The notes below the pieces were generated by a model that had not been told where the DNA came from, ran no database searches, and saw only the letters and a list, made by a program, of their open reading frames with translations. The translations under genes and the position numbers were made by a program. A stretch of 64,000 bases of DNA from Gammaproteobacteria bacterium (lineage in GTDB: Bacteria; Pseudomonadota; Gammaproteobacteria; Xanthomonadales; Xanthomonadaceae), in contig JANXRY010000008.1 of NCBI GenBank assembly GCA_025356635.1, forward strand, positions 1 to 64,000. Reading direction: 5' to 3'. Below are positions 1 to 64,000 of this stretch, in pieces (the stretch's first letter is position 1; every line of letters begins with the position of its first letter).

Positions 1-2
1 CC

Positions 3-887
3 AAGTTGCGCAGCACCTATACCGACAAACTGCCGGAGATGATCAATCCGGTTACCGGTCGCGTGCACACCAGTTACCACCAGGCCGGTGCCGCCACCGG
101 CCGGCTCAGCTCGAACGATCCGAACTTGCAGAATATTCCGATCCGGACAGCCGACGGCCGACGCATTCGCCGCGCCTTCATCGCGCCGCCCGGAAGGGTG
201 TTGGTGGCCTGCGATTATTCGCAGATAGAGTTGCGGATCATGGCGCATTTATCCGAAGACGCCGGATTGACCAAAGCCTTCGCCAGCGGCCAGGACGTTC
301 ATCGCGCCACCGCCGCCGAAGTGTTCGGCGTGCCGCTCGCCGATGTCAGCGGCGATCAACGCCGTGCCGCGAAAGCGATCAACTTCGGCCTGATGTACGG
401 CATGAGCGCCTTCGGCCTCGCGCGCCAGCTCGGTATCGGCCGTGGCGAAGCGCAGGACTACATCGCGCTGTACTTCGCCCGCTATCCGGGCGTGCGCGAG
501 TACATGGACCGGACCCGCGCACAGGCGCGTGAAGCGGGCTATGTCGAGACCTTGTTCGGCCGCCGACTGACGCTGCAAGAGATCCATTCCCGCAATCAGG
601 GCCAACGTGCCGGTGCCGAACGCGCGGCGATCAACGCGCCGATGCAAGGCACCGCCGCCGATATCATCAAGCGGGCGATGGTCACAGTCGATGCCTGGCT
701 GCAATCGTATTCGACGAAAGCGTTGATGCTGATGCAGGTGCACGATGAACTGGTGTTCGAGGTCGAGGCCGGCTTTGCCGGAACCTTGGCAGCCGAGGTG
801 AAGGCGCGCATGGAAGCCGCCGCGGAACTGCGCGTTCCGCTCGTGGTCGATGTCGGGACCGGCGCCAACTGGGACGAGGCGCATTAA
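3..887 (+). CDS. polA: DNA polymerase I, C-terminal part (5' end outside window)
   Basis: This is the polymerase domain of DNA polymerase I, which fills gaps and removes primers in replication and repair. About 294 residues are visible and the frame is open at the left edge; the 5'-3' exonuclease and most of the 3'-5' exonuclease region lie outside the window. Visible family A motifs are the TGRLSS segment, motif A ([12 protein letters not shown]), the O-helix ([14 protein letters not shown]) and motif C ([10 protein letters not shown]). The protein ends GANWDEAH, as in the enterobacterial enzyme. A small RNA gene follows within 125 bases, the position Spot 42-like RNAs occupy in other gammaproteobacteria. 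Identity is certain; the true start cannot be seen. Confidence 0.98.
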
Positions 888-1009
888 TTTACGACTTCTT
901 AACGACTGTCGCCGCCAGTTAAACGCTGCCTGAATACCTGGCGCAACCATGACTTCTGGTTCACGAACTTCTCACCCCTGCCGGCGTCTACTGACTGCGA
1001 CGGATGCAA

Positions 1010-1122
1010 TGTCCGCCGTGGATCGACTCCCTCCCCTGAGATCGATCCATAAGGAGCCCGCTTTCCCCGGCAGGCTCCAAACCCCGGCCCCGCAAGCTTC
1101 CCCTGGCTTGCGGGGTTTTTTT
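1010..1122 (+). ncRNA. sX13-like small RNA downstream of polA
   Basis: This segment can fold into three consecutive stem-loops. Stem 1 pairs 1020-1029 with 1038-1048 (one bulged A) around loop CCTCCCCT. Stem 2 pairs GGAGCC (1053-1058) with GGCTCC (1073-1078), with an inner GC pair, around a TTTCCCC loop. Stem 3 is the terminator at 1088-1115 with loop TTCCCCTG. All three loops expose TCCCC, suited to pairing with GGGGA-like ribosome binding sites. To my knowledge Xanthomonas sX13 is about 115 nt, has C-rich loops and lies next to polA, so I infer membership of that family. The 5' end is approximate and no convincing promoter was found; TGCAAT at 1005-1010 is a weak -10 candidate. Confidence 0.75.
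1088..1122 (+). terminator. Intrinsic terminator of the polA-downstream small RNA
   Basis: A perfect 10-bp stem (CCCCGCAAGC at 1088-1097 with GCTTGCGGGG at 1106-1115) has an 8-nt loop and is followed by seven T residues. It reads on the plus strand. It also stands between the RNA gene and the convergent hemF stop codon at 1127. Confidence 0.92.
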
Positions 1123-1126
1123 ATCT

Positions 1127-2087
<961 letters not shown>

Positions 2088-2098
2088 CACCGCCAACA

Positions 2099-3073
2099 AT
2101 GACCTCCGCCGCCGCCCCTGCCGACCGCCTGCATGTGAAACTTGATTCCGGTGGCGACGGCGGCGGCGAGCCTTTGCTCCGCTTCGAATTCGGCGCCGCT
2201 TCACCCGATCCTCGGCGTGTGCCCTGCGCTCACCTGGCGGGCCCGGCCACGGAATCCTGGTATGCCGGCGAAATCGGCGAAAGCGCCGATACCTGCGACG
2301 CCGCCTGGGCGCATAGCGAGCGCTATGCCTATTGCGCGCTCAGCGTGGATGAAGCCGATGGCGACATCGAAGCCGCTGCTGCCAACGCCTACCAACGCCT
2401 GCTGACCTGCGTGCGGCCGTCCGCACATCCCTATCTGTTGCGCGTCTGGAATTACTTTACGGCGATCAACGAAGGCCAGGACGACGACGAGCGCTATCGG
2501 CGCTTCTGCGTCGGCCGGGCGCGCGCTGTGGACGGCATGTTCAACGACCCGCCACCGGCGGCCACGGCCATCGGAGCCGTTTGCGCCGAAGGCACGCCGG
2601 CGCGGGTGCAACTGATCGCTCTCTGCGCGAATGTGCCAGCGACCGCACTGGAGAACCCCCGGCAAACGCCGGCTTGGCGCTACCCGCGCGAATATGGCCC
2701 AGTCTCGCCCGGGTTTTCGCGTGGCGCCTTGCTCGATGCCGACACACAAACGCCGCGCCTGCTTGCTTCCGGTACTGCCAGCATCGTCGGTCACATATCG
2801 CGGCATGCCGGCGATACCACTGCGCAATTGCGCGAAAGCCTCGCCAACCTGATGGCCCTGCTTGACCAAGGCCATCAGCGCTGTGGTCGCCGCTTCGAAC
2901 TCGCTGGCTGCGAATCCTTGCGCGTTTATTTGCGTCAGCCGAACGATCTCGCCATTGCCCAGGCGGTGATCTCGGAATCGGAGCTGCCGGCCGGGCACGT
3001 GCTGTACCTGCGCGGCGACGTCTGCCGACGCGAACTCAATGTCGAAATCGAAGGCGTGTTCGCCGCGCGCTAG
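2099..3073 (+). CDS. xanB2: Chorismatase / 3-hydroxybenzoate synthase, XanB2-like
   Basis: The 324-residue protein resembles the XanB2/FkbO/Hyg5 chorismatase family, which converts chorismate to 3- and 4-hydroxybenzoate. In Xanthomonas these feed xanthomonadin-type pigments and ubiquinone. Recognisable features are the block LLRVWNYFTAINEG (about residues 118-131), the RYRRFCVGRARAV segment, and the C-terminal GHVLYLRGDVCRRELNVEIE, which resembles the YjgF-like half of the family. The ATG has no Shine-Dalgarno sequence but a strong -10 box directly upstream. Its stop codon overlaps the convergent xthA stop. No aryl-polyene pigment cluster is seen nearby, so supply of 4-hydroxybenzoate for ubiquinone is a reasonable inferred role. 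Family assignment is firm; the product ratio cannot be read from sequence. Confidence 0.85.
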   Translation: MTSAAAPADRLHVKLDSGGDGGGEPLLRFEFGAASPDPRRVPCAHLAGPATESWYAGEIGESADTCDAAWAHSERYAYCALSVDEADGDIEAAAANAYQRLLTCVRPSAHPYLLRVWNYFTAINEGQDDDERYRRFCVGRARAVDGMFNDPPPAATAIGAVCAEGTPARVQLIALCANVPATALENPRQTPAWRYPREYGPVSPGFSRGALLDADTQTPRLLASGTASIVGHISRHAGDTTAQLRESLANLMALLDQGHQRCGRRFELAGCESLRVYLRQPNDLAIAQAVISESELPAGHVLYLRGDVCRRELNVEIEGVFAAR

Positions 3074-3840
3074 CGGGCCAATTCCACCCAGACCGGCGCG
3101 TGATCGCTGGGGCGATCCCAGCTGCGTGGTTCGCGATCGATCACCGACGCGATGCAACTTGAGCGCAGGGCATCGCTGACCAAGGCCAGGTCGATGCGCA
3201 GGCCGAGGTTGCGGCGAAATCCCGCCGCGCGGTAATCCCACCAGCTGAACTGCCCGCCTTCTTCGTTGTGCAAACGAAAACTGTCGTGCAGGCCGAGCGC
3301 CTGCAAGCGTTGCAGCGCCGCGCGTTCGGCGGTGGAAGTGAGGATGCTGTCGTCGTTCCAGATTTTCGGGTCGTACACGTCGCGATCGTCCAGCGCGATG
3401 TTGAAATCGCCCATCACCACCATGTTCGGGTGCGTCTTTATTTCATCGCTTAGCCAACCGTGCACGGCATCGAGCCAGCGCAGCTTGTAGTCGTATTTAT
3501 CCGTGCCGATGTCCTGGCCATTGACCACGTACAGGTTGATGATGCGCACGCCGCCAACCGTTGCGGCGATGGCGCGTTTTTGTTCGTCGTCGAATCCGGG
3601 GATGCCGAGCTGCACATCGTGGGCCGGTTCACGGCTGAGGATGGCGACGCCGTTGTAGGTCTTCTGTCCGGCGAACACGCTGCGGTAGCCCAAACCAATC
3701 AGCGCCGTATCAGGGAAGCGCGCATCTTCGAGTTTTGTTTCCTGCAAGCCGACCACATCCGGCTGGCGCAGGCGCAGCCATTCCTCCAGGTGCGGCAGGC
3801 GGACATTGAGCGAATTGACGTTCCAACTGGCGATTTTCAT
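3070..3840 (-). CDS. xthA: Exodeoxyribonuclease III
   Basis: This is an AP endonuclease and 3'-5' exonuclease of base excision repair. The 256-residue protein starts MKIASWNVNSLNVRLPH and carries the LQETK metal-binding motif, the GDFNIA active-site block, RIDLAL and the C-terminal SDHAPVW catalytic histidine motif. I chose ATG 3840 because the protein aligns with the family from MKIASWN; an in-frame ATG at 3849 would add only three residues and the upstream frame is not family-like. The gene is convergent with xanB2, overlapping it by 4 bases. A second AP endonuclease homologue is not seen in the window. Confidence 0.95.
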   Translation of the reverse strand: MKIASWNVNSLNVRLPHLEEWLRLRQPDVVGLQETKLEDARFPDTALIGLGYRSVFAGQKTYNGVAILSREPAHDVQLGIPGFDDEQKRAIAATVGGVRIINLYVVNGQDIGTDKYDYKLRWLDAVHGWLSDEIKTHPNMVVMGDFNIALDDRDVYDPKIWNDDSILTSTAERAALQRLQALGLHDSFRLHNEEGGQFSWWDYRAAGFRRNLGLRIDLALVSDALRSSCIASVIDREPRSWDRPSDHAPVWVELAR

Positions 3841-3948
3841 GGCGCACATGCTACCTGTTCGCAGGCGGGATTGACCTGGATCATGCCGACAGGCGAGGCT
3901 AGGCGAACAATCACCAGACGCCCCGCGTAACCGACCCCGAAGGATCCC

Positions 3949-4255
3949 TTGGCCGTCGTTCCCCGTTACACCGCTGTCCTGCGCCGACTGCATTGGGGCA
4001 TGTTCATGCTCGTGTTGCTGGCCTACCTGCTGATCGAACTGCGGGGCTATGCGCCGCGCGGCAGCGAGTTGCGTACTGGCCTGATGCGCACGCATATCCT
4101 CGCCGTTCGCCGGTAACCACGACCTGCACGAGGCGATCGAGGACATCCACGGCGAGCTTGGCGACATCTTCTACGGTGTGATCGGCCTGCACATCGCCAT
4201 TGCTCTCTTCCACCACTTCGTCCGCCGGGATGATGCGCTGCGCCGGATGCTCTGA
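3949..4255 (+). pseudogene. Cytochrome b561 remnant with internal deletion and frameshift
   Basis: The first part, from TTG 3949 with AAGGA upstream, encodes 55 residues typical of a b561 N-terminus (RRLHWGMFMLVLLAYLLIEL, then RGSELRTGLMRTH) and stops at 4114. A different frame then encodes the family's C-terminal helix (GVIGLHIAIALFHHFVRRDD, then ALRRML) and stops at 4253-4255. About 70-80 central residues, including the second and third helices with their heme ligands, are missing. Two recognisable ends in two frames with no middle indicate a deletion that also shifted the frame. An intact protein would be an inner-membrane diheme electron carrier; this one should not function. Confidence 0.85.
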
Positions 4256-4351
4256 TGGCTCAGGCCGCGAAGCCGTAATAGAACCGGCAGAGTTCCCGCT
4301 GTCGCTCTGGACTCTACGAGCCGGTCACAGGGTAGGTAAACCCCGCCCTAT

Positions 4352-4591
4352 TCAAGGCGCCTGCGTTCTCTGCAACAACGCCGCCGGCTCAACAGCGAGC
4401 GCCTTGGCGATTCTTTCTATGTTGTAGATCGTGACGTTCTTTTCGCTTCGTTCCAGCATGCCCACGTAAGTTCGATGGACACCGGCCCGTTCGGCCAATT
4501 GTTCCTGCGACAAGCCGAGCGCCATCCGTCGCATGCGGACATGGGCTGCGAAGACTTCGACCAGAGGGCATTCGTGGGGCTTGAGCGCCAT
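4352..4591 (-). CDS. Small XRE-family transcriptional regulator
   Basis: The 79-residue protein is almost entirely one helix-turn-helix domain: the stretch RMALGLSQEQLAERAGVHRT is a classic Cro/C1-type recognition unit, followed by YVGMLERSEKNVTI. Such stand-alone regulators occur as controllers of restriction-modification or toxin genes, but no partner is adjacent: a dead cytochrome gene lies downstream and a membrane-protein operon starts divergently at 4709. It could regulate that divergent operon. Starting at ATG 4591 gives a protein of the usual length. Target unknown. Confidence 0.85.
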   Translation of the reverse strand: MALKPHECPLVEVFAAHVRMRRMALGLSQEQLAERAGVHRTYVGMLERSEKNVTIYNIERIAKALAVEPAALLQRTQAP

Positions 4592-4708
4592 CCCAAGAAT
4601 GTCGTGGGTTGCATACCATGATTCGACATACTAAGATTAGCAATGTCGGCAGGGGATGAATGAGCGAACACACCTCACGAGTGAGGTGCGACACCACAGG
4701 GGGCGTGC

Positions 4709-5281
4709 GTGCACTGGCGCGATGTGATCGGCGTAATGGCCGGCGTAGTGGCGCTGTCTGCGCTGATTCCCTACGCCCGCAGCATCCTGGCCGGGCATAC
4801 CAAACCGAACCGTGCCAGCTGGTGCATCTGGTCGCTGGTCGGCATCGTATTGGCTGCCAGCTACAAAGCATCCGGGGCCGATGCCACGTTCTGGATCGCC
4901 GTTGCCTACGCGGTTAATCCACTTACCGTCGCGCTGCTGTCCATTCGCTATGGCGTGGGCGGCGCAAGCCGACTCGACCTGATCTGTCTGGCCGTGTGCC
5001 TGCTGATCCTGCTGCTATGGTGGCGGCTGCGTTCCGCACCGGTGGCGTTGTTTTTGACACTTTGCGTTGATGCGCTGGGCGCGTTGCCTACGCTGCGCAA
5101 GGCTTGGCAAGACCCGCGCAGCGAAGATCAACTGGCCTGGGGCATAGCCTGCGCCGCCGCTTTTCTCAACCTGTTCGCCATCGACTCGCCGAAGCCGCAG
5201 GTCTGGCTGTATCCGGTTTATGCCTTCCTCGTCACGGCCCTGATCTACGCCTTGTTGCTGCGGCAAAGGCGCACCGCATGA
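4709..5281 (+). CDS. Multi-spanning membrane protein, PQ-loop-like
   Basis: The 190-residue protein is very hydrophobic with about six to seven predicted membrane segments. Its first part (GVVALSALIPYARSILAGHT, then KPNRASW) has the P-Y and P-N-R-x-S-W pattern of PQ-loop/SemiSWEET-like bacterial proteins, and LFLTLCVDALGALPTLRKAW repeats a similar turn. The start is GTG 4709, preceded by AGGGGG. Its stop overlaps the ATG of the SET-domain gene by 4 bases, so translation is probably coupled. The substrate, if it is a transporter, is unknown. It is the first gene of an unusual four-gene accessory operon. Confidence 0.8.
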   Translation: MHWRDVIGVMAGVVALSALIPYARSILAGHTKPNRASWCIWSLVGIVLAASYKASGADATFWIAVAYAVNPLTVALLSIRYGVGGASRLDLICLAVCLLILLLWWRLRSAPVALFLTLCVDALGALPTLRKAWQDPRSEDQLAWGIACAAAFLNLFAIDSPKPQVWLYPVYAFLVTALIYALLLRQRRTA

Positions 5282-5853
5282 TGCGCTGGCGGCATCCACA
5301 GCTCGCGCCCGGCGACAGCAGCGGCTACGGTCTCGGGGTGTTCGCCAGCGCGCCGATCCGCAAGGGTGAAGTGCTGCACGTACTGGGCGGCGCCAAAGTG
5401 TCGGTGGGCGATCTGGTCGCACGCACCCTGCGCGGCGAGGAACGCTGCGATGATCCATTGCAGATCGGTCGGCGCACATATCTGGTGTTGGACGACGCAT
5501 CGCGCCTGTTCAATCACGCCTGCGCCCCCCCCGCAGGCCTGCGCAAAGCCAGCGAACTTTTCGCCCTGCGCGACATCCGCGCCGGCGAGCAAATTACGTA
5601 CGACTACGCCATGACAGTCGCTCCTACCGATTGGTCGATGCCTTGCCAGTGCGGTTCACGCCACTGTCGAAAAATCATTGGCGACGTGACGACAGTTATA
5701 CCGGCACAACGTCGCGAATACGAACGAGCGGGCGCGGTGCAGCGCTACATGCGCGCCGTGCAACGGGAACTGGATGCTGGCACTTACCGCATCCCTCGTT
5801 ACGAGGTGCTAGCGATGGCGAAGATCAATGCCATGCCAGGAAATAACCGGTGA
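5278..5853 (+). CDS. SET-domain protein (putative lysine methyltransferase)
   Basis: The 191-residue protein shows SET-domain signatures: SSGYGLGVFASAPIRKGEVL near the start, SRLFNHACAPP (the NH-x-C substrate/AdoMet block), AGEQITYDYA and a post-SET cysteine cluster CQCGSRHCRKII. Such domains use S-adenosylmethionine to methylate lysines; bacterial substrates are mostly unknown. The family's usual RFxNHxCxPN is here RLFNHACAPP. The start is the first of two tandem ATGs at 5278, overlapping the upstream stop as ATGA. Its own stop overlaps the next gene's GTG. The function of the operon is not established. Confidence 0.85.
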   Translation: MMRWRHPQLAPGDSSGYGLGVFASAPIRKGEVLHVLGGAKVSVGDLVARTLRGEERCDDPLQIGRRTYLVLDDASRLFNHACAPPAGLRKASELFALRDIRAGEQITYDYAMTVAPTDWSMPCQCGSRHCRKIIGDVTTVIPAQRREYERAGAVQRYMRAVQRELDAGTYRIPRYEVLAMAKINAMPGNNR

Positions 5854-6800
5854 TCCCGACCTTTCCGACCATGCACCCGATCACGCTGGAGATTCGCCCG
5901 GCGCTGCAGGCTCACCTCTCGCTATATCCGCCGTACTCTGACTTCGGCCATACCGCGCTGTGGGCGTGGGACAAATCCGGGCACTCCGGCGTGGCAATGC
6001 TGCATGGAAATTTGGTGGTGTTATTCCATACTACCGCCACCGCCACCGCCACCGCCACCGAGCGATTTTTTTACTCCTTCCTCGGTCACGAATGCGTGGA
6101 TGCTGTCGCAGACGTGCTGCTAGAAAGTTCCGCGCAGGCGGGCTATCCGGTCGAGCTTCGGTTGGTGCCGGAAGAGGTCGCACTTCTGCTGAATCCTGCA
6201 CGTTTCGAAATCATCGAGGATAGCGATCACCACGATTACGTGCTGACCTGCGAAGACCTCACCACCTACTCAGGAAGCCGCTACCGCCGCCAACGCAAAT
6301 GGGTGAATCAGTTCAACCGAGTCAATGGCTGCGAAATCAGTACGCTGAATCTTGAATCGAATACCACACACAAACACATCACAGTGCTGAGCGATGTGTG
6401 GCGGGATAATCGGTGTGCTGCCGAAAGACCCATCGAAATCGATGGGCTATGGGGCTGCGGCGATTTTCCGATCCACCGATTGGTTTCACATGCCGAGCAT
6501 TTGGGGCTCTTCGGCATCGGCATCTGGAGTAGCGCTAGCCTTATTGCTTGCGGCATCGTCGAACCCCTGCCCGGCGACTGGGCGATGTTCCACTTCTGGA
6601 ACGCAGACGTCCGCCACGGTGGCGTGTACGAGGTGCTGATGCAGGAAACCGCCAAGGCGATGCTGGCGCAGGGCCGCACGCGGCTGAACTTTCAGGAAGA
6701 CCTGGGGCTGTCGGGGTTGCGCCACAACAAACTCAGCTATCGGCCTGTTGGCTTCCTGAAGAAATACACCGTACGGTGGCGACAAGAGAGAAAACCATGA
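5850..6800 (+). CDS. DUF2156-family (GNAT-fold) acyl- or aminoacyl-transferase-like protein
   Basis: The 316-residue soluble protein resembles DUF2156, the domain that forms the C-terminal part of phosphatidylglycerol lysyltransferases (two GNAT-like folds using aminoacyl-tRNA). Features pointing this way are the paired basic segment YSGSRYRRQRKWVNQFNR in the middle and, near the end, NFQEDLGLSGLRHNKLSYRP, the usual acceptor/CoA-like block. It lacks the N-terminal membrane half of MprF. GTG 5850 is chosen because AGGAAA lies 6 bases upstream and it overlaps the preceding stop; ATG 5871 is an alternative. A hexanucleotide repeat encodes a Thr-Ala run near residues 62-70. The substrate is unknown. 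Confidence 0.7.
   Translation: MIPTFPTMHPITLEIRPALQAHLSLYPPYSDFGHTALWAWDKSGHSGVAMLHGNLVVLFHTTATATATATERFFYSFLGHECVDAVADVLLESSAQAGYPVELRLVPEEVALLLNPARFEIIEDSDHHDYVLTCEDLTTYSGSRYRRQRKWVNQFNRVNGCEISTLNLESNTTHKHITVLSDVWRDNRCAAERPIEIDGLWGCGDFPIHRLVSHAEHLGLFGIGIWSSASLIACGIVEPLPGDWAMFHFWNADVRHGGVYEVLMQETAKAMLAQGRTRLNFQEDLGLSGLRHNKLSYRPVGFLKKYTVRWRQERKP
6033..6059 (+). repeat. In-frame hexanucleotide microsatellite (ACCGCC)
   Basis: Four and a half copies of ACCGCC encode alternating threonine and alanine inside the DUF2156 gene. Copy-number change in whole units would alter length by two residues without shifting frame. Confidence 0.9.
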
Positions 6801-6979
6801 ATCAGAAGAAGCTTCCGTATATCGTGCCGGTGACCATCGAGATCAGGGTGTCGCAGATGCCGCCCGGGCAGATCGGCTTGTTCGCGGTGCGCCGCCTGAA
6901 GCCGCGCACCATCATCGCCAGAACGAATGGCTGGGCGAACGCTCTTAGAGCACCGCCTCCAAGCCTTTGCGATCGATAA
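6797..6979 (+). pseudogene. Truncated second SET-domain gene
   Basis: ATG 6797 overlaps the stop of the DUF2156 gene by 4 bases, so this was a fourth coupled gene. The 60 codons encode a SET-domain start, VPVTIEIRVSQMPPGQIGLF followed by AVRRLKPRTIIARTNGW, that parallels the GVFASAPIRKGEVL region of the gene at 5278. After about residue 46 the sequence becomes unrelated (ALRAPPPSLCDR) and stops. The loss point coincides with the 3' end of the toxin-antitoxin module at 6945. The NHxC block and post-SET cysteines are missing, so it is unlikely to be active. No remainder is found beyond the module. Confidence 0.65.
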
Positions 6980-7271
6980 GGTCGAGCAGCTTGAGCGAAG
7001 CTCCGCTCGGCTTCTTCTCGCCGATCTCCCACTTCTGAACCGTCGACGCGCTGATATTCAGGATGGCCGCAAACACCGCCTGGCTGACCTGCGCATGCTT
7101 GCGGATCGACTTGATCTTGCGGTAGCCGATCGCCGGGACATCGAGATTGCACAGTGCATCGTACTCGTGCATGCGGCGCGCACTGATCACGCCAGCGCGG
7201 CGCAGGTCCGCCGCGGTGTTGTGCACTTCATCAAGGATCCGACTACGGGGCTTGGTCGTCTTCGTCGCCAT
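6945..7271 (-). CDS. XRE-family antitoxin (HigA/NadS-like)
   Basis: The 108-residue protein has a C-terminal helix-turn-helix (HAQVSQAVFAAILNISASTV, then QKWEIGEKKPSG) typical of antitoxins that follow a RelE-type toxin and repress their own promoter. Residues 1-50 would contact the toxin. It starts at ATG 7271, inside the 3' end of the toxin gene (29-bp overlap), giving coupled translation in toxin-first order. The likely operator is the palindrome at 7650-7668. The module interrupts a SET-domain gene and so looks acquired. Confidence 0.88.
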   Translation of the reverse strand: MATKTTKPRSRILDEVHNTAADLRRAGVISARRMHEYDALCNLDVPAIGYRKIKSIRKHAQVSQAVFAAILNISASTVQKWEIGEKKPSGASLKLLDLIDRKGLEAVL

Positions 7272-7638
7272 GGCATATCTCCACTATGGAATGGGTCGCC
7301 AAGGCGCTGGCGATCGCTTTGTCATCGAGCCGCAACAGATCCTTGGCGATCTCCTGGAGGGCTTGCAGCTCGGATTGATCGATATTGGCGCGTTCGTTCT
7401 TGTCGAAGCCAAACATAAAATACCATCGGTTCCCCAGATTCGTAGCAACTAACGTACGCGCTGCGCCGCGTTTTCCGCGGCCAGCAGGCGCGATCCGCTT
7501 TTTCACCACCTGCCCGCCGAGATGGGCGTCTATCAAGCCTTGTTCCATTTCCGCGATGGATCGACACAAGTCGGCATCGGTCAGGCTGGATTTCCTCATC
7601 CAGCGGGTAAAAGTAGCCGTTCTGAATGCGCGGTTCAT
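7243..7638 (-). CDS. RelE/HigB-superfamily toxin
   Basis: The 131-residue protein matches the RelE-like family that accompanies XRE antitoxins: it has an N-terminal helix region (LCRSIAEMEQGLIDAHLGG), the basic stretch VVKKRIAPAGRGKRGAARTL and the strand NRWYFMFGFDKNERANI. These toxins usually act as ribosome-dependent or free mRNA nucleases. A longer reading from ATG 7647 is possible, but that ATG sits directly against the -10 box, upstream of the expected transcript start; ATG 7638 fits a leaderless mRNA and is preferred. The antitoxin follows with overlap. Confidence 0.85.
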   Translation of the reverse strand: MNRAFRTATFTRWMRKSSLTDADLCRSIAEMEQGLIDAHLGGQVVKKRIAPAGRGKRGAARTLVATNLGNRWYFMFGFDKNERANIDQSELQALQEIAKDLLRLDDKAIASALATHSIVEICHGDEDDQAP

Positions 7639-7647
7639 CAAAGCCAT

Positions 7648-7676
7648 ACTATATCACCAGGTGATATAACACTCAA
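7648..7676 (-). promoter_or_regulatory. Promoter and palindromic operator of the RelE/XRE module
   Basis: On the minus strand TTGAGT (7676-7671) and TATAGT (7653-7648) are separated by 17 bases. A near-perfect palindrome, TATATCACC-A-GGTGATATA (7650-7668), fills the spacer and overlaps the -10 box, as expected for autorepression by the antitoxin. The start codon at 7638 lies 9 bases after the -10 box. Confidence 0.8.
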
Positions 7677-7732
7677 GGCACGAATTTTACCCCGTGCAAC
7701 GCCAGACGCGACGACAACTTGAAGCGCTTGCT

Positions 7733-9775
7733 CTAAGCCGCAAATCCGTAACTACGCAACAACGCATCGGGCTCGGGTTCACGGCCACGAAACGCGATGA
7801 AACTTTCCAGCGCCGGCCGCGAGCCGCCGACGGCGAGGATTTCGCGTCGATAGCGCTCGCCGGTCGCGGCATCGAACACGCCGGCTTCCTCGAACGCAGC
7901 AAAGGCATCGGCGCTCAGCACTTCCGCCCATAGATAACTGTAGTAACCGGCCGCGTAACCGCCGGAAAAAATATGCGTGAACGCATGCGGCCCACGATGC
8001 CAGGCCGGTGGCGGCAATACCGCGACTTCGCGCCGAACTTCGTCGAGAATTTCCAGTGTGCGTTGTCCGCATGTCGGCTCGAATTCCAGATGCAGGCGGA
8101 AATCGAACAAGCCGAATTCCAGTTGTCGGACCAGGAACAGGCCGGCGTGGAAATAACGCGCCGCCAGCATCTTTTCATACAGCGCTTGCGGGAGCGTTTC
8201 GCCGGTCTGCCAATGTTTGGCGAAACTATCGAGCGCCACGCGCTCCCAGCCGAAGTTTTCCATGAACTGGCTTGGCAACTCGACCGCATCCCATTCGACG
8301 CCATTGATGCCGCCGACGCTCGGCCAATGCACGTCAGTGAGCAGATGGTGCAGGCCATGGCCGAATTCGTGGAACAGGGTCAGCACGTCGTCGTGGGTGA
8401 GCAGCGATGGCTTGCCGTCGCCGGGCGGGGCGAAATTGCAGGTCAGGAAGGCGATCGGACGACGCGAGTTCGCGCCATCCAGCAACGGCGTTCGGCAGAC
8501 ATCCATCCAGGCGCCGCCACGCTTGCCGGCGCGAGTGAAGTGATCGAGATAAACGCCGGCGCGAACCCGGCCGTCGGCGTCGAGCACATCGAAGAACTGC
8601 ACGTCTGGATGCCAGACATCGACATCGTGGCGTTCGACCAGGCGCACTCCGAATACGCGTTCGGTCAGCGCAAACAGGCCGGCCACGACTTGCGGCAAGG
8701 GAAAATAAGGCTTGAGGTCTTCCTCGGAAAAATCGAAACGGCGCTCGCGCAATTTTTCGCTGGCGTAGGCGACGTCCCAGGGTTGCAAATCGTCGATGCC
8801 GAGTTCAGCGGCGAAAGCACGCAATTCGACCAACTCATGTTCGGCCACCGGTTTGGCGCGGGCAGCGAGATCGCGCAGGAAAGACAGCACGCGCTCGGGT
8901 GTGCCGGCCATCTTGTCGGCCAGCGAGAGTTGCGCGCTCGACGCGAAGCCGAGCAGGTTCGCCGTCTCGTGACGCAGCGCGAGGATCTCGCCGATGCGCG
9001 CGGAGTTGTCGAATTGGCCCGCATGCGGACCTTGCTCGGAGGCACGAGTGTTGTACGCCGTGTAGACCACCTCACGCAGGTTGCGATCATCGGCGAAAGT
9101 CAGGATCGCCTGCACCACCGGGCCCTTGAGCGTTGCCAGATGGCCGGGCCGTTGCTTGTCTTTGGCCGCATGCGCCAGCATGGTGCGCGCGGAATCGGGC
9201 AAGCCGGCCAGCTCAACCTCGCTCACCGGGCGCGTCCAGGCATCGGTGGCATCGAGCACGGCTTCCTCGAATTCCGTTTCAATTCGGCTCAGCCGATTCT
9301 GGATTTCACGAAAACGCGAACGCGCTGGTTCTTCGAGCGCTACGCCGGACAAGCGGAAATCGCGCAAGCTGTCGTCGACAATGGTTTTTTGCGCACGATC
9401 TAGCGCGGCGAACGCCGGTGCGTTGCGCACGACTTCGGTGGCGAGAAACAACTCGCGGTTCTGGCCGAGTTCGGTCGAATGCGCGGTGATCTTCTCCAGT
9501 GCCGCCGAATAGACCTCGCGCAGTTGCGGCGAATCCTTCACTCCATGCAGGTGCGAGACCGGGGCGAAGCTGCGGCCGAGACGTTCCTCCAATCGTTCCA
9601 GCGGCGCGATCAGGCTATTGAAATCGCGCGCGGCCGGATCGGCCACGAGCCGCTCGACTTCCACGTGGTAGTCGGCCAGTACTGCTTCGATGGCGGGAAG
9701 GACATGTTCCGGCGCGATCGCCGAAAACGCGGGTAGTTCGCCGTCGGCGAGCAGGGGGTTGGGCGTAGTATTCAT
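7733..9775 (-). CDS. prlC: Oligopeptidase A (M3 zinc metallopeptidase)
   Basis: This is a cytoplasmic M3-family endopeptidase that degrades signal peptides and other oligopeptides. The protein has 680 residues, the length of the E. coli enzyme. The zinc site HEFGHGLHHLL lies near residue 466, followed by the downstream ligand block GVEWDAVELPSQFMENF. The start was set to ATG 9775 (MNTTPNPLLADGELPAF), where family similarity begins; the upstream open frame is not family-like. It diverges from the cNMP-patatin gene, with 47 bases between the starts. Confidence 0.96.
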   Translation of the reverse strand: MNTTPNPLLADGELPAFSAIAPEHVLPAIEAVLADYHVEVERLVADPAARDFNSLIAPLERLEERLGRSFAPVSHLHGVKDSPQLREVYSAALEKITAHSTELGQNRELFLATEVVRNAPAFAALDRAQKTIVDDSLRDFRLSGVALEEPARSRFREIQNRLSRIETEFEEAVLDATDAWTRPVSEVELAGLPDSARTMLAHAAKDKQRPGHLATLKGPVVQAILTFADDRNLREVVYTAYNTRASEQGPHAGQFDNSARIGEILALRHETANLLGFASSAQLSLADKMAGTPERVLSFLRDLAARAKPVAEHELVELRAFAAELGIDDLQPWDVAYASEKLRERRFDFSEEDLKPYFPLPQVVAGLFALTERVFGVRLVERHDVDVWHPDVQFFDVLDADGRVRAGVYLDHFTRAGKRGGAWMDVCRTPLLDGANSRRPIAFLTCNFAPPGDGKPSLLTHDDVLTLFHEFGHGLHHLLTDVHWPSVGGINGVEWDAVELPSQFMENFGWERVALDSFAKHWQTGETLPQALYEKMLAARYFHAGLFLVRQLEFGLFDFRLHLEFEPTCGQRTLEILDEVRREVAVLPPPAWHRGPHAFTHIFSGGYAAGYYSYLWAEVLSADAFAAFEEAGVFDAATGERYRREILAVGGSRPALESFIAFRGREPEPDALLRSYGFAA

Positions 9776-9822
9776 GCCCAAGAAGGTGGCGCCAGGCCCG
9801 CGCGATTGCAAGGGCGGCGACC

Positions 9823-11589
9823 ATGCCGGAGGCCAGGATGCTGTCGCAGGCGGAGAGCGCAAGACGCGAATTGCTCGGCCGCCTGGCCCGGCTACCGCTG
9901 TTTGCCGGCCTGGACGGGGCCAGCCTGAGCGACCTCGCCGATGCCATGCAATGGCTGGCACTGCCCGGCGGCACCACTTTGTTCGAGCAGGGCGAAACTT
10001 CCGATTCCCTGTACGTGCTGCTGTTCGGCCGGCTGGCGGCGGTGCGTACCGGCGCCGACGGGCAAGCGCGCACGCTCGGTAGCGTGGCGCCGGGCGAATG
10101 CGTTGGCGAGATCGGCCTGATCACCGGCGATGTCCGCAGCGCCGGGGTGTTCGCACTGCGCGATTGCGAATTGCTGCGGCTGCCACGCGAGGCTTTCGAA
10201 AAATTGGTGGCGATGCACCCGGCGGCGATGCTGGGGATGGCGCGCATTGCCCTGCGCCGCAATGGCCCGAACCAGGGCGCACCGTCGGTGCCGCATTGCT
10301 TTGCCGTGCTGCCGGTGCAGCCAGGGCTGGACGTGGAAGGCTTCGCGCGCAAACTCGCGCTCGCGCTGGGCGCCGATCCAGCGCATGCGCTGGTATCGGC
10401 CGCGCAGGGACAGTATCGCGAACCCGGCTGGTTCAATGCCCGCGAGGCGCATTCGCCGACCTTGGTCTACCTGGCCGATGGCGATGCGGCGTGGCAGGAA
10501 CGTTGCCTGCGCCAGAGTGATTGTGTGTTGCTGCTCGGCGAAGGCGCACGACCACCGCGCTTGCCGGCGCCGGAAACCAACCCGCATGTGCCGCAGCACC
10601 TGGTGATGTTGCAAACCGGCGTGCCGCCTCCGGGCAGTGCACAGGTCTGGCGTTCGGCCTATCCGGGCGCGACCGCTCACCATCATGTGCGCAGCGATGC
10701 CGACCTCGCCCGATTGGCGCGACACTTGTCCGGCCGCGCGGTTGGCGTGGTGCTCTCCGGCGGCGGTGCGCGCGGCTTCGCTCACCTGGGCGTGGTCAAG
10801 GCTTTGCGCGAAGCCGGCGTGCAGATAGATTACGTCGGCGGCGCCAGCATCGGCGCAGTGCTCGGCGCTGGCGTGGCCGCCGACTGGACGCACGAGCAGA
10901 TGGTGGACGTGTTTCGACGCAGCTTCGTGGCCACCAATCCACTCGGCGACTGGACCCTGCCGCTGGTCTCGCTGCGGGCCGGGCGGCAGGTCTCCCGGCG
11001 GCTGCGCGCAGCCTACGGCGAGCGTGACATCGAGGACCTGCCGCTGCCGTTCTATGCGGTGTCGAGCAACCTCACCGCCGGCCATCTGGAAGCACACGAC
11101 AGCGGCTCGTTGTGGTGGGCGCTGCGCGCGAGCTGTTCGATCCCGGGCATCTTGCCGCCGGTGCTGAGCGGCGGTCGCGTGCTGGTGGATGGCGGCGTGA
11201 TCGACAACCTGCCGGTCGCGGAAATGCGCAAGCGTCTGTCCGGGGAAATCATCGCCGTCGATGTCGGCGGCAGTTACCGCCTGTCCACGCAACTGGAAGA
11301 AACCGAACTGCCGCCGTGGTGGCGATTGCTGCCGGAGTTTTTCGGCCTGCGCCGGCATCCAAGCCTGGCGCAGGTGCTGTTGCGCGCCGGCATGGTCAAT
11401 TCCGACGCCACCGTGCAACGCCGGCGCAAACAGACGCGCTTGCTGCTCAAGCCGATGCTCGACGGCATCGATCTACTGGAGTGGAAGGAATTCCAGCGCG
11501 CGATCGACCTCGGCTACGAATTCACCCGGCGCAAGCTGGAAGAGTCGCGTGACGCGCTGCTGGCCGAGCCGGCGATCCTGCCGAAGTAA
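9823..11589 (+). CDS. Cyclic-nucleotide-binding patatin-like phospholipase (NTE family)
   Basis: The 588-residue protein joins an N-terminal cNMP-binding domain (about residues 20-140, with SDSLYVLLFGRLAAVR and APGECVGEIGLITG) to a C-terminal patatin lipase domain. The lipase shows the glycine-rich oxyanion loop GVVLSGGGARGFAHLG (about 307), the nucleophile elbow GGASIGA (serine near 341) and the catalytic DGG in LVDGGVIDNLPV (near 455). This layout is that of the NTE/NTE-like esterases that hydrolyse lysophospholipids. Both catalytic residues are present, so it should be active; control by a cyclic nucleotide is inferred from the domain only. Confidence 0.92.
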   Translation: MPEARMLSQAESARRELLGRLARLPLFAGLDGASLSDLADAMQWLALPGGTTLFEQGETSDSLYVLLFGRLAAVRTGADGQARTLGSVAPGECVGEIGLITGDVRSAGVFALRDCELLRLPREAFEKLVAMHPAAMLGMARIALRRNGPNQGAPSVPHCFAVLPVQPGLDVEGFARKLALALGADPAHALVSAAQGQYREPGWFNAREAHSPTLVYLADGDAAWQERCLRQSDCVLLLGEGARPPRLPAPETNPHVPQHLVMLQTGVPPPGSAQVWRSAYPGATAHHHVRSDADLARLARHLSGRAVGVVLSGGGARGFAHLGVVKALREAGVQIDYVGGASIGAVLGAGVAADWTHEQMVDVFRRSFVATNPLGDWTLPLVSLRAGRQVSRRLRAAYGERDIEDLPLPFYAVSSNLTAGHLEAHDSGSLWWALRASCSIPGILPPVLSGGRVLVDGGVIDNLPVAEMRKRLSGEIIAVDVGGSYRLSTQLEETELPPWWRLLPEFFGLRRHPSLAQVLLRAGMVNSDATVQRRRKQTRLLLKPMLDGIDLLEWKEFQRAIDLGYEFTRRKLEESRDALLAEPAILPK

Positions 11590-11591
11590 AC

Positions 11592-13010
11592 TCAGCGCGT
11601 CAGCCAATCCATCAATCGCTTGCCCCAGCCGGTGTAGGGCGGGTCGAGCAGTTTCATGCCGTTCCAGCGCGACTGGTACAGCACCGGCATCGCCTTGCTG
11701 AAGGTCATGAAACCGGCGTGACCGTGATAGTGGCCCATACCGCTCGGGCCCACCCCGCCAACCGGGAACCCGGTCTGGCCGAACTGGATCAGCGAATCAT
11801 TGACGCAGACCATGCCGGCGCAGACGCGCTCCAGCGTAGCCTCGATGCGGGCGCTGTCGTCGTCGAAGGTGTAGAAGGCCAGCGGCTTGTCGCGGTCGAG
11901 CACATAGGCCAGCGCGTCGTCGTAGTGGTCGTAGCTCTTCAGCGATAGCAACGGCCCGAAGATTTCCTGCTGCATGACGATGGCGTCGTCGGGCGGATCG
12001 AGCAATAGCGTTGGCGGAATCAATTCCAGCCCGGCCGGAATCGTTTCGCCCGCGGGCAGGTACTGGCGAACTTGCGTGCCGCGCCGGCGTGCATCTTCGA
12101 GCCAATCGCGCAGGCGCCCGGCCTGGCGGGCATCGACGATCGCGGTGTAATCCGGGTTGTCGGCGATGGTCGGATATCGTTGCTGCATGCTAGCCAGGTA
12201 GGCATCAGCGAAGGCGTCGCGCTGCGCGCGCGGCACCAGCACGTAGTCGGGTGCAACGCAGGATTGCCCGGCGTTGAAGCACTTGCCGAAAGCGATCCGC
12301 TCGGCGGCGCGTTTGATGGAAAATCCCGGTGCGATCAGCGCCGGCGATTTGCCACCGAGTTCCAGCGTTAGCGGGGTAAGGTTTGCCGCAGCGGCCGCCA
12401 TGACCTTGCGGCCGACAACAGTGGAGCCAGTGAAGATCAGATGATCGAAAGGCAAGGCGGCGAATTGCGCCGCGACCGCGGCATCACCCTGCACGACCGC
12501 AACCTGGTCGGGCGTGAACACTTCGCCGACCACACGCTCGACCAGGGCGCTGGTGCGCGGCGAGAATTCCGAAGGTTTTATCATCGCCCGGTTGCCGGCG
12601 GCGATGGCGTTGACCAACGGCGCGAGAGCGAGCATGAACGGGTAATTCCACGGCACCATGATTCCGATAACGCCCAATGGCACGTAGCGCAGTTGCCCGC
12701 GGGCCGGTAGCGCGGCGAAATTCACCGGTGCCCGCCGTGGCTTCATCCATGAACGCAAGTGTTTGCGTGCATGCGTGATTTCGTCGAGTACCACCATCAC
12801 GTCGCCGGCCAGGGTTTCGAAAGCGGCACGGCGACCGTAATCGGCCGAGGCGGCGGCAACCAATTCGTCCTTGCAACGACGAACCGCCTCGCCGAGGCGA
12901 TCGAGCAAGGCCATGCGTTCGGCATAGTCCGGGATATGGGCCCGATGCGCGGCGCGCAAGCGTTTCAGGGCGGCGGCGGGTTCGATGGCGGGGGGCGTGG
13001 GCTGGCTCAT
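11592..13010 (-). CDS. calB: Aldehyde dehydrogenase, coniferyl-aldehyde-dehydrogenase type
   Basis: The 472-residue enzyme belongs to the short ALDH branch that includes coniferyl aldehyde and fatty aldehyde dehydrogenases. It shows VPWNYPFMLALAPLVNAIAA, TGSTVVGRKVMAAAAANLTP, the LELGGKSPALI block with the catalytic glutamate and FNAGQSCVAPDYVL with the nucleophilic cysteine near residue 250. The C-terminal FSKAMPVLYQSRWNG is typical of this subgroup. It oxidises aldehydes to acids with NAD(P). The substrate could be aromatic or long-chain; the gene symbol is by similarity and the exact substrate is uncertain. It is convergent with the patatin gene, with a 2-base gap. Confidence 0.85.
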   Translation of the reverse strand: MSQPTPPAIEPAAALKRLRAAHRAHIPDYAERMALLDRLGEAVRRCKDELVAAASADYGRRAAFETLAGDVMVVLDEITHARKHLRSWMKPRRAPVNFAALPARGQLRYVPLGVIGIMVPWNYPFMLALAPLVNAIAAGNRAMIKPSEFSPRTSALVERVVGEVFTPDQVAVVQGDAAVAAQFAALPFDHLIFTGSTVVGRKVMAAAAANLTPLTLELGGKSPALIAPGFSIKRAAERIAFGKCFNAGQSCVAPDYVLVPRAQRDAFADAYLASMQQRYPTIADNPDYTAIVDARQAGRLRDWLEDARRRGTQVRQYLPAGETIPAGLELIPPTLLLDPPDDAIVMQQEIFGPLLSLKSYDHYDDALAYVLDRDKPLAFYTFDDDSARIEATLERVCAGMVCVNDSLIQFGQTGFPVGGVGPSGMGHYHGHAGFMTFSKAMPVLYQSRWNGMKLLDPPYTGWGKRLMDWLTR

Positions 13011-13059
13011 ATGGTCAGTCTAGCGCGACAGCATAGCCGGCAGAAGGCGAGGATACGCC

Positions 13060-13088
13060 TTGACAAGTCGTAACCCCTGACGTTACAT
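13060..13088 (+). promoter_or_regulatory. Promoter of the degenerate higBA module
   Basis: TTGACA (13060-13065) and TTACAT (13083-13088) are 17 bases apart. An inverted repeat GTAAC-N7-GTTAC (13070-13086) overlaps the spacer and the -10 box and probably remains a HigA operator. The -10 box ends 6 bases before the ATG at 13095, predicting a leaderless transcript. Confidence 0.75.
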
Positions 13089-13094
13089 TTACGA

Positions 13095-13247
13095 ATGATC
13101 AAAACCTTTGCGCACAAAGGTCTGGAACGCTTTTTCGCCAGCGGCAGCAAGGCTGGCATTCAGGCCACGCATACCGCGAAGCTACGCTTGATTTTGTCGC
13201 TTCTCGATCAGGCCGTTACCGTAATCGACGTACAGGACTACCACTAG
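13095..13247 (+). pseudogene. higB: HigB toxin remnant with in-frame internal deletion
   Basis: Fifty codons encode a normal HigB start (MIKTFAHKGLERFFASGSKA, then LRLILSLLDQA) joined directly to the family's last residues (VQDYH). Intact HigB proteins, such as the one at 52370 in this window, have about 93 residues; some 43 central residues carrying the WSLRINDQWRLCFRF-type core are missing. The reading frame is kept across the deletion. The RNase fold should be lost, so this is probably a disarmed module with a surviving antitoxin. Confidence 0.85.
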
Positions 13248-13256
13248 GAGATGCCC

Positions 13257-13544
13257 ATGCGCAGGCACAATCCGCCCCACCCCGGCGAACTGCTGCTTGA
13301 GTTGTGGCTCAAGCCGTTGGGCTTGTCGATCACCGCTGCGGCAAGTCAGCTCAATGTCTCGCGAAAGACGGTTTCCGAAATCGTCAACGGCCGCGCTGCG
13401 GTCAGCGCAGAAATGGCTCTGCGGCTGGAACTGGCGTTCGGCAAGAGCGCGCAGAGCTGGTTGGCGCATCAAGCTGCGCATGATCTTTGGCAGCTTCAGG
13501 CCAGCGTCGCAACGTTGGGCGTGCATAAACTGAAAGCAGCGTAG
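13257..13544 (+). CDS. higA: HigA-type antitoxin
   Basis: The 95-residue XRE protein shows the family start [20 protein letters not shown] followed by the helix-turn-helix [18 protein letters not shown] and the C-terminal [13 protein letters not shown]. HigA neutralises HigB and represses the operon. AGGAG (13246-13250) directly abuts ATG 13251 but lies 6 bases before ATG 13257, which decides the start. The toxin upstream is internally deleted, so this antitoxin is an orphan here; it could still repress its own promoter or cross-act on the higBA at 52.0-52.7 kb, though their sequences differ considerably. Confidence 0.9.
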
Positions 13545-13555
13545 GCCCAGGCGCA

Positions 13556-14095
13556 ATGAGCAGATTCCGATCCTTTGAAGGCATTGCCCCGACATTGGGC
13601 CAGCGCGTCTATGTGGACGAGGCCGCCCGCGTGATCGGCGATGTCGTTCTGGGCGATGACGTTTCTATCTGGCCGGGCACGGTGTTGCGCGGCGACGTGA
13701 ACTACATCCGGGTGGGCGCACGTACGAATATCCAGGATGGCACGATCGTGCATGTGAGCCACGACGGCCCGTACAACCCACCCGGCGGGTTGGCGACGAT
13801 CATCGGCAGCGATGTGACCATCGGCCACGGCGCGATCATCCATGCTTGCACGATCGAGGACGCCTGCCTGATCGGCATGGGCGCGACCGTGCTCGACGGC
13901 GCTGAGGTCAAGCAACACGGCTTTGTCGGTGCCGGCGCCTTGATCGCGCCGGGTAAGACGGTCGGCAGCGGCGAGTTGTGGCTGGGCAATCCGGCCCGTT
14001 GCGTGCGCAAGCTCAGCGACAAGGACATCGAGCAGCTGTACTACTCGGCGCAGCATTACGTGCGCTTGAAGGACAAATACCTCGCGACTTTGTAG
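13556..14095 (+). CDS. Gamma-carbonic-anhydrase-like hexapeptide-repeat protein
   Basis: The 179-residue protein is a left-handed beta-helix protein of the YrdA/PaaY type. Hexapeptide repeats run through residues 20-140 (for example IGDVVLGDDVSIWPGTVLRG). Histidines in IVHVSHDG, IGHGAIIHACTI and the glutamine/asparagine positions match the metal-binding pattern of gamma carbonic anhydrases. Members bind zinc or iron and may hydrate CO2 or act as thioesterases. It follows higA by 11 bases but is a housekeeping-type gene. Its stop codon lies in a CTTTGTAGGAGCG sequence shared with the palindromic repeat at 43171. Confidence 0.88.
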   Translation: MSRFRSFEGIAPTLGQRVYVDEAARVIGDVVLGDDVSIWPGTVLRGDVNYIRVGARTNIQDGTIVHVSHDGPYNPPGGLATIIGSDVTIGHGAIIHACTIEDACLIGMGATVLDGAEVKQHGFVGAGALIAPGKTVGSGELWLGNPARCVRKLSDKDIEQLYYSAQHYVRLKDKYLATL

Positions 14096-14100
14096 GAGCG
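14088..14100 (+). repeat. Possible half of a REP-like palindrome
   Basis: CTTTGTAGGAGCG here is identical to the outer part of the arms of the inverted repeat at 43171-43242. No facing arm is present. It may be a decayed element or a chance match of 13 bases. Confidence 0.4.
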
Positions 14101-14101
14101 C

Positions 14102-14944
14102 TCAATCGCCCGTGGCGAGCGCCACTGCCCGGCCGCTGAGTTCGGCGTAGATCTCGGCAGTATCGGGACGCATCCCGTGCCAGAGATTGAAACTTTCGGC
14201 AGCTTGTTCGACCAGCATGCCCAGGCCGTCGATCGCCTGCGTACAGCCGGCGCTGCGTGCCCAGGCCAGGAATGGGATGGCTGCTTCGCCGTAACTCAGG
14301 TCCACCGCCAGCGTGCGCGAAGTGATCATCGCCATCGGCAACGACATCTCGCCCTGTTCGCGACCGGCGGACGTCGCGTTGACGATGAAATCGAAAGTAC
14401 CGAGATTACCCAGATCATCCCAGTAGCGCGTATGCACCCGGCCGGGCTCGCCGATCGCATCCGCCAGCGCATCGGCGCGATCCGGTGTGCGATTGACGAT
14501 GAACAGCTCGCCGATACCCGCGTCGATCAAGGCCGGTGCCACCCCGTGCGCCGCACCACCGGCGCCCAGCAGCAAAGTGCGACGTTCGCGCAAATCAAGC
14601 GCATGGCGTTCGCTGAGATCGCGCACCAGGCCGATGCCGTCGGTGTTGTCGCCATGCCAGCCACCCTCGCGGCGAACCAAGGTGTTCGCCACACCGGCAC
14701 GTTGCGCGCGTTCGCTGCTGCTTGTACACAGGGCCAGCGCGGCTTGTTTGTGCGGCAGGGTGATATTCGCGCCCTGGCCGCCGGCCGCTGCGAATGCGGC
14801 CAAGGCTTTGGCGAAATCTTCAGGCCCGGCGTCGATCGCTTCGTAAGTCATCGCGAGGTTCTGCTGGCGGGCAAAGGCTGCGTGGATCCGCGGCGATAGT
14901 GAATGCGCGACCGGGTGGCCGAATACCGCATAGCGCAAGGTCAT
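14102..14944 (-). CDS. aroE: Shikimate dehydrogenase
   Basis: AroE reduces 3-dehydroshikimate to shikimate with NADPH in the aromatic amino acid pathway. The 280-residue protein shows the shikimate-binding [11 protein letters not shown] near the start, the catalytic lysine in [11 protein letters not shown], the NADP-binding [13 protein letters not shown] and the NRT segment. ATG 14944 is chosen because it begins the family-like [11 protein letters not shown] and follows the hemB stop by one base. The two genes form a short operon, hemB-aroE. The pathway ties to the chorismatase at 2099. Confidence 0.96.
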
Positions 14945-14945
14945 G

Positions 14946-16016
<1,071 letters not shown>

Positions 16017-16043
16017 TCACGGCTATGACTCAGTCGGAAATTG

Positions 16044-19019
16044 ATGAACAATCCGGGCATGGCCAAGGCACCCAAGCAACCGCAGTTGACCAAAAGCGAT
16101 CCGCTGCTGCGTGAGTTGCTGGCTGCTCAAGACCTGCCTGCGCTCGCTGGCGTCGCCCGGCATGGTCTGCGCGCCCTGGGCCTGGATGAAGTCGAGCTGA
16201 TCTGGAGCCCGATGCCCGGCAGCACCGATCGCTGGCATACGCTCAGCGGCGAGCCCCCGAGTCCGGCGGCCCAGCTATTGCTCGAGAGAGCACGCCGGGA
16301 CGGCAGGCGCGGCCCCTCTAGGCTGGACGAAACTCCGCAAGGCGGTCATTTCGTCCAGATGCTGGCCCAGAACGCCGGCCTGTGGATGGCCGTGACCGCC
16401 CATGTTGATCCGGACCGCGTCACTTCGGATTGGCAGAACTGGCTGCAGCCGCTGGCCCAGCGCTGCCAGTCGCTTCTGCATACCCTGCGCCTGCAGGTGG
16501 ATGTCGAGCGGCTGGCCAATGCCGAGCGCCTGCAGCGTGCGCTGTACACGATCAGCGACATCGTCAGTTCCGACATGATGACCAGCGAAGTCCTGCACAG
16601 CCTGCACCAGGTGGTCGGGCGGCTGATGTACGCGGAGAATTTCTACATCGTCCGCTTCGATCCGAACCACGAGACGATCCGCTTCATCTACTTCGCCGAC
16701 AGCAACGATCCCTATCCGCCCGCACCGGACCAGTTGTTCCGGCCGGAGGAAATGAGCAACAGCCTTACCCTGGCCATGCTTCGCCACGGTAAGCCGGTGC
16801 GCGGTGCGTCGATCGACATCCGCGCCAAGTTGAACCTGCAGCACGAAGACATTCTCGGGCCGGACAGTGTTGACTGGATGGGCGTTCCAATCGTCGAGGA
16901 CGGCGTCGTGCGCGGCGGCGTGGTCGTGCAAAGCTACGACTCCGCCGTGCACTACAGCGAGAGCGACCAGGCCTTGCTCGGCTACGTGGCCCAGCACATC
17001 CTCAGCGCGCTGTCCCGGCGTGAAGCGCAGGAAGAACTCGAGCGCCGGGTTGACGCCCGCACCCACGAATTGCGCCAGGAGATCCAGGAACGCCAGCGCA
17101 GCGAACTACTTCAGCGCTCCCTGTACCGGATCGCCGAACTGTCGGTCGGCAACGAGAGCATTCCCGCATTCTTTGCTTTGCTCCACGAAATCGTCGGCGA
17201 GCTGCTGGAAGCGAGGAATTTCTACATCGCCCTGCTCACGCCCGATGGCGACGAACTGGATTTTCCTTATTCGGTCGATGCCCGGGACCGCCGCCTGCTG
17301 CGGCGCAAGCTGGGCCGCGGCCTGAGCGAATACGTCCTGCGTACCGGCAAGCCGCTGCTCACCGATCGCACCCACGTGGACGCATTGGAAGCGGCGGGTG
17401 AAGTCATTTCGACCGGCACCAAATCAGTGTGCTGGCTGGGCGTTCCGCTGCTGATCGCGGGCAAGGTGATCGGGCTGATCGCCGTGCAGAGCTACACGCC
17501 GGATTACTTGTATAGCGCGCGCGATGAGGAATTGCTGAGTTTCGTTTCCTTCCACATCGCCAATGCACTGGAGCGCCGGCAGGTCCAGGAATCCCTGCGC
17601 CATGCCAACTCCGAGCTGGAACTGCGCGTCAGCACACGCACCAGCGAGTTGGCCGATACCAATCGCGAATTGCGCAACCAGATCCTGGTGCGCGAGCGGG
17701 TCGAGAACAAGCTCAAGCACGAGGCGATGCACGACGCCCTGACCGGCCTGCCCAACCGCAACCAGCTGCTGGCGACGCTGCAACAGACGCTGGCCCGGTA
17801 TCGGCGTGATCCCGGGCAGGAATTCGCCGTACTCTTCCTTGACCTGGATCGCTTCAAGGTTGTGAACGATTCCGTCGGACACCTGGTCGGCGACGAACTG
17901 CTCAAAGAAGCCGCGCGCCGGATCAGCCACTGTATCCGCGCGCCCGATTCCGTGGCCAGGCTGGGCGGCGACGAATTCGCCATCGTCATCGACCTCATCC
18001 ACGAACCAACCGATGCGGTGATGGTGGCCGAACGGCTGATCCGCAGCCTGACCGAACCGATGCGCATCGCCGGCAAGGAGCTTTACACCTCGGCCAGTAT
18101 CGGCATCGCGCTGGCCCACGAGCGTTACCGCCAGCCGGAGGAATTACTGCGCGATGCCGATGTCGCCATGTACCGCGCCAAGGCCGCAGGCCGGCAGCGC
18201 TTCGCCCTGTTCGATGAATACCTGCACGAAGATGCCTTGCGCCAGCTTGAGCTCGAGGGCGACCTGCGCCGGGCCCTGCTGCGCGAGGAGTTCATGCCCT
18301 ACTACCAACCGATCGTGCGCTTGTCTGACTGCGCCACGGTGGGCTTCGAAGCGCTGGCACGCTGGATGCATCCGGAACGCGGTTGCGTGGAGCCCAGCGA
18401 ATTCCTGCCGACTGCCGAGGAAACCGGCATGCTCGCGCAGATCGACTGGCAGATCTACGAACAGGTCTGTCGCGACATTCGACGCCTGGATACGGGTGGC
18501 TCCTACGTCACGATCAACGTCTCGCCGCGGCATTTGCGCGCGCCCGATTTCGCCGATCGCCTGCTCGGGTTGCTGAACATCCATGGCGTGCGCCCGGAAA
18601 CGCTGCGCTTGGAAATCACCGAAGGCGCGCTGCTGGAAAATCCCGATCAGGTGGAACAGTGCCTGGCGCAATTGAGCATCGCCGGCGTGCATACGCTGCT
18701 CGACGATTTCGGAACTGGTTATTCTTCCTTGTCCTACCTGCACCGTTTTTCGCTGTACGGGCTGAAGATCGACCGCTCCTTCGTCGCCGCCCTGCAGGAG
18801 GGCGAAAGCGGTGGCAGCACAGCCATCATCCGCGCGATTCGCCTGATGGCCGACTCACTCGGGCTGGAAGTGGTCGCCGAAGGCATCGAGACCGAAGACC
18901 AGCGTCAACAGCTACGCCTGCATGGCTTGACGCTGGGCCAGGGCTACCTGTTCGCCCGGCCGGCACCGATCGATGCGATCGATGCCCGACATTTCACCCG
19001 CAAGGCCACGCACCGCTGA
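16044..19019 (+). CDS. GAF-GAF-GGDEF-EAL bifunctional c-di-GMP enzyme
   Basis: The 991-residue protein has no membrane segment. Two GAF domains (about 160-320 and 350-510) are separated and followed by coiled-coil linkers (EELERRVDARTHELRQEIQE). The GGDEF domain (about 545-710) keeps an intact GGDEF motif, with an RAPD inhibitory-site motif five residues before it. The EAL domain (about 735-985) keeps FEALARW, EITEG, DDFGTGYSSLSYL, LKIDRSF and VVAEGIE. By residues both diguanylate cyclase and phosphodiesterase activities could be retained. ATG 16044 is preferred, with GGAAA close upstream; ATG 16059 is an alternative. GAF ligands are unknown. Confidence 0.93.
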   Translation: MNNPGMAKAPKQPQLTKSDPLLRELLAAQDLPALAGVARHGLRALGLDEVELIWSPMPGSTDRWHTLSGEPPSPAAQLLLERARRDGRRGPSRLDETPQGGHFVQMLAQNAGLWMAVTAHVDPDRVTSDWQNWLQPLAQRCQSLLHTLRLQVDVERLANAERLQRALYTISDIVSSDMMTSEVLHSLHQVVGRLMYAENFYIVRFDPNHETIRFIYFADSNDPYPPAPDQLFRPEEMSNSLTLAMLRHGKPVRGASIDIRAKLNLQHEDILGPDSVDWMGVPIVEDGVVRGGVVVQSYDSAVHYSESDQALLGYVAQHILSALSRREAQEELERRVDARTHELRQEIQERQRSELLQRSLYRIAELSVGNESIPAFFALLHEIVGELLEARNFYIALLTPDGDELDFPYSVDARDRRLLRRKLGRGLSEYVLRTGKPLLTDRTHVDALEAAGEVISTGTKSVCWLGVPLLIAGKVIGLIAVQSYTPDYLYSARDEELLSFVSFHIANALERRQVQESLRHANSELELRVSTRTSELADTNRELRNQILVRERVENKLKHEAMHDALTGLPNRNQLLATLQQTLARYRRDPGQEFAVLFLDLDRFKVVNDSVGHLVGDELLKEAARRISHCIRAPDSVARLGGDEFAIVIDLIHEPTDAVMVAERLIRSLTEPMRIAGKELYTSASIGIALAHERYRQPEELLRDADVAMYRAKAAGRQRFALFDEYLHEDALRQLELEGDLRRALLREEFMPYYQPIVRLSDCATVGFEALARWMHPERGCVEPSEFLPTAEETGMLAQIDWQIYEQVCRDIRRLDTGGSYVTINVSPRHLRAPDFADRLLGLLNIHGVRPETLRLEITEGALLENPDQVEQCLAQLSIAGVHTLLDDFGTGYSSLSYLHRFSLYGLKIDRSFVAALQEGESGGSTAIIRAIRLMADSLGLEVVAEGIETEDQRQQLRLHGLTLGQGYLFARPAPIDAIDARHFTRKATHR

Positions 19020-19035
19020 GCCCGCCCTCGGTGCG

Positions 19036-20019
19036 TCAGGCCGGCTCTGCCCGGAGCATGCGCTCGGCGCGCATCCAGCTGATCATGTCGCGCAGCAGTT
19101 CGTCGAGATCGGTTTCGCGGTAATCCAGTTCACGCATGGCCTTGCCGGAGTCCACTCGCAGTTCGTGGCAGGTGAACGCTGCGGCTTCCGGCGTGAGATC
19201 CGGCTCGCGGCGGGTGATGCGCGACACACCATCGACGATACGCGCATACGCCATCAGCAACCAGACGGGCATGGCGCGCTTTGGCGTGCGCCGCCCGAGT
19301 TGCGCTCCGACCTTTCCGATCAGCTCGAGGAAGCTCGCGTGCTGCCCGCCCATCAAATAGGTTTCCCCGAATTTTTCCCTTTGCCAGGCGCGCACCTGGG
19401 CGCTGGCAATCTCACGCACATCGGCGAAGGATCCTAGGCCGGGAGGGACGCCCGGCAACTTGCCCTGGTCGATCAGCAGAACGAGCGTGGCCCAGTTGTG
19501 TCGGTCGCCCGGGCCGAGGATGTGTGCCGGCTGGAAGATCACGAAGGGCAGGCCGGATTGGCGCACCGCATTTTCTGCCAGCGTTTTCGTCCGTTCGTAA
19601 TTGATCCAGCTCTCCAGGCCGCGTTGCTCGACATCTTCGCGCAGCTCGCCATGCACCAAATGCGAATACGTCGCGATGCTCGAGGTGTGCAGGAAGGCGG
19701 CGACGCCAGCCGCCTTCGCCGCCGCCAGCAGGTTCTGCGTGCCGCCGACATTAGTGTCGGTCTGCGCAGCGTTGTGCGGTGCCCAGGTATTGGTGTCTGC
19801 TGCCGCATGGAAGACGGCATCGACGCCACGCATCGCCACGCGCAGCGCATCCGGATCGGTGACGTCGGCACGCACCAGCACGCCGCCGAGACTGGCGATC
19901 GCCGCATCCGACTCCGGGCGCCGTGACAATGCCCGCACTTCCGCGCCCGCCAGCCTCAGCTCGCGCAACAAGTGCGCGCCCAGGAACCCGCTCGCGCCGG
20001 TGAGCAGGACAGTGGCCAT
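19036..20019 (-). CDS. NAD-dependent epimerase/reductase (extended SDR)
   Basis: The 327-residue protein is an extended short-chain dehydrogenase. It shows the nucleotide motif [20 protein letters not shown], an HAAADTNTW block, LHTSSIATY and the catalytic YERTK motif. It resembles dihydroflavonol-4-reductase-like and hopanoid-associated epimerases and is paralogous to OleD at 40483. ATG 20019 has GGAGGA eight bases upstream. It is divergent from rsmG and convergent with the c-di-GMP gene. The substrate is not identifiable. Confidence 0.85.
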
Positions 20020-20072
20020 GCGCGGTTCTCCTCCAAACTCGATGCACCAGTCTAACGACACAATCGTGGACA

Positions 20073-20735
20073 ATGCCCGGCATGACCGTGAAAACCGCAC
20101 TGCCTGCGTTGCTACCCGAACTCGAAGCCGGCCTGCTCGCGCTCGGTCTGCCGACCGCGTTGGCGCCGCGCCTGCTCGATTACCTCGCCCTGCTCGAGCG
20201 CTGGAACCAGGCCTACAACCTCACCGCCATCCGCGAACCACGCGAGATGGTGGCCAAACACCTGCTCGACTCGCTGGCGATGCATCCGTATGTTGGCGCC
20301 GGGCCGCTCGCCGATCTCGGCACCGGGCCGGGATTACCCGGCATCCCGTTGGCCATCGCCCTGCCGGCGCTCTCGGTCGCCTTGGTCGAAAGCAATGGCA
20401 AGAAGGCAAGATTTCTTCGCGAGGCCGTGCGCAACCTCGGCCTAAGCAATGCCCGGGTCATCGAATCCCGGGCCGAGACCGTGGCCGAACCGGGCGCGTA
20501 CCAGACGATCACCGCGCGCGCCCTGGATCGCCTGGCCGGCATTGTTGCCGTCGGCGGCCATTTGCTGGTGCCGGGCGGACGACTGCTGGCGCTCAAGGGC
20601 ACTCGTCCCGATGAGGAAATCGCCGATCTGCCGCCGGGCTGGTCGCTGGCCGGGGTGCATCGGCTCACGATTCCGGGCCTGGCCGCGGAACGACACCTGA
20701 TCGTGGTCACCCGGGACGCGGCCGACACGGCATAA
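20073..20735 (+). CDS. rsmG: 16S rRNA (guanine527-N7)-methyltransferase
   Basis: RsmG (GidB) methylates G527 of 16S rRNA using S-adenosylmethionine. The 220-residue protein shows the family's [20 protein letters not shown], the acceptor block HLLDSLAM, the AdoMet site [20 protein letters not shown] and the late ITARALDRL. Placement directly before parA-parB is the classic arrangement near many bacterial origins. Two near ATGs (20073 and 20082) fit equally; neither has a clear Shine-Dalgarno sequence. Confidence 0.96.
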
Positions 20736-20748
20736 TTGCCGTCCCGTC

Positions 20749-20771
20749 CGCCCGACGCGGCGCGTCGGGCG
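20749..20771 (+). promoter_or_regulatory. Hairpin in the rsmG-parA spacer
   Basis: CGCCCGACGC (20749-20758) and GCGTCGGGCG (20762-20771) form a perfect 10-bp stem with a 3-base loop, ending 21 bases before the parA start. No T-run follows, so it is not a standard terminator. It may be a processing or attenuation site; its role is unknown. Confidence 0.5.
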
Positions 20772-20792
20772 TGCCCGAGCCAGGATTCCCGC

Positions 20793-21572
20793 ATGACCCG
20801 GATCATCGCTTTCGCCAACCAGAAAGGCGGCGTGGGCAAAACCACCACCGCCGTCAACCTCGCCGCCGCGCTGGCGCAGGCGCCGCGCAAAGTGCTGCTG
20901 GTCGACATCGATCCCCAGGGCAACGCGACCATGGGTTCGGGCGTGGACAAGCGCGAGTTGGAAAATTCCGTCACCGAGGTGCTGCTTGGCGAATGTACGC
21001 CGCGCGCCGCCATCGTCGCCGCCGCCGAAGGTTACGATCTGTTGCCCGGCAACGGCGATTTGACTGCCGTCGAAATCCAGTTGATGGATGTCTCCGGCCG
21101 CGAGGGCAAGCTCAAGGCCGCGCTGGCCACGCTGGACAAGAACTACGACTACATCCTGATCGACTGCCCGCCATCGCTGTCGTTGCTCACCTTGAACGCA
21201 CTCGCCGCCGCCGATGGCGTGATCGTGCCGATGCAGTGCGAGTACTACGCGCTCGAAGGCCTGAGCGCGCTGATCGACACGATTGAAGCGCTCAAGCAAA
21301 AACTCAACCCGCGCCTGGAAATCTTCGGCGTGGTCCGCACCATGTTCGACGTGCGCAACAACCTGGCCAATGCCGTGTCCGCCGAACTCACCCAGCATTT
21401 CGGCGATCTGGTGTTCCGCTCGATCATTCCGCGCAACGTCCGCCTGGCCGAGGCGCCCAGCCACGGCCGCAGCATCGTCGGCTACGACAAATCCTCGCGC
21501 GGCGGCATCGCCTACCTCGGCCTCGCCGGCGAGATCATCCGGCGCGAGAAGCAACACCAGGAGACGAAGTAA
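20793..21572 (+). CDS. parA: Chromosome partitioning ATPase ParA (Soj)
   Basis: The 259-residue ParA has the deviant Walker A motif KGGVGKTT near residue 11, followed by VDIDPQGNATMGSG and DYILIDCPPSLSLLTLNAL (Walker B region). It drives segregation of origin regions with ParB. ATG 20793 begins the family-like MTRIIAFANQKGG; the upstream 19 in-frame codons read through the intergenic hairpin and are discarded. Its stop shares a base with the parB start. Confidence 0.97.
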   Translation: MTRIIAFANQKGGVGKTTTAVNLAAALAQAPRKVLLVDIDPQGNATMGSGVDKRELENSVTEVLLGECTPRAAIVAAAEGYDLLPGNGDLTAVEIQLMDVSGREGKLKAALATLDKNYDYILIDCPPSLSLLTLNALAAADGVIVPMQCEYYALEGLSALIDTIEALKQKLNPRLEIFGVVRTMFDVRNNLANAVSAELTQHFGDLVFRSIIPRNVRLAEAPSHGRSIVGYDKSSRGGIAYLGLAGEIIRREKQHQETK

Positions 21573-22465
21573 TGGCGATCAAGAAGCGCGGACTGGGCCG
21601 CGGGCTCGAGGCCTTGCTCGGCGGCAAGTCCGCGGCTGCGCCAGAGGAAGCCCCCGGCGACGTCCTGCGCCAGCTCGCCGTCGGCTTGTTGCAGGCTGGC
21701 AAGTACCAACCGCGTACCGGCATGGACAGCGAGCGCCTGGCCGAGCTCGCCGATTCGATCCGCATGCAGGGTGTGATCCAACCGATCATCGTCCGTGAGA
21801 TCGGCAAGGGTCGTTACGAAATCATCGCAGGCGAGCGCCGTTGGCGCGCTGCGCAACAGGCCGGCCTGGCGGAAATCCCTGCAGTCGTGCGCGAAGTCGA
21901 CGACCGTGCCGTAGTGGCGATGGCGCTGATCGAGAACATCCAGCGCGAAGACCTCAATCCGCTCGAAGAAGCGGTCTCGTTGTCGCGCCTGATCGACGAA
22001 TTCTCGCTGACCCACCAGCAGGCCGCCGAAGCGGTCGGCCGCTCGCGCGCCGCCGTGTCGAATTTGTTGCGCCTACTGGAACTGCCCGAACCGATCCGCA
22101 AGCTGCTCGAAGATCGCAAGCTGGAGATGGGCCACGCCCGCGCCTTGCTGACCCTGGCGCCGGCGGCGGCAACCGCACTGGCGATGGAAGCGGCCGAGAA
22201 TGGCTGGTCGGTGCGTGAAGTCGAACGCCGTGCCCAGCAACTCACGCAAGGCAAGCTACCCACGAAAAAAACCGCGAAACCCATCAAGCGCGCCGACGCC
22301 GACATCGCCGCGCTTGAGCGCGAGTTGTCCGATCAACTCGGTGCGAAAGTCAGCGTGCAGCCGGGTCGTGCCGGGCGCGGAAAACTGGTGATCGCCTACC
22401 ACGGCCTGGACACGCTCGACGGCATCCTGGAACGCTTGCGCGGCGGGAAACGGGAAGGCGAATGA
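21572..22465 (+). CDS. parB: Chromosome partitioning protein ParB (Spo0J)
   Basis: The 297-residue protein binds parS sites and loads ParA-dependent segregation complexes. It starts KKRGLGRGLEALLGG, has the CTPase/ParB box IIAGERRWRAAQQAGL with IENIQREDLNPLEEA, and a helix-turn-helix (VGRSRAAVSNLLRLLEL, about residues 150-166). The C-terminal part is the dimerisation region. It overlaps parA by one base and the following glycosyltransferase by four. No canonical parS sequence was noticed in the window by eye. Confidence 0.97.
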   Translation: MAIKKRGLGRGLEALLGGKSAAAPEEAPGDVLRQLAVGLLQAGKYQPRTGMDSERLAELADSIRMQGVIQPIIVREIGKGRYEIIAGERRWRAAQQAGLAEIPAVVREVDDRAVVAMALIENIQREDLNPLEEAVSLSRLIDEFSLTHQQAAEAVGRSRAAVSNLLRLLELPEPIRKLLEDRKLEMGHARALLTLAPAAATALAMEAAENGWSVREVERRAQQLTQGKLPTKKTAKPIKRADADIAALERELSDQLGAKVSVQPGRAGRGKLVIAYHGLDTLDGILERLRGGKREGE

Positions 22466-23184
22466 GCATCGCGTTATCAGTGGTCGTGCCGGTGTTCAAC
22501 GAGCGCGATAACGTCGCGCCGCTGGTCGGCGAGATCGTTTCCGCGCTGCGCGGCAGGATCGACTTCGAAATCGTCTACGTCGACGATTGTTCCAGGGACG
22601 ATTCGCTGGCCGTGCTGAAGACGCTGAAAACGAGCACGCCGGAACTGCGGGTGTTCGCCCACGCGAAACAGAGTGGCCAGAGCACGGCGATCCGCACCGG
22701 GATCAAAGTCGCACGCGGCGAATGGATCGCCACGCTCGACGGCGATGGCCAGAACGATCCGGCCGATATCCCGAAATTGCTGGCGGCGCGCGATGCAGCG
22801 GCATCGGAAGTGAAATTGTTCGCGGGCTGGCGGGTCCATCGCCAAGACAGCGGTTCCAAGCGCTGGGCCTCAAAGATCGCCAACGCGATCCGTTCACGAC
22901 TGCTGCGCGACGAAACCCCGGACACTGGCTGCGGCATCAAATTGTTCGAACGGTCGGTATTCCTGGACCTGCCCTACTTCGACCACATGCACCGTTATCT
23001 GCCAGCCCTAGTCAAGCGCGCCGGCTGGCAATCAGTGAGCGTGCCGGTCAATCACCGCCAGCGTTCGGCCGGCGTGTCCAAATACAACAACCTCGGCCGC
23101 GCCTGGGTCGGGCTCAAGGACCTGCGCGGCGTCGCCTGGCTGATCGCCCGCAGCAAGGTCACTGCCATCAACGAGATCGAGTGA
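22462..23184 (+). CDS. GT2 glycosyltransferase, dolichyl-phosphate-mannose-synthase type
   Basis: The 240-residue protein has the GT-A nucleotide-sugar motifs VVVPVFNERDNVAPL, VDDCSRDDS and LDGDGQNDPADI, and lacks the C-terminal membrane helices of longer DPM1/GtrB proteins. Such enzymes transfer a sugar to polyprenyl phosphate at the cytoplasmic membrane face. The next gene encodes a small LABNDP membrane protein, and the pair probably works in lipid-linked sugar or lipid A modification. Its start overlaps the parB stop (ATGA). Confidence 0.88.
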   Translation: MSIALSVVVPVFNERDNVAPLVGEIVSALRGRIDFEIVYVDDCSRDDSLAVLKTLKTSTPELRVFAHAKQSGQSTAIRTGIKVARGEWIATLDGDGQNDPADIPKLLAARDAAASEVKLFAGWRVHRQDSGSKRWASKIANAIRSRLLRDETPDTGCGIKLFERSVFLDLPYFDHMHRYLPALVKRAGWQSVSVPVNHRQRSAGVSKYNNLGRAWVGLKDLRGVAWLIARSKVTAINEIE

Positions 23185-23185
23185 G

Positions 23186-23524
23186 ATGCATTCGGGCATG
23201 AACGAACAGATCCTCTGGCTGGCCTGGACCGGCCTGCACATCACGCCGTGGAAGCTCATCGGTTATGTCGGCACCCTGATGTTCGGCGGCCGCTGGCTGG
23301 TGCAGTTCGTGGCCTCCAAGCGCGCCGGCAAGCCGGTAATCCCGCGCGCGTTCTGGTACATGAGCGTGGTCGGCAGCCTGATGACGCTGAGCTACTTCCT
23401 GTTCTCGTCCAAGCAGGATTCGGTCGGCGTACTTGGCAACCTGTTCCCGTCGTTTACCGCCGTGTACAGCCTGTATCTGGACATCAAGCACCGTGGCTGG
23501 CACCGAAATCGGGCCAGCCATTAG
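23186..23524 (+). CDS. Lipid A biosynthesis N-terminal domain (LABNDP) membrane protein
   Basis: The 112-residue protein has three membrane segments and the family pattern KLIGYVGTLMFGGRWLVQF followed by SFWY/SVVGS-like residues (FWYMSVVGSLMTLSYFLFSS) and NLFPSFTAVYSLYLDI. Small proteins of this type accompany GT2 enzymes and may act as flippase-like partners, as proposed for ArnE/ArnF-type proteins. It starts one base after the glycosyltransferase stop; ATG 23198 is an alternative start. Confidence 0.87.
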   Translation: MHSGMNEQILWLAWTGLHITPWKLIGYVGTLMFGGRWLVQFVASKRAGKPVIPRAFWYMSVVGSLMTLSYFLFSSKQDSVGVLGNLFPSFTAVYSLYLDIKHRGWHRNRASH

Positions 23525-23534
23525 CCCTAAGTCC

Positions 23535-23563
23535 TTGATCCGGGTCGGAACTCCATGCATAAT
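23535..23563 (+). promoter_or_regulatory. Promoter of rpmB-rpmG
   Basis: TTGATC (23535-23540) and CATAAT (23558-23563) are spaced by 17 bases, a good sigma-70 promoter. It gives a leader of roughly 90 bases before rpmB, room for translational control. Confidence 0.75.
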
Positions 23564-23661
23564 CACCGGCTCGCTGCGACTTTCGAAGCTGTCCGCAACT
23601 GGCAGCGAGGCCGAATTCACCCGGGCTATGGGCGAAAACACTTAGATCAGAGGTACGCGCA

Positions 23662-23898
23662 ATGAGCCGAGTTTGCCAAGTTTCCGGCAAGCGCGTGCAG
23701 AGCGGCAACAACGTCTCGCACGCCAACAACCACACCCGCCGCCGCTTTCTTCCGAACCTTCACGAGCGCCGCTTCTGGGTCGCTTCGGAGAATCGCTGGA
23801 TCAAATTGCGCGTTTCCGCCCACGCCCTGCGCACCATCGACAAGAACGGCATCGACTCCGTCCTGGCCGAAATGCGCGCCCGCGGCGAAAAGGTCTAA
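23662..23898 (+). CDS. rpmB: 50S ribosomal protein L28
   Basis: The 78-residue protein is a standard L28: it starts [20 protein letters not shown], continues with [20 protein letters not shown] and ends [11 protein letters not shown]. It is a component of the large ribosomal subunit. It is followed 12 bases later by rpmG, the usual pair. Confidence 0.98.
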
Positions 23899-23910
23899 GG
23901 AGAAATCACC

Positions 23911-24075
23911 ATGGCATCCAAGCGCGACAAGATCCGCATGATCTCCACGGCCGGCACCGGTCACTTCTACACGACCGACAAGAACAAGAAGACCACGCCG
24001 AACAAGATGGAAATGCTCAAGTACGATCCAGTTGTGCGCAAGCACGTGGCGTACAAGGAAGGCAAGATCAAGTAA
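23911..24075 (+). CDS. rpmG: 50S ribosomal protein L33
   Basis: Fifty-four codons encode L33: [40 protein letters not shown] and the end [13 protein letters not shown]. It is of the cysteine-free type, without the zinc-binding CxxC pairs of other L33 paralogues. AAGGAGA lies upstream of ATG 23911. The operon ends at the terminator at 24101. Confidence 0.97.
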
Positions 24076-24100
24076 TCCCGGCGGTTTCGGGATCACGAAA

Positions 24101-24124
24101 AGCCCGCCGAAAGGCGGGCTTTTT
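24101..24124 (+). terminator. Intrinsic terminator after rpmG
   Basis: AGCCCGCC (24101-24108), a GAAA tetraloop and GGCGGGCT (24113-24120) are followed by TTTT; four A residues upstream would also allow some function on the other strand. Confidence 0.93.
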
Positions 24125-24135
24125 GTTGGCGCCAC

Positions 24136-24175
24136 TTGCCATCAGGCTGACGGTAGTTATAATAAATGTTATAAC
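24136..24175 (+). promoter_or_regulatory. Promoter and operator of the abrB-doc module
   Basis: TTGCCA (24136-24141) and a perfect TATAAT (24158-24163) are 16 bases apart. The inverted repeat GTTATAA-N6-TTATAAC (24156-24175) covers the -10 box and is a likely binding site for the AbrB-type antitoxin. Unlike the other modules in the window, this one has a normal leader with GGAGA before the ATG. Confidence 0.8.
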
Positions 24176-24187
24176 ACGGAGACCGCC

Positions 24188-24409
24188 ATGAAACTGAAAA
24201 TCACTGCCATCGGCAATTCCGCCGGCGTCATCCTGCCCAAGGAACTGCTGGCCCGCCTGCGCGTGGAAAAAGGCGATGAGGTCTACGCGCTGGAAACCCC
24301 GGACGGCATCCGCCTGACCACCTACGACCCGGTCTTCGCCGCGCAAATGGAAGTGGCCGAAGAGATCATGCGCAGGGACCGCGACCTGCTGCGTAAGTTG
24401 GCGCAATGA
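24188..24409 (+). CDS. AbrB/SpoVT-type antitoxin (Phd-like partner of Doc)
   Basis: The 73-residue protein has the swapped-hairpin DNA-binding fold seen in MazE/AbrB (residues 1-45: KLKITAIGNSAGVILPKELL, then VEKGDEVY) and a C-terminal tail that should bind the toxin. ATG 24188 has GGAGA upstream; longer in-frame reading enters the rpmG terminator. One base separates its stop from the doc start. Confidence 0.9.
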   Translation: MKLKITAIGNSAGVILPKELLARLRVEKGDEVYALETPDGIRLTTYDPVFAAQMEVAEEIMRRDRDLLRKLAQ

Positions 24410-24410
24410 A

Positions 24411-24845
24411 ATGATTCTCTGGATCGATCGCCGCCTCGCGCTGGCCATCCACGAGCGGCAATTGTCTGAGCACGGCGGCAGTTCCGGCGTACGCGACGAA
24501 GCCCTGCTGGAGTCGGCGCTCGCACGTCCGCAACAGCTGTTCGCCTACGGTGATCCGCCTCCGGATCTGGCCGCGTTGGCCGCCTGCCTCGCCTTCGACC
24601 TGGCCCGCAACCATCCCTTCGTCGACGGCAACAAGCCTACGGCGCATATCTGCTACTACGTTTTTCTCGCGCTCAATGACGCTCGCCTCGACGCCAGCCT
24701 CGACGAAATGTGCCTGAGGATGCTCGCCTTGGCCGCCGGCTCGCTGTCCGAAACCGACTTCGCCGAGTGGCTGCGCACGCACCTGCGCTTGCAGGTCGGC
24801 AAGGCAGTGAACGAACCGAAGGCGCGTTATCGTCGCGCACGATGA
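24411..24845 (+). CDS. doc: Doc-type toxin (Fic/DOC family)
   Basis: The 144-residue protein matches death-on-curing toxins, which phosphorylate elongation factor Tu. It begins ILWIDRRLALAIHERQLSEH, has GVRDEALLESALARPQQLFAY and the Fic/Doc core motif NHPFVDGNKPTAHICYYVF. The position after GNK is normally arginine in these proteins; here it is proline, a change that one base could cause (CGT to CCT). The histidine, aspartate, asparagine and lysine are present. The toxin may be weakened; the length and neighbours are normal. Confidence 0.88.
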   Translation: MILWIDRRLALAIHERQLSEHGGSSGVRDEALLESALARPQQLFAYGDPPPDLAALAACLAFDLARNHPFVDGNKPTAHICYYVFLALNDARLDASLDEMCLRMLALAAGSLSETDFAEWLRTHLRLQVGKAVNEPKARYRRAR

Positions 24846-24926
24846 GTTGTTTCGCGTGGCCAGAGAAGAGTTGGGCGGCAGGTGTCGTTTGCTATCCTTG
24901 GGCGACTTCTCGCCCTGACTGGCGCC

Positions 24927-25523
24927 TTACTTGATGGGGATCATCAGGTGCTGGTACGGCGTCCCCGCCCACATCACGTAGGGCACCGACGTATCCGGCG
25001 TGGCGCTCTTGGGATACATGTCGTAGAACGACGGCTCGGCGCCAACGATCATCACGTGCGGTCCGGTCTGGATCCAGTGGTTGTCGGCGGTCGGCACGAC
25101 CGCGTAGGGATCGGTGTTGCTGGCGTCGGTGCCGCCGCTGAGCATGTACATGAAGCCGATCTTGCCGGCCGGCGGCGCCTTGTGCGCGATCCACGCACCG
25201 GCCCACTCCATCGCCGACGCGTCCATGCACATCGGGTCCGGGCCGGGCGTGGCGGGGTTGTCGGCCATGCAGGTGAAGCCGTTGCTGCCGGCGCGCACGG
25301 TGCGCATGCTGCCATCGGCCTCGATCGCGACGACCGCCGCGTTCGCCGACACCTTGGCCGGCGCGGCTTGCATCGCGCTTTCGATCAGTTTTGCATCGGC
25401 GGCCGACGGCATCACGGCCATCGGGCCGGAATGCTGCATCGGCATGTCGCCGGCGACGGGCAGGGACAGGGCGGCGCCGAGCGCGGCGGTCAGGCTGGCG
25501 AGCGTGAGTTTCAATCTGGACAT
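24927..25523 (-). CDS. Exported protein of unknown function
   Basis: The 198-residue protein begins with a signal peptide (MSRLKLTLASLTAALGAALS, cleavage likely after LPVAGD or nearby). The mature part is rich in methionine and histidine near the start (DMPMQHSGPMAVMPSA) and has several well-formed blocks, such as NGFTCMADNPATPGPDPMCM, MEWAGAWIAH and VMWAGTPYQHLMIPI. It resembles uncharacterised exported proteins, but I cannot name a function. Two cysteines in the CM-rich block may form a disulfide. ATG 25523 has AGGAG six bases upstream. Confidence 0.85.
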   Translation of the reverse strand: MSRLKLTLASLTAALGAALSLPVAGDMPMQHSGPMAVMPSAADAKLIESAMQAAPAKVSANAAVVAIEADGSMRTVRAGSNGFTCMADNPATPGPDPMCMDASAMEWAGAWIAHKAPPAGKIGFMYMLSGGTDASNTDPYAVVPTADNHWIQTGPHVMIVGAEPSFYDMYPKSATPDTSVPYVMWAGTPYQHLMIPIK

Positions 25524-25695
25524 GGCAGTCTCCTTCGAGGGCAGGTGAACCATCCCTGGGAACGACTCCGGACGGCTTTCCGGCGTCCGGCAATCTGGCC
25601 CGATCGCGGGGGGTATGGGCCCCGCCATGATGCACCCGTTGGGTTACGCTGTCGCCTGCCGGCACTTCCCGGCATCCGTCCGGGGAGGGCGGCCG

Positions 25696-27111
25696 ATGGT
25701 CTTCAATTCGCTCACCTTCGTGGTGTTTTTCCTGTGCGTGCTGGCGATCCATTCGCTGCCGCTGCGCTGGACCACGAAGAAGGTCAACCTGCTGGTCGCC
25801 AGCTACCTGTTTTACGCGGCTTGGAACCCGCCGTTCATCCTGCTGCTGTGGATTTCCACCGTGGTCGACTGGTGGGCGGCGAAGAAGTTGGTCAATGCCG
25901 AAGCACCGGCGACGCGGCGCGCCTGGATGTTGCTTTCGGTCGTCGCCAACCTCGGCATGCTCGCCTATTTCAAGTACGGCACCTTCCTGCTGACGAACTT
26001 CAGCGCGCTGATGGCCGGCGTTGGCGTGCACTACGTGCCGCCGAGTTTCGACATCGTGCTGCCGGTCGGCATTTCCTTCTACACCTTCGCGACCATGTCC
26101 TACACGCTGGATGTGTACCTGCGGCGCGCGAAACCCGCGACCAATTTCCTCGATTACGCGTTGTTCGTGACCTTCTTCCCGCATCTGGTCGCCGGTCCGA
26201 TCATGCGCCCGACCGAGCTGGTGCCGCAGTTCGCCGAGCCGCGCAAAGCCAGTGCCAACATGCTGCGCTTCGGCCTGGCCTTGATGACGCTCGGCCTGTT
26301 CCAGAAGGTCGTGCTCGCCGACGGCTTCCTGGCCAAGGCCGCAGAATCGGTCTACGACGGCGGCGATCCGTCCGGCATGCTCGATTCCTGGATGGCGACG
26401 CTGGCCTTCAGCGGCCAGATCTTTTGCGACTTCGCCGGCTACTCGACCACCGCGATCGGCGCGGCCTTGTGCCTGGGTTTCGCGATGCCGGACAACTTCC
26501 GCTTCCCGTACGCGGCGATCGGCTTTTCCGATTTCTGGCGGCGCTGGCACATCACCCTGTCGTCGTGGCTGCGCGATTACCTGTACATCCCGCTCGGCGG
26601 CAATCGCCATGGCGTCGCCCGTACTTACTTCGCGTTGATGGCGACGATGCTGCTCGGCGGCCTCTGGCATGGCGCCAGCTGGACCTTCGTGGTCTGGGGC
26701 GGCTTGCACGGCGTCTACCTGTCGGTCGAGCGATTGCTGCGCACGCGCTTCGCTGCTTACCGGCCCGGGCCGCTGGCGCTGTTCGGGCTGGCGCTGCTCA
26801 CCTACGCGTTGGTGAACATCACCTGGGTGTTTTTCCGCGCGCACAGTTTCGAGAAAGCCTGGACGGTACTCGGCGGCATGTTTGGCGCGCACGGCGATGC
26901 CAAGCCGATCCTGCCGACGGTGGATCTCGTGTTCACTGCGGCAATCATCATCGGCCTGGTGTTCGCGCACTGGCAGATGCGCGAGCGCACGCTGGAGTCG
27001 GCGATCGCGCGGGTGCCGGCGGTGGTGCTGGCCGGTGCGTGGGGATTGATGGCGTTCGCGATCGTGATCGCGCAAGGAGCGGGCAATGCCTTCATCTACT
27101 TCCAGTTTTGA
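25696..27111 (+). CDS. MBOAT-family O-acyltransferase (AlgI-like)
   Basis: The 471-residue integral membrane protein has about 10-12 hydrophobic segments and the MBOAT hallmarks: LPVGISFYTFATMSYTLDVY, the FPHLVAGPIMRPTELVPQ loop, FWRRWHITLSSWLRDYLYIP, and the catalytic histidine region LLGGLWHGASWTFVVWGGLH. Such proteins pass acyl groups across the membrane to exopolysaccharide or lipid acceptors. ATG 25696 follows GGGAGGG. The next gene overlaps its 3' end by 26 bases and encodes a matching single-pass SGNH-like partner, so the two probably form an O-acylation pair. The acceptor is unknown; no polysaccharide cluster is adjacent. Confidence 0.93.
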   Translation: MVFNSLTFVVFFLCVLAIHSLPLRWTTKKVNLLVASYLFYAAWNPPFILLLWISTVVDWWAAKKLVNAEAPATRRAWMLLSVVANLGMLAYFKYGTFLLTNFSALMAGVGVHYVPPSFDIVLPVGISFYTFATMSYTLDVYLRRAKPATNFLDYALFVTFFPHLVAGPIMRPTELVPQFAEPRKASANMLRFGLALMTLGLFQKVVLADGFLAKAAESVYDGGDPSGMLDSWMATLAFSGQIFCDFAGYSTTAIGAALCLGFAMPDNFRFPYAAIGFSDFWRRWHITLSSWLRDYLYIPLGGNRHGVARTYFALMATMLLGGLWHGASWTFVVWGGLHGVYLSVERLLRTRFAAYRPGPLALFGLALLTYALVNITWVFFRAHSFEKAWTVLGGMFGAHGDAKPILPTVDLVFTAAIIIGLVFAHWQMRERTLESAIARVPAVVLAGAWGLMAFAIVIAQGAGNAFIYFQF

Positions 27112-28270
27112 AGCCGCCAATTCTGAAGCCGCCAGTTCTGATTCCGTCGTGCGCCCGGGCTTCGTGCGCCTGACCGCGGCCGATCGCCCCGGCGTCGCGC
27201 AGCCGGTGCCGGAGCGCGACGTCCCGGACAAGCCCTGGGGTCCGATCCTGCTGGGCGCCGCCGTTTTGTTCGTCGTATTGATGGCGGGCTGGGAGACTTA
27301 CTGGCGCGCGTTCGACGCGGTGCCGGGCTACCACAACGGCAACGACGCCTGGGCGCTGCAGCGCCGGCGCATCGACGAGGGTGAAGGCGGCAAGACCGTG
27401 CTGATCGGCTCCTCGCGCGTGCTGTTCGATTCCCAGTTGCCGGTCTGGGAACAGGTCACCGGCGATCGTCCAATCCAGCTGGCGCTGGAAGGCACCTCCG
27501 GCAACGTGATGCTCGAAGACCTCGCCGCCGAGCCGAAATTCACCGGCCGCCTGCTGGTCGGCGTCGCGCCGGACCTGTTCTTTTCCGGCTTCGCCTACCG
27601 CGGCTCAGCCATTCCCTATTTCCACAAGGAAGGCCCCTCGCAACGCATCGGCACCTGGCTGGCGCGACATCTGGTCGAACCGTACTTCGCTTTCTACGAT
27701 TCCGATTTCGCGCTGCCGACCGTGGTGCGTCGGCAGGACTGGCCGCTGCGGCCGGGCATGCACAAGTCCTCGCGGGTGCGCAAATTGATGGTGCAGGAGG
27801 CGGACCGAAATACCCATATGTGGAGCAAGGTCGAAACCGACAACGCCTACCGCGATCTGTGCCGCAGCATCTGGGCCGAGGAATTCCATTCGCCGCCGCC
27901 GCCGAACATGGACACGCCGGCAAAACTGCAGAAACTGATCGACGAACAGATTGCCCGGGCGGTGAAAGCGGTGGCGACGTTGAAGGCGCGCGGCGTGCGG
28001 ATCGTGTTCGTGCGCATGCCCAGCGCCGGCGAGTACTACGCTTTCGAGCAGAAGGTGTTCCCACGCGCCAAGACCTGGGATGTGCTCTTGCAACACACCG
28101 GCGCGGTCGGCATCCATTTCGAGGACTACCCGCAGATGCAGGGCTACACTCTGCCGGAGTGGTCGCACATGTCCGAATCCGAAGCCCGGCGCTTCACCGC
28201 CGTGTTCGCGCCGCTGGTCGAGGCGAAGTTCCGCGAACAGGAACAGCCGGCGCTCGCGGCCAAACCCTGA
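27086..28270 (+). CDS. Membrane-anchored SGNH-like protein, MBOAT partner
   Basis: The 394-residue protein has a cytoplasmic N-terminus of about 50 residues, one membrane helix (ILLGAAVLFVVLMAGWETYW) and a large periplasmic domain. That domain begins VLIGSSRVLFDSQLPVWE, a GSS block where SGNH/AlgJ-type enzymes carry the catalytic serine, and ends YTLPEWSHMSESEARRFTAV, with a possible catalytic histidine. AlgJ/AlgX-like proteins complete MBOAT-dependent O-acetylation. The start overlaps the MBOAT gene by 26 bases. The first residues contain a duplicated EAANS/EAASS unit. The enzymatic role is inferred. Confidence 0.8.
   Translation: MPSSTSSFEAANSEAASSDSVVRPGFVRLTAADRPGVAQPVPERDVPDKPWGPILLGAAVLFVVLMAGWETYWRAFDAVPGYHNGNDAWALQRRRIDEGEGGKTVLIGSSRVLFDSQLPVWEQVTGDRPIQLALEGTSGNVMLEDLAAEPKFTGRLLVGVAPDLFFSGFAYRGSAIPYFHKEGPSQRIGTWLARHLVEPYFAFYDSDFALPTVVRRQDWPLRPGMHKSSRVRKLMVQEADRNTHMWSKVETDNAYRDLCRSIWAEEFHSPPPPNMDTPAKLQKLIDEQIARAVKAVATLKARGVRIVFVRMPSAGEYYAFEQKVFPRAKTWDVLLQHTGAVGIHFEDYPQMQGYTLPEWSHMSESEARRFTAVFAPLVEAKFREQEQPALAAKP
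27110..27139 (+). repeat. Tandem 15-base repeat at the MBOAT/SGNH gene junction
   Basis: Two near-identical units, GAAGCCGCCAATTCT and GAAGCCGCCAGTTCT, encode EAANS and EAASS near the start of the SGNH-like protein. The first unit contains the stop of the MBOAT gene. Confidence 0.9.
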
Positions 28271-28305
28271 GTTCCCTGGAGGGAGCCATGCCAAAGACTA
28301 CTGGG

Positions 28306-28334
28306 TTGCCAGAGTCATACCGCAGTGATACCGT
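28306..28334 (+). promoter_or_regulatory. Possible promoter of the MazEF-like module
   Basis: TTGCCA (28306-28311) is 17 bases from TACCGT (28329-28334), which carries an extended -10 TG. The -10 box ends 6 bases before the ATG at 28341, the same geometry as at the higBA modules. The -10 match is weak. Confidence 0.5.
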
Positions 28335-28340
28335 GACTGC

Positions 28341-28577
28341 ATGAAAGTTGCCATCTCCCTTCCGGATCGCGTTTTTTCGGCGGCTGAGCGGCTTGCCCAG
28401 CGACTCAGGGTGTCCCGCAGTCAGCTCTATGCGCGGGCCATCGAGGAATTCCTCGACAAGCGCCAGGAATCACTCATCACCCAGCAACTCGATGCTGTCT
28501 ATGCGGTCAACGACAGCAGGCTTGATCCTGTTTTGGCCAATGCCCAGATCGGAGCCATTGGCCATGAAGCGTGGTGA
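28341..28577 (+). CDS. Ribbon-helix-helix antitoxin (MazE-like)
   Basis: The 78-residue protein starts MKVAISLPDRVFSAAERLAQ and continues LRVSRSQLYARAIEEFL, a ribbon-helix-helix DNA-binding fold. Its tail (about residues 45-78) should bind the toxin. The toxin gene begins inside its 3' end (14-bp overlap). It has no Shine-Dalgarno sequence and probably a leaderless transcript. Confidence 0.9.
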   Translation: MKVAISLPDRVFSAAERLAQRLRVSRSQLYARAIEEFLDKRQESLITQQLDAVYAVNDSRLDPVLANAQIGAIGHEAW

Positions 28578-28905
28578 AATCTGGTGGGCATCCCTACCGG
28601 GACCGGTTGGCTCGGGCCCCGGCTACAAACGCCCCGTTCTAGTCGTTCAATCCAATCCATTCAATGCCAGTCGTATCGCCACCGTTGTGGTGGCCACGGT
28701 TACGTCCAATCTCGCCTTGGCAGAAGCACCTGGCAATGTTCGCATCAGCAAAGCCGAGTCCGGATTGCCGCAAGCATCCGTCGTGAATGTCTCGCAGATC
28801 GTCACCCTGGACCGCTCGGTACTGACCGCCAAGGTCAAAATGCTAGCCGGCACTGCCATGGAGAAAGTAGATTCCGGGTTGAAGATTGTGCTTGCCTTGG
28901 CGTAA
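28564..28905 (+). CDS. MazF/PemK-type mRNA interferase
   Basis: The 113-residue toxin shows the family start MKRGEIWWASLPGPVGSGPG with YKRPVLVVQSNPFN, then SRIATVVVATVTSNLALA and SVVNVSQIVTLDRSVL. These contain the conserved arginine and threonine of the RNase site. The enzyme cuts mRNA at short sequences and is blocked by the antitoxin encoded just upstream. Its start overlaps the antitoxin gene. Confidence 0.93.
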   Translation: MKRGEIWWASLPGPVGSGPGYKRPVLVVQSNPFNASRIATVVVATVTSNLALAEAPGNVRISKAESGLPQASVVNVSQIVTLDRSVLTAKVKMLAGTAMEKVDSGLKIVLALA

Positions 28906-28957
28906 GCAACGACCAACCAGACAATTGTAAGATCCGTGATGCCAAGGAGAACCCACC

Positions 28958-29401
28958 ATGCCCGGTACCGTGAGACTCCACCGCGTGTTGAAGGCAAGCC
29001 CCGAGAAGGTTTATCGGGCCTTCCTTGAGGCGGACGCGATGGAGAAATGGCTGCCACCTTACGGTTTCACCGCCCAGATCCACCACATGGACGCCGTGGT
29101 CGGCGGCAGTTTCCGGATGTCGTTCACCAATTTCGGCACCGGCAACGGCCACACCTTCGGCGGCGAGTATCGCGAATTGGTGCCGCACGAGCGGATCGTC
29201 TACACCGACCGCTTCGACGACCCGAACCTGGCCGGCGAACTAGTGGTGACCGTCACCTTGAAGAAGGTCATGTGCGGCACCGAACTCAACGTCGTGCAGG
29301 ACGGCATCCCCGGCGCCATTCCGGTCGAGATGTGCTACCTCGGTTGGCAGGAATCGCTGATGCAGTTGGCCACGCTGGTCGAGCCCGAGATCCCGAATTG
29401 A
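28958..29401 (+). CDS. SRPBCC/AHSA1-family protein
   Basis: The 147-residue protein has the START/Bet v1-like fold signature of AHSA1 proteins: the start VRLHRVLKASPEKVYRAFLE, AMEKWLPPYGF, VGGSFRMSFTNFGTGNGH, GGEYRELVPHERIVYTDRF and the end LGWQESLMQLATLVEPEI. Such proteins bind hydrophobic ligands in a deep pocket; many are encoded with ArsR regulators, but none is present here. AGGAGA precedes the ATG. Ligand unknown. Confidence 0.88.
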   Translation: MPGTVRLHRVLKASPEKVYRAFLEADAMEKWLPPYGFTAQIHHMDAVVGGSFRMSFTNFGTGNGHTFGGEYRELVPHERIVYTDRFDDPNLAGELVVTVTLKKVMCGTELNVVQDGIPGAIPVEMCYLGWQESLMQLATLVEPEIPN

Positions 29402-29406
29402 TATAC

Positions 29407-31298
<1,892 letters not shown>

Positions 31299-31302
<4 letters not shown>

Positions 31303-32483
31303 GCCCGTGCCGGCACCAGCGCGTAACCTTTCAGACGCGCAGAAAATTCTTCGAGTGCGCGCACACCGGAGGCTTCCGCTTCGGCGCACCAGATGCGCAA
31401 GGCATCGAGCTTGGCTTCGGCTTCCGCGCTCTTGATTTCATAGATGGCCAGCAGGCGCTGGCGATACGCCATCAATGTAGCCATCTGCGGACGTTCGGCG
31501 ATCCAGCCGCGCAGGCGCGCGCCGCTGTTTTCGTCCAACCATCGACCATTGCTGCGGAAGGCGCGACGCAGACGGCGCGGCAAGTCGCGTGCCTCGGTCT
31601 TGAGATGCGGCTTGAGCACGAACTGGAAATAATCGGTGGCAACCTGCCAGCGGTGCGCCATCATCGCGCGAATGGTGTCGGCATCGGGTACAACAATGTT
31701 TGGGCGAACGTCCAGCGCCGGTGCGACTCGCAGCACCTTGGCCAGGCGCAGCGTTTCGAGTACGCGCAGCACGGCCCAGCCGATGTCGAATTCGTATTTG
31801 CGCAGCGCGAACTTGGCCGAGCTCGGGAAGGCATGGTGGTTGTTGTGCAGCTCTTCGCCGCCGATCCAAACGCCCCAGGGCACGAGGTTGGTGGCGGTGT
31901 CGTCGGTGTCGAAATTGCGGTAGCCCCACCAATGGCCGAGGCCATTGATCACGCCCGCGGCCCAGAACGGCATCCACATCATCTGCAAAGCCCACATCGC
32001 CACGCCAGGCAGGCCGAACAGTACCGCGCTGATCATCAGCATCAGCACCGGCCCGAAGGTCGCATAGGGTGTGTACAGATGCTGCTCGATCCAGTCGTGG
32101 GTGATGCCCTTGCCGTATTTCTCGATCGACTCGCGATCAGTACGCGCCGCGCGATACAACTCGACGCCGCGCCACATCACTGTGTCAATGCCCTTGAACT
32201 GCGGGCTGTGCGGATCCTCTTCGGTCTCGCATTTGGCGTGGTGCTTGCGATGGATCGCCGCCCACTCTTTGACGATCATCGAGGTAGTCAGCCAGCCCCA
32301 GAAACGGAAGAAGTGCGCCAGCGCCGGATGGAAATCCACGCCGCGATGCGCCTGGCTGCGGTGGTAGAACAGGGTGACAGTGAAGATCGTCAGCTGGGTG
32401 ACGATCAGGAACCAGATCACCATCTGGCCAACACTGGCTTGGGTAAGGCCGCGCAAAAGCAAGGCAAAGACATCGGGAAACAT
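31299..32483 (-). CDS. Acyl-CoA (delta-9 type) fatty acid desaturase
   Basis: The 394-residue membrane protein has the three histidine boxes of diiron desaturases: HRSQAH (about residue 41), HRKHH (about 75) and HNNHH (about 214). Hydrophobic segments flank the boxes. It introduces double bases into acyl chains and so adjusts membrane fluidity. An extra C-terminal region of about 120 residues, rich in charged residues, follows the last box. It is the first gene of an operon with acs. A nested palindrome at 32533-32565, upstream of the start, may be its operator. Confidence 0.92.
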
Positions 32484-32532
32484 GGATACAGTCTCGGGGG
32501 AAACAGCCGGAACCCGGCGGATACGCCATGAT

Positions 32533-32565
32533 GCCCGGCGAATGTGACCGCGTCACGTGCCGGGC
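32533..32565. promoter_or_regulatory. Nested palindrome between the desaturase gene and mutM
   Basis: GTGACCGCGTCAC (32544-32556) is flanked by GCCCGGC (32533-32539) and GCCGGGC (32559-32565), making a nested inverted repeat. It lies 50-82 bases upstream of the desaturase start and 75 bases upstream of mutM. It could bind a regulator of fatty acid desaturation; this is a guess from position. Confidence 0.45.
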
Positions 32566-32627
32566 GACACAGATCAATCACAAACGGCGATTTCTTTACG
32601 ACACCATTAAGCTTCGCGACGCGCGGC

Positions 32628-32633
32628 TAGAAT
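32628..32633 (+). promoter_or_regulatory. -10 box predicting a leaderless mutM mRNA
   Basis: TAGAAT ends 6 bases before the mutM ATG at 32640, and no Shine-Dalgarno sequence is present. No strong -35 box is visible. Confidence 0.5.
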
Positions 32634-32639
32634 TGGCGC

Positions 32640-33452
32640 ATGCCTGAACTTCCCGAAGTCGAAACCACCCGCCGCGGCCTGGCGCCGCACCTCGAGGGCC
32701 GGCGCATCACTGGCGTGACCTTGCGTCGACCGGACCTGCGCTGGCCGATCCCGAGCGTGATCAAGCGCTGCCTGCCGCAGCAACAAATCCTGGCGGTGCG
32801 CCGGCGCGCGAAATACCTGTTGATCGACACCGAGCCCGGTAGTGCGCTACTGCACCTCGGCATGTCCGGGATGTTACGCGTCCTGCCGGCGGCCACGCCA
32901 ATCGAGGCGCACGATCATGTCGACATCTCGCTCGACTCGGGTCGCGTCCTGCGATTCACCGATCCTCGCCGTTTCGGCTGCCTTCTGTGGCAAGCATCGG
33001 GCAGCACGCATGAGCTGCTCGCCGGCCTTGGCCCGGAGCCACTGACCACGGACTTCGACGGCGACTACCTGTTCGAGTTGAGTCGCAAACGCAAGGCCCC
33101 GGTCAAGACCTTCCTGATGGACCAGGCAGTAGTAGTCGGCGTCGGCAACATTTACGTCGCGGAAGCCTTGTTTCGCGCCGGCGTCGCGCCGACGCGCACG
33201 GCCGGATCCCTCAGTCGCGAGCGCTACCAGCGCCTGGCAACGGCGATCAAGGACATCCTCGCGCACGCCATCCGTCGCGGTGGCACGACCTTGCGCGATT
33301 TCCTGAACGCCGACGGTGCACCCGGATATTTCGAGCAGGAGTTGTTCGTGTACGGTCGCGAAGGCGAGCCGTGCAAGACCTGCGGGCGACGCTTGCGCGG
33401 CGATCGCCTCGGCAACCGGGCCACGGCCTGGTGCGGGCACTGCCAGCGCTAG
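32640..33452 (+). CDS. mutM: Formamidopyrimidine-DNA glycosylase
   Basis: MutM removes 8-oxoguanine and formamidopyrimidines and cuts the AP site. The 270-residue protein starts [20 protein letters not shown], with the catalytic proline and glutamate next to the initiator methionine. It has the helix-two-turn-helix [19 protein letters not shown] and a C-terminal zinc finger [10 protein letters not shown] to WCGHCQR with four cysteines and the catalytic arginine loop between them. It is divergent from the desaturase gene. Confidence 0.98.
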
Positions 33453-33496
33453 CAGGCTATAGTTTGCGCAACCCGCGCAGACGGGACCGGGGACAG

Positions 33497-34060
33497 ATGA
33501 ACGAGGTAAACGCCGAGATCACCCAATGGTTGTGCGCAGCCCGCGAAGGCGATCGCGGCGCACTCGACCGGGTGCTGTCCACGCTATACCGCGAATTGCA
33601 CAGCATGGCCCGACGCCAGTTGGGCAACCAGAACGACCAGACCCTCGACGCCACCGGCCTCGTGCACGAAGCCTACCTGCGCCTGGTTGGCCGCGTGGAT
33701 GCCGCCTTCGAGGACCGCGCGCATTTTTTTGCCTACGCCGCCTCGGCCATGCGCAGCGTAGTAGTGGACTACGCCCGCCAACGCCTGGCGGTCAAACGCG
33801 GCGGCGATTTGATGCGGGTCACCGACTTGCCCGACGAGCCCAATGGCGGACTTCGCCTCGACGAAGAACTGCTTGGCTTGCACTCGGCCCTGCACCGCCT
33901 GGCCGGCGTTGACCAGCGTCTGGTGCAGGTGGTGGAGCTGCGCTATTTCGCCGGCCTGTCGGAAGCCGAGATCGCCGCCCTGCTCAATCGCTCCGAGCGC
34001 AGCGTGCGCCGCGACTGGCAGAAAGCGCGGCTGTTCCTGCTGGCCTCACTGCAAGGTTGA
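33497..34060 (+). CDS. ECF-type RNA polymerase sigma factor (kinase-linked group)
   Basis: The 187-residue protein has sigma region 2 (residues about 20-95: ELHSMARRQLGNQNDQTLDA, TGLVHEAYLRLVG) and region 4 (about 125-185: VVELRYFAGLSEAEIAALLN, then RSERSVRRDW). It resembles the group often encoded beside Ser/Thr kinases rather than anti-sigma factors, and no anti-sigma gene is present. The downstream kinase starts 12 bases after its stop. GGGGA precedes ATG 33497; TATAGT at 33458-33463 may be a -10 box. The target genes are unknown. Confidence 0.92.
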   Translation: MNEVNAEITQWLCAAREGDRGALDRVLSTLYRELHSMARRQLGNQNDQTLDATGLVHEAYLRLVGRVDAAFEDRAHFFAYAASAMRSVVVDYARQRLAVKRGGDLMRVTDLPDEPNGGLRLDEELLGLHSALHRLAGVDQRLVQVVELRYFAGLSEAEIAALLNRSERSVRRDWQKARLFLLASLQG

Positions 34061-34072
34061 GGCCACAGACCG

Positions 34073-36862
34073 ATGACGATTTCCGAACTCCCGGAACGCT
34101 GGTCGCGGATTTCGCCACTGCTCGACGAATTGCTTGACCTGGCAGGAGCGGCGCGCACGCAGCGGCTGGCGCAGCTCGTCGACGAAGACCCGGCGCTGGC
34201 GGCCGAACTGACCCGGCTGATGGCACTCGAAGCCGAGCGACCAGATTTTCTTTCGCAGCCAATCGTTGACGCGCAGCTGTTCTCGCCGCAGGCGGGCCAG
34301 GCGGTCGGCCCTTATCGACTCGAGGCGCCGCTCGGCGAAGGGGGCATGGGCCAGGTCTGGCTGGCGGTGCGCGCCGACGGCCTGTACGAACGCCGGGTCG
34401 CACTCAAATTACTGCGGCCGGGACTGGGCGACACCGGCTTGAACGCACGCTTCACCCGCGAGCGGCAGATCCTCGCGCGACTGGCGCATCCGCACATCGC
34501 CCGATTGCTCGACGCCGGCATCAGCCAAGACGGCCAACCCTTTCTCGCGCTTGATTACATCCGAGGCGAACCGATCACCACGCATGCGCGCAATCTCCGG
34601 CTGACGATCGCCTCGCGCCTGCAGTTGTTCGCCCAGGTCTGCGCGGCGGTCAGCCACGCCCACGCCAACCTGGTCGTGCATCGCGACCTGAAGCCGTCGA
34701 ACATCCTGGTGACGCCTTCCGATGAAGTCTGCCTGCTGGATTTCGGTATCGCCAAATTGCTTGACCAGCCCGACACCGGCGAGAGCGAGATCACCCAGAC
34801 CGGCAGTCGCACGTTCACTCTGCACTACGCGGCGCCGGAGCAGGTGCGCGGCGAAGTCATCACCACCATGACTGATGTCTACGCGCTCGGAGTGGTGCTC
34901 TACGAACTGCTCACCGACTGCCGCCCCTATGAACTGACCCGGGCCAGCGACGCCGCCTGGGAAGAAGCGATCCTGAGCAACGATCCGATCCGGCCGTCAT
35001 TGGCGCTTTCGAAACTGGCGCGGGAAAGCCACGAAGCGTTCGATCGTCGCCGCGCCCGGATCGTTGCCGGCGATCTCGACAACATCGTGCTCAAGGCGCT
35101 CGACAAGGATCCGGCGCAGCGGTATTCGTCGGTCGAAGCGCTCGCCCAGGATTTACGCCGTTTTTCGGAAGGCAAGCCGGTGCTGGCCCGACCACAGGGC
35201 ATGGTTTACCGTATGCGCAAATTCGTGCGCAGGCACGCACTCGGGATCAGCCTGGGCCTGGCGGCCATCGTGCTACTGCTGTCCTCGCTCGCCGTGGTTA
35301 CCTGGCAAGCGAGCAAGGCCCTGGAACAGGCGGCACGCGCGCAGGCCATGCAGAATTTTGTGATCGCCCTGTTCGAAAATACCGGCGATGTTGGCGGCGA
35401 ACGCCTGGATGCCCGCGCCCTGCTCGATGCCGGCGTCAGTCGCGCCGATACCGAACTGGCCTCGCAGCCGCTGGCCCGCGCCGAATTGCTCGGACTGATC
35501 GCCAGGCTGCGCTCGGGACTGGGTGACGACAGCGCGGCATTGGCCTTGCTCGATCAACAGCAGCTGGCGTTGCGCAACCTTGGCGATCGCGTGCCCGTCA
35601 GTCTCGTGCTCGAAGCAAGCGCCCTGCGTGGTCGCAGTTTGCGCGAACTGGGTCGACCGCAGGCATGCCTGAAAGCGATGGCGCCGTTGCTCGACCATGC
35701 CGGGCGAACGGCTGGCGAATTTCCGCTGCCGACGGCGGAATTCTATTCGCAACTCGGCCGCTGTCACGAGCGGCTCGGCAATGTCTCGCTCGCCCATGAT
35801 CTGTTCGGAAAAGCGCTGGCGATTCGCAGCCTGGATCCGGACGTGGCGGCGCTGGCTGCGGAAAGCGAAACCGACCTCGCCCAGTTGATGCTTGATGCCA
35901 ATCACTCCGATCACGCCGTTGCCGCCCTGCGTGGGGCGCTGGCGCATCTTCGATCCGCCAGTGGCGAAAGCAACGCACTGGGCACCGATATCTGGAGCAT
36001 GCTTGGCCTGGCCCACGAACAGCATGGCAATCTGCACGAGGCGGAAGCCGCCTATCGGCAAGCGCTGGATATTTCACTCGGGCGATTCGGTGCCGGACAT
36101 CCGCGCAGTAGCCAGTTGCAATACGCATTGGCGCGCGTATTGGCGCGGTCAGGCAAATACACCGAGGCCGGCGGCCTGCTCGATCTTGCGCATGAGTCGT
36201 TGTTGTCGCGGACCACACCCGACCTCGGAAAATTGGCCGCAATCGATGGCCTGCGCGGCTGGCTGGCGCTGGAGCGTGACCAGCCCAGTGACGCCTTGCC
36301 GGAATTGTCCGACGCCCTGGCCATGTGGCGGCGTCGCGATCCGACCAGCACGCATGCCGCAGAAACCTGCTGGCTGGCACGGGCACACCTGGCCACCGGG
36401 CGTGCGGTCGATGGACAGGAGCCGGTGCCTTGCTTGGATGGCTTGAAGATCGATGCCAGTGCGGCCGCCAGTGCTGCATTCGCCGAGCTGCTCGAAGCAG
36501 CCCTGGATCGAAATGAAGACTCGCGCGCAGCCGAGTTGCTGACGAAGGGCCTGCTCGTGCAACCAGCATTGTCCGGCAGCGATGCGATCCGTTCGGTGCA
36601 GGCACGCCTGGCTCTGGCCACGGGTGCCAGCGAGGCAGAAATGCAGATCACAGCGGCACTCGCCCGGCCGATCGACAACAGCGAAGGCCGCCAGCTGCAC
36701 TGGCAGGCGCAGGCGCTGCGCGCGGCCTACGATTGCCGCAACGGCAATGCCATCGGGGCCGCGCTGCGCAGCAACATGCTTGCCGAAGCCCAGCGCCTCG
36801 CACCGGAGCGGATCGCCCTGCAGCATCGACTGGCGGCGATCACCGCTATTTGCGCTCCATGA
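34073..36862 (+). CDS. Transmembrane Ser/Thr protein kinase with TPR-like C-terminus
   Basis: The 929-residue protein has an N-terminal PknB-type kinase domain (about residues 77-350) with GEGGMGQVW, catalytic lysine in [29 protein letters not shown] and APEQVRG, all intact. One membrane helix follows (about 389-410, [20 protein letters not shown]). The periplasmic part (about 430-920) holds helical TPR-like repeats, for example [20 protein letters not shown] and [20 protein letters not shown]. It probably senses an external signal and works with the adjacent ECF sigma factor. Its 3' end overlaps the convergent tdk stop by 17 bases. Confidence 0.93.
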
Positions 36863-37430
36863 TTTTCTTGAATTCGGCGCGCGATACCGAAACATAACGT
36901 CCGTTGCCGCCGATCTCGACCTGCGGTCCGGCAGTCGCGGCGATGCCGTCGGCATCCACGCGCACTACCATGGTCGCTTTCTTGCCGGTATGGCAAATGG
37001 TCTTGAGTTCGACCAGATTGTCAGCCCAAGCCAGCAAATGTTGGCTGCCATCGAACAATTCACCGCGAAAATCCGTGCGCAGCCCATAGGCCAGCACGGG
37101 GATATCAAGGCGATCGACGATGTCTGTAAGCTGCCAGACCTGCGCTTTCGAAAGAAACTGTGCTTCGTCCACCAGCACGCAACCAAGTTCGCCGTGTTCG
37201 GCGATGTCGGCGCGGGTGATGGCCAACAAGTCGTCATCGCAGCCGAAAGCACGCGCGGGCGCCGTCAATCCAATCCGCGAGGCGACCACGCCGACACCGG
37301 CGCGATCGTCGATCAGCGGCACCAGGATCAGCGTGCGCATACCACGTTCGTGATAGTTGTAGGCGCTCTGCAGCAGCGTGGTGGTCTTGCCGGCATTCAT
37401 CGCCGAATAGTAGAAATACAGCTTGGCCAT
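36846..37430 (-). CDS. tdk: Thymidine kinase
   Basis: The 194-residue enzyme phosphorylates thymidine in the salvage pathway. It has the P-loop [13 protein letters not shown], the DEAQFL Walker B block and the lasso region [17 protein letters not shown], then [11 protein letters not shown]. Relatives bind structural zinc with four Cys/His ligands in these two places; here only one cysteine remains (in TICHTG), and the SVCRxH-type pair is SVSRAE. The fold may be held without zinc. It is the last gene of the long minus-strand run that includes the ole genes. Confidence 0.95.
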
Positions 37431-37473
37431 GCAGCGATGGTATCAGTCGTAGCCTGCGCGCTGCGCGCAGCCC

Positions 37474-38172
37474 TCAAGATTCCCAGTTGCCGGTCATCGC
37501 CAGCAGCGCCAAAGCTTTGCGGAACTGGTTATCCAGCGGCGATGTGACGTCGATGCGCGCGCCGTTATACGGATGCACGAACGACAAGCGCCAGGCATGC
37601 AGCAGCATCCGGTGCACGCCGAGCATGCGGAACGCGCGATTGTGCCGGCCATCGCCATGGCTTGAATCGCCGATCAGATGATGCGAGAGATGCTTGAGGT
37701 GGCGGCGGATCTGCCGGTAGCGACCGGTCTGCGGCGAGCAGCGCAGCAGCGCGTAACGCGAAGTGGGATGGTGCTCGCTGGCCTGCGCCAGTTCGGCGGT
37801 TGCCAGCCGTTCGAAGGTGGTGATGGCAGTTTTCTTTTCCGGCTTGCCCGGCCCGCCGTCCAGGTCATGGTCAACGACGAAATCCTGCTCCGGCCAACCA
37901 CGACAGACGGCCAGGTAATCTTTTTCGACCTCGCGCGACATGAAAATCTTGCCCAGCGTGGACGCGGTATCGCGATCGAGTGCAATCAGCAGGCAGCCGC
38001 TGGTGGCGCGATCGAGCCGATGCACAAGATGCACCGGCTTGCCGAACTGCGCACGCAGGCGTTCGTCCAGGAAGTCGTCTTCGCCGCGCGCCATCGGGCT
38101 GGCATGCGCCATCAATCCGGCTGGCTTGGCGACGACGGCGAGTGTGTCGTCGGCGTAGAGCACTTCAATCAT
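37474..38172 (-). CDS. truC: tRNA pseudouridine65 synthase
   Basis: The 232-residue protein is of the RluA type, with the catalytic aspartate in HLVHRLDRATSGCLLIALD and the CSPQTGRYRQIRRHLKHLSH block. The ending IGDSSHGDGRHNRAF is typical of TruC, which modifies U65 in tRNA, so I prefer that to RluC or RluD. ATG 38172 starts MIEVLYADDTLAVVAKPAG; longer upstream reading enters the ubiB end and is not family-like. It follows ubiB by 11 bases. Confidence 0.9.
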   Translation of the reverse strand: MIEVLYADDTLAVVAKPAGLMAHASPMARGEDDFLDERLRAQFGKPVHLVHRLDRATSGCLLIALDRDTASTLGKIFMSREVEKDYLAVCRGWPEQDFVVDHDLDGGPGKPEKKTAITTFERLATAELAQASEHHPTSRYALLRCSPQTGRYRQIRRHLKHLSHHLIGDSSHGDGRHNRAFRMLGVHRMLLHAWRLSFVHPYNGARIDVTSPLDNQFRKALALLAMTGNWES

Positions 38173-38183
38173 GGGTTGGCCGG

Positions 38184-39842
38184 CTAAGTGCGAGAACTGC
38201 GCGGCCAGGCCGCAAGGAATGCGCCGAACGCGCCGAGGCCGGCAATCCAGGTTGCAGCGGTAAGACGAGCGACGTGCGGCCCGCCTGCGTCGAAGGCGAA
38301 CAGCAGCGCCGCCACGATCAGCAAACCGGCACCGAGGATGGCAAATACTGTTTGCCGTTGGCCGTCGCGGGATACCCGCGCCAATTCCGCCAACTCGTTC
38401 GAATGCATGTGCAGCGAATGCGTGCCGTTGACCTGCTGCGCCAACCAATCGCGCAGCAGACGCGGCATGTCCGGCGCCTGCGTAACCAGCTCCGGCAAGC
38501 GTTTGCGAAATTCTGCGAACAGCGTGCGCGGGCTGTAGCGTTCGCGCAGGATTTCTTCCAGCACCGGTTTGGCCACTGCCCAGATATCGAGCCTGGGATC
38601 GAGCTGGCGAGCCACGCCCTCGACATTGAGCAAGGTCTTCTGCAACAGAATAAGTTGTGGTTGCAGGGTCAGCTCGTAACGCTGCGCAGTCTTGAACAAT
38701 TTCATCAATACTTCGGCCAGCGAAATTTCCGACAATGGCCGGGTGAAGTAGGGTTCGCAGACCGAGCGCGTCGCCGCTTCCAGTTCGTCCAGACGCAAGT
38801 GCGCGGGCATCCAGCCGGCCTCGACATGCAGTTCGGCGATGCGCCGGTAATCGCGCTGGAAAATCGCCATGAAATTCTCGGCCAGATAATACTGGTCGCG
38901 CGCGGCGAGTTGGCCGACGATGCCGAAATCGAGCGCGATAAAGCGCGGATTGTCCTTGCGCGTGGCGTCCACCCAGATGTTGCCGGAGTGGGCATCGGCG
39001 TGGAAAAAATTGTCGCGGAACACTTGTGTATAGAACACCCGCACGCCCTTGGCGGCGAGGGCCTTGCGATCAATGCCGGCCGCGTCGAGCGCAGCGGTGT
39101 CGTCGGAACCAATGCCGTAAACCCGCTCCAGGGTCAGCACCGTCTCCGCAGACAGCGGCCAGTGCACTTCCGGCACGTACAGATCGTCGGAATTCGCCCA
39201 GAGCCGACGCATCAAGCTGGCATTGGCGCCTTCGCGCAACAAATCAAGTTCGGCGTGCAACGTGGTTTCGATCTCGGAAACGATTTCCTGCGGGCGGATT
39301 TTTTCCGCCTTCGGGTGATGGCGATCGGCAAGACTGGCCAGGCTGCGCAACAAGGCAATATCGGCTTCGATCTGCGCGCGGATATTCGGGCGCAACACCT
39401 TGATCACGACTTCACGGCCATCGTGCAGGGTCGCCGGATGCACCTGGGCGATGGAAGCGGAAGCGAGCGGTGTTGTGTCGAACCTTGCAAACAATTCGGC
39501 AACCGGCTTGGCCAACGCACGTTCGATTTCGGCGACCGCTAATTCACCCGGAAACGGCGCGACCTGATCGCGCAAGAGTGCGAGTTCGTTGGCGACATCC
39601 GGCGGCAACAGGTCGCGGCGAGTGGACAGGATCTGCCCGAACTTGACGAAGATCGGACCGAGTTCCTGCAGCGCCAGACGCAGGCGCTGGCCACGCGGCA
39701 AGGCATCCTCTTCGCGGCGCGTGGGCGTGAACGGCCGCAGCAGCCACAGCCAACGCCCGAAGGCAGTGTCTTCGAGCAGATTGTCGAGCCGGTGCTTGAG
39801 CAGCACGCGGGCGATGCCGATGGCACGAAAGACCGGCTTCAT
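38184..39842 (-). CDS. ubiB: Ubiquinone biosynthesis regulatory ATPase UbiB
   Basis: UbiB is an atypical kinase-like ATPase needed for ubiquinone synthesis, working with the Ubi complex to extract lipid intermediates. The 552-residue protein has the KxGQ motif in [16 protein letters not shown], the [15 protein letters not shown] block (catalytic and metal residues) and two C-terminal membrane helices ([17 protein letters not shown] and a second near [19 protein letters not shown]). Its start overlaps the ubiJ stop by 4 bases. Confidence 0.95.
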
Positions 39843-40486
39843 GCGCCTTTGCCATCGCGAGCGCGCAATCGGCTTACTCGCGCGACCAGGCGTTCAGCAC
39901 GATCACGCAAGACATCAACGTCGTCATGGAAGGCGGCGAGTTCGGCTTTTCCCACCACGTCGCGACTTTCCTCGGTGACGAATTCGGCGGCATCGCGGAC
40001 CAGGTTCCCGGCCACGCGACGACCGCTGCGCAGGCCGTCCCGCAGCCCGCGCGCAATTTGCGGTCCGAGGATCGAACCAAACACGTCGGCGAAGGGTTTG
40101 TCCCAATCGGGATCGAAACGCTGTGCCAGTTGTTGCAAGGTGCGCGCCAGGTCGGCGTCGCCATTGATGCGCAACTTGCCTACCGGCGGGCTGTTCGCCG
40201 CTCGCGCGAACGGCAGTTGCGAAAGCAGGCCGCCGAGGGTGGCGCGCAAGCCAAGATCGGGTTCGCTGCCCGCATCGGGCGGCCCGACTTCGAGGCGATC
40301 GCCCTTCACCGTGATCGACAAGGACAGGACCGGTGCTTCAAGCTTCAGTTCGATGCGTCGGCCGTCGAGCTTCGCCAACGCGATGCGTGTTTCAGGATCG
40401 AGCGCGAGCAGGCGATTCAGCGCGATCTCCAGCGCACGACCGGCAAGCGGCTTGAGGGAATCCAGTGGCGAAGGGCGGGAATTCAT
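39839..40486 (-). CDS. ubiJ: Ubiquinone biosynthesis accessory factor UbiJ (SCP2 domain)
   Basis: The 215-residue protein has an N-terminal SCP2-like lipid-binding domain ([20 protein letters not shown] to [19 protein letters not shown]) and a C-terminal coiled coil ([20 protein letters not shown]). UbiJ helps organise the ubiquinone synthesis complex with UbiK. Its ATG overlaps the oleD stop by 4 bases (ATGA) and its stop overlaps the ubiB start, placing it inside the ole operon. ubiE, commonly upstream of ubiJ, is not present; oleD occupies that place. Confidence 0.92.
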
Positions 40487-41475
40487 GGCGCCATTGTAGC
40501 CGCCAGCCGGCGCAGGCCCTCGGCGATGCTCACTTTCGGCGCATAACCGAAATCGCGGGTGGCCGGCGCCATGTCGTACCAGTGCGTGGTCGAAAGCTGT
40601 TCGGCCAGGAATCGCGTCAGCGGCGGCTCACCCTTGAGTGGCAGCAGGTGCCAGGCCGCCTCGCAGACCGCGCCGATGGCGTAGGCGGCCGGAAACGGCA
40701 ATGACTTGTTCACCGTTGGGGCACCGGCGGCCTTGAGAAGGGCGTTGACGATCTCGCGCGCCGGCATCGGTTCGCCGTTGGAAATGAAGTAGGCCTTGCC
40801 GGCGCAGGCCGCACCCGGGGCCAGCGCCGCAAAAGCATCGAAATGCGCATGCGCGGCGTTGTCGATATAGGTCGTGTCAATACGATTATGGCCACCGCCG
40901 ACAAAGCGCAATCGCCCCGCTTTCGCGCGCTCCACGAGCCGCGGCAATAACTGGTTGTCGCCGACGCCCCAGATCAGGCGCGGGCGCAAGGCCACTGTCG
41001 CGAGACTCGCGTTGTTCGCTGCCAGCACCGCTTTTTCGGCAATCGTTTTCGTGGTCGCATACGGCGCCTTGAAGTGTTCGCCATAGGGCACGGTTTCCGC
41101 CGTGCCGCCTTCGACCGGATGGGTGGCGCGATGGGTCACGCTCGGCGTCGAGGTGTATACCAGCCGGCCAATGCCGTGCGTTCTGCAAGCGGCGAGCACG
41201 TTCTCGGTGCCGAGCACATTCGGCCGGTAATAGCTGTCGTAACTGCCCCAGGCGCCGGCCTTGGCGGCGTTATGGAAGATCGCATCCTGCCCTGCGCTCG
41301 CACGCATGACGGCGCCCGCGTCGGCGAGATCGCCGAGCACCTGGCGAATGCCGAGCACATCGAGCGCTGGCGAATGATTGCGCTGGATACTGGTAACGAC
41401 GTGACCACGTTCGAACAAACCGCGACACAGCGCCAGGCCGAGGAAACCACCGCCGCCAGTGACGAGTATTTTCAC
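40483..41475 (-). CDS. oleD: OleD, NAD(P)-dependent 2-alkyl-3-ketoacid reductase
   Basis: OleD reduces the beta-keto acid made by OleA to a beta-hydroxy acid. The 330-residue extended SDR has the nucleotide-binding [29 protein letters not shown] and the catalytic YATTK motif. It starts at GTG 41475, overlapping the oleC stop. It is the fourth gene of the gene order A-B-C-D, which confirms the assignment. It is a paralogue of the reductase at 19036. Confidence 0.93.
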
Positions 41476-43166
41476 AGCGCCCCTTTGAGCCGCTTTGCCG
41501 CCCAGCGCGCCAGGATTTCGCGACCAATCTTGGCGTTATGGCGAATATCCACTGGGAATTTCGGATGCACCAGAAAAGTTTCGATGCGTGCGGTGTGCAC
41601 AAAACCGAGGCCGAGCTTTTGCACCTCGCCAATGATGCGCGCGTGCTGGTCGCGTTTTATGCCCGGTTGCAGCTCTAGGCAGAGCACCGGCGTCTGTTGG
41701 CCTTTTTCGCCAACGCCGACCAAAGCGCTGCGCCATACGTCGGGATGGACGTTGAACACCGGTTCGATCTGCTCGGTATACAGGCCACCGAGTTCGGTGA
41801 GCACGCGATGCGATTTTCGCCCACAAAACCACAGCCGCCCATTCGGGTCGAAATAGCCGAGGTCGCCCATGCGATGGACGATGCGTTCGCCGCCGCCCTC
41901 ACCCCAACCCTCTCCCGCCCGCGGGAGAGGGAGTTTTTCCACGATTTTTGCCAGAGCCGTGGCTTCCGGCCGACGGAAGTATTCGTCGGTTGTTGAAGGT
42001 CCGGCGACGGTGATTTCACCGATCTGGCCCGGTTTTACTTCCAGTCCGTCGTGCCATTCGGCGATGGCGTCGTCGCGGATGCCGATGATCCGCACTTCGT
42101 TCGGCGGCACCGGCCGGCCGACGCAGGTGCCGGCGCCGTGCTCCGTGGCTTCGCGCGTGCCCTGCAATTCGCGGCCTTCGATCACGGCAACGGGCAGGCA
42201 TTCGGTGGCGCCGTAGGGCGTCCACAACTGCGCGTCTTCCGGCAACAGCGCGCGCATTTTCGCGACTACCTCGGGCGGCACGGGCGCACCGGCCGAGGTG
42301 ACACGGCGCACGGCCGGAAGTTTGCCGCCGTGGCGCGCGAGCACATCCACCAGCGCTGGCGAACCGAACAACTGGATCACGCCGAAACGTTCGATCGCAT
42401 CGATGAGCTTGCGCGGATCGGCTTTGGCCGGGCGCGTGGGGTCCATGTCGGGGATGATCGAAGTCAGCCCGAGCGCGGGATCGAACAGCGCGAACGGCGG
42501 AAAGGTCGGCAGATCAACGCCGCCAGGCTCAATGCCGAAGGCATCCCGCAGCATCTCGATCTGCGCGATGAAATGCCGGTGCCGATAGACCACGCCCTTG
42601 GGCACGCCGGTCGAGCCGGAGGTGAACAGGATCGCCGCTATCTCGTCGGGTTCGGTCGCGGCCAGTTGCGGTTCGGCATTGCGGCCGATCCATTCGAGAT
42701 CGGCGAGCGTTCGCCCGCCGCCCCAGAATCCACGCTTGCCGACCGTCACGTGGATGCGCGCCGAGCGCGCCCAGCCGAGCACGCGCCGCGCAACATGCGC
42801 GAGCGGAATGCCGATGAAGGCGTCCGGCGCGGCTTCGTCCAGACATTGCCTGAGTGCGGATTTCGCGATGCCCGGATCGACCAGCACCGGCACGGCGCCA
42901 ATCTTGAACAGTGCGAACATGAGCAGGAAGAACTCGGGCGAGGGCCGCACCATCACCACGGTGCGGGTGCCACGGGTGATACCGCTGCGCGTGAGTCCGG
43001 CGGCAATGGTGTTGGAACGCTGCTCAAGCTGACGATAACTGAGCGTGAGATCGTAGCGCGCGAAGCCGTTCACCCCACGCGAACCGGGGCAGCGCATGGC
43101 GATCTGCTCACCGCGCTCGGCGGCCATCTTCGGCAGAATCGCGGCGATGTTGCAGGGCTCGGTCAT
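41472..43166 (-). CDS. oleC: OleC, beta-lactone synthetase (AMP-ligase family)
   Basis: OleC uses ATP to convert the beta-hydroxy acid into a beta-lactone. The 564-residue protein is of the ANL superfamily, with [18 protein letters not shown] (about residue 180), [18 protein letters not shown] and [20 protein letters not shown]. Between TALAKIVEK and ERIVHRMGD (about residues 408-425) the segment [15 protein letters not shown] is the translation of a palindromic repeat element, so it is probably an insertion in the coding sequence. It lies just before the hinge to the C-terminal domain. ATG 43166 is the start; the open frame upstream runs into the repeat at 43171. Confidence 0.93.
41893..41931 (-). 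repeat. Palindromic repeat element inside the oleC reading frame
   Basis: CCCTCTCCCGC (41908-41918), a 2-base loop and GCGGGAGAGGG (41921-41931) form an 11-bp hairpin, preceded by CCCTCACCCCAA. This is the form of a widespread intergenic repeat in Xanthomonadales and other gammaproteobacteria. Here it is translated in frame. Confidence 0.75.
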
Positions 43167-43170
43167 GACG

Positions 43171-43242
43171 CCTTTGTAGGAGCGATGGAAATCGCGACCA
43201 ATGTACGCGCTTGGGTCGCGATTTCCATCGCTCCTACAAAGG
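43171..43242. repeat. REP-like inverted repeat between oleC and oleB
   Basis: Perfect 29-base arms, 43171-43199 and 43214-43242, face each other around a 14-base spacer. The arms contain TTTGTAGGAGCG and GGTCGCGA, the composition of known REP palindromes of Xanthomonas and Pseudomonas. The right arm supplies the last codons and the stop of oleB. The left arm ends 4 bases before the oleC start, so a strong mRNA hairpin separates the two cistrons and could affect oleC translation or mRNA stability. Confidence 0.88.
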
Positions 43243-44166
43243 ATTCCGATCCAGGAAGTCGCGGATCGCCGGCACCAGCACGTCGGATTTGTCTTCAAGC
43301 ACGTAGTGGCCGGCATCGGCGAACACGTGCTGCTCGGCATTCGGCAACGCGCGCTGGAAGACTTCGAGAAAGTGTTTGTCGAACACGAAGTCCTTCAGGC
43401 CCCAGCCAATCAAGGCGGGTCGATCGGCGAACGCTGGCAAGCGCTTGCCCGCTGCTTCCACCAGCGCCCAGCTCCGATCCGCCGGAGACAGTGGAATGTC
43501 CTGCACGAAGCGCAGCGTCGAAATGCGATTCGCCCAGGAATCGTAGGGCGCGTTGTAGGCGCGGCGAACGTCTGCCGGCATCCTGGTTTCCACGCCGAAG
43601 CGCGCGGCACCACCGGCGAAGGCATTGAAGCCGCGAATCAGGCCCGCACCGAGCATCGAATCGCGACCAAGCTTCAGTTGCCAGGGCAAGGCCTTGGCCG
43701 CAGGCAGCGGAAACGCCGCAGTATTCAGGATCACCAGGCGCTTGATCCGCGCCGCATGCTTGAGCGCCCAGCCAAAACCGATCATGCCGCCCCAGTCGTG
43801 CACCGCGAGCGTCAAATCGTCGCCAAGGTTCAGCGAATCGAGCAGGCGTTCGAGGTCGTCGATGCGCGACTGCAGGGTGTAGACGTAATGCGCATCGTCG
43901 GGCTTGTCCGACAGGCCCATGCCGATATGGTCGGGGACGATGCAACGGTCGTTGTCGTGCAATCCGAGTACCAGCTTGCGCCAGTAGTATGACCAGGACG
44001 GATTGCCGTGCAGCATCAGCACGACCGGGCCGTTGCGCGGGCCTTCGTCAAGATAGCTTTGGGTCAGCCCGTTCGGATGCAGGAAGGTTTTGGGCGCAAA
44101 TGGATAATTCTGTAGCGTTCCCTTGGCGAGGACGCGCGCCTGCTCGGCGCTCAACGGCGCACTCAC
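43234..44166 (-). CDS. oleB: OleB, beta-lactone decarboxylase (alpha/beta hydrolase)
   Basis: OleB releases CO2 from the cis-beta-lactone to form the olefin. The 310-residue protein is related to haloalkane dehalogenases, with VVLMLHGNPSWSYYWRKLV, the nucleophile block LAVHDWGGMIGFGWA (aspartate nucleophile) and a late FADAGHYVLEDK with the catalytic histidine. It starts at GTG 44166, overlapping the oleA stop by 4 bases. Its stop codon lies inside the REP-like repeat. Confidence 0.93.
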   Translation of the reverse strand: MSAPLSAEQARVLAKGTLQNYPFAPKTFLHPNGLTQSYLDEGPRNGPVVLMLHGNPSWSYYWRKLVLGLHDNDRCIVPDHIGMGLSDKPDDAHYVYTLQSRIDDLERLLDSLNLGDDLTLAVHDWGGMIGFGWALKHAARIKRLVILNTAAFPLPAAKALPWQLKLGRDSMLGAGLIRGFNAFAGGAARFGVETRMPADVRRAYNAPYDSWANRISTLRFVQDIPLSPADRSWALVEAAGKRLPAFADRPALIGWGLKDFVFDKHFLEVFQRALPNAEQHVFADAGHYVLEDKSDVLVPAIRDFLDRNPL

Positions 44167-45179
44167 CAGACCACTTCGGCCATCGAGCAGTTCAGGCCCG
44201 AACCGATGCCGAGCAAGGCGATCCGGTCGCCTTTCTTCAGGCGGCCGAGTTCCTTGAGTTTGGACAATACGATCGGCACCGAGGCCGGGCCGATATTGCC
44301 GTGCTCGTTGAAGATGGTCAGCACTTTCTTGGGGTCGATGCCGAAGGCCTTGATGAAGGCCTCGGTATGCACCTTGCTGACCTGGTGGATCACGAACTGG
44401 TCCAGTTCTTCAACTGCCCAACCGAGCGCGAGGCGGGCGGCAATGAAGGTTTTCTGCGCGAGCTTGAGGCCTTCGATCAGCAGCATGCGGGTATCGGTGA
44501 CCATGCGATCGAGGTTGCCGCGGCACAACGAATTCCACTCGGTGGCGGCACGGGTGACGCCGCCGCGGTAGCGCGGCGCTTCCGGAACAAGTTCGGCGCG
44601 GGCCATCACCATGGCGGCGGCGCCACAGCCGAGCGTGAGCGAAGCCAGTTCGTTGCGGAACTGCTCTTCGGTGACGTCCGGCGCCGACATCCGCTCCATG
44701 GTCTTCTTGTAAACCAGATTGGCGGTTTCGCCATCAACCACGAGTGCGTATTCGATCTCGCCGCGCTCGATCATCCGGCTGGCGATGTCCATGCCATTGA
44801 GAAAAGCCAGGCAGGCGTTGGCGACGTCGAAGTTCTGGCAGTTTTCGCCTAGGCCCAGGTTGCCGGAGACAATCGAGGCGGTGGACGGCTCGAGGAAATC
44901 GCGACTGACCGAGGTGTTGACCAGTAGGCCAATCTTGTCGCGATCGACGCCGGCATCGAGCAAGGCCTTCTCGGCAGCCATGGTGGCGGCATCCGAGGAC
45001 AGCATGTGATCGTCCCAGAGCCGGCGCGAATAGATCCCGGCGATATCCTGGAGCACGTCGGTCTTGATGCCGAGCCGGTCCATCGTCGGTTGCAGGCGGG
45101 CATTGATATCGGCCGAACTCAGCGCATGCGGCGCGTCGATATGGGCAAGACCGGCGATGGCGACGTGCTGGAACAGCAT
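44163..45179 (-). CDS. oleA: OleA, thiolase-superfamily acyl-CoA condensing enzyme
   Basis: OleA condenses two fatty acyl-CoA molecules head to head to give a 2-alkyl-3-keto acid, the first step of long-chain olefin synthesis. The 338-residue protein has the nucleophilic cysteine in FDVANACLAFLNGMDIA, the histidine region DQFVIHQVSKVH and the asparagine region TIFNEHGNIGPASVPIVL. It starts at ATG 45179 and is the first gene of an operon reaching at least ubiB. A promoter with an inverted repeat lies at 45194-45235. The fatty acyl-CoA supply may involve host fatty acid metabolism. Confidence 0.95.
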   Translation of the reverse strand: MLFQHVAIAGLAHIDAPHALSSADINARLQPTMDRLGIKTDVLQDIAGIYSRRLWDDHMLSSDAATMAAEKALLDAGVDRDKIGLLVNTSVSRDFLEPSTASIVSGNLGLGENCQNFDVANACLAFLNGMDIASRMIERGEIEYALVVDGETANLVYKKTMERMSAPDVTEEQFRNELASLTLGCGAAAMVMARAELVPEAPRYRGGVTRAATEWNSLCRGNLDRMVTDTRMLLIEGLKLAQKTFIAARLALGWAVEELDQFVIHQVSKVHTEAFIKAFGIDPKKVLTIFNEHGNIGPASVPIVLSKLKELGRLKKGDRIALLGIGSGLNCSMAEVVW

Positions 45180-45193
45180 GGGGTAGGCCTGGG

Positions 45194-45235
45194 GGGTAAC
45201 CGTACAAAGTTACCCGTTTCAGCCCGCCGGCTCAA
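45194..45235 (-). promoter_or_regulatory. Promoter and inverted repeat upstream of oleA
   Basis: On the minus strand TTGAGC (45235-45230) is 17 bases from TAACTT (45212-45207). The inverted repeat GGGTAAC (45194-45200) and GTTACCC (45209-45215) covers the -10 box. It is a candidate operator for control of the ole operon. The -10 match is 3 of 6. Confidence 0.5.
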
Positions 45236-45257
45236 CCTAAACGGCCGCGAACTGCGC

Positions 45258-45593
45258 CTAGGTCGACGGTTTGGCGGTGCAGCGGAAGGCCAAAAAGCGT
45301 TGCGCACCGTCGGCTGGCTCGGCCTTGGGCTGCACGGTGTCGGCCTGCAGGCTGGGCGCTTCGTTGCGCGCCAGGGTTTCCAGTTCATCACGCACGCGCA
45401 GCGGATCGCGCGAATACGGGCCGAGCCGATCCTTGACCGAAACCTCGATTTCCCCCCGCGCCTGGCAAGTGGAAAGATCGGCGCCGAGTTTGGCGACCTG
45501 CACCTTCTCGGCGCCGGGCGCCATTTTCACGAAGGTGCAACCCGGCAGCAACGCGACCAGCAACCACGCCTGTGCCCTTCGCGTTGCGTTCAT
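45258..45593 (-). CDS. DUF4156-type small lipoprotein
   Basis: The 111-residue protein has an N-terminal export signal with lipobox-like LLPGCTF (cysteine near residue 19), followed by VKMAPGAEKVQVAKLG and, in the second half, ELETLARNEAPSLQADTV, the typical end of DUF4156 proteins. These are outer-membrane or periplasmic lipoproteins of unknown role. Its ATG overlaps the M16 peptidase stop (ATGA). Confidence 0.8.
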   Translation of the reverse strand: MNATRRAQAWLLVALLPGCTFVKMAPGAEKVQVAKLGADLSTCQARGEIEVSVKDRLGPYSRDPLRVRDELETLARNEAPSLQADTVQPKAEPADGAQRFLAFRCTAKPST

Positions 45594-48436
45594 TTTTCCG
45601 GCACTACCTGACCGTCGGCAGTGATGATCTGCACAGGGCCGAGGTTGAGTGCACGCACTGACGCCTCGACCTTGGCCAGGTCGCCAACGATCACCCAGGT
45701 CAGCGCCTGTGGGCGAACGATCTGCAAGGCCGCCGCGCGTATCGAAGTGTCCAGTTGCGCTTCAGTCCGCTGCTTGATCGTCGCCACGTAGTTATCCGGG
45801 CGGTGGTACAACGCGTTCTCGGTCAATGCCCCGAGCACCGCGGAGGCTGTTTCGAAGCTACCCGGCAGGCTGCGCACATCATTGACCTTGATCCGCTCGA
45901 TCTCGTCCGCGGTCAATGGCCGGTCACCCACGAGTGCGTTTGCTTCCTTGAGCAGCTCGGCGGCGGACTCGGCGGTCTTGTCGGTCTGCACCGGCGCGTA
46001 CAGTAGATATGGCCGCTGGCCGAGCGCGTCTCGCATGAAGCTGCCCGCGCCATAGGCCCAGTGCTTGTCTTCGCGCAGGTTCATGTTCAAGCGCGAAGTG
46101 AACGTGCCGCCGAAGGCGCCGTTCATCGTCTGGATCTCGATGTTGTTCGCAGCCGTGGTCGCTGGTGCCAGAAGCCCAGCCAGGATCAGCGACTGCTGCG
46201 CGCCGGGCTTGTCGATCAGGAACACGCGCGCGCTTGTCTGGTCGGCGACCATCGGGATAGCCTTCATGCCTGCGGCCGCTTTCGGCGGCTGCCAATCGCC
46301 GAAGGCGGCATCAAGCTGTCGGGTGACTTCCGCCAGGGTGGTATCGCCCGCAACCAGAATGCGCAGCTTGTCCGGACGCAGCCAGGCCGCCTGCCAGGCA
46401 CGCAGGTCGGCGACATTCAGGGAGGCAATCGAGGCTTCGGTGCCAGTGCCTGCGAATGGAATCGCATACGGGTGGCCGGCGCCATACAGCAGCGGCGGCA
46501 GGAGGCGCAGGGCGATGCCACTGGGCTGGGTTTTTTCCTGGGCGATGCTGGCCAACCACTGGGCCCGTACACGCTCGATATCGGCGTCGCGGAAGGACGG
46601 GTTGCGGAGAATGTCGGCCATGAGCGCTAGCGACGGTGCCATCTGGTCCCGAAGAACGCTGCCGGTGGCGCTGCAGCTGTCGAGGCCGCAGCCGAGCGAG
46701 AGGTTCATGCCGAGGCGATCGCTACGGCGTGCGATCTCGACCGAGTCCAACGCTGTCGTACCTTCGTCAAGCATCGCCGTGGTGAATGCGGCCGTGCCCA
46801 GTTTGCTGCCGGCATCGCTGGCGGCGCCGGCATCGAACTGCAGCGACAAGTTGACCACCGGGATGGTGTGGCGCTCGGCCAGCACGACTTCGACACCGTT
46901 GCGCAGGTGGCCACGCTGTACCGCAGGGAAGCTCAGGTCGGGGTAATTGGCGACCTGGGGAATACCCTTGCTGCGATCCACGCCGGTAGCGACAACGCTG
47001 TACTGCCCGGTGGCAGCGCCCGGCATGTCGGCCGGACGGCCCGGATCGGCAGGCAGCTCGACGACTTCCTCTTCTTTGGGTGCTTCCTTGGTCGGGACCA
47101 CCGTCAGCGTGTAGTCGCCCCGACTCAGCCACTGCCTCGCCGCGGCGAGCACTTCCGCCGGTGTCGCCTGCTGGTTCCAGGCCAGGGCCTGCTTCCAGGC
47201 ATCGGGATTGCCTTCATAGACTTGGCCTTCGGCTAGGCGCGCGGCTTTGCCGGAGGCACGTTCCAGGCTGCGAACCGTCTGGGCGTAGGTCTGCGCCTGC
47301 GTTTGCACCAACTCTTCCGTGGTCGGGCCTTCTTTGAGGAACCTCGCCCACTCCTCGGCGACGACCGCTTCGACCCGCGCCGGATCCACGCCCTGCTTGA
47401 CGTCGGCCTCGAGCACGAATTGGCTGACCAGCTCGAACGGAGCGATGCCGACCGAAACATCGTCAACCAGCTTGTCCTGGTAAACCAGTCGCTGGTAGAG
47501 ACGTGAGGTCTTGCCGCCACCCAGTACATCGGCGGCGAGGTCGAGCAACGTCAAATCCTTCTGCCCGCGCGCCGGCACGTTCCACTCGCGATAGATGCGG
47601 GTCTGCGAAACACTATCGTCCATCTGATGGCGGGTTGAGGTGGTACGCGGCGCCACCCACTGCGCCTGGTGCGCCACCGGCGGGCCGGCCGGAATGTCTC
47701 CGAAATACTTCTGCACCTTGTCCTTTGCGGTGGCGAGGTCGATGTCGCCGGAAAGCACCAAGGTGGTGTTGGCGGCGCCGTAGTAGGTTCGGAACCATGT
47801 CTTCACATCAGCCAGCGAAGCGGCGTTGAGGTCGTCCATCGAGCCGATGGTGTCGTGGTGATAAGGATGATTAGCCGGATAGGTTTGCACCAGCATGCGA
47901 CTGTCGACACGGCCGTAGGGCTCATTCTCGCCCTGGCGTTTTTCGTTCTGCACCACACCGCGCTGCTCGTCGAGGGTCTTCTGGTCGATCGCGCCAAGCA
48001 GATGGCCCATGCGGTCGGACTCCATCCACAAGGCCATGTCCAGAGCCGTGGTCGGGACGGTTTCGAAATAATTGGTGCGATCGAACCAGGTACTGCCGTT
48101 CTGTTCGCTGGCACCGGCTTGCTCGAATGGCGCGAAGAATTCGCCGGGAGCGTTTTCCGATCCATTGAACATCAGATGCTCGAACAGGTGGGCGAAGCCG
48201 GTCTTGCCGGCCGGTTCGTCCTTGCTGCCGACGTGGTACCAGACATTGACCGAAACCACCGGTGCCTTGCGATCGGTGTGCACGATCACCTTCAGACCAT
48301 TGCCGAGGGTGAACTGCTGGTAGGGGATGTCGATCGCCAGCGGCGTCGCGGCAGCGCCAGCGATGGCCGGGCCTGCGACCAGTGCAAGGGCGAGGAGGGC
48401 GGGCAGGGCCCGGCGGCGGGACGGGAATCGAATCAT
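45590..48436 (-). CDS. Exported M16-family zinc peptidase (pitrilysin type)
   Basis: The 948-residue protein has a signal peptide (PALLALALVAGPAIAGA) and two M16 halves. The first carries the inverted zinc motif HLFEH (residues 83-87) in FAHLFEHLMFNGSENAPGEF and the downstream glutamate region DEQRGVVQNEKRQ. The second half (about 490-940) lacks the motif and should be structural. It is probably a periplasmic peptidase degrading peptides or misfolded exported proteins. I chose ATG 48436 because the signal peptide begins there; ATG 48466 would add ten residues. Confidence 0.93.
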   Translation of the reverse strand: MIRFPSRRRALPALLALALVAGPAIAGAAATPLAIDIPYQQFTLGNGLKVIVHTDRKAPVVSVNVWYHVGSKDEPAGKTGFAHLFEHLMFNGSENAPGEFFAPFEQAGASEQNGSTWFDRTNYFETVPTTALDMALWMESDRMGHLLGAIDQKTLDEQRGVVQNEKRQGENEPYGRVDSRMLVQTYPANHPYHHDTIGSMDDLNAASLADVKTWFRTYYGAANTTLVLSGDIDLATAKDKVQKYFGDIPAGPPVAHQAQWVAPRTTSTRHQMDDSVSQTRIYREWNVPARGQKDLTLLDLAADVLGGGKTSRLYQRLVYQDKLVDDVSVGIAPFELVSQFVLEADVKQGVDPARVEAVVAEEWARFLKEGPTTEELVQTQAQTYAQTVRSLERASGKAARLAEGQVYEGNPDAWKQALAWNQQATPAEVLAAARQWLSRGDYTLTVVPTKEAPKEEEVVELPADPGRPADMPGAATGQYSVVATGVDRSKGIPQVANYPDLSFPAVQRGHLRNGVEVVLAERHTIPVVNLSLQFDAGAASDAGSKLGTAAFTTAMLDEGTTALDSVEIARRSDRLGMNLSLGCGLDSCSATGSVLRDQMAPSLALMADILRNPSFRDADIERVRAQWLASIAQEKTQPSGIALRLLPPLLYGAGHPYAIPFAGTGTEASIASLNVADLRAWQAAWLRPDKLRILVAGDTTLAEVTRQLDAAFGDWQPPKAAAGMKAIPMVADQTSARVFLIDKPGAQQSLILAGLLAPATTAANNIEIQTMNGAFGGTFTSRLNMNLREDKHWAYGAGSFMRDALGQRPYLLYAPVQTDKTAESAAELLKEANALVGDRPLTADEIERIKVNDVRSLPGSFETASAVLGALTENALYHRPDNYVATIKQRTEAQLDTSIRAAALQIVRPQALTWVIVGDLAKVEASVRALNLGPVQIITADGQVVPEK

Positions 48437-48566
48437 GGGACACCTGACGACACGGGGACTGGGCATCCTAGCCGCGTTTGACGTTTTCTACACTAGGCCA
48501 ATGGGCATAGTGGCGATCGGGCTGCTGGCGCTGAATCCAGGCAAACACAAATTGCGTATCCAAGCC

Positions 48567-49373
48567 ATGGCCTTTCTTTCAAAACAGATCAAGCGATTGC
48601 GTCTGCGATCATGGTCGCTGTTGGCACTGCTGGCCCCAACGCTGGGTCAAGCGCAGGTTGTGTTGCGCTTCGAAGAAGGCATCGCCCGCAGCCCGGACTC
48701 GCAGGTCGAGCTTTATCGCGAGCAACACCTGGTACGCAGTGAAGGCGATCGCCTGACCGAACGCTTGGTGCTTTACCGTTGTCCGGATGGCACCGCCTTC
48801 GCCCGCAAGCGGCTGGACTACCGTGCCTCGGCATTGGCGCCGCAGTTCCGGTTCGAGGACAGCCGCCTGGGTTACGTCGAAGGCCTGCGGCAGGGGCCGG
48901 CACTGCAACTGTTCGTAAGGCCAGACGCGAAGGCGGCCGAGCGCAGCGCAGCGGTCAGTCGCAACAGATTGGTCGCCGACGCCGGTTTCGATGAATTCAT
49001 TCGCCTGTCATGGCCGGCACTGGTCAACGGACAGTCGGTACCGCTCGCCTTTGCGATTCCTTCCCGGCTGGAGAGCCTGGATTTCACTGTGCGCCTGGCC
49101 GGTGAAGCCCGGATCCAGGGCGAACAGGCTTGGGTATTCCGGCTGCGACTGAGTGGTTGGCTGGGCTGGCTGGCGCCGCACATCGATGTCACTTATAGCC
49201 AGTCCAGTCGTCGCCTGCTGCGTTTTGAAGGCCTCAGCAACCTGCGTGACAACACGGGAGGAAATCCGTTGTTGGCACAGATCGTATTCGCAACGCCGGC
49301 GCGGCTGGCCAGCGAATCGCAATGGCAGGCCACGCTGCAGACGCCGCTGTCCGCTTGCCGGACCGGACGCTGA
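48567..49373 (+). CDS. Exported protein of unknown function
   Basis: The 268-residue protein has a signal peptide (RLRSWSLLALLAPTLGQAQV) and a beta-rich mature part with strands such as RFEEGIARSPDSQVELYRE, FRFEDSRLGYVEG and GWLGWLAPHIDVTYSQSSRR. A predicted C-terminal strand-like pattern resembles DUF3108-like proteins, but I do not recognise it with confidence. It is divergent from the M16 peptidase gene. An in-frame ATG at 48501 would add 22 residues without a clear signal. Confidence 0.75.
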   Translation: MAFLSKQIKRLRLRSWSLLALLAPTLGQAQVVLRFEEGIARSPDSQVELYREQHLVRSEGDRLTERLVLYRCPDGTAFARKRLDYRASALAPQFRFEDSRLGYVEGLRQGPALQLFVRPDAKAAERSAAVSRNRLVADAGFDEFIRLSWPALVNGQSVPLAFAIPSRLESLDFTVRLAGEARIQGEQAWVFRLRLSGWLGWLAPHIDVTYSQSSRRLLRFEGLSNLRDNTGGNPLLAQIVFATPARLASESQWQATLQTPLSACRTGR

Positions 49374-49492
49374 AACGGACGGCGGACAAGCCACGCGGAC
49401 ATTGCTCCGCGCCTCTATCTGCTTGTTTTTGCAACCTTCCGCCCTTGGCACGCATCCTGCTTTACGGAGACTAGAACGCCAGGAGGCCCGCT

Positions 49493-49732
49493 ATGTCCCT
49501 CACCACCCAAATGCTACGCGGCACGCTCGCCCTGCTCCTGCTGCTGATGTTCGCGCTGCTGGCGCTGGCCGCGTCCCGCACCCCGGCGCAAGCCCTGGTC
49601 CGGATCGAACCGGCCTCGCTGCCGGCCCATGTCTGCCAGGTCGAAATCGCGCGTAACCACGCGCTGCTGTTGGCGCAGGTGCCGGCCGACCTGAATAGTC
49701 CTGGACGCTGGAGACAGTCCTGCCGGACGTAG
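49493..49732 (+). CDS. Small exported protein
   Basis: The 79-residue protein begins with a hydrophobic segment ([20 protein letters not shown]) that may be a signal or anchor. The remaining 50 residues have two cysteines ([11 protein letters not shown] and WRQSCRT) and no known domain. AGGAGG lies seven bases upstream of the ATG, which argues for a real gene. Function unknown. It ends 11 bases before trmL. Confidence 0.6.
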
Positions 49733-49743
49733 ATACTGCGCGG

Positions 49744-50211
49744 ATGTTGAACGTCATACTCCACGCACCGGAAATCCCGCCCAACACCGGCAACATCATC
49801 CGGCTGTGCGCCAACACCGGTGCGCATTTGCACCTGATCGACCCACTCGGGTTCGAACTCGACGACGCCCGCTTGCGCCGGGCCGGGCTCGACTACCACG
49901 AATACGCCGCCGTGCAACGGCATGCCTCGCTCGACGCCTGCCTCGCGGTGTTGGGCGACGCCACCGTGTACGCGTTCACCACCAAGGCGACGCGCCGGTT
50001 CGAGCAGGCGTGCTTCAAGAGTGGCGACGCGCTGCTGTTCGGCTCTGAATCGCGCGGCCTACCGGACGACGTGCTGTCGCGCTTCGCGGACAACCTCAAA
50101 CTGCGTTTGCCGATGCGGCCCGGGCAACGCAGCCTCAATCTGTCGAACGCCGTCGCCGTGGCGGTGTTCGAGGCGTGGCGGCAACTCGGGTACCAGGGCG
50201 CAACGCCCTGA
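49744..50211 (+). CDS. trmL: tRNA (cytidine(34)-2'-O)-methyltransferase
   Basis: TrmL 2'-O-methylates the wobble base of tRNA-Leu. The 155-residue SPOUT protein shows [47 protein letters not shown] and the knot-forming end [20 protein letters not shown]. It precedes a hairpin (50219-50239) and the first palindromic repeat copy. Confidence 0.97.
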
Positions 50212-50218
50212 AACGACA

Positions 50219-50239
50219 ACGCCGCCTGGAGGGCGGCGT
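50219..50239 (+). terminator. Hairpin after trmL lacking its T-tract
   Basis: ACGCCGCC (50219-50226) pairs with GGCGGCGT (50232-50239) around TGGAG. No T-run follows; the palindromic repeat begins 10 bases later, so the terminator may have been disrupted. Confidence 0.5.
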
Positions 50240-50248
50240 GTCATGAGG

Positions 50249-50270
50249 AAGGGATCTGACCCCTTTGTTT
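50249..50270 (-). repeat. Palindromic repeat, copy A (inverted, partial)
   Basis: Read on the minus strand this is AAACAAAGGGGTCAGATCCC followed by TT, matching the first 22 bases of copies B and C. The rest of the right arm is absent. Confidence 0.8.
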
Positions 50271-50639
50271 GAGCGGACCCCGTAGCGTTTCACCAGGCGT
50301 GAGGCCTTAATTCCCTCCTTGTGCTGCTCGAAACGTACTTCGGGTGTGTGAGAGGTGCGTCCGACGTATAGGCAGGGCTTGTCCGCGCGGCAGTCAGGGT
50401 TTTTGTCCAGGAACCTCTTCAGTTGGCGCACCGCGTCATCGAGCTCGATGACATAGACGTGGGCGGTGCGCGGCGGCGGGGTACGGGTCGGCATCGCGCT
50501 GTAGATTAACCCAGTTGTTGGGACAGTGAAGTACGATCTAACCACTCAGGTTTCGTCAGCGGCCGCAAGATATTTCGTCTCAACCCGCGAGATGGCCCAG
50601 CCGTAATGTGGCCTCATCTAGTCCATTCAGGGGGTGCCG

Positions 50640-51530
50640 ATGCGTGTGGTTTACAGCGAAGACATGGTGGCGCCGGCACAAGGGGGTTCGCCCAGCGCGG
50701 CCAAGCCGACCGCGGTGTTGGCAGCGTGGCGGGCGCGCTGGCCAAACTTAGTGGTGCGCCCGCCGGTGCCAGTCACCTACGAGGAGTTCTGCCGGGCGCA
50801 CTCGCAGTCGTTTGTCGACGACATTCTCGCCCTGCGCTTGTCCAATGGGTTCGGGACGCGCTCGGGGGCGGTCAACGCCAGCTTGCCCTACACCAGCGGC
50901 GCGATGCTCACGGCGGCGCGCTGGGCGCTGTCCGAGGGTGGGGCGGTGGCGGCGCCGGTCTCCGGGTTCCACCATGCGCACTGGGACGATGCGGAAGGCT
51001 TTTGTACTTTCAACGGGCTCATGGTCACGGCATTGGCACTGCTGGCCGAGCGTCCTGACCTGAAGGTCGGGATCCTCGATTACGACTACCATTACGGCAA
51101 TGGCACCGAGGACATCCTCCAGCGCCTCCAGCCGGACGGTGTGGTGCACGTCACCGCCGGCGAGGTCTGGCAGCAGCCCGAGCAGGCCGAGGCTTTTCTC
51201 GAAAACATCGCCTCCGACCTGGAGAGCCTGGGCAACTGCGATCTCGTGCTCTACCAGGCCGGCGCCGACCCTCATGTCGACGACCCGCTTGGCGGCTTCC
51301 TGACTACCTCGCAACTGGCGCTACGCGACTGGCGGGTGTTTCATGGACTTCGTGAGAGGGGTATTCCGGTGGCGTGGAACCTGGCAGGTGGTTACCAGAC
51401 TCCGTTGTCCAAGGTCATCGCGATCCACGAGAACACAATGCGCGCGGCGATCGAGGGTAATCCCCCCCCATTAGTAGCTGCGCTCAAAAGTGGAGCTAAG
51501 CAACAAGGGCTAGTTTCTGCCTCGGGGTGA
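50640..51530 (+). CDS. Histone-deacetylase-family hydrolase
   Basis: The 296-residue protein belongs to the arginase/deacetylase fold family that includes acetylpolyamine amidohydrolases and bacterial AcuC/HDAC-like enzymes. It has GFHHAHWDDAEGFCTFNGL with the catalytic histidine pair, the zinc ligands in ILDYDYHYGNGTEDIL and YQAGADPHVDDPLGGF. The usual HHGNGT is HYGNGT here. It should remove acetyl groups from lysine, polyamine or a related amine. It sits between repeat copies A and B in the island. ATG 50640 is preceded by GGGGG; the last residues (LKSGAKQQGLVSASG) may be extended by sequence change near the repeat. Confidence 0.88.
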   Translation: MRVVYSEDMVAPAQGGSPSAAKPTAVLAAWRARWPNLVVRPPVPVTYEEFCRAHSQSFVDDILALRLSNGFGTRSGAVNASLPYTSGAMLTAARWALSEGGAVAAPVSGFHHAHWDDAEGFCTFNGLMVTALALLAERPDLKVGILDYDYHYGNGTEDILQRLQPDGVVHVTAGEVWQQPEQAEAFLENIASDLESLGNCDLVLYQAGADPHVDDPLGGFLTTSQLALRDWRVFHGLRERGIPVAWNLAGGYQTPLSKVIAIHENTMRAAIEGNPPPLVAALKSGAKQQGLVSASG

Positions 51531-51540
51531 TGCCGCCGAC

Positions 51541-51567
51541 AAACAAAGGGGTCAGATCCCTTTGTTT
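51541..51567. repeat. Palindromic repeat, copy B
   Basis: A 27-base element with AAACAAAGGG at one end and CCCTTTGTTT at the other around GTCAGAT, so it is a near-perfect inverted repeat. It is identical to copy C (52022-52048). Confidence 0.9.
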
Positions 51568-51636
51568 AGCACTGCAAAGCCGCACCGATGGCGGCGATGT
51601 AGAGGAGTAGTCCGCACATGCGTGGTGCAAACAAGA

Positions 51637-51660
51637 AGCCCGCTCAATGAGCGGGCTTTT
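51637..51660 (+). terminator. Intrinsic terminator after the deacetylase gene
   Basis: AGCCCGCT (51637-51644) pairs with AGCGGGCT (51650-51657) around CAATG, followed by TTTT. It reads on the plus strand and ends about 125 bases after the deacetylase stop. Confidence 0.85.
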
Positions 51661-51689
51661 CATGTGAGGAAGTGTCAGCATCCATGTTG

Positions 51690-51932
51690 CTAGGATGGGC
51701 GTTCTTCTCTGTCCTTCCTCATTTTGAGACCCATCCGATACCCCCACAAGGCAATCCCTGAAGAGAAGACCCAAACGACCACTGCGGTAACGAGGTCACT
51801 TGTCTGGATTCCCAAGGTAGATTGACTCGAACCCCACAAGTAAGTCGTTGTTGCAATAGCGGGCCCCGCGACGAACAGGCATATTTTCTTCCACCAAGGC
51901 ACACGGTAGGTGCTTACGGTCATTTTATTCAT
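51690..51932 (-). CDS. Small two-helix membrane protein
   Basis: The 80-residue protein (ATG 51932) has two hydrophobic helices (KICLFVAGPAIATTTYLWG and TAVVVWVFSSGIALWGYRMG) and a charged tail (LKMRKDREERPS). It lies between repeat copies B and C and is less GC-rich than the surroundings, suggesting acquisition. I do not recognise a family. A shorter start at ATG 51923 is possible. It may be a small accessory cargo gene. Confidence 0.55.
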   Translation of the reverse strand: MNKMTVSTYRVPWWKKICLFVAGPAIATTTYLWGSSQSTLGIQTSDLVTAVVVWVFSSGIALWGYRMGLKMRKDREERPS

Positions 51933-52021
51933 TGGCTTGGCGTTAATGGCTTGACTGTCTCTTGAGTGCTTTTCACGGCGCAAGTCGTTTCGTAAGCAGC
52001 GCGAGCCGTGGTTTTCACCGT

Positions 52022-52048
52022 AAACAAAGGGGTCAGATCCCTTTGTTT
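52022..52048. repeat. Palindromic repeat, copy C
   Basis: Identical over 27 bases to copy B and in the same orientation; it ends seven bases before the higA stop region. Confidence 0.9.
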
Positions 52049-52055
52049 CCTTGGC

Positions 52056-52358
52056 TCAGGCCGCCGCCAGCGGCCGGACCTTGCGCAGCCCTGCCTTGAT
52101 TTCCTCGGCGGCAATCTTCAGGTCGTAACCCGACTGCAGGTTCAGCCAGTACTGCGGTGACTGGCCCAAGGCGCGACCGAGCCGAAGGGCGATCTCTGCG
52201 GTCACCGGCCGCTCCTCGCGCACGAGGTGCGAAACGCGCATGGGCGACACGCCGATGGCCTTGGCGAACGCGGCCTGCGACAGGCCCAGATCGACAAGCG
52301 CCTCGCGCAGGTATTCACCGGGATGGATGGGGGGAAGGCCGTTGCTGGGCTTGGTCAT
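52056..52358 (-). CDS. higA: HigA-type antitoxin
   Basis: The 100-residue XRE protein has the family pattern PIHPGEYLREALVDLGLSQA, AKAIGVSPMRVSHLV and LGQSPQYWLNLQSGYDLKI. It neutralises the HigB encoded upstream and should bind the palindrome at 52659-52679. It begins 11 bases after the toxin stop. It ends beside repeat copy C. Confidence 0.93.
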   Translation of the reverse strand: MTKPSNGLPPIHPGEYLREALVDLGLSQAAFAKAIGVSPMRVSHLVREERPVTAEIALRLGRALGQSPQYWLNLQSGYDLKIAAEEIKAGLRKVRPLAAA

Positions 52359-52369
52359 GATGGAATTCC

Positions 52370-52651
52370 TCAGTGATAGTCGACGATGCCGACATCGAAG
52401 GCATCGCCGTCCTTGAAACGAAAACACAGCCGCCATTGATCGTTGATGCGCAGGCTCCATTGCCCGGCACGATCGCCTTTCAAGGCCTCGAGGCGATTCG
52501 ATGGCGGGAAGCGCAGGTCGTCAAGCAACGTGGCGGACTCGAGCTGATTGAGCCGCATCGCCGTGCGACGGGAAATTTCGGTCGGCAGCCGTCGCGACCT
52601 GCCGCCGGCAAAGAAGCGCTCTGTTTCCTTGTCGGCAAAATCCTTGATCAC
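52370..52651 (-). CDS. higB: HigB-type toxin
   Basis: The 93-residue RelE-superfamily toxin is complete: it starts MIKDFADKETERFFAGGRSR, has LNQLESATLLDDLRFPPSNR and LEALKGDRAGQWSLRINDQW, and ends FDVGIVDYH. It cuts mRNA on the ribosome. The start codon is GTG 52651, 6 bases after the -10 box. It shows what is lost from the deleted copy at 13095. Confidence 0.94.
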   Translation of the reverse strand: MIKDFADKETERFFAGGRSRRLPTEISRRTAMRLNQLESATLLDDLRFPPSNRLEALKGDRAGQWSLRINDQWRLCFRFKDGDAFDVGIVDYH

Positions 52652-52657
52652 AAGCGC

Positions 52658-52686
52658 ACTATAAACATTTTGTTTATAGGCTGCAA
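52658..52686 (-). promoter_or_regulatory. Promoter and palindromic operator of higBA
   Basis: TTGCAG (52686-52681) and TATAGT (52663-52658) are 17 bases apart. The palindrome CTATAAACA-TTT-TGTTTATAG (52659-52679) covers the -10 box and is a likely HigA site. The GTG start lies 6 bases downstream, so the mRNA should be leaderless. Confidence 0.8.
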
Positions 52687-52768
52687 ACTATCAAAATCCT
52701 GCAAGTACCCATCCCGGCGGAATCGGCGCTAGCGATTCAACCGTGCGTCACGTTTTGTGCGGCATGTC

Positions 52769-53794
52769 TCAGCCGAACAAGCCTTCCGGATACTCGGGCT
52801 TCTGCTCGCGCGACAGGATGATCTTCAGGCCTTCGGCGGGGGTAATCTCTTCGTGCAACACGCGCTGGACGAGCATGGAGATCGGTAGTTCGATGGCATG
52901 GCGATTCGCCAGGCGCATCACTTCGTCCACGGTCTGCACCGATTCGACCACTTGGCCGATTTCGGCCACCGCTTCACGCAACGATTGCCCGCGTCCCAGC
53001 GCCAGGCCGAGGCGCCGGTTGCGCGACAAGTCGCCGGTGCAGGTGAGCACGAGGTCGCCCAGGCCGGCGAGGCCCATGAGGGTTTCCGCACGACCGCCTA
53101 GCGCGACGTTTAGGCGCAGCATTTCATTCAAGCCGCGGGTGATCAGGCCGGCACGAGCATTGAGCCCGAGCGACATGCCGTCGGCGATACCGGTAGCGAC
53201 AGCCAGCACGTTCTTCATCGCACCGCCGAGTTCGGCACCGAGCATGTCCGAACCGGTGTAGGCGCGAAAGGCCGGGCCGTGCAGGGCTGCAGCGACGAGT
53301 TGGGCGAAATCCTCGCGCTCGGAGTGCACAGTCACCGCCGTCGGTAGGCCGAGTGCAACTTCCTTGGCGAACGAAGGGCCAGTGACCACGGCCAGCGGCA
53401 CGTCATCGCCCAGGCATTGGGCGGCGACTTCGTGCAGGAACCGACCGGAACCCGGTTCGAAGCCCTTGGTCGCCCAGGCGATGCCGACGCCTTCGCGTCG
53501 AAACGGCGCGAGAGCACAGAGCGTGTGGTTGAAGGCGTGGCTGGGCGTGACCACCAGGATCAGATCGGCAGTGGTCGCGGCACCGGCAAGATCATCGGTG
53601 GCGCGCAAGGACTCCGGCAAGGCGATGCCCGGCAAGTAACGCGGGTTTTCGTGTTGCTGGTTGATCGCCGCGATCTGGATGGCGCTGCGGCCCCAGAGCA
53701 CGGTCGGGTAATCATGGCGCGCAAGCAATGCCGCCAGCGCCGTTCCCCAGGAACCGGCGCCCAAGACGGCGATGGCAGGCTTGGCGGTGCTCAT
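52769..53794 (-). CDS. gpsA: Glycerol-3-phosphate dehydrogenase [NAD(P)+]
   Basis: GpsA makes sn-glycerol-3-phosphate for phospholipid synthesis. The 341-residue enzyme has the nucleotide motif [36 protein letters not shown], the catalytic lysine in [16 protein letters not shown] and [20 protein letters not shown]. It follows secB by 16 bases in the conserved gene order yibN-secB-gpsA. Confidence 0.97.
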
Positions 53795-53810
53795 GGCCCC
53801 GCTCGGTCAA

Positions 53811-54326
53811 TCAGGCGTTGCCGCCCTCGGCCAAGGCGACCGAGCCTTGGCTCGCGACTTGCTCCGAACGACGACGCAAGCCTTCGGCATACAGCGCCTC
53901 GAAATTGATCGGCTGCATGTAAAAGGGTGGGAAGCCGCCGTTGGTGATCAGGTCACTGATCGACTGGCGAACGTACGGGAACAGCACGTTCGGGCAATAG
54001 GTGCCAAGCATCATGTCGAGCGTGCGCTCGTCGAACCCGGTCAAGCCAAAGATGCCAGCCTGCTCGACTTCCGCCAGGTACACGGTCTTATCGTTCAAGG
54101 TGCAGGTCAGGGTGGCGCCGAGGATCACTTCGTACATCGCCTCGTCAAGCCGGCCGACCTTCTGGTTGATGTTCAGGCCCAACTGCGGCTGGCCCTGTTC
54201 ACTGAACACCTGCGGGGTATTCGGTGCCTCGAAGGAGACGTCCTTGACGTAGATCTTCTCGACAGTGAACTGGGCGGGCGTGGGCGCTGCGGCGTCGATG
54301 GCGACGGGCGCGGTCTGGTCGGTCAT
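53811..54326 (-). CDS. secB: Protein-export chaperone SecB
   Basis: SecB holds pre-proteins unfolded and delivers them to SecA. The 171-residue protein has [20 protein letters not shown], the block [40 protein letters not shown] and [15 protein letters not shown]. It has a longer C-terminal tail than E. coli SecB (about 15 residues). grxC, often between yibN and secB, is absent. Confidence 0.97.
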
Positions 54327-54416
54327 GGCAAAACTCCGGAATGTCGGTAAGACAGAAAGGCGGAAGGGGCTAAACGTCGGATTATGGCATGCGGGCAGGA
54401 CCCGGCAAAATCAAGC

Positions 54417-54854
54417 TCAGGCCTTGCCCTTGAGCAGCGGGAGGTCGGCCTGTTGCCAGGCGGCAATGCCGCCATCGAGCCAGTAAACCTGTTTGAATCC
54501 GGCCTTTACCAGGCGTTTCGCAGCCTGGGCCGAGGTTGCGCCGGTCCGGCAGATCAGCGCCACCGGGAGCTCGCGCACCTTGGCCAGCGCCTTGTTTTCG
54601 GGGTCGAACTGGCCCATCACCACATTGCGCGAACCAACGACATGCCCTTTCTCATAGTCGGCGCTCGGGCTGACATCCACCACCAGCGCGTCTTCGCGAT
54701 TGATCAGCGCGGTCAACGCAGACGGATTGACCGCTTTGTAGCCAACGAATAGCCGGGATATCTCGTGGTAGACGATGGCCAGGCTCAGGCCGACAAAGGC
54801 CAGGGACATGAAAGGATTTGCGCGGGCAAAGTCCAGCAAGGAAGCCAGGGTCAT
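54417..54854 (-). CDS. yibN: Membrane-anchored rhodanese-like protein (YibN type)
   Basis: The 145-residue protein has an N-terminal membrane helix (NPFMSLAFVGLSLAIVYHEI) and a rhodanese domain with LVVDVSPSADYEKGHVVGS and the active-site loop LICRTGATSAQAA, with the cysteine present. It may handle sulfane sulfur at the membrane. It precedes secB and gpsA as in other gammaproteobacteria. ATG 54854 gives a normal-length protein. Confidence 0.92.
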   Translation of the reverse strand: MTLASLLDFARANPFMSLAFVGLSLAIVYHEISRLFVGYKAVNPSALTALINREDALVVDVSPSADYEKGHVVGSRNVVMGQFDPENKALAKVRELPVALICRTGATSAQAAKRLVKAGFKQVYWLDGGIAAWQQADLPLLKGKA

Positions 54855-54894
54855 GGAAAGCTCGAAGGTGGATCGGGCCGGCATTATCGGCAGT

Positions 54895-56604
54895 TCAGGC
54901 CGGTACCGCCACCGCCTGTCGCGCCCAGCCCAGGGCGGTATCGAAATCCTCGGCAAAACCCAGCAGGTTGGCGGCATTGCCCAGGCCCTGGTCGAGCAGC
55001 AGGCGATGCGGCTGCGTTTGCACGCCAGACAGGATCACCACCGTTCCACTCTTGCCGCAGCGGGCAACGAACTGCTTGAGCGCGTGCGCGCCGGAGGCAT
55101 CGATCATCGGCACCAGGCGCATCCGCAGGATGAACACCTTCGGTGGTACCGGGAACTGGTCGAGCACTTCATCGAGCCGATTGGCCACCGCGAAATACAG
55201 CGGCCCGGCGATCCGGAATGCGGCAACGCCCTTCGGCAACTGGTCGCGCTGGTCGGGCAGTTCCGGACCACTCAAATCGTCCACTTCGTCTTCGAGCATC
55301 CCGCCGGCCGACTCCACTGATACCACTTCGCTCATCCGATGCATGAACACGAACGCCGCCAGCACCACACCGGCCTCGATCGCCACGGTCAGGTCGAACG
55401 CAACCGTCAGCAAGAACGTGACCAGCAACACCAGGCGATCGCCCCAATGGCCGTGCAGCAGGTGCTTGAACTGTTCGACCTCGCTCATGTTCCAGGCCAC
55501 GATCAGCAATACCGCTGCCAGCGCCGCCAGCGGCACGTAGGCCATCAATGGCGCCGCCGCCAGCATGAACAACAACAGGAACCCGGCGTGCGCCATACCG
55601 GCCACCGGGCTGCGCGCACCGGCGCGGACATTGGTGGCGGTGCGTGCGATCGCGCCCGTCGCAGGCAAACCACCGAACAACGCCGAAGCGCAATTGGCTA
55701 TGCCCTGCGCCACCAGTTCGCAATTGGAGCGGTGCCGGCCGCCGGTCATGCCATCGGCAACCACGGCCGAAAGCAGCGACTCCACGCCCGCCAGAAACGC
55801 AATCGTGAACGACGCGGGCAACAGCTCGCGCGTGCGTTCGAATGGAATATGCGGGAAGTCGAACACCGGCAAGGCCGAGGGAATTCCGCCAAAGGCACTG
55901 CCGATGGTCGGCACCGGCAAATGCAACAGCAGCGCCGCTGCGGCTCCAGCCAGCACCGCGATCAGAAAGCCCGGCCACAACGGCCGGTAACGCCGCAGCA
56001 ACACAATCACCGCGATGCAGCCCAGCGCCAGAGCGAAACTGGCGGCGTTGAAGGTCTGCCAGCGACTGAAATACGCCAGCCACTTGCCAAGGAAATCACC
56101 CGGCAGGTGTTCGATGCGCAGTCCAAACAAATCTTTCACCTGGCTGGAAAAAATACTCACCGCAATGCCAGCGGTGAAGCCGGTGATCACCGGCTGCGGC
56201 ATGTAGCGCATCAACGCGCCCAAGCGCATCAGCCCGGCGGCGATCAGCATCAGCCCGGCCAGCAGCGTGCACAGCACCAGGCCGCCAAAACCGAATTTCT
56301 CGATGACGACATAAACCACAGGAATGAAAGCCGCTGTCGGCCCGCCTACCTGCACCCGGGACCCGCCCAGCGCCGAGATCAGGAAACCGGCGATGATCGC
56401 CGTATGCAGGCCTTTCTCTGGCGTGGTGCCAGAAGCGATCGCCAAGGCCATCGCCAGCGGCAACGCAACCACCGCGACAGTAAAACCGGCGAGCAGATCC
56501 TGGCGAAAATCGGCACTGCGGTAACCACGGCGCAGTACCGTGAACAGTTTCGGGACGTACAAGTGCCAGTGCACGGGGCCATGCGTGGAACGATCGGGCG
56601 GCAT
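54895..56604 (-). CDS. SulP-family anion transporter with STAS domain
   Basis: The 569-residue protein has about 12-14 membrane segments with the family start RQDLLAGFTVAVVALPLAMA, GSRVQVGGPTAAFIPVVYVV, FTAGIAVSIFSSQVKDLFGL and GGLPATGAIARTATNVRAGA. A cytoplasmic STAS domain ends it (about 460-560: VPPKVFILRMRLVPMIDASG, AHALKQF). Such proteins carry sulfate, bicarbonate or organic anions. Substrate is not certain. ATG 56604 is chosen by length. It lies nine bases after the preceding small gene. Confidence 0.93.
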   Translation of the reverse strand: MPPDRSTHGPVHWHLYVPKLFTVLRRGYRSADFRQDLLAGFTVAVVALPLAMALAIASGTTPEKGLHTAIIAGFLISALGGSRVQVGGPTAAFIPVVYVVIEKFGFGGLVLCTLLAGLMLIAAGLMRLGALMRYMPQPVITGFTAGIAVSIFSSQVKDLFGLRIEHLPGDFLGKWLAYFSRWQTFNAASFALALGCIAVIVLLRRYRPLWPGFLIAVLAGAAAALLLHLPVPTIGSAFGGIPSALPVFDFPHIPFERTRELLPASFTIAFLAGVESLLSAVVADGMTGGRHRSNCELVAQGIANCASALFGGLPATGAIARTATNVRAGARSPVAGMAHAGFLLLFMLAAAPLMAYVPLAALAAVLLIVAWNMSEVEQFKHLLHGHWGDRLVLLVTFLLTVAFDLTVAIEAGVVLAAFVFMHRMSEVVSVESAGGMLEDEVDDLSGPELPDQRDQLPKGVAAFRIAGPLYFAVANRLDEVLDQFPVPPKVFILRMRLVPMIDASGAHALKQFVARCGKSGTVVILSGVQTQPHRLLLDQGLGNAANLLGFAEDFDTALGWARQAVAVPA

Positions 56605-56612
56605 GGGTCGAC

Positions 56613-57023
56613 TCAATCGCGGGCAGTGATATCCGGCAAGCCGCTGACCAACCAGAACCGTTTCGCCTTGCCATCCCAGCGCCAACGCTGATGATCGGTG
56701 AGGGTCCGCTCAACCTGCGTGAACTTGCTGACCAGCTGGATTTCGACGACCTGTTCGGTAAGCCCGTCCGGCGCCACCCCGCGACTCTTCACCGTCACCA
56801 CGGTTATCTGCACCTGCTCAAAGCGCTTGCGCTCCAGCTCGGTCAGCGGGTTTTCCTGCTGGACCAGCGGATCCACGAACGTCCAGGCCAGGTCGAACTC
56901 GTTCCAGCGCAGAGCGTTGTTGTAGTCGTCGAAGATCTGCTGGTTATTCCTGCGCTTGGCCTCACCGGTGCCAGGGAAAGCCACCAGCAACAGGACCACA
57001 AGGAGGCTGAGGACACGCGTCAT
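56613..57023 (-). CDS. Small exported protein of unknown function
   Basis: The 136-residue protein has a signal peptide (LSLLVVLLLVAFPGTGEAKR) and a short soluble domain rich in charged and aromatic residues (RWNEFDLAWTFVDPLVQQEN and FTQVERTLTDHQRWRWDGKA). It resembles small periplasmic proteins of the NTF2-like size class, but this is not firm. It is translated between the thioesterase gene and the SulP gene in a minus-strand operon. Confidence 0.75.
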   Translation of the reverse strand: MTRVLSLLVVLLLVAFPGTGEAKRRNNQQIFDDYNNALRWNEFDLAWTFVDPLVQQENPLTELERKRFEQVQITVVTVKSRGVAPDGLTEQVVEIQLVSKFTQVERTLTDHQRWRWDGKAKRFWLVSGLPDITARD

Positions 57024-57030
57024 GACCACA

Positions 57031-57510
57031 TCATGCCACGCGTGGATCGGCGGTGGGAGCGGCAATCAGGGCGAATCGTGCCGACAAGGTCGCAACCACC
57101 GCGCCGCGGCCATCAAAGGTCTGTGCCTGCAGCGCCGCGCGCGCCCGTTGCCGTTCGCGCAGGCAGCGCAGGATCGTCGGCCAGTCCTGGTCCGGCGCCA
57201 GCCGTGCATCGCCGATCAGATCGTCGTAAAGCGGCGCGAGATAACGGATCTGGCTGTCGGCAACATAGATCTCCGCCACCAGGCCGGCTTCGCGCAGATT
57301 CAGCATCAACCAACCCCAGCCGGCCAGCGTCATCAGACTGGCCAGGCTGCCGCCAAAGGCACAGCCCTTGTCGTTGACGTTGGCAGCCAGCGGTGCGAAC
57401 AGGCGCAGCGTTTCGCCGTCGAAATCGCGGGCGCGGATGCCGGTTGCGGCCACCGGCGGCATCGCCTGGAAATAGCCATTGAGAGTGTTGAGCGTGTCGA
57501 AGTCGGTCAT
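57031..57510 (-). CDS. Hotdog-fold thioesterase (YiiD C-terminal domain type)
   Basis: The 159-residue protein has the YiiD/FapR-like hotdog pattern: a start TLNGYFQAMPPVAATGIRAR, NVNDKGCAFGGSLASLMTLA and AEIYVADSQIRYLAPLYDDL. It should hydrolyse acyl-CoA or a related thioester. It is divergent from hemD and leads the minus-strand run containing SulP, the rhodanese, secB and gpsA. Confidence 0.87.
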   Translation of the reverse strand: MTDFDTLNTLNGYFQAMPPVAATGIRARDFDGETLRLFAPLAANVNDKGCAFGGSLASLMTLAGWGWLMLNLREAGLVAEIYVADSQIRYLAPLYDDLIGDARLAPDQDWPTILRCLRERQRARAALQAQTFDGRGAVVATLSARFALIAAPTADPRVA

Positions 57511-57549
57511 TGCGTGGTCTTGCGTGGGGGCTTATGCCAAGCTCGCACC

Positions 57550-58329
57550 ATGCCACGCGCGATCCCTGCACTTTCGTTGGCCGAATGGTACGTCATCTCG
57601 CTGCGCCCACTGGGACTGCACGCTGGCGTACGGCGCGTGGCCGCAAAATTCGGCGCCCGAACCTTCGCCCTATCAACGCTGGCGATCGAGCCGCTGGCGA
57701 CGGGCGCAACCTTGAAGAAAGCGCTGGCCTGCCCGATCGTGATCGTGACCAGCCCGAACGCGGCACGCCTTGCTTCAACGCAGCAGCCACTCACCTGTCG
57801 TCGCAGTCAGAACTGGTTCGCGGTCGGCCCGGGTACCGCTGCCGTCTTGCGCCGTCATGGCATCGATCGGGTTACGACACCGGATCAGGGCATGGATTCC
57901 GATGCCCTGCTCGCACTTCCGGCCCTGGCCGAAATGGCCGGCCAGAAGGTCGGGTTGATCACCGCGCCGGGAGGACGCGGGCAATTGGCCAAGATACTGG
58001 TCAAGCGCGGCGCCCAGGTGCATCTCGCGGAAGTCTACCGCCGCGTTGCGCTGACGCCGACATCGCATCGCCTGCGCGCCATGGCGGCCCTGCCCGAGAA
58101 AACCGCGCTCCTGGTCAGCAGCGGCGAAGCCCTGGCGAATCTCTGGCGCTCATTGTCGAAGTCCGAGCGTGCGGGTTTGATCGCACGCCCTTGCGTGGCC
58201 AGCAGCCGACGCCTGGACGCGCAACTGCATGTGCTCGGATTCCGCCGGCGGGCACTCGCGGCCGATGCCCGCCCGGACAGCCTGCTTGCCGCGCTTGCCG
58301 AGCACCCGGCCAAGCGGCGCTTCCAGTAG
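57550..58329 (+). CDS. hemD: Uroporphyrinogen III synthase
   Basis: HemD closes and inverts ring D of hydroxymethylbilane. The 259-residue protein is loosely conserved, as HemD always is, but shows SLRPLGLHAGVRRVAAKFGA, VIVTSPNAARL, FAVGPGTAAVLRRHGIDRV, the GRGQLAKILVKRGAQVHLAE block, VYRRVALTP and ALLVSSGEALANL. ATG 57550 is the first family-like start; the long upstream frame is antisense to the thioesterase gene. hemC is not in the window. Confidence 0.9.
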   Translation: MPRAIPALSLAEWYVISLRPLGLHAGVRRVAAKFGARTFALSTLAIEPLATGATLKKALACPIVIVTSPNAARLASTQQPLTCRRSQNWFAVGPGTAAVLRRHGIDRVTTPDQGMDSDALLALPALAEMAGQKVGLITAPGGRGQLAKILVKRGAQVHLAEVYRRVALTPTSHRLRAMAALPEKTALLVSSGEALANLWRSLSKSERAGLIARPCVASSRRLDAQLHVLGFRRRALAADARPDSLLAALAEHPAKRRFQ

Positions 58330-58367
58330 CATTTGCCTGCCGTTGCAACCTTTGCGCTTTCGCTTTC

Positions 58368-59375
58368 GTGGATATCCCCTTGCCCGACACTCCCCTGACC
58401 GCCCCACGCCGCCGACTGCCAGGCGCGCTGTGGTTTCTGTTGGCCCTGTCCGTGCTGCTCGGCACGCTGCTGGTGTGGAGGGCTGTCCGGCAGGCACCGG
58501 CACCCGTGGGTGATGCCAGTGACCCGGCCACATTCGACGCCCGTTTGCTGCAGGTGGAGTCGGACCTGGGCGCGATTCGCCGCAGTCAGGAAGCCGCCAA
58601 CCAGGGCCTGACCGACACCCGCGCTCGAACCAGCCTGTTGCGCGACGAAGTGCTCGGCGTTACCCAACGCTCGGCGCTGATCGAGGACAGCGTGCGCGAG
58701 CTTGCTGGGTCCCGGCACGAGGGCGAAATGTCGCTACGGGTGGACGAGGCGGAATTGCTGCTGGTGTTTGCCCAGCAGCGCCTGCGCATCGCCGGCGACC
58801 TGCCGGGCGCCGTGCGCGCGACTGAGCTGGCCGAGAGCGTCCTCGCGCGACAACGCGACCCCGCCCTGCTCAATCTGCGCCAGGCGCTGGCGCAAGAACT
58901 GATCGCCTTGCGTGGCGCACCGCCACTGCCGCGGGCATTGGCCGCGAGCGAGCTCGATGCCTTCGAAGCCGCGCTGCCCGGTCTCGAGGCAGCCAGTCCA
59001 TCGGCACCATCGGTGACGGCGCCAGGCGTCTCGGGCTTGCAGCGCCTCATGCAAGCCTTCGTGCAGGTCCGCTCCAGCGGCGAACAGGATCTGTTGGCGC
59101 CCGAGGATCGTTCCACCGGCGAAGCTGCCCTGGGTCTAGAACTCGCCTTGGCGCGATCAGCGCTTGATCAGCGTGATCCCAGTGCATTCCATGGCAGCCT
59201 GGCGCGAATTGATCGCTGGTTGCAGCGCCTCTACGCCGCCGGGCCACGACTGGCCGGCCAGCGTTTGCGGCTCGCCCGCCTAGGCAAGCTCGACCTGACC
59301 GCGACGGTACCCGAAGCCGGTAGCACGCTCGAGGAATTGCATGCCTGGCAGCAACGTCACGCGGGATTGCCATGA
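58368..59375 (+). CDS. hemX: HemX-like membrane protein
   Basis: The 335-residue protein has one N-terminal membrane helix (GALWFLLALSVLLGTLLVW) and a long, mostly helical periplasmic domain with LRVDEAELLLVFAQQRLRIA and LHAWQQRHAGLP. HemX is commonly encoded between hemD and hemY; its function in heme metabolism is unclear. GTG 58368 is preferred; TTG 58380 is an alternative. Its stop overlaps the hemY start (ATGA). Confidence 0.85.
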   Translation: MDIPLPDTPLTAPRRRLPGALWFLLALSVLLGTLLVWRAVRQAPAPVGDASDPATFDARLLQVESDLGAIRRSQEAANQGLTDTRARTSLLRDEVLGVTQRSALIEDSVRELAGSRHEGEMSLRVDEAELLLVFAQQRLRIAGDLPGAVRATELAESVLARQRDPALLNLRQALAQELIALRGAPPLPRALAASELDAFEAALPGLEAASPSAPSVTAPGVSGLQRLMQAFVQVRSSGEQDLLAPEDRSTGEAALGLELALARSALDQRDPSAFHGSLARIDRWLQRLYAAGPRLAGQRLRLARLGKLDLTATVPEAGSTLEELHAWQQRHAGLP

Positions 59376-59839
59376 AGGTATTTCGAACCTTGCTTTGGTG
59401 GCTGGCGCTGGCCGCACTCGGCGCGCTGGCTTGGGAGTTGCTCGCACCGGACCTGGGGACGATCCTGGTGCGCTGGCATGGCCTGACCATCACCACCACG
59501 GTGGCTTTCTTTCTTCTGGCGTGGGGGCTGCTTTGGACCTTGCTATGGACACTCTGGTGGCTGTTGCGCCTGCCGTTTGCCGGCTGGCAGCGGCTGGCGA
59601 AGCGCGAAGCGCGGCTGCGTCTGATCAATGGCCTGAGCGCCTTGTACGAAGGCCACTTCGCTCGCGCCGAAACCCTGCTGGCGAAAGCGGCCGAAGACCC
59701 GGGCAACCGCTTCGTCGCGCTTAGTGCCGCGCTCAAGGCGGCTGAACAACGTGGCGACACCGATGCCGTTGCACGTTGGCAGCGAGCGCTCGCCGACACC
59801 GGAGCGTTGTCGCCACAAGACCCGAACAGAATGCGGTAA
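59372..59839 (+). CDS. hemY: HemY, N-terminal domain only
   Basis: The 155-residue protein has two membrane helices (RTLLWWLALAALGALAWELL and TVAFFLLAWGLLWTLLWTLW) followed by the RLINGLSALYEGHFARAETL block that begins the TPR region of HemY. Normal HemY proteins have about 350-420 residues with several TPR units; here only the first is present, and the frame ends after PQDPNRMR. The rest is missing from the window, so the gene is shortened or a compact variant. Its role in heme synthesis is not known. Confidence 0.8.
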   Translation: MKVFRTLLWWLALAALGALAWELLAPDLGTILVRWHGLTITTTVAFFLLAWGLLWTLLWTLWWLLRLPFAGWQRLAKREARLRLINGLSALYEGHFARAETLLAKAAEDPGNRFVALSAALKAAEQRGDTDAVARWQRALADTGALSPQDPNRMR

Positions 59840-59866
59840 CAACGCGGCGGCGGCAGGCTCCTGCGC

Positions 59867-59896
59867 TTGTATTTAACGCAAGATTAATCCTACTAT
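59867..59896 (+). promoter_or_regulatory. Promoter of the TPR-sulfotransferase gene
   Basis: TTGTAT (59867-59872) and TACTAT (59891-59896) are 18 bases apart. The leader would be about 70 bases, and GGAG lies close before ATG 59972. Confidence 0.5.
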
Positions 59897-59971
59897 CGCA
59901 ACGACGTTTCATGCCGGCTCATTGCGGGTTGGCATTCGTGCGCATGGCGCACGGCCTGCTGTTGGAGAGCC

Positions 59972-61897
59972 ATGAACCTAGCGTCCTCGGCCACCGGATC
60001 GCTCGACGTTGCGCTGGCGCAGGCGAATCGCTTGTTGTCGCGAGATCCCGCCCTGGCCCGCGAGCAGGCTGAAGAAATCCTCAAGGTCGTGCCACGCCAT
60101 CCCATGGCATGGCTGCTGCTCGGGCTTTCCCAGGGTCGTTTGGGCAAGGGCGATGCGGCGCTTGCGGCACTGCAACGCGCGGTTGCCTTGCAGCCGGACC
60201 TGCCGCAGGCCTGGCGCGCCATTGGCGATCACCTGAACGCAACTGGCGACAACGCCGGCGCCGATGCCGCCTATGCCCGGCACGTGCGTTATTCGATCCG
60301 CGACTCGAAACTGCTCGCCGCCGGGGCGGCCCTCAGCGAGGGGCGTGTGCCCGAGGCCGAGAGCCTGCTGCGCGCGCATCTCATGCACTACCCCACCGAT
60401 GTCTCGGCGATCCGCATGATGGCCGAAATCGCCACCCGGCTGGGCCGCTATGACGACGCCGAACATCTGCTCGCACGCTGCCTGGAACTCGCGCCCAGCT
60501 TCAGGGAGGCCCGGCAGAACTACGCCCTCGTCTTGCAGCGGCACAACAAGCCAGTGCAAGCGTTGGCCGAGCTGGAAATCCTGCTCAAGGACGATCCGCG
60601 AAACCCGAGCTGCCGCATCCTCAAGGCAGCCGTGTTCTCTCGATTGGGCGACTACGAATCGGCGATCGAACTCTACCAGGGCATCCTCGGCGAATACGCA
60701 AACAACGCCAAGATCTGGATGAGTTACGGCCATGCCTTGAAAACCGCCGGCCACCAGGACCGCGCCATCCAGGCGTACCGCAAGAGCCTCGAGATCGATC
60801 CCGGATTCGGCGACGCCTACTGGAGCCTGGCCAACCTCAAGACGTTCCGCTTCAGTGCTGATGAGATCGGAGCGATGCGCAACTTCTTGCAACGCCCCGA
60901 CCTGCCGATCGAGCATCGTTTTCATTTCGAATTTGCCCTAGCCAAAGCCTTGGAGGACGCTGGCGAATATTCCGGGTCGTTCGAGCACTACTTGCAGGGC
61001 AATGCTCTGCGGCGGTCGGTCGTGCCCTATAGCGCCGACGACATGTCGAGCCGGGTGGCACGCGCCAAGCGAATCTACAGTTGCGAATTCTTCGAACAGC
61101 GCAAGGATTCTGGCAGTGCGGCACGTGATCCCATTTTCATCGTTGGCCTGCCGCGTTCCGGTTCGACGCTGATCGAACAGATCCTATCCAGCCATTCCGC
61201 CGTCGAGGGGACGATGGAGCTGCCGGAAATCATCTCGATGACCCGAGCACTGCGCGCGGATAGCGACGCCGGTGCGCTACCCGGCTATCACCAGACGCTG
61301 GCCCGGCTGGATCAGCGCGAGCTTTGCGAGCTGGGCGAGCAATATCTCGAGCGGACCCGGATTCAGCGCAAATCCAGCGCCCCATTGTTCATCGACAAGA
61401 TGCCGAACAATTTCGCGCACATCGGCCTGATCCACCTGGTCTTGCCCAATGCCAGGATCATCGATGCCCGCCGGCATCCGCTGGCATGCTGCCTGTCCGG
61501 ATTCAAGCAGCATTTCGCCCAGGGCCAGAACTTCACCTACAGCCTGGATGACATCGGTCGCTACTACCGCGATTATGTTGACCTGATGGCGCATTTCGAT
61601 GCCGTCCTGCCAGGACGCGTCCATCGCGTCATCTACGAGCAGATGGTGGACAACACCGAGGTCGAGGTTCGTCGTTTGCTGGACTATTGCGGCCTGCCTT
61701 TCGAGGCCGGCTGCCTGCGTTTTTTCGAAAACGATCGCCCGGTGCGCACCGCCAGCTCCGAACAGGTGCGCAAGCCCATTTACCGCGACGGCGTCGAGCA
61801 CTGGCGCCATTACGAACCTTGGCTGGATCCACTGAAGGCCGCACTGGGCCCGGTGCTCGACGCCTATCCAGCGGCACCTGATTTCGATGTCGTCTGA
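59972..61897 (+). CDS. TPR-domain sulfotransferase
   Basis: The 641-residue protein has about nine TPR units in residues 15-330 (for example AWLLLGLSQGRLGKGDAALA and KIWMSYGHALKTAGHQDRAI) and a C-terminal sulfotransferase domain (about 385-620) with the PAPS-binding block FIVGLPRSGSTLIEQILSSH, the DKMPNNFAHIGLIHL segment and DARRHPLACCLSGFKQHFAQ. Fusions of TPR and sulfotransferase beside TonB-dependent receptors are common in proteobacteria with many such receptors. It may sulfate a cell-surface or secreted product. No signal peptide is seen. The next gene is a receptor. Confidence 0.92.
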   Translation: MNLASSATGSLDVALAQANRLLSRDPALAREQAEEILKVVPRHPMAWLLLGLSQGRLGKGDAALAALQRAVALQPDLPQAWRAIGDHLNATGDNAGADAAYARHVRYSIRDSKLLAAGAALSEGRVPEAESLLRAHLMHYPTDVSAIRMMAEIATRLGRYDDAEHLLARCLELAPSFREARQNYALVLQRHNKPVQALAELEILLKDDPRNPSCRILKAAVFSRLGDYESAIELYQGILGEYANNAKIWMSYGHALKTAGHQDRAIQAYRKSLEIDPGFGDAYWSLANLKTFRFSADEIGAMRNFLQRPDLPIEHRFHFEFALAKALEDAGEYSGSFEHYLQGNALRRSVVPYSADDMSSRVARAKRIYSCEFFEQRKDSGSAARDPIFIVGLPRSGSTLIEQILSSHSAVEGTMELPEIISMTRALRADSDAGALPGYHQTLARLDQRELCELGEQYLERTRIQRKSSAPLFIDKMPNNFAHIGLIHLVLPNARIIDARRHPLACCLSGFKQHFAQGQNFTYSLDDIGRYYRDYVDLMAHFDAVLPGRVHRVIYEQMVDNTEVEVRRLLDYCGLPFEAGCLRFFENDRPVRTASSEQVRKPIYRDGVEHWRHYEPWLDPLKAALGPVLDAYPAAPDFDVV

Positions 61898-61961
61898 TCC
61901 AGATAAGAACGATCAGACAAGAGTAAGCAACCGCAGCACCTACAGCCCGGGGAGGGTAGAT

Positions 61962-64000
61962 ATGCAACCGTCAAGTCGAGTTACCCAGATACGCAATCAC
62001 CGGCCGGGCCTGACCAAGCTGCCTTTGGCAGCCGCCATCTGCTTCGCCATCAGCTCGGCTGCGTTTGCGCAGAGTACCGAAACGCCCGCGCCCGCTACAC
62101 CGGCCGCCAAGCCGGCGCCCGCCGGCACTCGGCCGGCGCACGAACTTGGCACCGTTACGGTGACCGCGCAAAAGCGCGAGGAAAACCTGCAGGCAGTACC
62201 GATCAGCATCGAGGCCCTGGGCCAGGTCAAGCTCGATCAGATGAACGTCACCAATTTCAGCCAGGCGGTGGCCTTGCTGCCTTCTCTGTCTTTCGACAAA
62301 GGCGAAGGTGGCTCGACGACTCCGTACATTCGCGGCGTGGCCAGTGGCGAGAACGGCAATCACTCCGGGCCGCAGCCCAGCGTCGGCGTCTATCTTGATG
62401 AACAACCGATCACTACGATCGGTGGCTTGCTGGACGTGCATGCCTACGACATTGACCGGGTCGAATCTCTTTCCGGGCCGCAAGGAACTTTGTATGGCGC
62501 CAGCTCGCAGGCCGGCACACTGCGCATCATCACCAAGAAGCCAGACCCGAGCGGCTTTGCCGCCGGCTACTCGTTTGAGCTGAACTCCATCAGTCACGGC
62601 GGTAATGGCCATATCGCCGAAGGCTACCTCAACGCTCCGATCTCCGACCACGCCGCAATCCGCATTGTCGCCTGGGACCAGTACGACGCCGGCTACATCG
62701 ACAATGTCTTTGGAACCCGGACTTTCCCGGGTTGGGATGCCGACTCCGGCGGTCATGGCACGATCGACAATGCTGCGGTCGCCAAGAATAATTACAACGA
62801 CGTCACCACTCGTGGCGCCCGCGCCGCGCTGAAACTGGACTTCGGCGAAAACTGGACGGTCACGCCAACGATCATGACCCAGAGCCAGTTGACCCATGGC
62901 AATTTCTCGACGGACCCTGTGCTCGGCGATCTGAAGATCCAGAAGTGGTATCCCGAGAAATATGACGACAAGTTCACCCAGGCCGCACTGACGGTACAGG
63001 GCAAGATCGGCAATTTCGACCTCACCTACGCCTACACCCACCTCAAGCGCGATATCGACAGCGATTCCGACTACAGCGACTACGCGTTCTGGTACGACGC
63101 CTATTACCACGCCTACGGTTACACCAATTATTTTACCGATGACAATGGCAATTTCATCAACCCCTCGCAGCTAATCCATGGCGTGGACAATTTCCGTAAT
63201 TCCAGCCACGAACTGCGTATCTCGTCACCGCAGGACAATCGCTTTCGCGTTCTTTTTGGTTACTTCTGGCAACAGCAGGAACACAAGATCCTTCAGCGGT
63301 ATTCCACTGCCGGCGATCTGAATTCAAATCTGGAGGTTACCGGCTGGCCCGATACGATTTGGCTGACCAATCAACTGCGCAAGGATCACGACGAAGCGTT
63401 TTTTGGCGAGATGTCGTTCGACTTTACCGACAAGCTCACCGCCACCGCCGGCATGCGTTTCTACAAATACGACAACAGTTTGAAGGGCTTCTTCGGGTTC
63501 AACGCGAACGCGCCACTGGGCTACAAGTATGGCGAGGCCCTGTGCTTTTCGCCTGAACAATTCCAAGGCTCGCCTTGCGTCAATCTCGACGATTCGGTCA
63601 AGAAGAGCGACCACATCGGCCGCTTCAACCTGACCTACAAGATCAACGATACCAAGTTGATCTACTTGACCTGGTCGGAAGGCTTCCGTCCCGGTGGCGT
63701 CAATCGCAGCAACCCGAGCGGCCAGTCGCCGGCTTATCTGCCCGATATCCTGACCAACTATGAGTTCGGCTGGAAAACCAGCTGGTTCGACAACCAGCTC
63801 ACCTTCAATGGTTCGGTCTTCCAGGAAAACTGGCAAGACGTGCAGTTCGGCTTCATTCCCCCGGGCGGCGCCGGCCTGACCATCATCCGCAACGCCGGCA
63901 CCGCCCGGATTCGCGGTTTCGAGGCCGACCTGAACTGGGCGGTAAGCTACAACTTCACTCTCTCAGGCGGCATTTCCCTTTACGACGCCAAACTGACCTC
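61962..64000 (+). CDS. TonB-dependent outer-membrane receptor (3' end outside window)
   Basis: From ATG 61962, with GGGAGGG upstream, 679 codons are open to the right edge. The protein has a signal peptide (LAAAICFAISSAAFAQ) and a Pro-Ala-rich segment. A plug domain follows, beginning TVTAQKREENLQ with TPYIRGVAS, VGVYLDEQPI, DIDRVESLSGPQGTLYGASS and AGTLRIITKKP. The beta-barrel begins at about residue 200 (IRIVAWDQYDAGY, YLTWSEGFRPGGVNRSNP). It imports an iron complex, glycan fragment or other ligand; the ligand cannot be told. It follows the TPR-sulfotransferase by 64 bases without a terminator and may be co-transcribed. Confidence 0.93.
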   Translation, partial: MQPSSRVTQIRNHRPGLTKLPLAAAICFAISSAAFAQSTETPAPATPAAKPAPAGTRPAHELGTVTVTAQKREENLQAVPISIEALGQVKLDQMNVTNFSQAVALLPSLSFDKGEGGSTTPYIRGVASGENGNHSGPQPSVGVYLDEQPITTIGGLLDVHAYDIDRVESLSGPQGTLYGASSQAGTLRIITKKPDPSGFAAGYSFELNSISHGGNGHIAEGYLNAPISDHAAIRIVAWDQYDAGYIDNVFGTRTFPGWDADSGGHGTIDNAAVAKNNYNDVTTRGARAALKLDFGENWTVTPTIMTQSQLTHGNFSTDPVLGDLKIQKWYPEKYDDKFTQAALTVQGKIGNFDLTYAYTHLKRDIDSDSDYSDYAFWYDAYYHAYGYTNYFTDDNGNFINPSQLIHGVDNFRNSSHELRISSPQDNRFRVLFGYFWQQQEHKILQRYSTAGDLNSNLEVTGWPDTIWLTNQLRKDHDEAFFGEMSFDFTDKLTATAGMRFYKYDNSLKGFFGFNANAPLGYKYGEALCFSPEQFQGSPCVNLDDSVKKSDHIGRFNLTYKINDTKLIYLTWSEGFRPGGVNRSNPSGQSPAYLPDILTNYEFGWKTSWFDNQLTFNGSVFQENWQDVQFGFIPPGGAGLTIIRNAGTARIRGFEADLNWAVSYNFTLSGGISLYDAKLT

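What the first reader, a model, noticed from the sequence alone, without database searches (positions are those of the whole stretch)
4709..6979. Translationally coupled membrane protein-SET-DUF2156-SET operon
Four genes overlap by exactly 4 bases at every junction, so their products are likely made in fixed ratio. The combination of a PQ-loop-like membrane protein, one intact and one truncated SET-domain protein and a soluble DUF2156 aminoacyl/acyl-transferase-like protein is not one I know. A system that methylates and acylates a lysine or amine-bearing product and exports or imports it is one reading. This is the best candidate here for an undescribed system.
Basis: partly seen in the sequence, partly recalled or inferred. 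Interest (0 to 1): 0.65.

Follow-up and report, generated by a model that had tools for sequence, protein, structure and literature searches.

The report
Imported SET–transferase–membrane gene cassette
A small imported gene cassette in this bacterium couples a membrane protein, a SET-type methyltransferase and an MprF/FemX-like transferase; some relatives of the transferase sit beside polyamine-making genes in Patescibacteria, so the cassette may decorate and move small amines.

Summary
The operon is real: A (4709-5281, seven hydrophobic segments), B (5278-5853, SET) and C (5850-6800, DUF2156/LPG_synthase_C) overlap by 4 bases at each junction. D (6797-6979) is a 60-codon stub; calling it a truncated SET is plausible, not shown. 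Such overlaps are common here, so 'fixed ratio' is weak. The operon is foreign: a ~3.5-kb insert with an HTH gene and HigBA between xth and prlC, absent from the 9 same-genus stretches that hold both flanks. C's seven best relatives in a genome scan are Patescibacterial. C folds like 2hqy, MprF, FemX and streptothricin aminoacyl-tRNA enzymes. The trio was seen nowhere else, but SET and C-type genes lie next to, or one gene from, each other in three other loci, and an A-type gene overlaps a SET gene by ATGA in one. C-type genes lie within 6 kb of polyamine enzymes in 8 of 22 Patescibacterial regions (controls 0 of 20, 1 of 20), often near EamA transporters; three SET genes also sit with polyamine genes. 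Best reading: a small-amine tailoring and transport cassette (0.4). Substrates are inferred; B falls outside the polyamine-linked SET group, C's tree position is unsure, and the window holds no polyamine gene of the kinds tested.

The parts
4233..7720 (.). inserted segment between xth (exonuclease III) and prlC (oligopeptidase A), carrying all of the cassette; left edge as judged against L167 (against L168 the match ends at about 3844)
   Evidence: blastn against same-genus loci L167 and L168; operon genes not found by tblastn in 13 of 13 same-genus stretches, 9 of which hold both flanking genes
4352..4591 (-). divergent XRE-type HTH regulator gene, possible regulator of the cassette (role inferred)
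   Evidence: Pfam HTH_3 6.4e-15; DNA 75% identical to a Cupriavidus plasmid HTH gene
4709..5281 (+). gene A: 190-aa membrane protein, seven hydrophobic segments, two weakly similar halves; member of a family common in Patescibacteria
5278..5853 (+). gene B: 191-aa stand-alone SET-domain methyltransferase with NHxC, YDYA and post-SET CxCx4C
   Evidence: Pfam SET 1.6e-10; alignments; PDB relatives MLL1 and BurB
5850..6800 (+). gene C: 316-aa soluble DUF2156/LPG_synthase_C tandem-GNAT transferase
   Evidence: Pfam PF09924 1.2e-18; AlphaFold model pLDDT 89.1, pTM 0.86; 2hqy Z 31.3, MprF Z 17.6, Sba18 Z 16.6, FemX Z 16.5
6797..6979 (+). gene D: 60-codon stub, possibly the 5' end of a second SET gene (not proven)
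6945..7271 (-). HTH antitoxin gene (HigA-like; name by position beside the toxin)
   Evidence: Pfam HTH_3 4.1e-8, MqsA_antitoxin 2.3e-4
7243..7647 (-). RelE-family toxin gene (HigB-like); the TA pair resembles one on a Hydrogenophilus plasmid (68.6% DNA identity)
   Evidence: Pfam RelE 1e-41

Best explanation
A horizontally acquired cassette that tailors and moves a small amine. C, a soluble transferase of the MprF/FemX fold, joins an aminoacyl or acyl group to a primary amine, most likely a polyamine or a close relative. B, a stand-alone SET methyltransferase, puts methyl groups from SAM on the same or a related small molecule. A carries substrate or product across the membrane, taking the place that an EamA transporter has in Patescibacterial clusters. 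The host's own metabolism would supply the amine. Shown: the coupled genes, families, C's fold, foreign origin, and the neighbourhoods of relatives. Inferred: every substrate, a shared substrate, the use of aminoacyl-tRNA, and the direction of transport.
For: C's seven best relatives among the 23 loci of a scan of 84,980 species are Patescibacteria. Near C-type genes lie pyruvoyl arginine decarboxylase, ODC/ADC-fold decarboxylases, SpeD and arginase-family genes, and EamA transporters. Polyamine enzymes lie within 6 kb of C-type genes in 8 of 22 Patescibacterial regions against 0 of 20 A-type regions (p 0.004) and 1 of 20 SET regions (p 0.02). SET and C-type genes are neighbours in L027 and one gene (EamA) apart in L046/L096 and L109. 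L109 joins SpeA-type decarboxylase, deoxyhypusine-synthase-like, arginase-family, SET, EamA and C-type genes; L267 joins arginase-family, SET (4-base overlap), EamA, deoxyhypusine-synthase-like and SpeD-like genes. L286, from the viral collection, has SET directly before a SpeD-type gene. An A-type gene overlaps a SET gene as ATGA in L180. Precedents: BurB, a SET enzyme that methylates free methionine (PMC12542666; abstract, and part 1 of section 4); GNAT-fold aminoacyl-tRNA transferases that acylate small molecules (PMC12945691, passages). The host genome has an AdoMet_dc gene and two Orn/Arg-decarboxylase-fold genes on other contigs.
Against: No polyamine gene of the tested kinds lies in the 64-kb window. 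B falls outside the tree group that holds most polyamine- or EamA-linked SETs; its nearest row, L130, follows what reads by eye as an argS gene. In the tree of C-type proteins, as drawn with a midpoint root, C groups with six Firmicutes and Desulfonatronospira rows, not with the Patescibacterial ones (85/84, no starred set), although its nearest rows by path are Patescibacterial. The trio was not seen elsewhere. The 30 A-type loci examined show no SET, C-type, EamA or polyamine gene. Genome-wide co-occurrence of SET and C-type genes in 379 Patescibacteria is about what chance gives (6 shared genomes, 4.5 expected). Two of the six-gene clusters cited were noticed because SET or C-type genes led there. 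The polyamine profiles were built from genes seen beside C-type or SET genes, which favours that side of the comparison.
Confidence: 0.4

Rival explanations
1. The three genes are unrelated cargo of one mobile island, coupled only because compact operons form easily; there is no shared substrate.
For: The trio was seen nowhere else. The insert also carries a TA pair and an HTH gene that resemble plasmid genes. Four-base overlaps are common here (7 of 28 pairs, the operon's own two included). The 30 A-type loci examined had none of SET, C-type, EamA or polyamine genes within about 1.5 kb, and one class I methyltransferase hit. None of 29 SET loci from Gammaproteobacteria had an A- or C-type gene within about 1.5 kb.
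Against: SET and C-type genes lie within one gene of each other in three other loci, with SETs of different tree branches. A rough expectation for the 30 C-type loci is 0.03 (assuming 900 genes a genome and the 78 SET matches); 2 were observed, one of them in the genome through which the search was aimed. A-type+SET pair in L180 with the same ATGA overlap.
Confidence: 0.3
2. Envelope and protein modification: C adds an amino acid to a lipid or peptidoglycan precursor like MprF or FemX, and B methylates lysine in a protein.
For: C's fold matches MprF and FemX almost equally well (Z 17.6 and 16.5). B keeps the SET and post-SET motifs of protein lysine methyltransferases, and the SET profile's best PDB matches are MLL-type histone methyltransferases.
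Against: C lacks the membrane domain of MprF (316 aa, soluble fold throughout). Patescibacterial neighbours are small-amine enzymes. C's closest solved relative, 2hqy, has no assigned function in its title.
Confidence: 0.15
3. B is a BurB-like methionine S-methyltransferase and the cassette makes and moves a sulfonium compound.
For: BurB is the second-best PDB match of B in a single-sequence search (41.7 bits over residues 60-135), is close in size, and acts on a free amino acid (PMC12542666).
Against: BurB reads LLLHSC where B reads LFNHAC. The SET profile scores MLL1 at 98 bits and BurB at 59.5. Other steps of a sulfonium pathway were not noticed in the genes read around the cassette (no dedicated search was made).
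Confidence: 0.1

Closest known systems
Polyamine gene clusters of Patescibacteria (pyruvoyl or PLP decarboxylases, SpeD, arginase-family, deoxyhypusine-synthase-like), seen; related SpeD/SpeB/SpeY clusters in PMC10407285 (passages)
   Same: A C-type transferase and, in L109, a SET gene, with an integral membrane transporter, in one cluster
   Different: The window has no biosynthetic gene, uses an A-type membrane protein instead of EamA, and its SET is on another tree branch
DUF2156 protein of Bacteroides thetaiotaomicron, PDB 2hqy
   Same: Same length class and fold as C (Z 31.3, rmsd 2.6, 292 residues aligned)
   Different: 24% identity; unknown function
MprF / A-PGS / L-PGS aminoacyl-phosphatidylglycerol synthases
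   Same: Pfam family and fold of the C-terminal domain
   Different: C has no N-terminal flippase domain; 10-16% identity
Streptothricin aminoacyl-tRNA-dependent peptide synthases Sba18/Sbb17 (PDB 9wqw-9wqy)
   Same: Same fold class, small-molecule acceptor; Z 16.1-16.6
   Different: 11-13% identity; use of tRNA by C untested
BurB, SET-domain methionine S-methyltransferase (PMC12542666)
   Same: Small stand-alone bacterial SET enzyme; precedent for a free small-molecule substrate
   Different: Local match only; differs at the NHxC motif

Membership tests
SET-domain methyltransferase (B) | SET domain profile match | tested here: met
   PF00856 1.6e-10, 41.7 bits over cut-off 22.4
SET-domain methyltransferase (B) | NHxC motif, DY motif with tyrosine, post-SET CxCx4C (motifs recalled) | tested here: met
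   NHAC, YDYA and C123, C125, C130 in alignments A6 and A8
SET-domain methyltransferase (B) | SAM-dependent methyl transfer to a known substrate | not testable with these tools
   needs enzyme assay
DUF2156 / LPG_synthase_C (C) | family profile match | tested here: met
   PF09924 1.2e-18, 67.7 bits over cut-off 27.5
DUF2156 / LPG_synthase_C (C) | tandem-GNAT fold | tested here: met
   model pLDDT 89.1; 2hqy Z 31.3, rmsd 2.6, 292 aligned
MprF lysyl-phosphatidylglycerol synthase | N-terminal multi-helix flippase domain | tested here: not met
   C is 316 aa, all within the soluble fold
Aminoacyl-tRNA-dependent GNAT-fold transferase | conserved lysine near the aminoacyl group (FemX Lys305, PMC12945691) | tested here: inconclusive
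   K294, K304, K305 invariant in 11 of 11 aligned family members; structural equivalence not examined
PQ-loop / SWEET-type membrane protein (A) | Pfam PQ-loop or SWEET profile match | tested here: not met
   no such hit at E 0.1 in any of 20 family members scanned
PQ-loop / SWEET-type membrane protein (A) | seven TM helices as two similar halves | tested here: inconclusive
   seven hydrophobic segments; internal repeat HH E 0.0011; model too poor
Polyamine tailoring cluster | polyamine biosynthetic gene beside the transferase | tested here: not met
   none of 7 polyamine-enzyme profiles hits in the window; met for relatives in 8 of 22 Patescibacterial regions
BurB methionine S-methyltransferase | methylates free methionine | not testable with these tools
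   only local sequence similarity shown

The most novel reading that the evidence does not exclude
Stand-alone SET-domain proteins, known mainly as protein lysine methyltransferases, include a class that works on polyamines or related small amines together with an MprF/FemX-fold transferase that aminoacylates them and a dedicated transporter. Such sets occur in scattered Patescibacteria, a SET-SpeD pair is carried by a contig of the viral collection, and one portable version has moved into a gammaproteobacterium.
Probability: 0.27. Interest if true: 0.75.

Novelty: new variant of a known kind. Interest (0 to 1): 0.5.

Why it matters
If the small-amine reading holds, it gives a function to a group of orphan proteins (stand-alone DUF2156 proteins of Patescibacteria) and another non-protein role for SET enzymes beside BurB. 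It would also point to modified polyamines that could be looked for directly. The small operon could be tested in E. coli. In the PMC library of freely licensed papers, none held both 'DUF2156' and 'SET domain' or both 'polyamine' and 'DUF2156'.

Tried and rejected
Single-protein scans of viral contigs with C and B found no relatives, and the C-family alignment found none there either; tblastn of B in the phage collection gave no match. PADLOC gave nothing for A-D, so a known defence system is not indicated. NCBIfam gave nothing for A, B or C. The 29% match of A in same-family genome G288 was inspected and dropped as spurious: no SET or C-type gene was seen there among the frames read, which look antisense. 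A-family relatives on Burkholderia and Paraburkholderia plasmids (14 records): no SET or DUF2156 gene is annotated in the two annotated neighbourhoods viewed; a third has no annotation. Of 29 SET loci fetched from Gammaproteobacteria, none had an A- or C-type gene within about 1.5 kb; in five of them my ORF selection also lost the SET gene. In 20 SET regions (17 gammaproteobacterial, 3 Patescibacterial) refetched with up to about 6 kb on each side, none had an A- or C-type gene, one had an ODC-fold decarboxylase hit, and one lost its SET ORF. No target-site repeat was found at the island ends: no shared 9-mer in the two end windows, only imperfect repeats. The model of A (pLDDT 50) was not used for any fold search. 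The idea that D is a truncated SET was neither confirmed nor excluded. Two of the 40 loci (L101, L105) lost their C-type ORF in my ORF selection and count as blanks. The 22 regions hold 23 of the 30 matches; seven weak, partial or end-of-contig matches were not refetched. The A-type and SET control regions are 20 each of the 30 loci that their searches returned. A search for at least three of five terms around lysylphosphatidylglycerol synthetase, polyamine, SET, gene neighbourhood and DUF2156 gave one paper, not relevant by its listing.
Full report
OBSERVATION. Three junctions overlap by four bases: A-B ATGA, B-C GTGA, C-D ATGA. Start codons fit relatives for C and A. B is SET and C is LPG_synthase_C/DUF2156 by Pfam. 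A has no Pfam, NCBIfam or PDB match. Its seven hydrophobic segments and a weak internal repeat (HH E 0.0011 against 0.065 or worse in 8 column-shuffled controls) fit, but do not prove, a PQ-loop-like plan. D is a 60-codon stub whose GLFAVRRLKPRTII stretch resembles the start of a SET domain, at scores barely above shuffled controls. Four-base overlaps are possible in 7 of 28 same-strand neighbour pairs of the window, two of the seven being A-B and B-C, so the overlaps alone say little.

A FOREIGN ISLAND. A-type and C-type genes are single in the host assembly. Among 299 genomes of the order, host included, A was matched in the host and, weakly and spuriously, in one other. C's wider family was matched in 18 of 369 genomes of the class, host included, the best other match at 27% identity. 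Of 21 same-genus genomes searched with PrlC, host included, 20 gave a match, some only to a distant paralogue; 13 stretches from other genomes were fetched. None holds the operon, and 9 hold both flanking genes xth and prlC. Alignment with L167 places the insert at about 4233-7720; against L168 the left match ends at about 3844. G+C of the insert is 0.597 against 0.632 and 0.637 beside it. It also carries an HTH gene and a TA pair whose best plasmid DNA matches are 75% (Cupriavidus) and 69% (Hydrogenophilus). The host's other SET gene groups with SETs of its own family (100/98) and B does not.

RELATIVES OF C. A profile scan of 84,980 species, with two peptide patterns, gave 23 loci; the best seven are Patescibacteria (27-31% identity), followed by a Bacteroidales and a Thiotrichales genome. 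In a sample of 379 Patescibacteria 26 genomes have the family, 30 matches. In a 38-row tree C has no starred place: as drawn it groups with six Firmicutes and Desulfonatronospira rows (85/84), while its nearest rows by path are Patescibacterial. AlphaFold gives C at pLDDT 89.1. Solved relatives are 2hqy (Z 31.3), MprF and L-PGS (17.3-17.6), Sba18/Sbb17 of streptothricin biosynthesis (16.1-16.6) and FemX (16.5). K294, K304, K305, N280 and D284 are invariant in 11 of 11 aligned members. A's best seen relative is Patescibacterial too (42%, L213), but A was searched only in the order, in plasmids and in 239 Patescibacteria, 48 of which have the family.

NEIGHBOURS. I annotated 40 loci, the window included, with profiles. 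SET was found in 4 of 40: the window, L027 (Thiotrichales; next to a frameshifted C-type gene), L096 (= L046, Parcubacteria) and L109, the last two with an EamA gene between SET and C-type. EamA was found in 11 of 40, an A-type gene only in the window. Within 1.5 kb of the 30 matches: EamA in 9, a polyamine enzyme in 5, a class I methyltransferase in 6, SET in 2. In 30 A-type loci: 0, 0, 1, 0. In 30 SET loci: EamA in 2 (both the C-type-linked loci), a polyamine enzyme in 2 (one of these and L133). Within 6 kb, polyamine enzymes appear in 8 of 22 C-type regions (23 of the 30 matches), 0 of 20 A-type regions and 1 of 20 SET regions, that one being L267; the SET set leaves out the two loci near C-type genes (Fisher p 0.004 and 0.02). 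Pfam confirms representatives: PvlArgDC 4.6e-29, Orn_Arg_deC 1.1e-45, AdoMet_dc, Spermine_synth, Arginase, EamA. Caution: the profiles were built from genes found beside C-type or SET genes.

SET GENES WITH POLYAMINE GENES. L109: SpeA-type decarboxylase, deoxyhypusine-synthase-like (PF01916 1.2e-35), arginase family (5.8e-53), SET, EamA, C-type. L267: arginase family and SET overlapping by four bases, EamA, deoxyhypusine-synthase-like (3.9e-96), AdoMet_dc (4.8e-6). L286, a 109-kb contig of the viral collection: SET, then AdoMet_dc (1e-24) 15 bases on. L180: an A-type gene and SET overlap as ATGA. In an 81-row tree the SETs of L096, L109, L129 (beside EamA), L133 (= L267) and L286 fall in one 15-row group whose defining split is weak (86/93, drawn open); B falls outside it with L130 (100/79) and L137 (97/76), and L027 is elsewhere too. 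Either different SET branches joined C-type genes independently, which would favour a functional link, or the pairings are loose. Whole-genome counts do not help: 6 of 379 genomes have both, about 4.5 expected.

MECHANISM (inferred). By its fold C would take an aminoacyl group from tRNA, or an acyl group, and pass it to an amine held between its two GNAT domains, as proposed for FemX and DhpH-C (PMC12945691, passages). B would methylate the same or a related amine from SAM; SET enzymes can take a free small molecule, as BurB does with methionine (PMC12542666, abstract and part 1 of section 4). A would move substrate or product. The host has an AdoMet_dc gene and two Orn/Arg-decarboxylase-fold genes on other contigs, so amines of this kind are likely at hand. 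Clusters of SpeD-type decarboxylases with SpeB or SpeY, and SpeD-derived decarboxylases in the candidate phyla radiation, are in print (PMC10407285, passages); the words EamA, acyltransferase and transporter do not occur in that paper's main text.

VERDICT. A real, coupled, horizontally acquired operon whose complete gene combination I did not find elsewhere; two paper searches found no text joining DUF2156 with SET domains or with polyamines. The amine-tailoring reading is the best supported but rests on the neighbours of relatives at roughly 25-35% identity; the unrelated-cargo rival remains serious.

Noticed in passing
L286:3941-4867: A 109-kb contig of the viral collection carries a SET gene directly followed by a SpeD-type AdoMet decarboxylase homologue, with a class I methyltransferase gene after it.
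   Followed up: partly
L115-L120 (e.g. L115:5320-6977): In six Patescibacterial loci the C-type transferase gene is convergent with, and overlaps by a few bases, a class I SAM methyltransferase gene, as if a different methyltransferase took the place of SET.
   Followed up: partly
L113:3304-5973 and other C-type loci: Many C-type genes in Patescibacteria stand beside a recurring set: a ~270-280-aa membrane protein and a ~95-aa protein (neither with a Pfam hit in L113), a histidine kinase and often a response regulator.
   Followed up: partly
window 6033-6056: An (ACCGCC)n tract in C codes a TATATATA-type stretch absent from the ten aligned relatives and lying in a low-confidence loop of the model; possible site of repeat-length variation.
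   Followed up: no
L027:8294-9150: The C-type gene next to the SET gene in the Thiotrichales genome is split into two overlapping frames (frameshift or assembly error); a second, intact C-type gene lies on another contig (L026).
   Followed up: no
L186 and L310 (genome G501): A gammaproteobacterial SET gene lies beside an ODC-fold PLP decarboxylase homologue and what reads by eye as an aminotransferase-like gene, another small-molecule context for a SET protein.
   Followed up: partly
L039:2788-6667 (Paraburkholderia symbiotic plasmid): A SET domain in one frame with a HAD-family hydrolase, next to a phosphoserine aminotransferase gene and near a DMT transporter gene.
   Followed up: no
window 6944-6963 and 7718-7737: A 20-nt imperfect inverted repeat (75%) flanks the toxin-antitoxin pair, the outer arm at the right edge of the island.
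   Followed up: no
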